A DNA stretch of 37,076 bases, taken from NCBI GenBank assembly GCA_025355505.1, contig JANXZM010000091.1, positions 1 through 37,076 of the forward strand, given 5' to 3'. Each line of letters opens with the position of its first letter. The stretch's first letter is position 1. Position numbers and translations under genes: made by a program. Origin of the DNA: Acidobacteriaceae bacterium. Lineage in GTDB: Bacteria > Acidobacteriota > Terriglobia > Terriglobales > Acidobacteriaceae. The notes below the pieces were generated by a model. It did no database searches. It was not told where the DNA came from and saw nothing but the letters and a program-made list of their open reading frames with translations. Of this stretch, positions 1 through 37,076 are shown piece after piece.

Positions 1-46
1 GCCGCCCTCGCTCCGCTCGGACGGCAATGCCGTCGACCTGGGAAAA

Positions 47-99
47 GTGTAAAGGATGTGGTGATAACGTTGTGTAAGGGATGTGGTGGAACTTTACAC
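47..99. repeat. Direct/inverted repeats resembling an IS terminus
   Basis: GTGTAARGGATGTGGTG occurs twice in direct orientation (47-63 and 72-88), and GTGTAAAG at 47-54 is matched by its inverse CTTTACAC at 92-99. Multiple short repeats bounding an element end are known from IS21-type and related transposons. No transposase is present in the window to confirm this, so the assignment is an inference from repeat layout only. Confidence 0.35.
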
Positions 100-184
100 C
101 TTCAGCCATGCCGTTAGATCCCGCCACACAAGCGGCTTTAGCCGCCGACGGTCGCCCCTCCCCAGCAGCCAGTCTTGCCACCAT

Positions 185-203
185 GGACTGAATCAGATAA
201 TCC
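185..203 (-). mobile_element. Solo IS5-type inverted-repeat end
   Basis: Read on the minus strand from 203, the sequence GGATTATCTGATTCAGTCC nearly matches the right end of the small element ending at 33,509 and is related to the IS5-family left end at 36,942. The body of the element would extend to the left, off the window. The flank does not show a clear YTAR target duplication. Confidence 0.4.
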
Positions 204-383
204 TTTGTAACTAAGCAGCACTTAACAACTCGGTTACTCTGCCTGCTCTCTCCCAAAAGCAAATGAGTAAAGTATCGTTGCTCGATACAGTGCTGTAAGC
301 CGAAGCTACGCGGTCAGCAATTCTCGCTAACGACAATTGTCGACCACCTGCCGAAGCCAGTATCAGTGCGCAGGAGTGCGACC

Positions 384-535
384 ATGAACCCTGAAACACT
401 GGAAGGTTTCGTAGACGCCGACGAAGTCGGGAAATTCTTACCCCTCAATCGGCGGCGCATTCTAGAACTTGCACGAGCTCGGAAGTTGCCCCGCCATCCC
501 ATCGGCGATGGCGCAAGACGTGTCTGGCAAATCCG
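384..535 (+). pseudogene. Helix-turn-helix excisionase-like protein, 5' fragment
   Basis: The reading frame from ATG 384 (AGGAG at 372-376, 7-base spacing) gives MNPETLEGFVDADEV, then a winged-HTH-like stretch ending GDGARRVWQIR. This resembles the small DNA-binding proteins (excisionase/AlpA type) that accompany integrases. The expected continuation after ARRVW is lost: the frame runs on to 599 through DNA that belongs to the integrase in another frame. The junction near 535 suggests a deletion that fused this 5' end to the middle of an integrase gene. The upstream GTG at 366 is less likely because it places the ribosome site inside the gene. Confidence 0.6.
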
Positions 536-559
536 GCAAAGGATAAGCTTCGCCGGACG

Positions 560-1291
560 ATGTTCCGAATCTACTTCAAGGCACAGAAACATGGATTGAT
601 TCCCTGCAAGGAGGAAACCAATCCAGTCAATTGGGTGGAGCAGTCCGGCAAGAGCTACTACAAGGCCGTGATCGTCACTCCGGGGCACGCCTTCAAAATC
701 ATGATAGCTCTGCCCGAGTCGGAACGAGTGCTCACCCTAATGATTGCCGCCACCGGCCTGCGCATCTCTGAGGCTTTGGGTCTTCAATGGCAGGACGTGG
801 TCTATGCCAATCAGAGGATCAATCTTCCCCGCGTATGGGTGGACAGCAAAATTGTGGAGCACCTGAAGACCGAGCAGTCCGAAGCGCCCGCCACGCTGAG
901 TCCCACGTTGGCGGAGGTCTTACAGTGTTGGCACCAGCAGACCGCTTACGCGCAACCGAACGACTGGATATTTGCCTCCTTCAAATTGAAGGGGCGTCAG
1001 CCGCGAACAGCCTGCATTCTTGCAGCAGATCATCTTCGTCCCGCTGCGATCTCGGCCGGCGTTGTGCTCAAGCCGGGACAAAGATTCGGTTTCCATAATC
1101 TGCGGCACTCACTGGCGACCTTCCTCATTAATAAAAAGAAGGACACCAAGACCGTTCAGGGTCTACTCCGCCACGCCAACGTGTCCACCACGCTCGGGCT
1201 GTATGCTCAAAGCGTGAATTCGTCGATGGTCGAAGCGCAGGAGTCGATGCTGAAGGCGATTTTAGGCAACGGTTCGGACACCGTAAACTGA
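560..1291 (+). pseudogene. Tyrosine recombinase (phage-type integrase), C-terminal part
   Basis: The 243 residues cover the catalytic domain of a XerD/phage-type integrase. The first arginine lies in ATGLRISEALGL, the H-x-x-R motif in FHNLRHSLATF, the second histidine in GLLRHANVSTT, and the nucleophile tyrosine in GLYAQS. The N-terminal SAM-like core-binding domain (usually 150-200 residues) is missing; in-frame sequence before the ATG merges into the truncated HTH gene. The catalytic set is complete, but without arm- and core-binding parts it is probably inactive. A short tail matching its last codons (ILxNGSxTVN) lies before the tRNA-Val gene at 4389-4424, suggesting related elements used that tRNA. 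Confidence 0.75.
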
Positions 1292-1349
1292 GTAGCCGAC
1301 GACCAGACGTCCGAACTAGAACGGCAAGGATTCTCCCAGACGACCGGGG

Positions 1350-1424
1350 CTATTGCAGCTTCGCGTACTCCGCTTTGGCTTCCTTCAAGATGGGGATGTC
1401 GGGGTTGGCCTCTCCAGCGGAGCT
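1350..1424 (-). pseudogene. C-terminal remnant of a second kinase/TPR-type protein
   Basis: Just after the stop of the kinase gene, another minus frame reads EANPDIPILKEAKAEYAKLQ and then stops at 1350-1352. This tail is typical of acidobacterial Ser/Thr kinases that end in TPR repeats, and it is unrelated to the PD40 end of the neighbouring kinase. It looks like the 3' scrap of a paralogous gene left after recombination. The identification rests on pattern memory of the family tail. Confidence 0.45.
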
Positions 1425-1434
1425 ACGCTTCGAG

Positions 1435-4107
1435 TCACTCCACGCCGCTCATAGCCCAGATGTCGCCTCCCTGTGGTCTAAAGCGGTCGAACAGTACCCA
1501 ATTCCCATCCGGCGACCATACAGGGTAGTCAATTCTCACGTCGGGGTCAGGAAATTCATAGACCCTTTCCGGCTTGCCTGCGTTGACTGGCGAAACCCAC
1601 AGCACCTTGTGGCCTACAACGTCCATTATCCGGGAACGATCTGGGGAGAAGGACATGTGCGAGCCGCCCATAGTTTCAGCAAACGGTTGCGGATCACCAC
1701 CGTCGAGAGACACTTTCATCACTGCGGGTTTGCCACCGCACGGGCAGCGAAAAATTAGCTCCCGGCCTGACCAGCGTATGAAATGACCCGTCACCCCGAC
1801 ATTGGTCAATTGACGCGGGTTGCTGCCATCGGCGTTCATGACCCAGACCTCTAACCTGCCGCTCTGGTCGGACTGGTAGGCGATGAATGTGCCATCAGGG
1901 AAAAAGAAAGGGTTGACGTTCATCCCAGAATTCGATGTCAAGCGCCTCAATGCACCACTGGCGACCTCTACTTCCCAGACGTTTGGGCTCCCCGAACGAG
2001 AAGAGAAGAAAACGATCTTCTTCTCATCCGGCGACCAGTTCGGTTGGAAGTCGCCGCCGTGCCCTGTCGTAAGCTGGCGCGGGTTGGAGTCCGCTGGTGA
2101 AAACAGCCAGATATTCATGTCCCCTGACCGGTCGGAATTGAAGGCGACCATCTTGCCATCAGGCGACCATGCGCCGCGGCTGTCTTCGCGGGTCGTGCTG
2201 ATCACTCCCTCAGGTGACCCGCGTGGCATTCCGCTTTGCGGGAGGACTGGAAGCTTCCAGATGTCGGCATTCTGGCGCAGCGTGGCAAAAGCGAGACGCC
2301 TGCCATCGGGTGAGGTGGCGACTTCAACGTCCTGTCCCGCCCCCGTCGTCACCTGTTGCAGCGGCCCGCCAACTGTCCCATCTCCTTTGACAGGCGCTCG
2401 CCAGATGTTTATACCGCCGCTCCGGTACGAAGAGAAATAGATGAACTTGCCGGACGGTGACCACGCCGGACGTATGTTGCTGAAGAAATCGTTCGTGATC
2501 CAATTCATCTGCTTTGATTCGAGGCTCACGACTCGAATATCGAACTTAGTTCGCGCAAGGTTCTGGAAGGCGATCTTCTTACCATCGGGAGACCAAGCCG
2601 GCGCGACATGGGCAACTTCCTCACTTGTATCAGTCGTGACCTGCTGTGGGTTGTGGCCTTCGCGGTCGAGCACCCAAATGCGACGGGGGCCAGCCCAAGA
2701 CGCATCTACAGCTATGAACTTGCCATCGGGGGAATATGTCGGGTTAAAAGCGTTCTCGACAAGTCTGCTTTCTTTACCCGATGCCAGATCGAGCACCCAT
2801 ACATCCCCATCCTGGAATTCACCGAAAACGTCGCCGGGTTGCAGCTTCACACTGGGCTGACGGGCACGCACAAACGCAACGTGTTTTCCGTCCGGCGACC
2901 AAGTCGGCTGGAGTTCGTCAGAATCACCACGTGTCAACTGCGAATTCTGCCCGGACGCCAAGTCTTTCCGGAAAATCTTGCGCGTTTTACCGACCTCCCC
3001 TGTGTACAACAGGTTTCTGCCGTCAGGTGACCACGCGGGATATTCTTCGACTCCCTCAGCAAAGGTCACTTGGGAAAGTGTGGTCTGCAGAGCCGACCCC
3101 GAACTTTTCCATCGCACTCCAATCATGAAAACTAGTGCGATGACACCAACTACGCAAACTACGGCGGGGATTAACCAACGTAACCACCTTCTCTGCTGCT
3201 TTGGCAACTGCACCGCCGAAATCCGCGCCGAGTCTGTGTCGCGCTTCAGGCGTTGCAGATCGGTGCGAACGTCCGAAACGTGCTGGTAGCGCAGGTTCCG
3301 ATCCTTCTCCAGACACTTCGTGACGATCCGTTCCAGTTCGACTGGGAGATCGGGATTCAGTCGGACTGGAGGAACCGGCGCTCGATTCAGAATGGATTCG
3401 AAGATCACACCGCTGGTGTCGCCTCGAAACGGCAAGGTGCCCGTGCACATCTCGTAGAGCACCGCCCCGAAGGAGAACAGGTCGGTGCGAGCATCGAGTT
3501 CCTTCCCTCGAACCTGCTCCGGCGACATATAGGTGACGGTTCCCAAGGTAGAACCGGGGCTGGTGAGATGTTCCTCGAACTCGATGGTCACGGCGCTCAG
3601 GGCAACGCTTTCCGGCATCAGGGTGACTTTCGCCAGCCCGAAATCCAGAATCTTCGCCTGACCTCTATTCGTGACGAAGATGTTCGCGAGCTTAATGTCC
3701 CGGTGGACAATCCCTTTGGAGTGTGCGGCATCCAGCGCGTCGGCAATCTGGATACCCAGGTCGAGCACGGTTTCGATCTCCAGCGGCTTGCCAGCGATCC
3801 GATGCCGGAGCGTCTGCCCTTCCAACAGTTCTATGGCGATGAAGCTTCGTCCATCGGCCTCGTCAATCTCGTAGATCGTGCAGATGTTCGGGTGGTTCAG
3901 CGAGGACGCAGCCTTCGCCTCCCGCTGGAATCGGCTGAGGGCCTGTGCGTCGTGGGCCAGTTCGTCAGGAAGGAACTTCAGGGCGACGTGGCGACCCAGC
4001 TTCAGGTCTTCCGCCTCGTACACAACACCCATGCCCCCTCCGCCGATCTTGCTGTGGATGCGGTAATGGGAAACCGTCTGCCCCACGGGTTGAGAAGGCG
4101 TGGACAC
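1435..4107 (-). CDS. Membrane Ser/Thr protein kinase with PD40/TolB-like propeller
   Basis: This 890-residue one-component signalling protein starts at GTG 4107; no good ribosome site is visible. Residues 15-280 form a Hanks-type kinase: glycine-rich loop IGGGGMG (21-27), catalytic K44 in VALKF, alpha-C E63, HRD at 135-137, N142 and DFG at 155-157; the activation segment runs to [16 protein letters not shown] single membrane segment lies at about 313-337. The rest is about eleven WSPDGxxIAF-type PD40 repeats that form one or two beta-propellers, presumably outside the membrane as ligand or protein sensor. All catalytic residues are present, so it should be active. It stands alone between mobile-element remnants and the tRNA; substrates cannot be inferred. 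Confidence 0.93.
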
Positions 4108-4388
4108 TGGCGAGAATGTTACGGGGGATGAAAGGGAAGGTCAATTCATAGGGCCGCTGCGGTTCAGTGGGCGGAACGGATCATGAGCAAAATTGACAAC
4201 GTGTTTCCGAACTAGACCGAAGTTCTGGTGCGGCGTCCCCTAGACCCGCCCGCTCTGCCGCTCAGATGCCGAGAGACGCACTGTCGTACTCCACGGGACC
4301 CGTAACCAATGCATCTAGAGTTCCACGGAGAGAAAACGCCGGGAGAAGGCGCCGACGATGGGAGAAATGTCATCTCGCATAGCTCAGC

Positions 4389-4424
4389 GCGATTTTGCGG
4401 AACGGTTCGAACACGGTAAACTAA
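4389..4424 (+). pseudogene. Integrase 3'-terminal scrap
   Basis: The plus frame reads AILRNGSNTVN followed by a stop, almost the same as AILGNGSDTVN at the end of the integrase fragment that stops at 1291. The frame is closed by a stop just upstream, so only the tail survives. It lies 81 bases before the tRNA-Val gene. Confidence 0.5.
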
Positions 4425-4425
4425 C

Positions 4426-4450
4426 TTTTACAGGTGACGTTTTACAGGTG
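4426..4450 (+). repeat. Two-unit direct repeat before tRNA-Val
   Basis: TTTTACAGGTG occurs at 4426-4436 and again at 4440-4450, a 14-base period. It could be an integrase arm-binding repeat next to the attachment site; this is an inference from position. Confidence 0.4.
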
Positions 4451-4505
4451 TAAACCGTCAACGGGCGTCAACACAAGTCTGGTAAACTACTGAAACGGTT
4501 CATGT

Positions 4506-4582
4506 AGGCGCGTAGCTCAGTTGGTTAGAGCGCTACCTTGACACGGTAGAGGTCAGGAGTTCGAGTCTCCTCGTGCCTACCA
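4506..4582 (+). tRNA. tRNA-Val (anticodon GAC)
   Basis: The sequence folds into a complete cloverleaf. The acceptor stem AGGCGCG pairs with CGTGCCT (one G-U), the D arm has TAGCTCAGTTGGTTAGAGC, the anticodon stem CTACC/GGTAG encloses TTGACAC with anticodon GAC, and the T arm reads AGGAGTTCGAGTCTCCT. The discriminator A is followed by an encoded CCA at 4580-4582. The 3' part from 4531 is duplicated at 6967, showing that this gene has served as an integration site. Confidence 0.96.
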
Positions 4583-4583
4583 T
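4531..4583 (+). repeat. att-type direct repeat, copy 1 (inside tRNA-Val)
   Basis: The 53 bases from the anticodon stem to one base after CCA are identical to 6967-7019. This is the classic footprint of a tyrosine-recombinase element integrated at a tRNA 3' end, with the element restoring the gene. The DNA between the copies (4584-6966) would be the island. Confidence 0.8.
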
Positions 4584-4828
4584 TTCTTCAACGACTTAGC
4601 GATTCTCAGTCCGTTCTTCGTTGCTCCAAAACGCTCCATTAGCGGCCTAACTTCTTGCTTCTTCGAGTCAATCCTGCAACAGATTTTCGCTCCCGCTTGT
4701 CACCATAAGACGAGGATGCGGACTCCTTCTGATGGATTTCTGCAAGATGTGCGAATCTCGCTAGAAGATATATGCCCGCATCGACATGGCTGAGTGTGTG
4801 GGAATGTGACTCGTCGGGTAGGCATCAG

Positions 4829-5256
4829 CGCTGTTTATTCTCAGCATGAATCGTTCGGTGGAAGCCGCAGCTCCAGCTGCCAAAAAAGATTTTTGGTGAC
4901 GCCATATTGTCGATGAGCTTTAATGACGCCAAAAAAATCCTTCCACGAGGAGATACGGCGGCCACCGATTACTTCAAGAGTAAAACCACCGACCAGCTGA
5001 CATCCGCATTTCAACCCGTCGTCGAGAAGACCATGGGAGACAACGGAGTGACTCAACAATACAAAGCGCTCACAGATCAATACCAGTCCATTCCTTTTGC
5101 GAAAGCCAAAACTTCGACATTAACAAGTATGTCGTTGCCAAGGCTCTGGAGGGATTGTTTTACAAACTGGCAGATCAAGAACGGAAGATCCGCAAAGATC
5201 CCGCAGCGCGAACCACATCGTTGCTGAAGGAAGTCTTTGGTCAGTCGCGGAAGTAG
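4829..5256 (+). pseudogene. DUF4197 family protein, frameshifted and 5'-truncated
   Basis: Three frames together give one DUF4197-like protein. The first reads LFILSMNRSVEAAAPAAKK near 4829-4890, the second SMSFNDAKKILPRGDTAATD to VTQQYKALTDQYQSIPFAK (about 4910-5105), and the third NFDINKYVVAKALEGL to LLKEVFGQSRK, ending at TAG 5254-5256. At least two frameshifts break the gene, and the usual signal peptide plus the first half of the domain are absent. Members of this family are secreted proteins of unknown function. The remnant lies directly after the tRNA-Val att repeat, inside the putative island. Confidence 0.7.
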
Positions 5257-5683
5257 CCGTATTGCAGGATTCTCCACGGTTCGATTGCTGCGATTTGGAA
5301 ACCCCGGGCCCATGGCCGGTTCTGTCACGAACACAGACACTTTAGGTACTAGCCTTTGTCGCCCGTTGGCTCGCCCTTACTCAGGCAGAACGACGGCAGC
5401 CTCGGATCTATTGAACATGCTCTAAGGGCTTCTTGGGCCCGGCTATCAGGCGGGATGGTATTGTTCATGCGCAGGTATTCCACGAGCTGGCCGTAGTGAT
5501 CAAAGCAATGAGCGACCGCATCCACGGCGAACGAAAGGCGCGTCTTCTGCCCATACGCGCCGAATTCCGCGGCTTAGTCCAACAGGCTGTTTCCGTGGGT
5601 GCATCAGCTTCCAACATGCACTCACATCCTCGTCGCTGCGCCTACGGAGACAACCCTATCTGTTGGGCGGACTCGGATCGAGC
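5257..5683. other. Non-coding stretch before the MOSC gene
   Basis: Open frames here are short and show no recognisable protein sequence. No RNA gene or repeat was recognised. Confidence 0.5.
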
Positions 5684-6436
5684 ATGCTTATAGAAATCGG
5701 ACATGTGGAGGCGATCTTCCGTTATCCCGTGAAGTCCATGGGTGGCGAACGACTCGAGGAAGCCAACCTGGGCTGGTACGGCCTCGATGGTGACAGACGC
5801 CTAGCATTCCGGCGGATTGATGACCGCAGCGGGATGCCGTGGCTGACGGCAAGCAAGCTTCCCGACCTGCTCCTGTTTGCTCCGCACCGCCGTGAAGACG
5901 GTGCTCAGGGAGACCTCCCTACGCATATTCGCACGCCGGATGGCGAAGAGATGCCTGTCTTCGGGGAGGACTTGGCCACGGAGGTTGGACGTCGGTACGG
6001 GGCTCCCGTGCAGATGATGCAATTGAGGCATGGCATCTTCGATGAAGCGAGCCTCTCCGTGATCGCCCTCGATACGGTGCGCGAGATCGGACGGCTCGCA
6101 GGGCGGAGCCTGGACGTGCGACGATTCCGCCCGAATGTTGTGGTTCGGTCACTGCGATCGGTTCCCTTCCAGGAGGACGAGTGGTTGGGCGGTGTGCTCT
6201 CATTCGGCGAGGGGGACAACGCCCCCGCCATCACCGTCACGATGCGCGACGACCGCTGCTCGATGGTGAACCTTGATCCCGACTCAGCAAGTCCGGCGCC
6301 AGAAGTGCTGAAGGCGGTCGTTCGTGCGAACCAGAACAACGCGGGAATCTACGGCGCGGTCACTCGCATCGGTCGACTGGCGGTCGGACAGACCATACTC
6401 TTCCGTGCGGCGACCGAGAAAAGGGAACGTGGGTGA
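5684..6436 (+). CDS. MOSC domain-containing protein
   Basis: This 250-residue protein begins MLIEIGHVEAIFRYPVKSMGGE, the typical start of the MOSC N-terminal beta-barrel domain. The MOSC domain proper follows from about residue 100 to 240 (DVRRFRPNVVV; TVTMRDDRCSMVNLDPDS; NNAGIYGAVTRIGRLAVGQ). MOSC proteins (YcbX, YiiM, mARC relatives) bind molybdenum cofactor-sulfur and act in reductive detoxification of N-hydroxylated compounds. The C-D/R-C area (RDDRCSMVNLD) retains the family cysteine used for Moco ligation. ATG 5684 is preferred over in-frame upstream starts because homologues begin at this point; no strong ribosome site is seen. It is the only intact gene between the two att copies. Confidence 0.85.
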   Translation: MLIEIGHVEAIFRYPVKSMGGERLEEANLGWYGLDGDRRLAFRRIDDRSGMPWLTASKLPDLLLFAPHRREDGAQGDLPTHIRTPDGEEMPVFGEDLATEVGRRYGAPVQMMQLRHGIFDEASLSVIALDTVREIGRLAGRSLDVRRFRPNVVVRSLRSVPFQEDEWLGGVLSFGEGDNAPAITVTMRDDRCSMVNLDPDSASPAPEVLKAVVRANQNNAGIYGAVTRIGRLAVGQTILFRAATEKRERG

Positions 6437-6966
6437 TCGAAACACAATGTTCCCGGAACGCTGCCCAACCCGGCGTTGAACCTGACGGCCGCTGTCACGG
6501 CTCCACCGACGCTGCGCTTATCTGGTAGAGAGCGCGATCGGCCGCTTCCAGACACTCGATCACGGGTAAGCGGGAAGCTATCGGTTCGTCCGTCGGATTA
6601 GTACCGAGAAACGCGCTTCTCGGAACTTACTTCCGAATCGTCGGCAAACAGGAAGTTGGCAGATCAGCAATGTGGTTCGAACTCTCTCCGTAATCCGAAA
6701 AGCTCAGCGCTGGCGCCGAGTGGTGAAATGTCCTTTGGCAATGCACTTGTTGTTTTCTGAGGGAGCAGCCAAATCCTGAGCCCATAAGTCACCCTACAGG
6801 CAAGGATCAAGTTGTTTAAGTGAAGGGGCCGATCCCCCACGATTCAGCCCCGAACCCACTTGCCATGTTTTTGGTAGCAATTTGGTAGCAAATTGCGCCG
6901 AGTATTACGGTTCTGCCGGTTCCTCCGGTTATTAACTCCTTTTGAGTCAATGGCCGGCTGCTGCAC
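6437..6966. other. Non-coding stretch up to the second att copy
   Basis: I see no gene in this 530-base stretch. Short open frames lack recognisable sequence. The final 60 bases contain the direct repeat TTTGGTAGCAA (twice near 6870-6890) next to the att copy, compatible with an element end. Confidence 0.5.
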
Positions 6967-7019
6967 CGCTACCTTGACACGGTAGAGGTCAGGAGTTCGA
7001 GTCTCCTCGTGCCTACCAT
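6967..7019 (+). repeat. att-type direct repeat, copy 2 (tRNA-Val 3' fragment)
   Basis: This is a perfect 53-base copy of 4531-4583, comprising the tRNA-Val anticodon stem to CCA plus one base, without a 5' half. It is not a functional tRNA. An integrase remnant begins 58 bases further on, pointing toward it. Confidence 0.85.
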
Positions 7020-7076
7020 ATTTTCCATAGGGATAGAGAGAATCCCCAAAATTCTCCAGCCCGTGATTCCGCATGC

Positions 7077-7309
7077 TCAGTTCACCAGCCCCGGCTTCAG
7101 CATAGCTTCCATCACTAGGTTCTGAGCCACCAACTTGTCCTTACTAATGGCGTGAGCGTAAATATCCAAAGTGGTGCCGATGTCGGCATGCCGCAGCATG
7201 GATTGTACGGTCTTGACGTCAATCGTGGTCTGGGTGACCAGGTCACGATGCCAATGCGTGGCGGAGGTTGTGGAAGCCAAAACGACGTCGCTCCTCGGGC
7301 GCGCAGGCT
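7077..7309 (-). pseudogene. Tyrosine integrase C-terminal remnant, frameshifted
   Basis: Two minus frames combine into the end of an integrase. RRRFGFHNLRHALAS (about 7309-7245) carries the H-x-x-R motif, and VKTVQSMLRHADIGTT plus LDIYAHAISKDKL (to the stop at 7077) carries the second histidine and the nucleophile tyrosine. A frameshift near 7245 separates them, and everything upstream is replaced by an unrelated gene fragment. The 3' end faces the att copy at 6967-7019, the usual layout for a tRNA-targeting integrase. Confidence 0.75.
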
Positions 7310-8151
7310 GATGTACAGGCCGGGGCACAAGCGAATGGTCGAGCTGCTGTTCAAGCGGACAAGACGCGTGCTCAAGCCGCAGGTGGAGCATCGGCTTCTT
7401 CGTCCGTATCTGCGGAATCCAACCAACCCAATCCTGGGCTCGCGTCCGGCGCGGCGTTCAATGCCGCGCTCAAGGCCCCGATCAACTCGAAGAAGTGCAG
7501 GCCGGGTGATGCCGTCACTGCGCATACTGTAGAAAATGTGAAAGCAGACGGCAAGATGGTTTTGCCCCAGGGCTCGAAGCTCATCGGCTGCGTCACACAG
7601 CCTATGGCTCCTGCCAACAGGGACTCCGAGTCAGCGCTGGCCATCGCGTTTGATCGTGCCATCTTCAAGAATAGCCAAGAAGTATCGCTTAATGTCGCCA
7701 TCCAGGCGATGGCAGCGGCGCAAACGACAGCTTCGGCAACGGACGCCGACATGGCTACGATGGGCAGCGCAGGCGCGGGCTCTGCCGGTTCGGGTATGGC
7801 TGGTGCTCGCGGCAGGCGGTGGTCTAACCTCCGCAGCGGGTAGCGCCGTGGGTTCCGTTACCAACACCGCCGCGGGCGCGTGAGATGCGGCGCCGCACTC
7901 TACCGTCAGTTCAACAACCGGGGTCGCTGGGTGCGTCGCGTGGGGCGGTGGGCAGGCTGAGTGCCGCCGGTAAGCTCGCGTCGAACAACCGCGGTGTGTT
8001 TAACATGATCGGTCTCACCCTGAACGCTGCGGCGGCCAACCGAACACAAGGTTCCGTGATCGCCTCAGCTGGCAAGAACGTGCGGCTGAACTGCGGCACG
8101 CATCTGCTCATGATCACTGAAGCCACGGCATCCGCGACGCCGAATCGTTAG
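7305..8151 (+). pseudogene. Secreted acidobacterial protein of unknown function, broken
   Basis: The frame to 7843 reads LASGAAFNAALKAPINSKKC, GDAVTAHTVENVKADGK, LPQGSKLIGCVTQPM and NSQEVSLNVAIQAMAA, a pattern I associate with exported hypothetical proteins of Acidobacteriota (a beta-rich domain with GS/A-rich linker). Continuation needs two frame changes: GLTSAAGSAVGSVTNTAAG in one frame near 7830-7880, then RLSAAGKLASNNRGVFNM to the stop at 8151. The signal peptide is missing because the 5' end is fused to the integrase remnant. The function is unknown and the gene is dead. Confidence 0.6.
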
Positions 8152-8230
8152 TTCGTTAGTTCAGTCGCCTAGATAGTCTCGGAACGAAGCTCGAAGTATG
8201 GTGCCCCGAGTTTTCGGCGTTCGGCGTTTG

Positions 8231-8258
8231 TAAGTTTGGAGATCTAAGTTTGGAGATC
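8231..8258 (+). repeat. Perfect 14-base tandem duplication
   Basis: TAAGTTTGGAGATC is repeated twice without spacing and followed by a third TAAG. It is probably a replication-slippage duplication in non-coding DNA. Confidence 0.7.
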
Positions 8259-8384
8259 TAAGAACCGCGGCGGGAGACTTGAGGCCCCTGGAAGATCGCC
8301 TGCAGTGAAAACTGCGAACATGATAGGCTTCACTGCTGCATTCCCATAGTGAGCGGATACTCTGCGTTTGCGAAGGATAAATTC

Positions 8385-8566
8385 ATGAGAAGAGCGGTAA
8401 ATCCATCCTGATCGCAGGCGTTTTTATTGCTCTGATGGCTCTTCTTGCCGGGAGAACGTTCATGACCAGTGCGCAGATTCAACCCACCCCATCTTCAGCC
8501 CAGGATATTGCCGCCATCGAAGCCTTTGCAGCGGCTGAAGCAGACCTTGGAATCATGGGAACGTGA
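8385..8566 (+). pseudogene. Decayed small exported protein
   Basis: ATG 8385 encodes only MRRAVNPS before a stop, but a one-base shift opens GKSILIAGVFIALMALLAG, a hydrophobic signal segment. It is followed by TSAQIQPTPSSAQDIAAIEA and a stop at 8564-8566. The start plus shifted frame look like an N-terminal signal peptide and the first residues of a secreted or NTF2-like protein cut short. The function is not recognisable. Confidence 0.4.
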
Positions 8567-8657
8567 AAGCCTTTTCCCTACGGTTTGCCGAGGACGGTGG
8601 TTTCACCAACGTCATTAGCATGATATTGTTTTGTCGAATTTAAGGAGCGATCTAAGA

Positions 8658-10985
8658 ATGCGAGACTTCAAAGGGCTTTCGCGCAGACGATTTATCTCGG
8701 CTGTTGCCTACTCCGCCGCAACATCCTGTTTGCCTCTAGCAGGAATTGCTGTCGTTGCGGGCGATTCGACCCCGGCCCTTGGCGCGCAGGACGGCCATAT
8801 TAGCGTCTCCCGTGAATCCGAGTCGGCGCCGCCTGTGGTGGTCACCAATCCTGGATATAGATTATTAATAGATTCTGTGAAGGGAACTATCGCATCGTTC
8901 CGGTCGACTTACGGCATGGACCGTGAATTGCTGATTCCAAACCACGTGCGCTTACCGCTCTTCAAAGTTGAATTCATGAACGAGCATGCAGCTTTTAAAA
9001 CCGTTACTTCTTCGGATGCGAAGAAGATTAGCATACACAGAGGCGGAAACGAAAAAGAAGAAATAATCACAATTGAATACAAGGAAATTGCCGAGTTACC
9101 TGTTGACGGGCGCGTCACAATCAGATGCCCAACCAACGAGGCGCTCACTTATTGGAATTTGGAGTTGAAGAATGGAACACAATCTTGGATTGGACACGTG
9201 CAATTCCCTGTTATCGAAGTTCCATTTGATGAACCTATGGCCAGCGATTCGAGTCATATCTTATGGTCTTTTGGGGATGGCGCGCTAGGAGGACCAGTCA
9301 TACCTTCCATGGCTGCGGCTGCGTGGGGAGGGGGGGAACGTAACATTCCTGAGATATGGCGTTCCAATAACTATCCGGGACAATGGGCCTCAACACAACT
9401 GATGGCCTACTACAACAATGCGGGAGGTCTCTATGTAGCCTGCGATGATCCTACTGGGTTGCCGAAGTTTATCGATCCTTTGATGGAAACAGATGGAGTG
9501 ACGATGGGACTCGGGCATTACCCTGGTACGGCTGGTTCAGCCGAGATGAAGTTGCCCTACAACGTAGTACTTGGCACTTTCCACGGCGACTGGTATGCAG
9601 CGGCCGAGATCTATCGGGAATGGGCATCGAAGCAGTTGTTCTGTAAAAGCAAGATAGCTGAGAGGAAGGACTTTCCAAAGTGGATTGCCGATTCTCCCGT
9701 GGGGATTACCTTCCCGATGCGTGGCCAGGCAGACTGGGACGGCCCTGCAAGGGTGAATCCCGAATATACTCCTGCAACGAATGCATTGCCCTATCTGGAG
9801 AAGCTCGCCGCAGAGCTTGCAAGCTTTTTAATGCCGATCATCTTCAACTGGGAACATAGTGGACCATGGGTCCAGCCCGATGCCTTTCCTCCGATCGGCG
9901 GAGAAGCTGCTATGCGCGAGTTTATGGCAAAGGCAAGAGAGAAAGGCTGGCATCCTATCATCTATGGTGACGGACTTAGTTGGGTAACTTGGCAAAAGAA
10001 TACCGACTATGATGGGATGGCTTACTTCCACTCTCACGGGGGTGAGACCGCTGTTGCTCGCGGTTGGGATGGAAACTTATTGGAAGATGTATGGTCTTGG
10101 CGGAAAAATTATATAGCGTGTATTGGTACTGAGGGCGGTCGCAAGATGATTACTGACATGACGCGAAAGATGTCGGAGTTGGGACCTGCCGTAATCCAAC
10201 AGTTTGATCAAGGACCGGGACCTAGAGCCTGCTATGCGACTAACCACGGTCATCCGCCGGTTCCTGGACCATGGATGACCGCAGCCTTCAATCGTCTTAT
10301 CGAAGCTGATATTGAGGCCGCGCGCTCTGTGAATCCTTCCGTCGCCATGTCCTGCGAAGGGGCGCCGCCCGAAACCTATTTGCAGAAGTTTCAGATCTGG
10401 GATGCCCGCGGAAGGACCTGCCCCTTGTATTCATTTCTATACCACGAGTATGCCAATGGCCACGAGGGCTTCTTTACCAATCGAGTTAACGATGAAGCCT
10501 TGCGGCTTTCTGTAGCGAGGGCGCTCGTTACCGGATATATGGTGAACTTTACTCTGCGTGACAAGGGTCGAATTGAGTATGACTGGGACCAACCATGGAC
10601 GCGTGCCATCCCGGATCAAAACGCAATTCTAGATTGGGCGAAGAGAATTAACCATTTTCGGGCTGGAATCGCGCGAGATTATCTTATCTTTGGCCGCATG
10701 CTGCGACCCTGGACGGTGAGCAATGTAAACGAACGCGATTTCGGCTGGGGAAAGGAACCCTTGGTACAGTCTGCCACATGGCAGGCGCCTGACGGGCAGA
10801 TCGGCGTTGTCCTCGCGAATTATGCTGACTTAGGCGAGTCGCCGCGTGTGGTTTTGCAGGGCGGCGGGAATAAGCATCTTACTATATATATTGACGGTGA
10901 TCTAACCGAGCGAACCGTAGTGTTGCCAAGCGTTATAGATATTGAGATGGCCCCGCGGTCCTTAGCTTTGATTGAAGTGAAATGA
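8658..10985 (+). CDS. Tat-exported glycoside-hydrolase-like protein (DUF6259 type)
   Basis: This 775-residue protein starts at ATG 8658 with AAGGAG at 8642-8647. The first residues contain the twin-arginine motif SRRRFISAV followed by a hydrophobic stretch and an ALGAQ cleavage-like site, so it is probably exported folded. The central part has TIM-barrel-like features: PVGITFPMRGQADWDG, LMPIIFNWEHSGPW, WHPIIYGDGLSW, AVIQQFDQGPGPRACY and VAMSCEGAPPETY. The last 100 residues look like a beta-sandwich. This arrangement resembles DUF6259 proteins, related to clan-D glycosidases; D and E in FDQGPG and CEGAP are plausible active-site residues. The DNA is visibly AT-richer than its neighbours, consistent with transfer. 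The substrate is unknown. Confidence 0.7.
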   Translation: MRDFKGLSRRRFISAVAYSAATSCLPLAGIAVVAGDSTPALGAQDGHISVSRESESAPPVVVTNPGYRLLIDSVKGTIASFRSTYGMDRELLIPNHVRLPLFKVEFMNEHAAFKTVTSSDAKKISIHRGGNEKEEIITIEYKEIAELPVDGRVTIRCPTNEALTYWNLELKNGTQSWIGHVQFPVIEVPFDEPMASDSSHILWSFGDGALGGPVIPSMAAAAWGGGERNIPEIWRSNNYPGQWASTQLMAYYNNAGGLYVACDDPTGLPKFIDPLMETDGVTMGLGHYPGTAGSAEMKLPYNVVLGTFHGDWYAAAEIYREWASKQLFCKSKIAERKDFPKWIADSPVGITFPMRGQADWDGPARVNPEYTPATNALPYLEKLAAELASFLMPIIFNWEHSGPWVQPDAFPPIGGEAAMREFMAKAREKGWHPIIYGDGLSWVTWQKNTDYDGMAYFHSHGGETAVARGWDGNLLEDVWSWRKNYIACIGTEGGRKMITDMTRKMSELGPAVIQQFDQGPGPRACYATNHGHPPVPGPWMTAAFNRLIEADIEAARSVNPSVAMSCEGAPPETYLQKFQIWDARGRTCPLYSFLYHEYANGHEGFFTNRVNDEALRLSVARALVTGYMVNFTLRDKGRIEYDWDQPWTRAIPDQNAILDWAKRINHFRAGIARDYLIFGRMLRPWTVSNVNERDFGWGKEPLVQSATWQAPDGQIGVVLANYADLGESPRVVLQGGGNKHLTIYIDGDLTERTVVLPSVIDIEMAPRSLALIEVK

Positions 10986-11042
10986 GGACAAACCCGATCA
11001 CTCGCCTTCTGAAAAAGGAAGAGCGAACAACACGGAGTTTCT

Positions 11043-11294
11043 ATGAAGCGCTTTCAGTCGTCAACACTAGACGACCGGATGCGGAATGCGCTCCGGCAGA
11101 AGCTGCCCCAGCAGTTTCCCGACTCCTCCGGGTTCATATCTTTCTTGCCTACGAATCTGAGCAAAGCCTATTCGTCTTCTTACAAAGAGGTACATCTAAA
11201 TTGTGTAACGCACTCCAGACGAGATCCTCACTGCCCAGCAGTTCGGCGGCAACTGCAATGTGAGCCTTGGTGCGGAATTCGCACTCCTTGTTGA
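11043..11294 (+). other. Doubtful small ORF after the glycosidase-like gene
   Basis: An ORF of 83 codons follows GGAG with 6-base spacing. Its first 30 residues (MKRFQSSTLDDRMRNALRQK) look protein-like, but the rest is low-quality sequence that runs into IS debris. It may be the 5' scrap of a lost gene; no family was recognised. Confidence 0.2.
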
Positions 11295-11432
11295 CATTCT
11301 GCTGCGGAAACCCAGCACGCTGACACCTGGACAGCGTGAATGGATTGCGCCTTCGCACTCACGTCCATCCACGAGAGGTTGCCCGGAACTCCGTTGAAAG
11401 TTAGCGACTCTCGACCGTCATAGGTTACGCAA

Positions 11433-11640
11433 CCTTCACCACCGTCAAGCACATACAGGCGCGGCACGCTGAAGTCCAGCCCGCGCGCCGCCAGCTCACT
11501 GAGTAACTTACCCACCACGGCGGCATTCTCGGTCGCCCCCTCGCGCTGGCCCAACACCGTTTTGCGCCCGTCGATGCTGATTCCCAAGGCCACCATCATC
11601 TGCCGGTCGCGGAACCACGGGCCGTCGATCGGCACCGCAC
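11433..11640 (-). pseudogene. IS256-family (Mutator) transposase fragment
   Basis: The minus frame reads IDGPWFRDRQMMVALGISID, then GRKTVLGQREGATENAAVV and LLSELAARGLDFSVPRLYVL plus DGGEG. This is the central DDE region of an IS256-type transposase (IDGTxFRDxxM, GxRxGATEN, RxLDGGKAL). The similarity stops after DGGEG, and neither end of the gene is present. It is fused upstream to a different transposase fragment, so it is dead. Confidence 0.75.
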
Positions 11641-11649
11641 CGCAGAGTA

Positions 11650-11766
11650 TGCGGTCCCGGGCCGTGCGGAACACAGAAGAGGCATTCGGCGATCGCAAGA
11701 ACACGTGATAAAGTGCAACCGATCGGCGCCGTAGTAGCGCTGCAACCCGCGCGGCAGGACGGGCAT
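11650..11766 (-). pseudogene. REP-associated tyrosine transposase (RAYT), N-terminal fragment
   Basis: From ATG 11766 the minus strand encodes MPVLPRGLQRYYGADRLHFI then TCSCDRRMPLLCSARPG. This matches the characteristic start of IS200/Y1-like RAYT proteins (xxLxRYYGxxxLHFITxSCYRRxPxL). The frame then enters the IS256 fragment, so the HUH and tyrosine motifs are absent. RAYTs mobilise REP hairpins, which are common in this window. Confidence 0.6.
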
Positions 11767-11871
11767 TATCGTATCCGCAGCATCGCCCCCCTCCCTTCCA
11801 AAAAACGCAAGCAGGGGGCACCCGCGTTCCGTTATTAGGAAAGAGAAGAACAGCCCATCGAAAGGGCTGGG

Positions 11872-11931
11872 TCACCCGCCATTCTCAATCACTTTCACCC
11901 GTTGCAACTCTTTCTGACTCATCATCACCAT
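11872..11931 (-). pseudogene. ISNCY-type transposase N-terminal stub
   Basis: The minus frame from 11931 reads MVMMSQKELQRVKVIENGG and stops. MSQKELQRxKVIEN is the usual beginning of ISNCY-type transposases, followed by an HTH that is missing here. The nearby sequence up to about 11,975 is probably the element terminus. Confidence 0.5.
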
Positions 11932-12137
11932 CCCTAAAGGGCGACAAAGTCTCGTTGCAGTTAGGGGGTGACATTATCTTGGAGCATCTACACGGGCCTA
12001 ACCCTTCCTTGAGCCTCCCCATCTCCTGTGTTAGCATCGGGAGTTTCGCAGGCGTTGTTGGGCTGGCCTGTTCTCTGTACTCGTCCTCATCCCGGGCCGT
12101 TGCACCCTTCCCGTAAGCCTGCGGAAGGAGACAACCC

Positions 12138-14261
12138 GTGAAAGTCTACGAAGCAGCCAATCTCCGCAACCTTGCCCTCATCGGACACGGGCATGCCGGA
12201 AAAACTACCCTCGTGTCCGCCATGCTCTTCACCGCCGGAGCCGTACCGCGCCTCGGTCGCGTGGACGATGGCTCCGCCACCACCGACTACGACGAAGAAG
12301 AAATCGCCCGCAAGATGTCCATTGCCACCGGCCTCGCTTTTGTCGAGTGGGGCAAGACGGATTCGAAGGTCAAGATCAATCTCCTCGATACTCCCGGCTT
12401 CAACATGTTTGTCCACGAAGCCAAAATGGTCCTGCCCGTGGTGGACGCCGCCCTCGTCGTCGTGGACGGCGTCGCCGGCGTCGAGGTCGTGACCCAGCGT
12501 GTCTGGGCATTCTGCAATGACATCGACCTGCCTCGCATGATCGTCGTCAACTGCATGGACCGCGACCGCGCCGACGCCAACCGCGTCCTCGAATCGCTCA
12601 CCAACGCTTTCGGCCGCGCCGTCACCCCCCTCCAACTCCCCATCGGCAGCCAGAAGGGTCTCAGCGGCATTGTTGATCTGGTCCGCATGAAGGCCTACAC
12701 CTACGAGTTGGGCGGAAACGGTAAGGGCAGGGAAGGCCCGATCCCCGCCGACATGGCCGACGTCGCCAAAGAAGCTCACGAGCGACTCGTCGAACTCATC
12801 GCCGAGGGCAAAGACGAGTTGATGGAAGAATTTTTCGAAAAGGGCACCATCCCCGAAGAGGATTTAATTCCAGCGCTGCACGAGGCCATCCGCGAAGATA
12901 AACTTTTTCCCGTGCTCTTCACCTCCGGCCTAGGCAACATCGGCGTTGACGAGCTCATGGACTTTATCGTCGACTACACTCCCGCCGCCAGTGAACATCA
13001 CGCCATCACCGGCCAGCCTGCCGACGGCCACGGTGATCCCCTGACTCGCAAGGGCACCGACAACGAGCCCGCTTCCGTCTACATCTTTAAGACCATGTCC
13101 GACGCCTTCGCCGGCCGCATTTCCTACTTCAAGGTCTTTTCCGGCGTGCTGCAGAACGAAGCATCGCTGCAAAATTACAATCGAAATATTCAAGAAAAGT
13201 TCGCTCACATTTCCCTGATCCAGGGCAAACTGGCAGTTCCGATCCATGAGCTCCATGCCGGCGATATCGGCTCCGTCGCCAAGCTCAAAGAAACGCTTAC
13301 TGGCGACACGCTGGGCGATAAGTCATCGCCCATCCGTTATCCCGCCGTGCTGTTGCCCGAGCCCGCAATCACCTTTGCCATCGAGCCCAAGAGCCGCGCT
13401 GACGAAGACAAGCTAGGCGTCGGCCTCCACAAGCTCATGGAGGAGGACGCCATGCTCCGCTTCTTCCGCGATCCCCAGACCAAAGAATTCCTCATCGCCG
13501 GCACCGGCCAACAGCACATCGAAGTCGTCGTATCCAAAATGAAGAAGCGTTACCACGCCGAGGTGGTCTTAAAAGCGCCCAAGGTGCCGTATCGCGAAAC
13601 CATTCGCGGCAAAGCCGATGTCCAGGGACGCCACAAGAAGCAGACCGGCGGCCACGGCCAGTACGGCGACTGCAAAATTAAAATGGAGCCGCTGCCCCGC
13701 GGCGCCGAAGTCGAATTCGAGTTCGTCAACGATATCTTTGGCGGCTCGATCCCCCGCAACTTTATCCCCGCCGTGGAAAAAGGAATCAAAGACGCCGCCG
13801 CCCGCGGCTATCTCGCCGGCTATCCCGTCGTGAACTTTCGCGCCATCCTCTACGACGGTTCCTACCACGACGTCGATTCAAACGACCTCTCCTTCCAGAT
13901 GGCGGGCCGCATCGCCTTCCGTAAAGCCATGGAAATGGCCAAGCCCACGCTGCTCGAGCCGATCATGCACGTCGAGATCACCATCCCCGACGAATTCGCC
14001 GGCACCATCATGGGCGACCTCAACAGCCGCCGCGGACGCATTCAGGGCATGGACAACAAAGCCGGCAACACCATCGTCAAAGCCGAGGCACCCATGGCTG
14101 AGATGCTCACTTACGGCGCCGATCTTACTTCCATGACCCAGGGCCGCGGCAGCTTCTCCATGGAAATGCATCACTACGACACCGTCCCGCAACAACTCCA
14201 GGACAAGATTATTGAGAAGGCCAAAGTGGAGCGCGGCGAGGTTAAAGAAGAAGAAGAATAG
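12138..14261 (+). CDS. fusA: Elongation factor G-like translational GTPase
   Basis: This 707-residue protein begins at GTG 12138 with AAGGAG nine bases upstream. It has the EF-G domain order: G domain with P-loop GHGHAGKT (about 17-24), DTPGF, G4 region NCMD (138-141), then domains II-V (domain IV around GGHGQYGDCKIKMEP and GGSIPRNFIPAVEKGI; domain V MHVEITIPDEFAGTIMGDLNSRRGRIQGM). The short N-terminus LRNLALIGHGHAGKTTL and switch region DYDEEEIARKMSI mark the EF-G-like (EF-G2) subfamily, not the canonical str-operon fusA. The lysine of the usual NKxD motif is replaced by cysteine, which may alter nucleotide affinity. It is monocistronic here, with no ribosomal protein genes beside it. Confidence 0.93.
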   Translation: MKVYEAANLRNLALIGHGHAGKTTLVSAMLFTAGAVPRLGRVDDGSATTDYDEEEIARKMSIATGLAFVEWGKTDSKVKINLLDTPGFNMFVHEAKMVLPVVDAALVVVDGVAGVEVVTQRVWAFCNDIDLPRMIVVNCMDRDRADANRVLESLTNAFGRAVTPLQLPIGSQKGLSGIVDLVRMKAYTYELGGNGKGREGPIPADMADVAKEAHERLVELIAEGKDELMEEFFEKGTIPEEDLIPALHEAIREDKLFPVLFTSGLGNIGVDELMDFIVDYTPAASEHHAITGQPADGHGDPLTRKGTDNEPASVYIFKTMSDAFAGRISYFKVFSGVLQNEASLQNYNRNIQEKFAHISLIQGKLAVPIHELHAGDIGSVAKLKETLTGDTLGDKSSPIRYPAVLLPEPAITFAIEPKSRADEDKLGVGLHKLMEEDAMLRFFRDPQTKEFLIAGTGQQHIEVVVSKMKKRYHAEVVLKAPKVPYRETIRGKADVQGRHKKQTGGHGQYGDCKIKMEPLPRGAEVEFEFVNDIFGGSIPRNFIPAVEKGIKDAAARGYLAGYPVVNFRAILYDGSYHDVDSNDLSFQMAGRIAFRKAMEMAKPTLLEPIMHVEITIPDEFAGTIMGDLNSRRGRIQGMDNKAGNTIVKAEAPMAEMLTYGADLTSMTQGRGSFSMEMHHYDTVPQQLQDKIIEKAKVERGEVKEEEE

Positions 14262-14493
14262 CGCGCCCTTTACTCTCCAGGTCTTTTGCATCCATGCTCC
14301 GACCGGTGATCCGTGAGACGCATGTTAGCCTTAGAATCTCTTGCGTGAAAATCAGTTGCTCGCTCCACCATTCATCGATATCGAATATCACGTTCATTGT
14401 GTCAAGTCCCTGGTGTCCTGCCGAGTGTTCTCAAAAAATGACCGGAGATTTTCATTTGGAATATAATTTGGCTAAGCAATAGAGGTGGAAACG

Positions 14494-14703
14494 ATGGCGA
14501 TACAATCCGGAGTCATCGAAGGGACCGCCAAAGAAATTAAGGCGGCGCTCGCCGGAATGCCCGATGATGCGGTTGTCCGGCTGATGGTCGGCCGTCCCAG
14601 TTTGTCCATCATCGCTCGGAAGTTACAGAGCGAGGCTGCGGCACGCGGCATGACCGATGCGCAGCATGACGCGCTCATGGCATCATTGAAAAACGACCAG
14701 TGA
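14494..14703 (+). CDS. Small antitoxin-like protein
   Basis: A 69-residue protein (MAIQSGVIEGTAKEIKAALA to TDAQHDALMASLKNDQ) begins at ATG 14494 after GAGGTGG. It resembles small acidic antitoxin-type partners but I cannot name a family. Directly after its stop lies a 19-base toxin-start-like sequence shared with 15356-15374, and then a foreign vapC fragment on the opposite strand. The layout suggests an antitoxin whose toxin was deleted. Confidence 0.55.
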   Translation: MAIQSGVIEGTAKEIKAALAGMPDDAVVRLMVGRPSLSIIARKLQSEAAARGMTDAQHDALMASLKNDQ

Positions 14704-14713
14704 AAGACGATCA

Positions 14714-14732
14714 GTGATGCGGGTCGCCGATA
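14714..14732 (+). repeat. Shared toxin-start-like 19-mer, copy 1
   Basis: GTGATGCGGGTCGCCGATA differs by one base from 15356-15374. Translated from ATG it gives MRVAD, similar to the MRVVxDTN start of PIN-type toxins. Both copies end where an opposite-strand TA gene stops. Confidence 0.55.
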
Positions 14733-14743
14733 CGATCTCGCAC

Positions 14744-14907
14744 TCAGGAAACCAGTTCCACGTCCGTAAGCCGAAAACCCTCTCCCTTGGCCAGGAGTTT
14801 CTGCCCTGAGAACTTGACCAACGCGTAGGCGAAGCAGTCTCCGAAGTTAAGACCGGCCGCGTACCGCCCTTTGCCATATTTGCGCCAGGCGGAGCGCGCG
14901 ATCTCCC
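14744..14907 (-). pseudogene. vapC 3' fragment (duplicate of the intact vapC end)
   Basis: The minus strand encodes EIARSAWRKYGKGRYAAGLN and on through FGDCFAYALVKFSG to TDVELVS, matching residues 77-129 of the intact VapC at 15990-16379 with few changes. Nucleotide identity is also high and ends abruptly at 14907. The start and the first two catalytic acids are missing. It is a segmental duplicate left in a toxin-antitoxin cluster. Confidence 0.8.
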
Positions 14908-14909
14908 TT

Positions 14910-15007
14910 GGCGGGTGGGCCACTTTAACGGGAAAACCCGGGTTTTTCGTTCGACCCAAATAACTGGGGGTGCGCCACTTCTCGCGCTTTTCGAGAAGTG
15001 GCCCGCC
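14910..15007. repeat. Palindromic REP/MITE-like element
   Basis: The ends GGCGGGTGGGCCACTT (14910-14925) and AAGTGGCCCGCC (14996-15007) are inverted relatives. Inside are the palindrome AAAACCCGGGTTTT near 14933-14946 and a strong hairpin with an 11-bp perfect stem, GCCACTTCTCG (14974-14984) and CGAGAAGTGGC (14992-15002). The structure suggests a non-coding mobile palindrome, possibly RAYT-dependent. Confidence 0.55.
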
Positions 15008-15098
15008 GCAACGCCGACAGAGTAGTAGTTTTTGACAGAAAATCCGGACAGAAAATCCGGGGACGGCAGGGCGTTTCCCCGTGCTGTAAAATAACACG

Positions 15099-15338
15099 AT
15101 GAGTCCGGAAACTTCCGATCTTCTCAAACGGGCGCTGGCGCTTCCCGTTGACGAGCGCGCCGCGCTAGCCAACACCCTCCTCGACACGCTTGAGAGTTCG
15201 AACGAATCTGTCTCTCTCCAAGAAGCCTGGGATGCGGAAGTGGCCCGTCGAATCGCAGACCTGAAAGCGGGCAAGGCAGTGACCGTTCCTTGGGAAGAAC
15301 TGCATCGCGAACTCCTGGCCATGGTGAATGAGCGCTGA
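15099..15338 (+). CDS. Addiction-module antitoxin (RelB/ParD-like component)
   Basis: The 79 residues (MSPETSDLLKRALALPVDER to VTVPWEELHRELLAMVNER) match the putative addiction module component family: helical, with the typical LLxxALxLPxxERxxLAxxLLxSL start and a WxAExxRRIxxLxxGxxxxxxWEEV end. These proteins pair with RelE/ParE-type toxins encoded immediately downstream in a 4-to-11-base overlap. Here the overlapping toxin start exists but stops after six codons, so the antitoxin is an orphan. Confidence 0.85.
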   Translation: MSPETSDLLKRALALPVDERAALANTLLDTLESSNESVSLQEAWDAEVARRIADLKAGKAVTVPWEELHRELLAMVNER

Positions 15339-15348
15339 GCGGGTCTAA
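15328..15348 (+). pseudogene. Six-codon stub of a RelE/ParE-type toxin
   Basis: ATG 15328 overlaps the antitoxin end and encodes MSAERV, then TAA. MSxxRVxxH is a common RelE/ParE beginning, and the overlap is the usual coupling. The remainder has been replaced by the 19-base shared sequence and the brnA 3' end. Confidence 0.4.
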
Positions 15349-15355
15349 TACCATG

Positions 15356-15374
15356 GTGATGCGGGTCGTCGATA
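15356..15374 (+). repeat. Shared toxin-start-like 19-mer, copy 2
   Basis: GTGATGCGGGTCGTCGATA differs by one base from 14714-14732. It abuts the stop codon of brnA on the opposite strand. Confidence 0.55.
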
Positions 15375-15375
15375 G

Positions 15376-15657
15376 TCAATTAGCCTTGCGCCGCGAGCGT
15401 TTGAACGAGTCCTGCATGGCGTGCCGCAATAAAATGTTTACCTTGGTCTGGTACCCGCGCCCGTAACTTTTCAGCCAGCCCAAAATATCCGTGTCCAGCC
15501 TCATGGTTACAGGCTTCTTCGGCGGACGATAGAACTTTCCGATTTCCGCGCCGCTCCAGTCCAACACCTCCGGCATCTCCGACAGGTCAATGTCCGCGTC
15601 TCTTTTCGCGGCGATAACGGCGATTTGGCGCGCCCGGTCTTTTGTGGGCTTCTTCAT
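15376..15657 (-). CDS. brnA: BrnA antitoxin
   Basis: This 93-residue protein has the BrnA layout: a basic N-terminus, LSEMPEVLDWSGAEIGKFYR in the middle, and the C-terminal ribbon-helix-helix PVTMRLDTDILGWLKSYGRG followed by YQTKVNILLRHAM. BrnA neutralises the RNase BrnT and represses the brnTA promoter through its RHH dimer. It is the second gene of the operon and overlaps brnT by 71 bases, more than usual. The promoter with an inverted repeat lies upstream of brnT. Confidence 0.92.
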   Translation of the reverse strand: MKKPTKDRARQIAVIAAKRDADIDLSEMPEVLDWSGAEIGKFYRPPKKPVTMRLDTDILGWLKSYGRGYQTKVNILLRHAMQDSFKRSRRKAN

Positions 15658-15928
15658 AGCTCCTTCTCTCCTTGCTGGTTGCGGCTCGGGCCGAAATCAA
15701 TCGAATGACTTCTTCACCCTTATCGGCAAACCATGTGTGGACAACAAAGAGAACCGCACCGGGGCCAATCTCGCCCAGCGTGATGTAGCGGTCTTCTTCG
15801 CCAACATGGGCGAGGTCCCGAATGGTCACGGCGTAGGGATCGTTGAACACAAGCTCGGCCGTCTGGAAATCGACGTCATGTTTGGCGAGATTTTGCTTGC
15901 CCTTCCGCTCATCCCACTCGAAACGCAT
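15587..15928 (-). CDS. brnT: BrnT toxin (ribonuclease)
   Basis: The protein starts MRFEWDERKGKQNLAKHDVD, then FQTAELVFNDPYAVTIRD and RYITLGEIGPGAVLFVVHTW, ending LISARAATSKERRSYEE: the RelE-fold BrnT family (FEWDxxKxxxNxxKHGVxF, RISARxATxxErxxYE). ATG 15928 fits the family start, although the frame is open further upstream through the promoter. At 113 residues it is about 20 longer than usual; the extra tail AHKRPGAPNRRYRREKRRGH is encoded inside the 5' end of brnA. BrnT cleaves RNA in response to stress and is held inactive by BrnA. Confidence 0.92.
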   Translation of the reverse strand: MRFEWDERKGKQNLAKHDVDFQTAELVFNDPYAVTIRDLAHVGEEDRYITLGEIGPGAVLFVVHTWFADKGEEVIRLISARAATSKERRSYEEAHKRPGAPNRRYRREKRRGH

Positions 15929-15944
15929 GGTGCAACCACCTTCG

Positions 15945-15981
15945 ACAATAGCAACTGTACATATAGTTGTCAATACAGTTG
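15945..15981 (-). promoter_or_regulatory. brnTA promoter and operator
   Basis: On the minus strand TTGACA (15973-15968) and TATTGT (15950-15945) are separated by 17 bases, a good sigma-70 promoter. CAACTGTA at 15952-15959 and TACAGTTG at 15974-15981 form a perfect 8-base inverted repeat flanking the -35 box, a plausible BrnA operator. The predicted transcript starts about 10 bases before the brnT ATG. Confidence 0.65.
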
Positions 15982-15989
15982 ATGGCCAC

Positions 15990-16379
15990 TCAAGCAAGTA
16001 ATTCTACGTCCGTAAGCCGAAAACCCTCTCCCTTAGCCAGGAGTTTCTGCCCTGAGAACTTGACCAGCGCGTAGGCGAAGCAGTCTCCGAAGTTAAGACC
16101 GGCCGCGTGCCGCCCTTTGCCATACTTGCGCCAGGCGGAACGTGCGATCTCCGCCTGCTCGGCATCCACCGGAACCACTTCCAGCTTTGTCCGCACCATA
16201 AACAGGTCGAACTCATGGCCCGCGGCTTCCCCGCGCCTGGCCTCGAGCACGATTCCGGTTTCCAGTGCGTTCGCCGCCGAAATCAGCTTGGTTTCTGCCT
16301 GAAGAATGTGTTCGAGGAATAGCTTGCGCTCGGGTTCACCCAAAAAAATGGCCACGAGTGCCGATGTATCAATGACCAT
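15990..16379 (-). CDS. vapC: VapC toxin (PIN-domain ribonuclease)
   Basis: This 129-residue PIN protein has the catalytic acids D4 (MVIDTSAL), E40 (NALETGIVL) and D99 (LNFGDCFAYALVK) in the proper order, so it should be an active Mg-dependent RNase. It lies nine bases after vapB in one operon; VapB blocks the active site and represses transcription. Its 3' part is duplicated as a fragment at 14744-14907. Its stop lies just upstream of the brnTA promoter, so read-through transcription could reach brnTA. Confidence 0.93.
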   Translation of the reverse strand: MVIDTSALVAIFLGEPERKLFLEHILQAETKLISAANALETGIVLEARRGEAAGHEFDLFMVRTKLEVVPVDAEQAEIARSAWRKYGKGRHAAGLNFGDCFAYALVKFSGQKLLAKGEGFRLTDVELLA

Positions 16380-16388
16380 AGGGGAAAC

Positions 16389-16643
16389 CTAGCGCGGAAT
16401 GCCGTCTTCGCCGTAGCCGAGGATTTCGTTTTCGGGGCGCGAGTCCAGCGCCGGAAGCGCGTCCACCCGCCGCAGCAAATCCTCAATCTGCCCAGTCAGA
16501 ATATGGCCTTTCCGCCGCCGCTTCAGCCGCTCCCAACGTTCTTGGAGCGACATTTGAATGGCTTCAGTAAGCGACTCGCCGGTTTCGCTGGCCACTTGGC
16601 GGGCCAGCTGTTCGGTGGCTTTATTCTTGATGAACAAGGGCAT
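16389..16643 (-). CDS. vapB: VapB antitoxin (Rv0623-like)
   Basis: The 84 residues MPLFIKNKATEQLARQVASE, then TGESLTEAIQMSLQERWERL, and the tail LDSRPENEILGYGEDGIPR match the VapB type with N-terminal DNA-binding and a C-terminal toxin-embracing tail (the DxRxxxExLGYDExGxP motif). It is the first gene of vapBC. Tandem 8-base palindromes before its start are the probable autoregulatory site. Confidence 0.92.
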   Translation of the reverse strand: MPLFIKNKATEQLARQVASETGESLTEAIQMSLQERWERLKRRRKGHILTGQIEDLLRRVDALPALDSRPENEILGYGEDGIPR

Positions 16644-16652
16644 ATTGTTTGT

Positions 16653-16680
16653 GTATATACTCTATGGGTACAGTATATAC
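16653..16680. promoter_or_regulatory. Putative vapBC operator
   Basis: Two copies of the palindrome GTATATAC (16653-16660 and 16673-16680) are centred 20 bases apart, two helical turns, just upstream of vapB. This fits binding of a VapB dimer pair. A TTGACG lies upstream on the minus strand, but no -10 box is convincing. Confidence 0.5.
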
Positions 16681-16781
16681 CATTCGTCAAGCAGGTTTGG
16701 ATTCGCAGGAAATCGTTTCCTGATCGCGCATTCTGGCGTACCATTCCTCTTTCTTCTTTCTTCCCTACTATGGAGGCACGC

Positions 16782-17717
16782 ATGTCCAAGCGGAATTCCC
16801 TGATCTGCCGCCGCTTCTCCTTCGCGACGCTCGTTCTTTTCCTAATTTCCCAACCCGCCATGACCCAGGAATCCAAGAGCACGACGCTGGAACTCGACCA
16901 CGTATCCATCTGCGGATCGAATCTCGACGCGCTTCGTCAGGCCTTCACCGACGTAGGCATGACTCCTGACCTGGGCGGTCCCCACGGCAACGGCATTACC
17001 CAGATGGCCGTCATTGGCTTCGATGACGCGTCCTACGTTGAACTGATTGCGCCGATAAAACCGGGCGTGACTGCGGGTTCCGACTGGGCAAAGTTTATGG
17101 CCGAGGATGCGATCACCTGCGCATGGGCAGTGGGAACAAACGTTTTGTTGCAGGAAGTCGATCGCTTGAAGAAGGCCGGAATCCCCGTCAAGACTGCCGA
17201 GCGCGGCAGCCGCAAGCGCCCCGACGGCATGTCCATCGAGTGGATGACCTCCGACGTAGGCTCCTCAACTCCCGGCTCCTCGCTGCCCTTCATCATCGAA
17301 GACCAGACGCCGCGCGCCTGGCGCGTCCAGACGTCGGCCAGCGTACAAGGCGCGCCGGTTAGCGGCATCGACAGCGTAGTCCTCGGCGTCATCAACCTGG
17401 ACGCGTCCATTGCCTTGTTCCGCAAGGCGTACGGCTGGGCCCCACCTCTCATCGAGACCCAGAAAGACTTCGGCAAACTCGCGTACTTCCCCGGCGAGCC
17501 CGTGATTCTGGCCGCCCCTTCCGGCGGAGGCTGGCTCTCCGACCGCCTCGGAAAGTTCGGCGAGACCCCGGTCGCCTACCTGCTAGCCACGCGCGACTTC
17601 GCTGCAGCAGCCAAAAAATACAAACTCTCCGGCACCAAAACCTGGTTCGGCCAGAAGGTAGCATGGTTCGACGCCGGCAAGCTGAAGAGCGTGCGCCTCG
17701 GAGCGATTGGCCAGTAG
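16782..17717 (+). CDS. Exported VOC/glyoxalase-like protein
   Basis: The start at ATG 16782 is chosen because GGAGG (16772-16776) precedes it; the same frame is open back to 16503 through vapB. The 311 residues begin with a signal peptide (NSLICRRFSFATLVLFLISQ, then PAMTQ). Two beta-alpha-beta-beta-beta modules follow: LELDHVSICGSNLDALRQAF and later ISGIDSVVLGVINLDASIAL-like sequence, as in the glyoxalase_3/VOC superfamily. The metal-ligand histidine in LDHVSI is conserved in the first module; the second has no obvious histidine (IDSVVL). The reaction is unknown. Confidence 0.8.
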   Translation: MSKRNSLICRRFSFATLVLFLISQPAMTQESKSTTLELDHVSICGSNLDALRQAFTDVGMTPDLGGPHGNGITQMAVIGFDDASYVELIAPIKPGVTAGSDWAKFMAEDAITCAWAVGTNVLLQEVDRLKKAGIPVKTAERGSRKRPDGMSIEWMTSDVGSSTPGSSLPFIIEDQTPRAWRVQTSASVQGAPVSGIDSVVLGVINLDASIALFRKAYGWAPPLIETQKDFGKLAYFPGEPVILAAPSGGGWLSDRLGKFGETPVAYLLATRDFAAAAKKYKLSGTKTWFGQKVAWFDAGKLKSVRLGAIGQ

Positions 17718-17719
17718 CC

Positions 17720-17744
17720 GTGTAGCGCGGACACTCTTGTCCGC
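17720..17744. repeat. REP-like hairpin family 1, copy 1
   Basis: GTGTAGC is followed by the hairpin GCGGACA-CTCT-TGTCCGC. The same 25-base unit, with one or two changes, is at 20003-20027 and 29335-29359. A partial copy (GTGTAGCGCAC) follows at 17755-17765. It lies just downstream of the VOC gene stop. Confidence 0.75.
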
Positions 17745-17918
17745 GTTCTCGCCCGTGTAGCGCACCTCCACACCGTGAAGCCCATGACTTACTTGACCAT
17801 TAACTCTTGTTGTCGCAAGATTAAATCGTAGGTTGTTAAGCTGCGAGTGCGCCGATCCCGCAACAGTTTGCAGGCCCGGTGTAAGGTATTCAGGGCATAA
17901 TGAAGCAGGAGGCCAGCC

Positions 17919-18155
17919 ATCACACTTGATATCAGGCCGGAAATTGAGGCCGTGCTTGCCCGCCAAGCTGCCGCACATGGATTGGGTATCGGGGAGTATG
18001 CCGCAAGTCTGCTCGATGAGGCAGCCCATGCTTCGTTGGGAAAGCCCCCCATGCAGGCGGAACCGAAGGACATGGTTGAGCTGTTTGCGCCACTTCGGGG
18101 CCTGAATCTCGATTTTGAGCGCGACCGGGACACGGGCCGGGATATTGACCTGTGA
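17919..18155 (+). CDS. VapB/FitA-type antitoxin, start codon uncertain
   Basis: The frame reads ITLDIRPEIEAVLARQAAAH, then GLGIGEYAASLLDEAAH, and ends LDFERDRDTGRDIDL: an RHH-type antitoxin. The family normally begins M(x)ITLDI, but no ATG, GTG or TTG is in frame there; a perfect AGGAGG (17908-17913) sits five bases before ATC 17919. Either a rare ATC start is used or the start codon has mutated. An internal GTG at 17952 would remove the beta strand needed for DNA binding. It overlaps the following toxin by four bases (GTGA). Confidence 0.6.
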   Translation: MTLDIRPEIEAVLARQAAAHGLGIGEYAASLLDEAAHASLGKPPMQAEPKDMVELFAPLRGLNLDFERDRDTGRDIDL

Positions 18156-18334
18156 AGGGATACTTGGTTGACACCAACATCCCGTCAGAACTCACTCGCG
18201 AAAAACCCGATGCCCGCGTAGCGGCGTTCCTCAGGAAAGCTGGCAAAGGCACTGTATTTCTGAGCGTCGTCACTCGCAACGTGAAAGATTTCGCCGGTCT
18301 TGGCATCGATATCACCAATCCTTGGGAACTATAA
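18152..18334 (+). pseudogene. VapC toxin with large in-frame internal deletion
   Basis: This ORF of 60 codons joins a normal VapC beginning, MKGYLVDTNIPSELTREKPD to GKGTVFLSVVT, to a normal VapC end, [19 protein letters not shown]. About 75-80 residues between them are gone, including the second and third catalytic acids. The reading frame remains open, so a 60-residue miniprotein could be made, but it cannot be a nuclease. It overlaps the antitoxin stop and ends one base before the ruvB start. Confidence 0.8.
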
Positions 18335-18335
18335 A

Positions 18336-19379
18336 GTGTCCGCCGCCAAAGACAATCCCGCGCTCAAAGACCGCATAGTCTCCGCCGCCCCGGTCGAGGA
18401 CGATTCCTCCTTCGAGCTCAAACTCCGCCCGCAGCGCCTCCAGGAATTTATCGGCCAGGCCAAGGTCAAAGAAAATTTAGACGTAGCCATCCAGGCCGCA
18501 AAATCTCGCGGCGAAGCCCTGGACCACGTCCTGCTTTACGGACCGCCCGGCCTCGGCAAGACCACCCTGGCCAACATCATCGCCAACGAACTCGGCACCG
18601 CCTTCCAGCAGACCTCCGGTCCCACGCTGCAGATCAAGGGTGACCTGACCGCGATCCTCACCAATCTCCGCGACCGCCAGGTGCTATTCATCGATGAAGT
18701 CCATCGCCTCCAGCCCGCGCTCGAAGAAATCCTCTACTCCGCGCTCGAAGACTACAAGCTCGACATCATGATCGGCCAGGGCCCCTCCGCCCGCACCCAC
18801 ACCATGGACGTGAAGCCCTTCACCTTCATCGGCGCCACCACCCGAGCCGGCCTGCTTTCCGCTCCTCTGCGCTCGCGTTTCGGCCTCCTGCTTCGGCTCG
18901 AGTTCTACAATCACGACGACCTCCGCATAATCGTCGAGCGTTCCGCCGAGATTCTCGGCGTGATTATCGATCGCCCCGGCGCCATCGAAATCGCTAGCCG
19001 CTCCAGGGGAACTCCTCGCATCGCCAACCGCCTGCTGCGCCGCGTCCGCGACTACGCCCAGGTCCGCGCCGCCGGCTTCATAGACCTGCCCACCGCCCAG
19101 TCCGCACTCAGCATGTTAGAAGTTGACCGCCACGGCTTCGACGAAGTCGATCGCAAACTCCTGCTCACCATCATCCAAAAATACCAGGGCGGCCCGGTTG
19201 GCTTAAGCACGCTCGGAGCCGCGCTAGCCGAAGAACCCGACGCCATCGAAGAAATCTACGAACCCTTCCTGATCCAGATCGGCTTCCTCAACCGCACTCC
19301 CCGAGGCCGCGTAGCCACCCAGCTAGCCTACGAACATTTCGGAATCACGCCCAACCGCCGCCAAAGCTCCCTCTTCTAG
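18336..19379 (+). CDS. ruvB: Holliday junction branch-migration helicase RuvB
   Basis: This 347-residue AAA+ motor starts at GTG 18336, immediately after the truncated VapC. It has [18 protein letters not shown], Walker A GPPGLGKT (69-76), Walker [10 protein letters not shown] (D120, E121), sensor [10 protein letters not shown], the arginine-finger region PLRSRFG, and the C-terminal winged helix [16 protein letters not shown] with the usual end [13 protein letters not shown]. RuvB hexamers pump DNA through RuvA at crossovers. ruvA and ruvC are not adjacent. An upstream TTG (18300) would add residues from vapC DNA and is unlikely. Confidence 0.96.
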
Positions 19380-19570
19380 AAAAGCTCCCGTAGGAACCTA
19401 CTCCCTCGTCCGTCCAGCCGGGCGAAGCCCCGCTGCTGCCTCTTCTCACTTCAACTCTGGATTCGCCACGACGCCGTTAAGCCCAACCCGTTTGACTTCC
19501 CCCGCCGCTATCTGCGTTAATCACTCTTCGTCATCATCCCCGCGGAAGAGAGCAGCACCCAGGAGGAATC

Positions 19571-19948
19571 ATGCGCGAAGTAATCGCCACCGACCACGCC
19601 CCGCAAGCCATCGGCCCCTACTCGCAGGCCATTCGAGCTCAGGGCTTGATCTTTACTTCCGGACAAATCGCTATCGATCCCGCCACCCAGCAGGTCATCG
19701 CCGGCGACATAAGCGCGCAGACCGACCGCGTGCTCCAAAACCTCGCCGCCATTTTGCAAGCCTCGGACAGCACCCTGCAAAAAGTTCTCCGCTGCACCGT
19801 CTTCTTAAAAAATATGGGGGATTTCAACGCCATGAACGAAGTCTACGGCCGCTATTTCAAGCAGTCGCCGCCCGCCCGGTCGACCGTCGAAGTCGCGCGG
19901 CTTCCGAAAGACGTCCTGGTTGAAATTGATGTGATCGCACTGGCTTGA
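19571..19948 (+). CDS. ridA: RidA family 2-iminobutanoate/2-iminopropanoate deaminase
   Basis: The 125-residue protein has the Rid signature: PQAIGPYSQAIRAQGLIFTS, then GQIAIDP, VLRCTVFLKNMGDFNAMNEV, and PARSTVEVARLPKDVLVEID containing the arginine (PAR) and glutamate used in imine hydrolysis. RidA hydrolyses reactive enamines/imines released by PLP enzymes. A strong AGGAGG lies six bases before ATG. It follows ruvB after a 190-base gap and is followed by repeats. Confidence 0.95.
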   Translation: MREVIATDHAPQAIGPYSQAIRAQGLIFTSGQIAIDPATQQVIAGDISAQTDRVLQNLAAILQASDSTLQKVLRCTVFLKNMGDFNAMNEVYGRYFKQSPPARSTVEVARLPKDVLVEIDVIALA

Positions 19949-19964
19949 ACAGACACGTGCATCT

Positions 19965-20002
19965 ATTAGATCTGATGTAGCCCATTAAATCTGAAGTAGC
20001 CC
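19965..20002 (+). repeat. Tandem 19-base repeat
   Basis: ATTAGATCTGATGTAGCCC (19965-19983) is followed directly by ATTAAATCTGAAGTAGCCC (19984-20002) with two differences. The second unit runs straight into REP family 1 copy 2. Confidence 0.7.
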
Positions 20003-20027
20003 GTGTGGCGCGGACACTCCTGTCCGC
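20003..20027. repeat. REP-like hairpin family 1, copy 2
   Basis: GTGTGGC plus hairpin GCGGACA-CTCC-TGTCCGC, the same unit as 17720-17744 and 29335-29359. It lies between ridA and rpmB, which converge. Confidence 0.75.
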
Positions 20028-20088
20028 GAAATGCTCGCAGACGAAAAAGCCCCCGCAATCCCTAAAAAATCCGCGGGCCTCCCAAAAT

Positions 20089-20277
20089 TTACGCCTTAAC
20101 CACTTTGCCGCTCCGCAGGCAGGAAGTGCAGACCCGGATGTGTTTGTTTGCGGGTCCCACCTTGGCATGAACCGGCCGCAGATTGACGTTCCAGCGCCGC
20201 TTACTCACATTGTGGGCGTGGCTGATAGTATTTCCAAATTGCGGCCCCTTGCCGCAAATATCACAAACTCGTGCCAT
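20089..20277 (-). CDS. rpmB: Ribosomal protein bL28
   Basis: The 62 residues MARVCDICGKGPQFGNTISH, AHNVSKRRWNVNLRPVHA and NKHIRVCTSCLRSGKVVKA match bL28, with two CxxC pairs (CDIC and CTSC) of the zinc-binding C+ form. It is a component of the large ribosomal subunit near the E site. It is monocistronic on the minus strand, downstream of mscL; an imperfect hairpin follows it near 20042-20075. Confidence 0.96.
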   Translation of the reverse strand: MARVCDICGKGPQFGNTISHAHNVSKRRWNVNLRPVHAKVGPANKHIRVCTSCLRSGKVVKA

Positions 20278-20584
20278 AACTCTTGAAGTCCTTCCAGGCC
20301 TGTTGCCGAAACTTTAATTTTACAGGAATCCGGCCAATTTCGCCAAGCCAGAAAACTCACCCGCTCTTCGCGGTTGTATCTCAACCGACTAGTCTGACCA
20401 GAGACCAGAGTCTTCTCAGGAGGTATCGTGAGCCGAAAAACAAGCCGTGGCCGACTGGAAAGGTCTTGTCCCGGCTTAGGCTCGACGACTGCCCGAAACA
20501 TTTGCCAAATGGAATACCCGAAACCCAAAGTCATAAGAACCAGTACACCTATTCCTTTGGCGTCCACGAAGGCTCCATCGCGAA
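20278..20584. other. Intergenic region between rpmB and mscL
   Basis: A minus-strand frame here contains a hydrophobic segment (GIGVLVLMTLGFGYSIWQMF) followed by a charged tail, but it overlaps rpmB's start and has no ribosome site. I cannot support a gene. The rpmB promoter is expected here but no clear boxes stand out. Confidence 0.4.
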
Positions 20585-21001
20585 CTACGCCGCCTTGCCC
20601 GTCACCGGCTGCGCACAATGCATGCACCGCCGCGCATCCATCGGAATCTCGCTCAGGCATTCCTGGCACTTCTTGGTCGTCGGGTCAGCCGGCGCCGGAT
20701 CCTTGCGCCTCCGCGCGATCAACCCATTGATCGGCGTCACAACAAAAAAGTAAACCGCTCCCGCAACCAATACAAACGAAATCAGGGCGTTCACAAAATC
20801 GCCGTATAAGAAGGTGCTGCCGTTGAGCGTCCACTTGAGCCCCGAAAAATCCGGCGCCTTCACTATGGCGGCTATCAAAGGCGTAAGAAGGTCTTTAGTA
20901 AGGGCCGTGACCACTCCCCCAAACGCCGCCCCAATCACCACGCCCACTGCCAGATCCACCACATTACCGCGCAAGATAAACTGCTTAAATCCAGATAACA
21001 T
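20585..21001 (-). CDS. mscL: Large-conductance mechanosensitive channel MscL
   Basis: The start is ATG 21001 because GGAGG lies eight bases upstream, inside the longer open frame that begins at 21016. The 138 residues show MLSGFKQFILRGNVVDLAVG then VVIGAAFGGVV (N-terminal amphipathic helix and TM1 with the glycine pore constriction), a periplasmic loop, and TM2 ALISFVLVAGAVYFFVV. The C-terminus carries a four-cysteine ribbon (CQECLSEIP, CMHCAQ), seen in a subset of bacterial MscL. The pentamer opens under hypo-osmotic membrane tension to release solutes. Confidence 0.95.
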   Translation of the reverse strand: MLSGFKQFILRGNVVDLAVGVVIGAAFGGVVTALTKDLLTPLIAAIVKAPDFSGLKWTLNGSTFLYGDFVNALISFVLVAGAVYFFVVTPINGLIARRRKDPAPADPTTKKCQECLSEIPMDARRCMHCAQPVTGKAA

Positions 21002-21143
21002 AAAGTTTCCCTCCACTTATAGATTGGCTCAAAAATCTAAATGTAGAGTGGTCTTTGGTCAAGGTGCAAATGGCCGGGGCGTACTTGAAAAAGTGCCGGG
21101 ATTTGCACCCGCTGGACCCGGGCAGCTATGTGTTTCGTATCGG

Positions 21144-21169
21144 GGTATCGCTCCAGCTCCAGCGATACC
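21144..21169. repeat. REP-like hairpin family 2, copy 1
   Basis: GGTATCGCT-ccagctcc-AGCGATACC has a 9-bp perfect stem. Flanks TATGTGTTTCGTATCGG and GTAGG resemble those of the hairpin at 29758-29785, although the stem sequences differ by compensatory changes. It lies between dnaN and mscL. Confidence 0.6.
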
Positions 21170-21233
21170 GTAGGTTCTTCAATTCAGACGCCTCTTTACC
21201 GACTGGGCATCGGTAGGATCGCCATTCCAGCCC

Positions 21234-22385
21234 TCATATCCTCATCGGCATCACAATATACCGGTACTTGTAATCTTCGCCTTCCGCCGGACGAAGCTGC
21301 CCCGCCGACTGCGCATCCTTCAGCTCCAGTTTCACGTCGCACGACCCGGTCGCTTTAATGAAGTCCATCAGGTATTGCGCGTTGAATCCGATCGCCATCG
21401 GCTCACCGTCATACGCCACCTCAATCGAATCCTCCGACTCGCCCGTCTCGGTCGACGATGCGGAAAGCTTCAACTCGCCTTTCTCCAACCGCAGCCGCAC
21501 CGCGCGCGACCGTTCATCGGCAAACTGCGCCACCCGCGCTATCGCCGCTCCCAGTTCACCGCCCTGCAGCGCGATCGACTTCGTGATCTCCTTGGGCAGC
21601 ACCGCCTCGTAGTTAGGAAACTGCCCCGTAAGCTGCCGCGACGTCAGCAAACGCGGCCCCACTCGGAAGAACAGCGTGGACTCGTCCTTGGCAAAATCAA
21701 TGGTCTCCACATCCGAATCGAGCAGCGTTTTCAACTCGTCCATCGCCTTCTTCGGAATCAGCGTTTTCATCTCGCCGCTAACACCTTCAAATTTTTCTCC
21801 CGCGCGCTCCACATGCGCCAGCCTATGTCCATCCGTCGCCACCATCGTCATCGACTCCGGCTTCAGCACCATCAGCGCCCCGTTCAGCGTATACCGCGAT
21901 TCCTCGCTCGCTATGGCAAAGCCTGTCTTCGCAATCATCGACCGCAATACCCCCGCTGGAATCTTGATCGTTCCCACTGCCGGAAACACCGGCAGCCCCG
22001 GAAAATTCGACTTCGCCATTCCAACCATTTTCGTGTTGGACCGCCCACAGCGAATACTTACCCAGTGATTCTCCAGCAACTTGATGGTGATATCGGCATC
22101 GGGCAGCAGCTTCACGTAGTCATAAAGTTTGCGCGCCGGTATTGTGCATGCGCCTTCTTTTTTCACCTTGGCGTTGCACGATGTCCGCAGGCTCAAGTCG
22201 AGGTCCGTCGCCGTCAGCGACAACTTGTCCCCAGCCGCCTCAAAAAGATAGTTGGAGAGAATCGGAATTGTGGTCTTCCGCTCCACCACTCCCTGGGTAG
22301 CTGTCAGTTCGCGAAGTAGCTCAAATTTGCTGACCGTTATTTCCATGGTCGTTGTAGCGACGGCAGGGGCGACTTCCACCGGCAT
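21234..22385 (-). CDS. dnaN: DNA polymerase III beta sliding clamp
   Basis: The 383 residues cover three clamp domains: MEITVSKFELLRELTATQGV at the start, LMVLKPESMTMVATDGHRLA in domain II, QLTGQFPNYEAVLPKE between domains II and III, and the C-terminal YRYIVMPMRI. The dimeric ring tethers Pol III and binds QLxLF-type peptides. ATG 22385 has GGGAG upstream; an internal ATG at 22346 matches the commoner family start, so 13 extra residues may or may not be made. It follows dnaA on the same strand after 417 bases containing the presumed origin. Confidence 0.97.
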   Translation of the reverse strand: MPVEVAPAVATTTMEITVSKFELLRELTATQGVVERKTTIPILSNYLFEAAGDKLSLTATDLDLSLRTSCNAKVKKEGACTIPARKLYDYVKLLPDADITIKLLENHWVSIRCGRSNTKMVGMAKSNFPGLPVFPAVGTIKIPAGVLRSMIAKTGFAIASEESRYTLNGALMVLKPESMTMVATDGHRLAHVERAGEKFEGVSGEMKTLIPKKAMDELKTLLDSDVETIDFAKDESTLFFRVGPRLLTSRQLTGQFPNYEAVLPKEITKSIALQGGELGAAIARVAQFADERSRAVRLRLEKGELKLSASSTETGESEDSIEVAYDGEPMAIGFNAQYLMDFIKATGSCDVKLELKDAQSAGQLRPAEGEDYKYRYIVMPMRI

Positions 22386-22802
22386 ATTGAATCTCCCGAC
22401 TCTAGAACTGGTTTCAAAACCAATTTTAACTACGACACAACTTTAGCCGTGCCGCCAAATTCCAAGCTTTAGCTTCTGAGGCTGCGCTTTTCTCGGAATC
22501 CTCAAAAGCAATCGAACCAGTTCTACTTCTGTTCTCTTCTTATATCAAATACAAAAGCAATTAAACCAGCAGTAACAGTAGGCGCTTCGGAGAAGTGGAA
22601 AACTAGTCCAACTCCTTGTGGTTCAGTGGTTTTCATATCCACCCTTGGTGTGAACAATCGCTCCCCGCCTCAGCGGACACCATCGCAACCCGCGGACCCT
22701 TCTTAGGTTTCTGTCCCGTCTCGCACCGTTTCCACAAACCCTCCACAGTCGGACCGCGGGAAAAATAGCCCACAAAGTGGAAAAGCCGGTCGAACCCGCC
22801 GC
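22386..22802. other. oriC: Candidate chromosomal origin oriC between dnaA and dnaN
   Basis: No gene is present. Degenerate DnaA boxes are visible: AGTGGAAAA (inverse of TTTTCCACT) at 22594-22602 and 22776-22784, ATATCCACC at 22635-22643, and GTTTCCACA at 22728-22736. An AT-rich tract with TATATCAAATACAAAAGCAA near 22541-22562 could be the unwinding element, followed by AGTAACAGTAGG before the first box. The dnaA-dnaN gap is a common oriC site. No perfect TTATCCACA is present, so this is a candidate. Confidence 0.55.
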
Positions 22803-24206
22803 TTATGCGCCCAATTGCTCCGTCAGTTTATTCAACAACCTGTTCAAATCCTTGTCGTCCTTCCGTACCCTTTCAATCTTGTCCACCGAATGCAACACCG
22901 TCGTGTGGTGCTTGCCCCCGAACTGTCGCCCAATTTCAGGCAGCGAAGCTTCCGTAAGGTGCTTGGCCAGGTACATCGCAATCTGCCGCGGATACACGAT
23001 CGATCGCGAATTATTTTTCGCCTTAATTTCCACCAGACGCAGCCCGAATTGCTCAGCCACCGCCTTCTGAATGGATTCAATCGTCACCTTGCGCGCCTGC
23101 GAGTCAATGAAATTTTTCAACACCTGCTGCGTGTAGGGAAGCGTGATCTCCGCCCCGATCAGCGAAGAATGCGCCATCAGGCGGATCAGCGCGCCTTCCA
23201 GCTCGCGCACATTCGACCGGATGTTCGACGCAATAAACAACGCCACATCCGTCGGCAGCGTCACCCGTTCCTGCTCCGCCTTCTTTTGCAGGATGGCAAC
23301 CTTCGTCTCCAGATCCGGTGGCTGAATATCGGCGATCAGGCCCCACTCAAACCGGCTGCGCAAGCGATCCTCAAACTCCGCCAACTCTTTTGGCGGACGG
23401 TCGCTCGCTATCACGATCTGCTTCATCGACTCGTGCAGCGCGTTAAACGTGTGGAAAAACTCTTCCTGCGTCCGCTCTTTCTGCGCCAGAAACTGAATGT
23501 CGTCGATCAGCAGCACGTCCATCGTCCGGAATTTATCCCGGAAGCTGATCATCTTGTCGTACCGCAGCGAGTTGATCATCTCGTTGGTAAACTTCTCGCT
23601 CGACACGTAGCAAATCGCCGCCTGCGGCGTCCGCCGCTTGATCTCATGCCCGATCGCTTGCATCAGGTGCGTCTTGCCCATCCCAACGCCGCCGTACAAA
23701 AACAGCGGGTTGTAGGCTTTCGATGGCCGCTCCGCCACCGCCTGGCACGCCGCGTGCGCAAACTGGTTCCCGCTCCCGATCACGAACGCGTCAAACGTAT
23801 ACCGCGGATTCAGTTGCGCCGCGCTGTCCCAGTCGAACCGCCCCTGCGCCGCATGCATCCCCGGCCCCGTCTGCGGCCCCGCGCCTTCTCTCCAATTGGA
23901 AGCCGACAGGCCCCCGTTGTGCCGGATCGGCGTGTTCGATGGATCGTCCTCGTCGGTAACGAATTTCACATCCTCGTAGCCCAGCCCGAGATTGTCCACC
24001 GCTTCCTGAATCAGATCCGCGTATTTGTCCCCCACATGGCGGAACTCCGCGGTTGGAATGCGCACAAATAAAATCCCGTTGCTGGCGTGGCTGTACCGCG
24101 TTGGCTTCAGCCAGGTTTCGTAGGAGTGCCGGTTGACTTTCTTTTCCAGAGCGTCAAGGATGCGCGCCCAGGGATTCGGAATTATGGCAGAACTGGAGAG
24201 AGACAT
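22803..24206 (-). CDS. dnaA: Chromosomal replication initiator DnaA
   Basis: The 467-residue protein has all four domains: domain I PWARILDALEKKVNRHSYET, a variable linker, AAA+ domain with Walker A GGVGMGKTH (about 171-179), Walker B LLIDDIQFL, and domain IV HTH with signature GGKHHTTVLHSVDKIERV near 430. It binds DnaA boxes and melts oriC. ATG 24206 is chosen; a TTG at 24224 would add six residues, and neither has a clear ribosome site. It is transcribed toward dnaN. Confidence 0.97.
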   Translation of the reverse strand: MSLSSSAIIPNPWARILDALEKKVNRHSYETWLKPTRYSHASNGILFVRIPTAEFRHVGDKYADLIQEAVDNLGLGYEDVKFVTDEDDPSNTPIRHNGGLSASNWREGAGPQTGPGMHAAQGRFDWDSAAQLNPRYTFDAFVIGSGNQFAHAACQAVAERPSKAYNPLFLYGGVGMGKTHLMQAIGHEIKRRTPQAAICYVSSEKFTNEMINSLRYDKMISFRDKFRTMDVLLIDDIQFLAQKERTQEEFFHTFNALHESMKQIVIASDRPPKELAEFEDRLRSRFEWGLIADIQPPDLETKVAILQKKAEQERVTLPTDVALFIASNIRSNVRELEGALIRLMAHSSLIGAEITLPYTQQVLKNFIDSQARKVTIESIQKAVAEQFGLRLVEIKAKNNSRSIVYPRQIAMYLAKHLTEASLPEIGRQFGGKHHTTVLHSVDKIERVRKDDKDLNRLLNKLTEQLGA

Positions 24207-24560
24207 TTTTATCGGAATATCCAATGCGCCGGCGTAAAAGCCTCCGGGAAAACCAATCTTGAAATTGTGAGTTCTTCTTTATACTGCACAGCAACTTCTG
24301 TTTTGCAGTACGGGTTGTCTCTGAAATTTATTACTGAACGAACGGCATACTAGCATAAAAAAAACGCCGCGTCGGTGCGTTGCTGCAAAAACATTCCCCG
24401 CCGCCGCTCAGTCCAATCCCGATTCCATTGTCCTGTCAAGTGTCGAGAAACTAACTGCCCCGCAAACTGTGCAACCCAGAAAAGTTCGTCGAGAAACCGC
24501 CGTCCTCGCCCGTCCGCGTGGGGACGCCGCCCCTCGGCTGTGCAACCCTTTGCCGCTCCG
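24207..24560. promoter_or_regulatory. dnaA upstream region with interleaved repeats
   Basis: Two repeat pairs alternate here: GTCGAGAAAC at 24442-24451 and 24488-24497, and CTGTGCAACCC at 24467-24477 and 24538-24548. No DnaA box close to consensus is seen. A TATAAA near 24280 on the minus strand could be a -10 box but lacks a good partner. The region holds the jag terminator and presumably the dnaA promoter. Confidence 0.45.
24357..24381 (-). terminator. Probable Rho-independent terminator after jag
   Basis: On the minus strand AACGC pairs with GCGTT, with a further CCG/CGG inner pairing, and eight T residues follow (A-run at 24357-24364 on the plus strand). It separates the rpmH-jag operon from dnaA. 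Confidence 0.5.
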
Positions 24561-25106
24561 CTACTGCGAATTCTCCCGCCGTTCCCGTTTCACTGGCGCC
24601 GCCGTCTTGTAATTCCCCGGATACACCACCACCGATCGTCGTCCGCCCTCGCCGTCACTCTCCGTCCGCAAATCCTTTTCCTCGCGCAGCGCCAGATGCA
24701 CAATCCGCCGCTCGCGCGACGACATCGGTCCAAACCGGTAAGGCTCGCTTGTCCGCCTCACTTGCTCCGCCGCCACCCGCGCCGTCACTTGCAACTCGTC
24801 GATCCGCGCCGCACGGAAATTCTTGCAGTCGAACCAGATCTTCTCGTGCTCGTTCCCCTGCAAATGCAGAATCTCCGAAGCCAGCAGCTCAAACGACCGC
24901 AGCAACTCCCCGCCACGGTCCAGCAGCAGCTCCGAATCCGGCCCCGCAAACTCCACCAGAATTTCCGGATGCTCCCATTCGCGATTCTGCGCGATCGGCG
25001 GATCCACCGTGATCCGATACTTCAGCTTGAAGCCGCCATTCGAAATCACAGCCTGCAGAAATTCCCCAATCTGTTTAGCAGCCACAACCTTGTCAGTGAT
25101 CGGCAT
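24561..25106 (-). CDS. jag: Jag/KhpB-like R3H RNA-binding protein
   Basis: This 181-residue protein lies after yidC, as jag does in many bacteria. The C-terminal half has an R3H domain, SEPYRFGPMSSRERRIVHLA, then REEKDLRTESDGEGGRRSVV, whose R-x3-H (RRIVH) motif is intact. The central part is KH-like (LLRSFELLASEILHLQ). The usual Jag_N domain is missing and the first 70 residues are a different alpha-beta segment. KhpB proteins bind RNA and influence cell elongation in Firmicutes; here the role is inferred from context. Confidence 0.85.
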   Translation of the reverse strand: MPITDKVVAAKQIGEFLQAVISNGGFKLKYRITVDPPIAQNREWEHPEILVEFAGPDSELLLDRGGELLRSFELLASEILHLQGNEHEKIWFDCKNFRAARIDELQVTARVAAEQVRRTSEPYRFGPMSSRERRIVHLALREEKDLRTESDGEGGRRSVVVYPGNYKTAAPVKRERRENSQ

Positions 25107-25180
25107 ATGTAAATTCTCAGCCCTTACCTGTTAGCTTTTTAACTCTTGACCCTAAAAGCTCCTGGCTCGCAGCCTACAGC

Positions 25181-26983
25181 CTATTTCTCTTTCTTCCGCG
25201 CCCGCTTCTCCATCATCTCGCGCATTTCGCGGCCCAGCGACGTACGATTCATCACCGACTGCTGCACGATCCCGATCACCTGCCCCGCCGACCAGTACAA
25301 CCCCAGCCCCGCCGGCAGATTCCAGCTCATGATGCCCAGCATCCCCGGCATCATGATGTTCATCATCTTCTGCTGCGCCGGATCCATGCCCGCTTGCGGC
25401 GTCATCCGCTGCATGATTAGCATGGTCACAATAATCGCAACCGGCAGTATGTGCCACGGATCGGGCGCCGAAAGATCGTGTATCCACATCCACGGCGCAT
25501 GCCGCAAATCCATCGCCACGTTCAGCATCCGGTAATACGCAAACAAAAACGGCATCTGGATCACCAGCGGCAGGCATCCACCCGCCGGATTCACGCCTTC
25601 CTTCTTATACAGCGCCGAAATCTCCTCATTCATCTCGGCTTTTTTCGGATCGCGCAGACTATATTTTTTATATTTCTCCTGGATCGATTTAATCTGCGGC
25701 GCCACCCGCTGCATCTTCAGCATCGACTTCATCTGCGTCAGCCGCAGCGGCAGCAGCGCCAGATTGATCACCAGCGTCTGCAACAGAATCGCCCAGCCCC
25801 AGTTCGGAACAATGTGCGCGTACATCCACTTCAACCAAAGAAACAGCGGCCGCGCGATAATCCCCAGCCAGCCAAAGTCGATGATCGCCCGCAGATCCGG
25901 CTCTGCGCCCGTGATCCCTGGAACCGCCACCGACTGCAAATCTGCCAGCGCCTTCGGCCCCACATACAGCCGCACTTCGCTTGCCCCCTTCACACTGCCC
26001 ACGGCAATTCCGAACACGTCAATTTTGTCCTGCTGCTTGTTGTTCGGATCGGTCGCATTGTGCGGAATCTCGAGTGCGCTCCGCAGCGTCACCATCGCCG
26101 CATTCTGCGGGTCCTGCGGCAAAAACACCGCCGCAAAGTACTGGTCCGAAACCGCCGCCCAGTGGAATGGACCAGGCACCGTAGCGCCGCCCATGATCTT
26201 GATCGACGGAAACACTGTCCAGCCCGTCACCAGCCGTTCCACCTTGCTGTCGTACTGGTAGGCGATCTGACTGGCTGCGTACGACGGCCCGTTGCTCTGG
26301 TCGCCAAATCCCGCCGGCCACATCGGAAACGCCGTCACCTCCGCCCCCTTCTCAACCACCACCGTCCGCGTGCCTACCACATAACTGTCGCGATCGAACT
26401 TGAAGCTCTTCTCTACCGAGACATCGCCGTCGTCATAAACAAACTTAATCTCCGCCGGAGCCGTCGCACCGCTGCTCGTCACCACATACAGCGCCGTGTT
26501 CAGCTTGTTCCGCAGCCCCTCGTCATACGACCACAACGTCAGCGGATACCCAAGTTTCTCCGCCGCCACCGCATTCACCAGTTCCAGCGCGCCGCCTTTG
26601 TCGTCGGTGAACTTTTTCAGCACCCACGACTTAACCCGCCCGCCCCGATTGGTGAACACGATCCGGTAAACGTCATTCTCAATCGCCGTCTCCGACTCGC
26701 TGGCCGCCTGCTCCGGAGCCGATGTCGCGGCCGCTTTCACCCCTGCCGCACCATGCGCCCTCGAAATTTTCGTTTGCGCTGGAACTTGTCCCGCGCTCTC
26801 CGATGGTAGCTGCGCCTGATTCTGCACCGCCCCCTCCGCACTCGCCGTCTTCGCCGGAGGCTGCGGCCCATACTTCTTCAACAGCGGTTGGAACAGCATG
26901 ATGACCAGAAACGTCAGCGCAAACACGATCAACAGCCTGCGCTCCATCCCGGATTCTTGTTGCGGATTGTTAAATTCAGCCAA
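25181..26983 (-). CDS. yidC: Membrane protein insertase YidC
   Basis: The 600-residue protein starts at TTG 26983 (MAEFNNPQQESGMERRLLIV). TM1 lies at about 14-33; a proline/alanine-rich linker and the large periplasmic beta-supersandwich follow (about 100-350). The five-helix insertase core spans about 365-590 (ILLQTLVINLALLPLRLTQM with the hydrophilic-groove arginine, then GCLPLVIQMPFLFAYYRML and MPGMLGIMSWNLPAGLGLYW). The end is basic (EKRARKKEK). It inserts and folds inner-membrane proteins with or without SecYEG. It is in the rpmH-rnpA-yidD-yidC-jag operon. Confidence 0.97.
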   Translation of the reverse strand: MAEFNNPQQESGMERRLLIVFALTFLVIMLFQPLLKKYGPQPPAKTASAEGAVQNQAQLPSESAGQVPAQTKISRAHGAAGVKAAATSAPEQAASESETAIENDVYRIVFTNRGGRVKSWVLKKFTDDKGGALELVNAVAAEKLGYPLTLWSYDEGLRNKLNTALYVVTSSGATAPAEIKFVYDDGDVSVEKSFKFDRDSYVVGTRTVVVEKGAEVTAFPMWPAGFGDQSNGPSYAASQIAYQYDSKVERLVTGWTVFPSIKIMGGATVPGPFHWAAVSDQYFAAVFLPQDPQNAAMVTLRSALEIPHNATDPNNKQQDKIDVFGIAVGSVKGASEVRLYVGPKALADLQSVAVPGITGAEPDLRAIIDFGWLGIIARPLFLWLKWMYAHIVPNWGWAILLQTLVINLALLPLRLTQMKSMLKMQRVAPQIKSIQEKYKKYSLRDPKKAEMNEEISALYKKEGVNPAGGCLPLVIQMPFLFAYYRMLNVAMDLRHAPWMWIHDLSAPDPWHILPVAIIVTMLIMQRMTPQAGMDPAQQKMMNIMMPGMLGIMSWNLPAGLGLYWSAGQVIGIVQQSVMNRTSLGREMREMMEKRARKKEK

Positions 26984-27074
26984 TTCAGCAGCTCGCCATT
27001 TCTTCGTCGCTAGTAGTCACTCGCTGGAACATTCCACATCGGAACGCCGGGTGCCCCATCCTTAGCCGCTCACT

Positions 27075-27314
27075 TTACGGAAGGGTGGGATTCCGCGCGG
27101 CATCCACTACCACCAAATCCAGACCGCCCGAAGCCAACGGATGGCATCGCAACACTCGCCAAGCCGCCATCGCTCCGCCGCGCACTACGCCATACCGCTC
27201 CACCGCTTCCATTGCGTATTCCGAACAAGTCGGCACATACCGGCACGCCGCCGGAAACCACGGCGATATCCACCGCTTGTATACTCGCAACAGCCAAAGC
27301 GCCGCTGACTTCAT
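27075..27314 (-). CDS. yidD: Membrane protein insertion efficiency factor YidD
   Basis: The 79 residues contain the YidD pattern LLRVYKRWISPWFPAACRYV then PTCSEYAMEAVERYG and GAMAAWRVLRCHPLASGGLD, with the conserved cysteines. YidD is a small amphipathic membrane-associated helper of YidC. Its ATG overlaps the rnpA stop (ATGA), indicating translational coupling. Confidence 0.95.
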   Translation of the reverse strand: MKSAALWLLRVYKRWISPWFPAACRYVPTCSEYAMEAVERYGVVRGGAMAAWRVLRCHPLASGGLDLVVVDAARNPTLP

Positions 27315-27748
27315 TTCTCCACCAGCTTTTTCGCGATCGCTTCCAGCGCCCGCCCCACTTCTTCGAGCACCAAAGAAAATTCCACCGTCAGCACCGACTT
27401 CTTAGGATTGATCACCACATCCACCGCGCCCCCCAGCACCGAACGCCGCTGCCGCACTGCTTCCCGCAGCCGCCGCTTGATCCGGTTCCGATCCACCGCG
27501 CCCCCCAGCACCTTGCCCACCGTGAACCCGACGCGCGCACTTCCGTTGGGCGAAGCCCCCTCCGCCTGTCGCAGATAGAACATGGTCATATGCGAGGAAA
27601 AGTGCCGCCGTCCTTGTTTATAGACGCGATCGAAGTCCGAATGCTTCAGCAGCCGCGCCGCGCGCGGAAACCTCGCCCCCGCCTTCAACGCGGGCTGCTC
27701 CACACTCCGGTTAGGAGCGTCAGCGCTCACCAGCTCAAAATCCTGCAC
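27311..27748 (-). CDS. rnpA: Ribonuclease P protein component
   Basis: The 145-residue basic protein has the start-like FPRAARLLKHSDFDRVYKQG, the beta-sheet FYLRQAEGASPNGSARVGFT, and the RNR signature GGAVDRNRIKRRLREAVRQR that contacts the RNase P RNA. The GTG at 27748 gives about 25 residues before the conserved region, so the true start may be internal. It works with the rnpB RNA (not in this window) to mature tRNA 5' ends. Confidence 0.96.
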   Translation of the reverse strand: MQDFELVSADAPNRSVEQPALKAGARFPRAARLLKHSDFDRVYKQGRRHFSSHMTMFYLRQAEGASPNGSARVGFTVGKVLGGAVDRNRIKRRLREAVRQRRSVLGGAVDVVINPKKSVLTVEFSLVLEEVGRALEAIAKKLVEK

Positions 27749-27793
27749 AATTATTAGTAATAATGACGGCCTTCGCTGTCCGTTGAGGGAAAA

Positions 27794-27949
27794 CTAATCG
27801 CGGAAACCCGGCGCCACTGAAACCCGCTTGCGCCCCTTCGCCCGGCGGCGCGACAGCACTGCCGCCCCGCTCTTGGTCTTCATGCGAGTCCGGAACCCGT
27901 GCTTCTTCGAGCGCTTGCGCTTGTTGGGTTGAAATGTACGTTTCGGCAT
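27794..27949 (-). CDS. rpmH: Ribosomal protein bL34
   Basis: The minus strand encodes 51 residues, [51 protein letters not shown], a near-perfect bL34. It is 45 bases before rnpA and starts the operon; AAGGA lies upstream of the ATG at 27949. Confidence 0.97.
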
Positions 27950-27998
27950 CGAAAATCCTTGCTCCTGATTGAACCAGCTAGCCTAAAGGCAAACCGTA

Positions 27999-28028
27999 AG
28001 TATAAATGACGCACGCCAAATGCGGCAA
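27999..28028 (-). promoter_or_regulatory. Predicted rpmH operon promoter
   Basis: On the minus strand TTGCCG (28028-28023) and TATACT (28004-27999) are 18 bases apart, and about 50 bases separate the -10 box from the rpmH start. It is the best sigma-70-like pair in the rpmH-mnmE divergent gap. The direct repeat CCTCCCCCG lies just beyond it at about 28033-28052. Confidence 0.5.
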
Positions 28029-28210
28029 ACGCCTCCCCCGCCTCCCCCGCCTCCTCAGGGCGAGACCATATTATCCCGCCGCCGGAAACTTCTCGCTATA
28101 CTCGTTTCATGAAGTGGACCGGCGCCTCTTTATCCACCACGGATTGGGCACCGCCGCCGCCTTCTCAAATGACTCATCACCATCCACAATCGACGAACCA
28201 CTGCTTTTAG

Positions 28211-29701
28211 ATGAACCTCGACGACACCATTGTCGCCATCGCCACCCCACCCGGTCGCGGCGGCATAGGCGTAGTTCGCCTCGCCGGCCCCGCAGCCCGA
28301 GCCATAGCCCACACCATGCTCCGCCGCACTCGCGTCTTGGAACCAAACCGTCCCCACCTCTGCGATCTAATCGAACCATGCGGCGCCGTCACTCCTGCCC
28401 TGCAAACCTCCGCCCCTGCCAACTCCACCCAAACTCCCACCCGCATAGACGAAGTCCTGGTCACCTACTTCGCCAAGCCCCACTCCTACACCACCGACGA
28501 CATCATTGAAATCTCCGCCCACGGCTCCCCCGTTGTCCTCCGCCACATACTCGAACTCTCTCTAGCCCAAGGCGCCCGTCTAGCCGAGCCCGGAGAATTC
28601 ACCATGCGCGCCTTTCTCAACGGTCGCCTGGACTTAACCCAAGCCGAAGCCGTCCGCGACCTGATCGACTCGCAAACTTTATTTCAAGCCAAGGTCGCCG
28701 CCCAGCAATTGGAAGGCGCTCTCTCCAATCGCCTAAAGCCCATCAAGCAAAAACTAATCGACCTGGTCGTCCTTCTGGAAGCCGGCATCGACTTCGCCGA
28801 AGACGATATCTCCGTTGTCCCAGACGCCACCATCCTCGTGCGCATTCAGCAAATCAGAACCCCGCTACAGCAACTAGCCGCCACCTTCACCTACGGCAAA
28901 ATCGTCCACCAGGGCTTGACCCTGGCCATAGTAGGTCGTCCCAACGTAGGCAAGTCCAGCCTCTTCAATCGCCTTGTCGAACGCGAGCGCTCCATCGTAA
29001 CCCCACAGCCCGGCACCACCCGCGACCTGATTAGCGAAACCGTTGCCATCGCTGGAATTCCTGTGGAACTAGTGGACACCGCCGGCATCCGCCAAGCCCC
29101 AGACGATGCCGAAGCCGAAACCCTCGGCATCAAGAAATCAATGGAAGCTCTAGCCGACGCCGACTTAGTCCTGGTAGTAATCGACCATACCCAACCTTTA
29201 AACGAAGAAGACAACGAGTTACTTCGCCTGGTACAGTCCCGCCCAGCGATAGTTATAGAAAACAAATCCGACCTGCCAAGCTCTTATGATTGCCGCACAA
29301 AGCCCGACAACCTTTCCCGACCCACCACCAACCCGTGTAGCGCGGACACTCCTGTCCGCCAAGCCGCGCACCGGCAGCCAGCAATCACCCGCATCCAAAC
29401 TTCCGCCATAACCGGCGAAGGCATCCCCGCCCTCCGCGCCGCCATCCTCAATCACATAGCCGGAGACTTCACCACAACGCAAGAAACCGGCTTCCTAACC
29501 AGCCTCCGCCACCACAAACTAGTCACCGACGCACTAACCGCGCTCGACGCCGCCACCAACGCCGTAGCCGCCCGAATCCCCCACGAGATGCTCCTGCTCG
29601 ATCTCTACTCATCCCTCCGCCCCCTCGACGAAATCACCGGCGCCACCACCACCGACGACATCCTAAACCTCATCTTCAGCACCTTCTGCATCGGCAAATA
29701 G
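28211..29701 (+). CDS. mnmE: tRNA uridine-5-carboxymethylaminomethyl GTPase MnmE
   Basis: The 496-residue protein has the N-terminal folate-binding domain ([40 protein letters not shown]), a helical domain, and an inserted G domain: G1 GRPNVGKSS (about 242-250), PGTTRD, G3 DTAGI, G4 NKSD (351-354) and SAITGEG (about 398). It ends in FCIGK, the C-terminal motif with the catalytic cysteine. With MnmG it modifies U34 of certain tRNAs. Between G4 and G5 there is an unusual insertion of about 35 residues containing [10 protein letters not shown], encoded by a REP-like hairpin (29335-29359). The domain core stays in frame. It diverges from rpmH. Confidence 0.96.
29335..29359. repeat. REP-like hairpin family 1, copy 3, inside mnmE
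   Basis: GTGTAGC plus hairpin GCGGACA-CTCC-TGTCCGC, identical in the stem to the intergenic copy at 20003-20027. Here it is read in frame as CSADTPVR within the MnmE G domain. Confidence 0.85.
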
Positions 29702-29757
29702 GGCAACGACCAACTTTTAGTCTTAGCAGCCCGTGGTGCAAGTATGTTTTGTATCAG

Positions 29758-29785
29758 GGTATGCCTTCAGGTGTTCAGGCATACC
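29758..29785. repeat. REP-like hairpin family 2, copy 2
   Basis: GGTATGCCT-tcaggtgttc-AGGCATACC has a 9-bp perfect stem with flanks TATGTTTTGTATCAG and GTAAG, related to 21144-21169. It is followed by two copies of TTTAGGCGCTGG (about 29811-29835). It lies downstream of mnmE. Confidence 0.6.
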
Positions 29786-29861
29786 GTAAGTGCCGTGTTA
29801 TGAGGGCGCCTTTAGGCGCTGGTTTTAGGCGCTGGAGTTTCACCACAGGCTGCTAGGTGAA

Positions 29862-29885
29862 AGGGCAGCCCAGGCGGGCTGCCCT
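29862..29885. terminator. Bidirectional hairpin between convergent genes
   Basis: AGGGCAGCCC-AGGC-GGGCTGCCCT is a perfect 10-bp stem between the mnmE stop and the stop of the following minus-strand gene. On the plus strand GTGAGATTTGTGTTTTT follows; on the minus strand only TTTCACC. It probably ends transcription from both sides. Confidence 0.55.
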
Positions 29886-29907
29886 GTGAGATTTGTGTTT
29901 TTCCGGC

Positions 29908-30417
29908 TTACTTCGCTGCCTTCACCGCTCCAGCGAGTGTGTAATCCCCGGTGCATGAATAGCTCGTTCCTCCATCAGCGCCGCCGCTATACTTACACGT
30001 CCCCGTCGCCTTAATGCCTTTCATCTTGCCGGTGCCGCCGCTCGCCTGATAAGTGCCTTTACCGGACTGCACCGCGCCATCTTTCACGGCCAGAGAAACT
30101 TGATAGTTGTACATAACCTTATCGCCGCTGTCATACGTCTCGACGAAGACGCCCCAAGCCTTGACGTGGCTTGCCGTAGCATCGCGGTGCTCGGAAAACG
30201 CACCCTCTTTGCTCATCGCGCCTCCGAGTTCTCCCTTCGTGGCGCACTTTCCTTGCGCGATCATGAACGCGTGTCCCGGCTGGTCGCCGGCGGGGACACT
30301 ATGCTCGACGTCGGGCTTGGCGCACGTGCCGGAAATCGAGTTCTTCGTTTGCGCCGAGGTGGTTGCCACAGTAAATGCAACGAACGCACAGCCGCACAGA
30401 ATCTTGGGGATCGTCAT
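29908..30417 (-). CDS. Small secreted protein of unknown function
   Basis: ATG 30417 has GGAGAG upstream and opens a signal peptide (MTIPKILCGCAFVAFTVATT, SAQ); the frame is open further upstream but without a ribosome site. The mature part (about 145 residues) has a beta-rich look with cysteines: GTCAKPDVEHSVPAGDQPGH, QGKCATKGELGG, VFVETYDSGDKVMYNYQVSL and GTYQASGGTGKMKGIKATGT. The alternating strands and the closing GTCKYSGGADGGTSYSCTGD suggest a lipocalin-like or dirigent-like barrel. No named family was recognised. Confidence 0.75.
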   Translation of the reverse strand: MTIPKILCGCAFVAFTVATTSAQTKNSISGTCAKPDVEHSVPAGDQPGHAFMIAQGKCATKGELGGAMSKEGAFSEHRDATASHVKAWGVFVETYDSGDKVMYNYQVSLAVKDGAVQSGKGTYQASGGTGKMKGIKATGTCKYSGGADGGTSYSCTGDYTLAGAVKAAK

Positions 30418-30590
30418 TTTCTCTCCAATGTAAGCGTTCGAATTTGGTCGGCCTGCGGCGGAAATCTGTGCCCGTTGACCAGCAAAATCCATCGCACTCG
30501 TTTTTTATTTTGACTCGCCGACCGGCCGTAAACCTACACCCAACCCCGTCAGCATGCAACCGCTCCAGCCCGGTCCTCGAGTGCACAGCC

Positions 30591-32048
30591 TCAATTGCCG
30601 GGAAGTTCTGCGACCACGCCCGCTCTATCCGCCTCGCGCTCAACGATGGCCTGAAATTTCCGCAGCACGTCTTCGGCAAGAGATGGCTTCCGATACGCAC
30701 TCGCCAGTTCGTCAACGCGGGTTCGCGCGCGCGCGAAGATGTCCGTCGGTGGCTCCGAGCCGCGCGCACTGCGATCAATCACCGCCGAAGGCAGATACTG
30801 CTCCTGCCGAAAAAGCGCGCGTGTCTCCTTTAGCTTCAGGAATTCTCCGGAGAGCCCGGTTTGCGCGAACATGGCCGTGGCCAGACTTGCACCACTCACG
30901 TCGTCCCCACGCACTTCAATCCCGCGCGCCAGCCGCTGCGCCGACGCAATCCACTCCGCATCCATCACCAACTTTTCCACGCTGTGGCACGCCAGAGATT
31001 CGATCATGCCCGCTCCCGAAATCATGTTGATGCCCGCCAGCGCTCCCAGCATCGCCGAACGCGCACTCTCCGCCCCCGCCTGCGCATCCACAAACTTCGA
31101 ATCGGTGGCCACCAGATACCCGTGTGTAGGCAGCCCAAGATGCTTGCCGACTTCGGCGCAAGCCATGTTCAGCATCGCCGTTTCCACCGCGCCCATCGGC
31201 GCCCCGCCCGTACGCATGTCGAAAATTGCAGGAGCGCCGCCCCACACTACCGGCGACCCTGCTCCCGCCAGTTGATGCAGCGTGATGCCAGCTAGCACTT
31301 CGGCAGCATGCTGCGTCACCGAACCCGCCAGCGTCACCGGAGCAGTCCCGCCAGCCAACGGCACGGCGACGATTTCCGCAGGCACACCGGCGTGAGCCAA
31401 GTCGAGCAAATTGTGCGATCCAAACTCTGACCAGTTCAACGGCGGCGACGGACACACATCAAAAACCGCCCGCGGTTCCCGCCGCAATTTCTCCGCACTG
31501 CCGCTGTCGGCCACAAGCAAGTCAATCATTCCCTGCAAGCCAGCCGCCGAGAACGATCCCGTCACTACCGGCTTATCGGAATGTTGCAGTACCACCAGCA
31601 ACCGGTAGAGATCTCCGATCAGACTCGGTGCATCGTTACACACCACGGCGGTAGATTGCGCCGCGAACTGCGGCAAAGTTTCCGCGACTTGCACAATGCG
31701 CACCAGGTCGCGAGTCTCCGAAGGCCGTGCTTCCAAAGTCTCCGGATCAAGCATCTGCACGCAACACGACCCGGGATCGAAATGCACATCGTCGCCGCCA
31801 TAATGCACGGCCTTCTCCCCCCGCCGGTTATACAAATAAAAGTCGCGCGGCGCCGATGCCAGGCTCTTCCGCACCAGCGTTTCCGGCAGACGCGCCACTC
31901 CGTCCGTGACCTCAACTCCCGCCGCCTGCAACAACTCCACCACCTCAGCCGAGCCCACGCGAACTCCCGGGCTCATCAATAATTCAAACGCCTCGCGCAG
32001 AATGCGGCCAATCAAATCACCACTAAGCAATTGAGTTCGAGGTCTCAT
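30591..32048 (-). CDS. MttB-family (non-pyrrolysine) methyltransferase
   Basis: The 485 residues belong to the trimethylamine methyltransferase MttB superfamily: PRTQLLSGDLIGRILREAFE, GVEVTDGVARLPETLVRKSL, GDDVHFDPGSCCVQMLDPET and the barrel helices GGAPAIFDMRTGGAPMGAVE, NMACAEVGKHLGLPTHGYLV. The ORF has no internal amber codon, so it is a non-Pyl member such as those that demethylate glycine betaine, carnitine or related quaternary amines. The methyl group is passed to the corrinoid protein encoded just upstream, with a 4-base ATGA overlap. The substrate is unknown; no reductive activator or second methyltransferase lies nearby. Confidence 0.9.
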   Translation of the reverse strand: MRPRTQLLSGDLIGRILREAFELLMSPGVRVGSAEVVELLQAAGVEVTDGVARLPETLVRKSLASAPRDFYLYNRRGEKAVHYGGDDVHFDPGSCCVQMLDPETLEARPSETRDLVRIVQVAETLPQFAAQSTAVVCNDAPSLIGDLYRLLVVLQHSDKPVVTGSFSAAGLQGMIDLLVADSGSAEKLRREPRAVFDVCPSPPLNWSEFGSHNLLDLAHAGVPAEIVAVPLAGGTAPVTLAGSVTQHAAEVLAGITLHQLAGAGSPVVWGGAPAIFDMRTGGAPMGAVETAMLNMACAEVGKHLGLPTHGYLVATDSKFVDAQAGAESARSAMLGALAGINMISGAGMIESLACHSVEKLVMDAEWIASAQRLARGIEVRGDDVSGASLATAMFAQTGLSGEFLKLKETRALFRQEQYLPSAVIDRSARGSEPPTDIFARARTRVDELASAYRKPSLAEDVLRKFQAIVEREADRAGVVAELPGN

Positions 32049-32707
32049 GCCGAAGCCGTTCCCTTGCCCATCAGATTTTTAGCCAGCTCCAAAGCATCGA
32101 TGGCATTGCGCGAGAACCCGTCCGCGCCGATTTCAGCAGCCCACTTCGAACTGACCGCCGCCCCGCCAATAATCGCCTTCACCCGCGGCCGCAAGCCATT
32201 CCGATCCAGCGCTTCAATCACCGCTTTCTGACCCGCCATGGTCGTAGTCAGCAATGCCGACACGCCAACAATGTCGGCATCCACTTCTTTAACCTTGGCA
32301 ACGAACGCCTCGGGAGTCACGCTTGTCCCCAGATCGAATATCTGAAATCCGCTAGCCGAAAGAATGGTAGCGACCAGGTTCTTGCCAATGTCGTGAATAT
32401 CGCCGCGCGCCGTCCCCAGCACGATCTTCCCCAGCGCTTCACGCTGCGACCCGCGCTTCAGCATCTCCGGTTCCAGCACCTTGATCGCAGCCTTCATCGC
32501 CTCCGCCGAAGCCAGCAGATCTGGCAGAAACATTTCCCCGCAACCAAATTGATCGCCGGCAAATTTGATCCCCACCGCAAATCCGAAGTTCACCGCCTCC
32601 AGCGGATCAACCCCGTCAGCCAGCCACTGCTGCGCCAATTCCCTGGCCCGATCAGGCACTCCGTCAATAATGCTTTGCCGCATCGCCAGGAACAGTTCAT
32701 CCGGCAC
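32045..32707 (-). CDS. Corrinoid-binding methyl carrier protein
   Basis: The 220-residue protein starts at GTG 32707, preceded by GGGAGG; a TTG at 32719 is less likely. It has an N-terminal four-helix cap (FLAMRQSIIDGVPDRARELA; GCGEMFLPDLLASAEAMKAA) and a Rossmann B12 domain with the base-off histidine motif RGDIHDIGKNLVA, GVSALLTTTM and IIGGAAVS. This is the MtbC/MttC-type carrier that receives methyl groups from an MttB-family enzyme, encoded directly downstream. No cobalamin riboswitch is recognisable upstream. Confidence 0.93.
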   Translation of the reverse strand: MPDELFLAMRQSIIDGVPDRARELAQQWLADGVDPLEAVNFGFAVGIKFAGDQFGCGEMFLPDLLASAEAMKAAIKVLEPEMLKRGSQREALGKIVLGTARGDIHDIGKNLVATILSASGFQIFDLGTSVTPEAFVAKVKEVDADIVGVSALLTTTMAGQKAVIEALDRNGLRPRVKAIIGGAAVSSKWAAEIGADGFSRNAIDALELAKNLMGKGTASA

Positions 32708-32896
32708 AAAGCCTCCCAAGATCAGCCCGCGCCATCATCTCGATCCAGGTCGTCAGGCCGATCAAGCCCGCGATTGTACCCCGGAGCCAACTCGCAAAAC
32801 TGTGATCCCCAGCACATCCTCGATTTTCCCTGCGCCCCCTCCTCAGACCGCCGAAACGTGCGATCATAGTCCGACCTTCAAAAGGAGCCCTTCCCC

Positions 32897-33334
32897 ATGG
32901 CAATCGAAACCCCCCAGAATCTTTCCAATTACACGCGTTATGATCCGCTCTTCCAGTTTTTTATCCTGCCCGTATTCGCCATCTCGCTGATCGCCACCAT
33001 CGTCCATCTGGTCCGCTGGCCAGGGCTGTGTTCCGCATGGCTGGTCGTAGTCATGATCGCGGCCATAGCCGCCATCTTCAAAATCCGCCTTTATGCCCTA
33101 AAGGTGCAGGACCGAGTCATCCGCCTGGAAGAAAGATTGCGCCTCCAGACTCTGCTCGACCCCGCCCTTCGTCCCCGCATCACCGAACTGACGGAAAAGC
33201 AACTCATAGCCCTGCGCTTCGCCTCCGACGCCGAACTCCCAGCCCTGGCCGCCAAAGCCCTCAACGAAAAACTAGCCCCCGCCGATATAAAAAATTCTAT
33301 CCAGCACTGGCGCCCCGACTATTGGAGAGTCTGA
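32897..33334 (+). CDS. DUF6526 family membrane protein
   Basis: The 145-residue protein starts at ATG 32897 with AAAAGGAG upstream. Two membrane helices (about 20-40 QFFILPVFAISLIATIVHLV and 45-64) precede a cytosolic tail with KVQDRVIRLEERLRLQTLLD and the motif ELTEKQLIALRFASDAELPA, which I associate with DUF6526. The function is unknown. It is divergent from the corrinoid protein gene and monocistronic. Confidence 0.8.
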   Translation: MAIETPQNLSNYTRYDPLFQFFILPVFAISLIATIVHLVRWPGLCSAWLVVVMIAAIAAIFKIRLYALKVQDRVIRLEERLRLQTLLDPALRPRITELTEKQLIALRFASDAELPALAAKALNEKLAPADIKNSIQHWRPDYWRV

Positions 33335-33352
33335 ACGCAGAATATCCCCGTA

Positions 33353-33375
33353 GAGACGGGGCTCCGCCCCGTCTC
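33353..33375. repeat. Perfect hairpin, 10-bp stem
   Basis: GAGACGGGGC-TCC-GCCCCGTCTC. It is 19 bases after the DUF6526 gene stop and could act as a terminator, but no T-run follows; it resembles REP-type palindromes of this genome. Confidence 0.6.
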
Positions 33376-33447
33376 CGCCACCCCCGCTAAAAGTCATTTT
33401 TAACTTGAACTGACTTCGCTGGGTGCCGCGCAACGAACCGCAGCTAA

Positions 33448-33509
33448 GGAAACTCTGATCAAGTTGGTTCCCGGACAGTTTTGCCAACCCTGACTGATTC
33501 AGATAATCC
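33448..33509. mobile_element. 62-bp IS5-like MITE
   Basis: The ends GGAAACTCTGATCAAGTTGG and (inverse) GGATTATCTGAATCAGTC are imperfect inverted repeats (11 of the first 17 positions equal). The flanks are CTAA and CTAG, both YTAR as in IS5-group target duplications. The left end matches the IS5-family end at 36942 and the right end matches 185-203. No coding capacity. Confidence 0.55.
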
Positions 33510-33518
33510 CTAGCGTAG

Positions 33519-33559
33519 GGACGGGCGCCCTCGCCCGTCCAAGCCGAGCACAGCTCGGC
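33519..33559. repeat. Two adjacent hairpins
   Basis: GGACGGGCG-CCCT-CGCCCGTCC (33519-33540) is followed by GCCGAGC-ACA-GCTCGGC (33543-33559). Both are perfect stems and probably REP-type. Confidence 0.6.
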
Positions 33560-33826
33560 CCCGCAGCGTGCACCAGCAGGACTTCACCCGCTGCGAAAAG
33601 AGTCAGGCCTATCCCGCACCCTCGCACCCAAAACCAAAATTCCCACTTGTTACTCAGTGGGTTCCCCCTGTGTCCTCTGTTTCTCCGGGAGTGAAAAATT
33701 CCTCTCGACCAGCGCCAACTCCCAGCTTTTCTCCACTTCCGCCCTGGAATCCGGGTCAGCCCAACCACTCTTCCTCCACTTGTTACTCCCCAGATACCTC
33801 CAAAACAAAGGGAATTATATACTTGA

Positions 33827-35680
33827 CTAGCCATTTCTAGAGGCTAACCAATCGTAGAACTTTTCGGGAATCGCCGAGATTTCGTCGTCTAAATATTTGT
33901 TCCCGTCATTGTCAGTAATCTCGCGACCATCCAAGTGTCGGAGGAATATCGGCGTCCCTCGCTTGTCAATTCCGGCAGTCTTTGGTGCCGCCATAAAGAC
34001 CGTATGGTTACTCTCAAAAATATTGGCTTCGGCCCTTCGCACTTCCTCTTTCGTGAACTTCTGAACAATCAGCACGCTTGGATTATTCACGCCGCCGCTG
34101 ACTGCAAACGTCTCCTTGGGTAAGTCCACCGAGGCGACAATTCGCCCACGCCTCAGCAGCCATGACCGCAGAAACCGCAGACTGGGGTTGTTCAAAATAC
34201 CATCGGGGAGGACGATTCCCAAGTATCCGCCCTCCCGCAGACACGCCATGGCCTTTTCGACAAATAGTTGCTCTGCTGGAATCGCCCCTCTACGGTTCTT
34301 AGTTTCCCAATTTGTAAGCTCGTAGCCGTCGAGCACATGGGCATCATCAATTTTCACCTCGGATCCAAATGGGGGATTGGTGAGGACAATGTCCGCACGA
34401 CCATAGGGAACCTTCTTGCGCGCTTCATCAGACCACTCGCCGGGAGACCGGCTAGAGTCCGCACGAAAGATATTGGTTGAACCGTCGCCGTGCATCACTA
34501 GATTCATTTGAGCCGTGCGCACAAGGAACGGATTTATATCCATCCCGAACATGCTGCGAGCACATGCATCGCGCACGCGCCTGCGAATCTTTCCTTCTAT
34601 ATCGCGGCTATTTCTAGTGGTCTCTTGGCGCCTGATGATACGACGCAAATTGTCTATCCACGAGACCAAAAAGCCTCCGGTACCGCAACAGCAATCAATA
34701 ACCTTCAAATCACTCAGGGCGTCTTCGTGAAACATCGACTGAATGATCTTGACGGTCATATCACATACATTGCGTGGGGTGAAGTATTCTCCCCTGTCGC
34801 CGCGAAGGTTCTGACCAACCAATTCTTCGTAAGCTGCCCCCTTCACGTCTGTCTCGGTCTCAGTCAGGGAAATGTATTGCATCTCCGCCACCACATAGGC
34901 GAGGACTAATGGTTCTAGCCTAATTTGCTCGTTTTCCTCGAAAATGTGAGGGAACCGATCTTTAACCTTCGAGAACAGCGGGCGAATCCTATCTTCCAAT
35001 AGTTTGCGCCGCCCACTTTCAGAACGCTGCTCTTTTGGATCGACGGCGAAGTTAAGCTCCGCCCCAGCACTTTCCTCTTCGTCGTACATCTTACAGAAAA
35101 TCAGCTTGAGCATTTCGTGAAATGCTTCGGCTTTTTGAAAACCTCCGTTTACGTGAATGTAGTTATGACAGCGCCGAAACATAGCAGTTAAATCATGTGT
35201 TACCTGCAAATCCTTGCGCTCAGGACGGCGCGGGCGATCCTCTCCGGCCAATGGTATGTCCGTGATTATTACTAGCTCGCCGTCAGGATTCTTTTCATAA
35301 GCTTGGCGTGCCTTGCCGACCCACAACCCAAACTTGCACGACACCGAGGCCGCCATATAGCTCTTGAGTTGACCATCGCCCTTACTTTTGTCAGATAGGT
35401 TTATGTCGTCCCTCTTGGTTTCAAGGATTATGACGATATTGTCCTGAATGTGATTAGAACCGGGCTTGAAAACAACAATGTCCGCCCGTTTGCGGGTTAC
35501 TCCCATCTGAATGGGGAACTCAAGAGCTACGTCATCTTTGGAATAGCCGTACTCGTCAATAAGGCTGCGTGCCCACCGCTGCCGGACGTGTTCTTCGGGG
35601 GTCTCCTTGCGGAGACTGCCAGTAAGGAAACAGCGTATATGCCCGCGTGGAATTAGATAAGTAACAACTGGTGAACTCAT
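33827..35680 (-). CDS. Nuclease-methyltransferase fusion (type I/IIB-like RM subunit)
   Basis: This 617-residue protein has an N-terminal PD-(D/E)xK-like domain of HSDR_N type (RKRADIVVF about 67-73, IILETKRDD about 83-91: D and ExK). A helical linker follows, then an N6-adenine methyltransferase: AYEELVGQNLRGDRGEYFTP, motif I IDCCCGTGGF (about 328-337, normally DPACGTGGF) and motif IV LTNPPFG (about 432-438). The last part resembles the HsdM C-terminal region. Its start overlaps the stop of the specificity gene (ATGA). A joined nuclease and methylase with a separate specificity subunit is the BcgI (type IIB) plan; a modification-only type I variant is the alternative. GC content is lower than in the core genes. 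Confidence 0.85.
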   Translation of the reverse strand: MSSPVVTYLIPRGHIRCFLTGSLRKETPEEHVRQRWARSLIDEYGYSKDDVALEFPIQMGVTRKRADIVVFKPGSNHIQDNIVIILETKRDDINLSDKSKGDGQLKSYMAASVSCKFGLWVGKARQAYEKNPDGELVIITDIPLAGEDRPRRPERKDLQVTHDLTAMFRRCHNYIHVNGGFQKAEAFHEMLKLIFCKMYDEEESAGAELNFAVDPKEQRSESGRRKLLEDRIRPLFSKVKDRFPHIFEENEQIRLEPLVLAYVVAEMQYISLTETETDVKGAAYEELVGQNLRGDRGEYFTPRNVCDMTVKIIQSMFHEDALSDLKVIDCCCGTGGFLVSWIDNLRRIIRRQETTRNSRDIEGKIRRRVRDACARSMFGMDINPFLVRTAQMNLVMHGDGSTNIFRADSSRSPGEWSDEARKKVPYGRADIVLTNPPFGSEVKIDDAHVLDGYELTNWETKNRRGAIPAEQLFVEKAMACLREGGYLGIVLPDGILNNPSLRFLRSWLLRRGRIVASVDLPKETFAVSGGVNNPSVLIVQKFTKEEVRRAEANIFESNHTVFMAAPKTAGIDKRGTPIFLRHLDGREITDNDGNKYLDDEISAIPEKFYDWLASRNG

Positions 35681-36498
35681 GCGCCCACCATCCCCGCCGT
35701 GTCGTCCGCAATTGTAGCAAGAGTGTCAATGGCTTGCTCGCGCATCTTTAGAGCGTGCATGGTCTTTTTGTGGATTGCAGAAACGTCGGCTTGTTCCAAC
35801 ATGGGAACCAATATTGTTTTAATCTGGTGGTGAGTTACATGGTCAATTTGACCTCCATGCGTATGGCCGCTGATCTGCTTCTGGGCTATGGGAGAGGACA
35901 GATATGCGTGTAAGAAGCCGACGGTGTTGGGATCGTTCGGAATGATGCGTATTAAGTCGTGCGTTGCCACCCATCGATCCAGACGCTCGGGGACGTAGAA
36001 CACTCTACCAATTGTGCCTGAGCAGGTCAGTAACAGCCATCCAGTCCGGATGATTAGCTCGTTAATATCAACGTCCGTCTGCCGGGACAGGTAGCGGGTT
36101 TGGTCGCTCAGCTTTCCGATTCCAGTGAGGCTCATCAGATCGGTGGCGTTGACATATGGTATTCCGTGATCCTTGTCAGCGGCCCAGATACGAACAAACT
36201 GACCAGGCAAGAGAACCGTAGCCATATCCGAAAGAAGCTTCAACGCATAACCAGATTTCCGTAGCGCCGTGAGTGCAGCAGCCGTATCGCGGTCATAGTG
36301 GCTCGCATCCAGTCGGATATTTGCATTCTCGTATATATCCTGTAGTGGCACTTCCCAAGTATCCACGGCGGCCCTGTTGTTGATGAGAGCATTCTTGGTT
36401 GTGGCCGGAGGAGCGCCCAACACGGCGTCAACCATCTCATCGAACTTGCCATACAGGTCGTTACTGGCGGTGTTAATTACGGAGACTGGCTTCTTCAT
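35677..36498 (-). CDS. Restriction-modification specificity subunit, single TRD
   Basis: The 273-residue protein has one target-recognition domain: NIRLDASHYDRDTAAALTAL, GYALKLLSDMATVLLPGQFV, then IIRTGWLLLTCSGTIGRVFY and the conserved HTHGGQIDHVTHHQIKTILV just before a helical spacer (HKKTMHALKMREQAIDTLAT). It is half the size of a normal HsdS (two TRDs), as expected if it dimerises or if the system is BcgI-like. It is placed between a transposase and the nuclease-methylase, sharing 4-base ATGA overlaps with both. The first 50 residues are not recognised. Confidence 0.85.
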   Translation of the reverse strand: MKKPVSVINTASNDLYGKFDEMVDAVLGAPPATTKNALINNRAAVDTWEVPLQDIYENANIRLDASHYDRDTAAALTALRKSGYALKLLSDMATVLLPGQFVRIWAADKDHGIPYVNATDLMSLTGIGKLSDQTRYLSRQTDVDINELIIRTGWLLLTCSGTIGRVFYVPERLDRWVATHDLIRIIPNDPNTVGFLHAYLSSPIAQKQISGHTHGGQIDHVTHHQIKTILVPMLEQADVSAIHKKTMHALKMREQAIDTLATIADDTAGMVGA

Positions 36499-36941
36499 GC
36501 CGTCAATCCCCTATATGAGAGTCTGCGGCCTATCATTCCATCGATGGTTCCGTTAATTGAATCTAAGCTGCCGAGACGTGCAGCATTGTGCCGATGAGAA
36601 AATTCCTCCACGTACCGATGAAGGTGCTTGGCACTCATGTGATGGTGAACGCCATAATATCCGCGCTTAAGCAACGCCCAGAACGATTCGATGCCGTTGG
36701 TGTGGGCCTTGCCGCGCACATATTCGCCTACACTGTGAGCGACTGCCTGATGCTTGTATCCCACCAAGCCGACATACCCGGCGTGCGAGTCGCTGTAGAT
36801 TGTGGCACCATAGCGAACATTCTCGGTGATAGCAGCATGTGGCGTTTCTCTATCGGTGTTCTGAATGGGGAAAGCCTTGACGGTGCCGGAGCGCGAACGC
36901 ATCCCAAATACCGCCGTCTTTCCTACCCCACCACGCCCTAG
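36495..36941 (-). pseudogene. IS1595/ISXO2-type transposase, N-terminus removed by IS5
   Basis: The remaining frame reads GRGGVGKTAVFGMRSRSGTV, then TENVRYGATIYSDSHAGYVG, VAHSVGEYVRGKAHTNGIES and FWALLKRGYYGVHHHMSAKH: the catalytic ISXO2-type domain with the DSHAGY aspartate and the NGIESFWA glutamate. The N-terminal zinc ribbon/HTH and the first catalytic residue are missing because an IS5-family end begins at 36942; the first eight codons of the open frame (MENLIRVS) are encoded by that IS. The stop overlaps the specificity-subunit start (ATGA), so the transposase was the first gene of a coupled operon. Confidence 0.85.
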
Positions 36942-37076
36942 GGAGACTCTGATTAAGTTCTCCATTTTCCACTGATGTTCAGGATAGATTGAGGGGAGAG
37001 CATCGGAGGGGTGGCGAGGATGAAACAGCGGACACTGGCGGCGCAGAGCGGGTTTGAACGGTACACGAAGAAGACG
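36942..37076 (+). mobile_element. IS5-family insertion sequence, left end (runs off the window)
   Basis: The left inverted repeat GGAGACTCTGATTAAGTTCT starts right after CTAG (36938-36941), a YTAR target site typical of the IS5 group. The transposase start codon follows at 37020. It interrupts the IS1595-type transposase gene. Confidence 0.75.
37020..37076 (+). CDS. IS5-family transposase, first 19 residues
   Basis: ATG 37020 encodes MKQRTLAAQSGFERYTKKT before the window ends. This start is characteristic of IS5-group transposases (MKQxTLAxxGFExYxKxTRR). GTGGCGAGG precedes the ATG as a weak ribosome site. The rest, including the DDE motif, lies outside the window. Confidence 0.8.
   Translation, partial: MKQRTLAAQSGFERYTKKT

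Follow-up and report, generated by a model that had tools for sequence, protein, structure and literature searches.

Three minus-strand genes lie near one end of the window (the whole stretch of DNA that was analysed, 37,076 nucleotides), and the sequence and its open reading frames show them chained by two 4-nt ATGA overlaps in the order transposase, specificity subunit (S) and restriction-modification (RM) subunit. The 3' part of an IS1595 (ISXO2-type) transposase gene (36495..36941, minus strand) overlaps with its stop the start of a half-size S gene (35677..36498, minus strand; 273 aa, one Methylase_S domain) at 36495..36498, and the S stop in turn overlaps at 35677..35680 the start of the RM gene (33827..35680, minus strand), which encodes a 617-aa fused restriction nuclease and N6 adenine methyltransferase. 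A previous sequence-only reading of this DNA had described this gene order, strand and pair of overlaps, all confirmed here, and its assignment of the genes to an ISXO2-type transposase, an S subunit and a nuclease-methylase fusion was borne out by domain profiles. The ATG at 36965 that it took for the transposase start belongs to the end of an inserted IS (36942..37076), which makes residues 1-8 of the listed transposase ORF foreign.

In profile searches the RM subunit matched HSDR_N_2 at residues 28-143 (2.7e-18) and N6_Mtase at residues 277-550 (5.7e-25). Residues D67, E87, K89 and N435-P-P-F438, which we take to be meaningful motifs, are invariant across three aligned homologues, and the best sequence match in the PDB is RM.BsaXI (8w0p, E 1e-29). 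The S protein matches PF01420 (Methylase_S, 4.3e-8) in one stretch, residues 110-232, and it finds two tandem matches in the S region next to RM in four plasmid relatives (H1-H4). As these free relatives hold two S-like copies in tandem, the half-size S probably dimerises; this dimerisation and the nuclease fold are read from sequence, since both structure models were of low quality (mean pLDDT 34 and 36). The transposase catalytic domain is of the DDE_Tnp_IS1595 type (PF12762, 8.1e-31; NF033547, 100.2 bits against a cut-off of 75), and by alignment the part in the window holds the last two residues (D and E) of the DDE triad.

Element ends and the second insertion

The TAG stop of the RM gene sits within a terminal inverted repeat (TIR) at 33810..33833, GGGAATTATATACTTGACTAGCCA read inward, which agrees at 24 of 24 bases with a left TIR that another contig of this genome, C53, carries at its end (L092:1495-1518). 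Next to it, at 33802..33809, is an 8-bp target site duplicate (TSD), AAAACAAA on the plus strand and TTTGTTTT in the reading direction of the element; the exact TTTGTTTT duplicate adjoins the left TIR on C53 (L092:1487-1494). That contig end also holds the transposase N-terminus, the 5' part of the gene running from 1563 to 2043 of L092, with four cysteines (CPAC...CQDC) visible by eye as in aligned relatives. An 18-base TIR core occurred in the genome at two exact places and at one with 3 mismatches, compared with one hit for the backward control pattern.

The two transposase halves meet at a single CTAG. A second IS was inserted at this CTAG (36938..36941, minus strand; also at L092:2040-2043) inside the transposase gene, and the assembly split there, so that one end of the second IS (36942..37076, minus strand) closes the contig. 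Its end repeat recurs with 100% identity at the ends of contigs C77, C98 and C73, its window side and C53 side match as inverted repeats at 17 of 30 positions, and TAG is common to the other three junctions. The sequence-only reading called this IS an IS5-type element, a family label that is provisional.

From the TIR, TSD and CTAG matches we infer that the C53 half joins the contig of the window. Without the second IS the element measures 3677 bp, with a 308-codon transposase frame free of internal stops; given the contig link, only the transposase, S and RM lie between the TIRs (L092:1495 to 33810 of the window). The left boundary predicted from sequence, between 33,560 and 33,826, came close, the actual one being the TIR that overlaps the RM stop, whereas the right boundary, thought to have been destroyed by the IS insertion, is preserved on C53. 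The inverted ends and 8-bp duplications that had been suggested as a check are present: ends of the GGGNNYTATATACTTGACTAGCCA type enclose the transposase and its cargo, and the element's own TSD is exact. Because the second IS broke the transposase gene, this RM copy is immobile unless a transposase supplied in trans moves it. The C53 end carries parB. In relatives, parB was absent beside the window's flanking gene at 16 of 16 loci within the fetched flanks, and an empty site of the element was therefore not demonstrated there.

IS1595-family TIRs begin with GG, as do both ends here (GGGAATTATATACTTGACTAGCCA). For this family PMC8101967, a source available in part, gives an N-terminal zinc finger (the IS1016 group excepted) and a target duplication of 8 bp, and it states GG-starting TIRs for Merlin. 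The element combines the catalytic domain, an N-terminal zinc finger (by eye), the 8-bp duplication and GG-starting TIRs, and, given the contig link, it holds the non-transposition genes S and RM between its TIRs, as a passenger-carrying IS (tIS) does. We are thus highly confident that the feature is a 3677-bp tIS of the IS1595 family, arranged as left TIR, transposase, S, nuclease-methylase and right TIR and working as proposed below. That the RM pair is transposon-borne cargo of an IS1595 element, as first suggested from the sequence, is supported by TIRs and an exact 8-bp TSD that enclose transposase and RM genes alike.

Cargo of related TIR-bounded elements

Starting from this element, we compiled by hand a table of 48 TIR-bounded elements from TIR and TSD searches and family scans. 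Most of the relatives are 2-4 kb, and exact 8-bp TSDs flank 27 of the 48 (own element included). Eighteen of the 48 carry DNA-modification or RM genes; other cargo comprises BstA, KilA-N, P63C, PemK or PAPS-reductase genes. Methylase and endonuclease are paired in L034 (HaeIII type), in L035, L045 and L046 (MvaI/BcnI) and in L215 and L218 (HNH), C5-methylase is among the cargo, and a methylase travels with no recognised nuclease in L104 and L124 (PHROG) and L133 (Pfam). The expectation that an RM passenger would be unusual thus holds only in part, RM or methylase cargo being frequent among related elements.

Overlap between the transposase end and the first cargo gene was counted in 21 of 42 elements, on the same strand only, which leaves out L218, whose methylase gene is convergent with its transposase; among elements with DNA-modification cargo the same-strand overlap is found in 10 of 17. 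The spacing of -3 between transposase and first cargo gene recurs in L028 (ATG at 5166), and likewise in L035, L041, L042, L043, L045, L046 and L162.

Rows were dropped by hand (L121), by a stricter cut (L069, L149) or as a spurious 6-kb pairing (L209); L048/L054 and L049/L050 were merged, and L211, L217 and L223 are re-fetched copies of L061, L067 and L071. Outside the 48 stand RM or BstA cargo in L036 and L032 (one TIR each) and L044 (no TIR found), and methylase cargo in L204, L209 and L213 (no TIR pair found). L174, which entered the table through a TIR pattern scan, was considered as a cargo-free IS and rejected as such; it is a deletion derivative whose transposase remnant is in frame with P63C-like cargo (P63C by eye).

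Several unrelated cargo proteins have an N-terminal leader in common. Ten such leaders, from P63C/KilA-N/BstA/phrog_2384 cargo, were combined into a model. Of 14 N-termini of RM-type cargo it matched 4, with E values between 5.4e-9 and 0.021; the best E among 1400 shuffles was 1.3. The S proteins of the window (E 16) and of L028 (E 3) scored no better than shuffles, and widening the model did not change this (E 6.9 for the window, 0.78 for L028; best shuffle 0.44), and the leader was rejected for the window's S; although the related S of L224 matches the model (E 1.2e-4), leader homology for the window's S is therefore positional only.

Proposed mechanism and rival explanations

A sigma-70-like promoter, with a putative -35 (TTGACT) within the left TIR and a -10 (CATAAT) 17 bp inward, would give one mRNA for the operon; a -10 match of at least 5 of 6 bases was found in 8 of 44 left ends versus 1 of 44 right ends. 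Translation of S and RM would depend on that of the transposase through the two ATGA overlaps, and on the strength of these overlaps defence expression is predicted to follow transposase translation. Having bound the TIRs, the zinc-ribbon DDE transposase would integrate the entire unit at 8-bp sites. Together S and RM probably methylate a bipartite site and cut unmethylated DNA, as in BcgI/BsaXI-type enzymes, and the RM system would pay for the upkeep of the element by excluding phages or plasmids and punishing loss.

Dam methylation tunes other transposons, and the cargo might mainly tune transposition here too, the methylase marking the element's own ends or promoter and the nuclease being secondary or dead. 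The methylases with no recognised nuclease (L104, L124, L133) and the overlap of the putative operon promoter with a TIR speak for this explanation, which we nevertheless consider unlikely: the window shares D67, E87 and K89 with both close homologues, methylase-endonuclease pairs occur in the TIR-bounded L034, L035, L045, L046, L215 and L218, and BstA and PemK cargo are not methylases. On control over transposition, PMC9296519 speaks in general terms in the part available.

The same trio was found elsewhere, as had been suggested as a check. On the viral contig of L028 it has 69/65/74% identity, a full-length transposase and both of its own TIRs, spanning 3703 bp; no TSD was present there, 3 of 8 bases agreeing. 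Its transposase pairs with that of the window at 100/98 in a tree built without L174 and L053, the window's row covering the C-terminal half only. Another viral contig, L224, holds a decayed trio with the right TIR, a C-terminal transposase remnant and open S and RM frames; its left end was not found. Ends separating transposase from RM were seen in none of the three RM-bearing loci with ends (own, L028, L224). The trio is more than chance, since an independent contig has it too, between TIRs of its own, and the window's element is flanked by an exact 8-bp duplication. The RM family also exists outside the element: in L008, a close homologue from Desulfovibrionales, the RM pair stands without transposase or TIR, and no transposase was present in the stretches fetched for the plasmid relatives H1-H4 (36-41% identity). 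Absence of the transposase from homologous RM operons, which if consistent would have counted against a transposon-borne operon, is seen in the stretches fetched for L008 and H1-H4 but not in L028 and L224.

Could the transposase be a domesticated regulator of the RM system, its ends fossils? It is broken here and a remnant in L224, and in both S and RM remain open; yet CTAG is perfectly duplicated at the break, the L028 transposase is full-length with both TIRs present, and exact TSDs in six distinct viral-contig relatives and 27 of 48 elements are as mobility predicts, making domestication highly improbable. That an IS1595 element merely inserted upstream of a resident RM operon, with an accidental overlap, finds some support in the transposase-free homologues (L008, H1-H4) but is scarcely credible and was rejected, because the right TIR and TSD are found on the far side of the RM genes instead of separating them from the transposase, and because L028 has the trio again and L224 a decayed form of it; only if the contig link and the ends in L028 and L224 were all misleading would this objection fall.

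Known systems and a possible role in the spread of immunity

BcgI consists of a nuclease-methylase fusion plus a separate S protein, and in Type IIB RM systems S carries two target-recognition domains and the enzyme cleaves DNA to either side of its site. The passenger operon resembles BcgI/BsaXI in its fused nuclease-methylase and separate S, and differs in that S has 273 aa and one Methylase_S domain, although it may dimerise, and in the gene order (S, then RM); its cleavage activity is a prediction. Unlike Type I RM it has no HsdR translocase motor, only transposase, S and RM lying between the TIRs. Membership in MADS was rejected: the MAD2-like RM reached 521 bits (cut-off 720) and the MAD5-like S 155 bits (cut-off 400), and the remaining MAD genes are absent from the three-gene element. 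Tn7-like elements use several transposition proteins. Here a one-transposase element carries defence genes, which are transposon-borne as in the Tn7-like transposons with defence cargo of PMC8649781, available in part.

Passenger-carrying IS1595 elements are known: the available part of PMC5704250 lists MTnSag1/tISSag10 and tISCpe8 as mobilisable elements, the latter titled a lincomycin-resistance element. As far as that source describes them, they share with our element an IS1595-type DDE transposase plus passenger genes; what differs here is that the passengers form an RM operon, which starts within the last bases of the transposase gene and has its final stop codon inside the TIR. Our literature search found no description of RM or BstA cargo in IS1595 elements, nor of transposase-coupled RM or defence cargo as a recurrent design; the founding IS1595 paper (Siguier et al. 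2009, Res. Microbiol. 160:232) was outside the search and may mention such cargo.

At 3.7 kb, with the complete RM operon following the transposase gene, the element offers a specific and testable means by which RM systems could travel. Because related elements carry other anti-phage genes, our findings suggest that very small transposons help spread bacterial immunity, and the MvaI/BcnI, HaeIII-type, C5-methylase, HNH and BstA cargo suggests a wider route of this kind, viral contigs included. We see an even chance that a large IS1595 branch consists of minimal autonomous "defence transposons", each made up of a transposase gene, one or two anti-phage or addiction genes that are often translationally coupled to it, and a left-TIR promoter, and, as parts of the same joint reading, that their cargo spans several RM kinds, BstA, a PemK-type toxin and others, and that cassettes are exchanged between a constant 5' segment (with the shared N-terminal leader) and the right TIR. 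If so, they would be a main vehicle for complete RM systems in small mobile elements, reaching into phage genomes.

BstA abortive-infection proteins are described as prophage-encoded in the available part of PMC8585504, whereas in L032 (9.7e-112) and L033 (1.2e-118) PADLOC identified BstA-family cargo immediately following an IS1595 transposase; the L033 cargo is enclosed by TIRs, and the TSD there is exact.

Ends and Reconstruction of the Element

The sequence-only reading had described three minus-strand genes joined by two ATGA overlaps, and both overlaps were confirmed in the sequence. The frame upstream of the specificity subunit (S) matches an ISXO2-type DDE domain, S consists of a single Methylase_S domain, and in the fused restriction-modification (RM) protein an HSDR_N_2 nuclease (residues 28-143) is followed by an N6-adenine methylase (residues 277-550). 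The closest solved relative of the RM subunit is RM.BsaXI (E 1e-29, residues 154-549); both structure predictions were of too poor quality for use.

The three genes also occur together on L028, an independent viral contig, with 69%, 65% and 74% identity to the transposase, S and RM of the window, respectively, and there they are enclosed by the longest inverted repeat of that locus. An inverted repeat of the same type lies at 33810-33833 of the window, where it overlaps the RM stop codon. The window is a complete contig (C24) of a genome of 119 contigs and 4.16 Mb, in which the 18-base core of this terminal inverted repeat (TIR) has two exact sites, in the window and at the end of contig C53; one further site matches it with 3 mismatches. 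At the C53 end, the left TIR is followed by the start of the transposase, including the residue that alignment identifies as the first catalytic Asp, and then by the terminus of a second insertion sequence, which disables the transposase gene by splitting it. The sequence-only reading had taken this second insertion sequence to be of putative IS5 type. The same 8 bases, TTTGTTTT, lie outside both TIRs as a target site duplication (TSD), CTAG is present at both junctions with the second insertion sequence, and keeping one CTAG copy leaves the transposase frame open across 308 codons, counting the stop. Because the TIRs, the identical 8-bp flanks and the CTAG junctions match on C53 and the window, we place the RM genes inside the element, and we infer from these sequences that the two contigs are joined. 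The reconstructed element would be 3677 bp long; that of L028 is 3703 bp.

The window's right end is formed by a repeat found, at 100% identity, at the ends of three other contigs of the same genome (C77, C98 and C73). A 45-bp GC-rich repeat near the insertion site (33515-33559) has many copies in this genome and genus-wide. No read or relative bridges the C53-C24 join: parB, which lies at the C53 end, was absent from the fetched flanks of the window's flanking gene in all 16 loci from relatives. By eye, the L028 element lies among recombination-like phage genes, and the element of a second viral contig, L224, among replication-like ones.

RM Homologues With and Without the Transposase

L224 encodes S (43% identity) and RM (61%); its transposase is a 46-residue remnant, and its right TIR overlaps the RM stop. 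Among 84,980 species genomes, a pattern scan that detects close relatives only returned one homologue, an S-RM pair in a Desulfovibrionales MAG (RM identity 77-78%), with neither a transposase match nor a TIR in the 12.3-kb locus. RM identity was 35-41% in the five best plasmid records, and no IS1595 transposase was annotated or detected by tblastn in the fetched stretches of the four plasmid relatives inspected, one of which begins only 1 kb upstream. Given the element-borne copies, and the Desulfovibrionales locus and four plasmid relatives without a transposase, RM is therefore carried by the element in one small clade, and elsewhere it forms a free operon. All four plasmid relatives have two tandem matches to the window's S near the RM gene; the element form of RM carries a half-size S. 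Such a subunit would be expected to dimerise, and together with RM could direct bipartite methylation and cleavage in the manner of BcgI/BsaXI, with a putative benefit through defence or addiction.

Cargo of IS1595-Family Elements

Transposase-anchored searches of viral contigs supplied 26 loci, out of 32 candidate stretches, together with the best 80 of 450. In the window's phylum, 79 of 396 genomes matched, and loci were taken from the best 30 of these; a TIR pattern scan added others. In a paired-end scan 59 of 145 transposase loci passed, redundant rows included, and a stricter cut left 43 elements distinct in sequence. Merging two pairs and adding the window element and six from 20 chromosomal stretches gave 48 tabulated elements, 27 with an exact 8-bp TSD; as the sample is dominated by viral contigs (33 of the 48) and by one phylum, the proportions below do not describe bacteria at large.

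A DNA methylase or RM system was the cargo of 18 of the 48 elements (17/47 with the starting case left out) and of 8 of the 27 with an exact TSD. Adding BstA-family and PemK cargo raised these counts to 22/48 and 11/27. Cell genomes contributed DNA-modification cargo in 3 of 15 elements, the window's among them. The cargoes included D12 methylase with HaeIII-type nuclease, N4/N6 methylase with MvaI/BcnI nuclease, C5 methylase, N6 methylase with or without S, and BstA, and in cell genomes a methylase-HNH fusion and C5 methylase with HNH. Ten further cargoes were P63C/phrog_2384 (4), PAPS-reductase-like (3), KilA-N (1), SocA (1) and Fic (1); 13 of 48 elements carried cargo of no recognised family, and three (L067, L153, L162) had no clear cargo. 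The PAPS-reductase-like cargo of L116, L143 and L156, weakly SspD-like by PADLOC in L143, is possibly a DNA-modification gene.

In the transposase tree, the window's C-terminal half pairs with the L028 transposase (support 100/98). Cargo types were clustered on this tree (15 changes versus a shuffled mean of 22.8), and P63C and KilA-N cargo interleaved among close relatives (4 and 3 changes, the minimum forced by starred branches), a pattern that fits mostly joint inheritance of cargo and transposase with some exchange. Unrelated cargo proteins (P63C, KilA-N, BstA, D12 and N4 methylases) have in common an N-terminal leader with the pattern IIEPIxASFDDVVxAIV. The leader or its type directly follows the transposase gene in the first cargo genes of L029, L030, L033, L034, L036, L040, L046, L049, L095, L114 and L224, in the last of which that gene is S. 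Of 14 RM-type cargoes the leader model matched 4; it also matched S in L224, and gave no match to the window's own S. The leader may be a constant region for cargo exchange.

Possible Coupling of Cargo to the Transposase

In half of the measurable elements (21 of 42), the first gene of the cargo shares the strand of the transposase gene and overlaps its end; the count is corrected for L218, where the cargo and transposase genes converge. Such overlaps suggest that cargo translation could be coupled to that of the transposase. At the left end of the window element TTGACT lies within the TIR and CATAAT 17 bp further. Matches to the -10 motif at at least 5 of 6 positions occurred at 8 of 44 left ends versus 1 of 44 right ends, near-duplicates counted. 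From these motifs, it is plausible that a single left-end promoter would be used for the whole operon.

Passenger-carrying IS1595 elements are already established (PMC5704250), and the literature mentions RM genes travelling in insertion sequences or transposons (PMC4176335). Text searches of the literature other than the founding IS1595 paper did not turn up, as a recurrent design, an IS1595 transposase with RM or BstA genes as its coupled cargo.

Several related loci have features of their own. BstA-family abortive-infection genes with an extra N-terminal leader lie directly behind IS1595-type transposases on two viral contigs (L032:6452-7495 and L033:6452-7522); both TIRs and an exact 8-bp TSD were found in L033, and only one TIR in L032. 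In a cell genome, an ApeA N-terminal-domain protein (L207:2508-3863) is encoded downstream of an IS1595 transposase, at a distance of 482 bp; no TIR pair was found at this locus. Also in cell genomes, single-chain methylase-HNH fusions (L218:2024-3244, L209:2275-3627) and a methylase-Mrr fusion (L213:4050-5474) lie beside IS1595 transposases, with a TIR pair and exact TSD in L218 only. An apparently non-autonomous element of 1127 bp (L174:6827-7953; TIRs 24/24, TSD ATATATTA) holds a transposase remnant that, by eye, continues in the same frame into P63C-like cargo.
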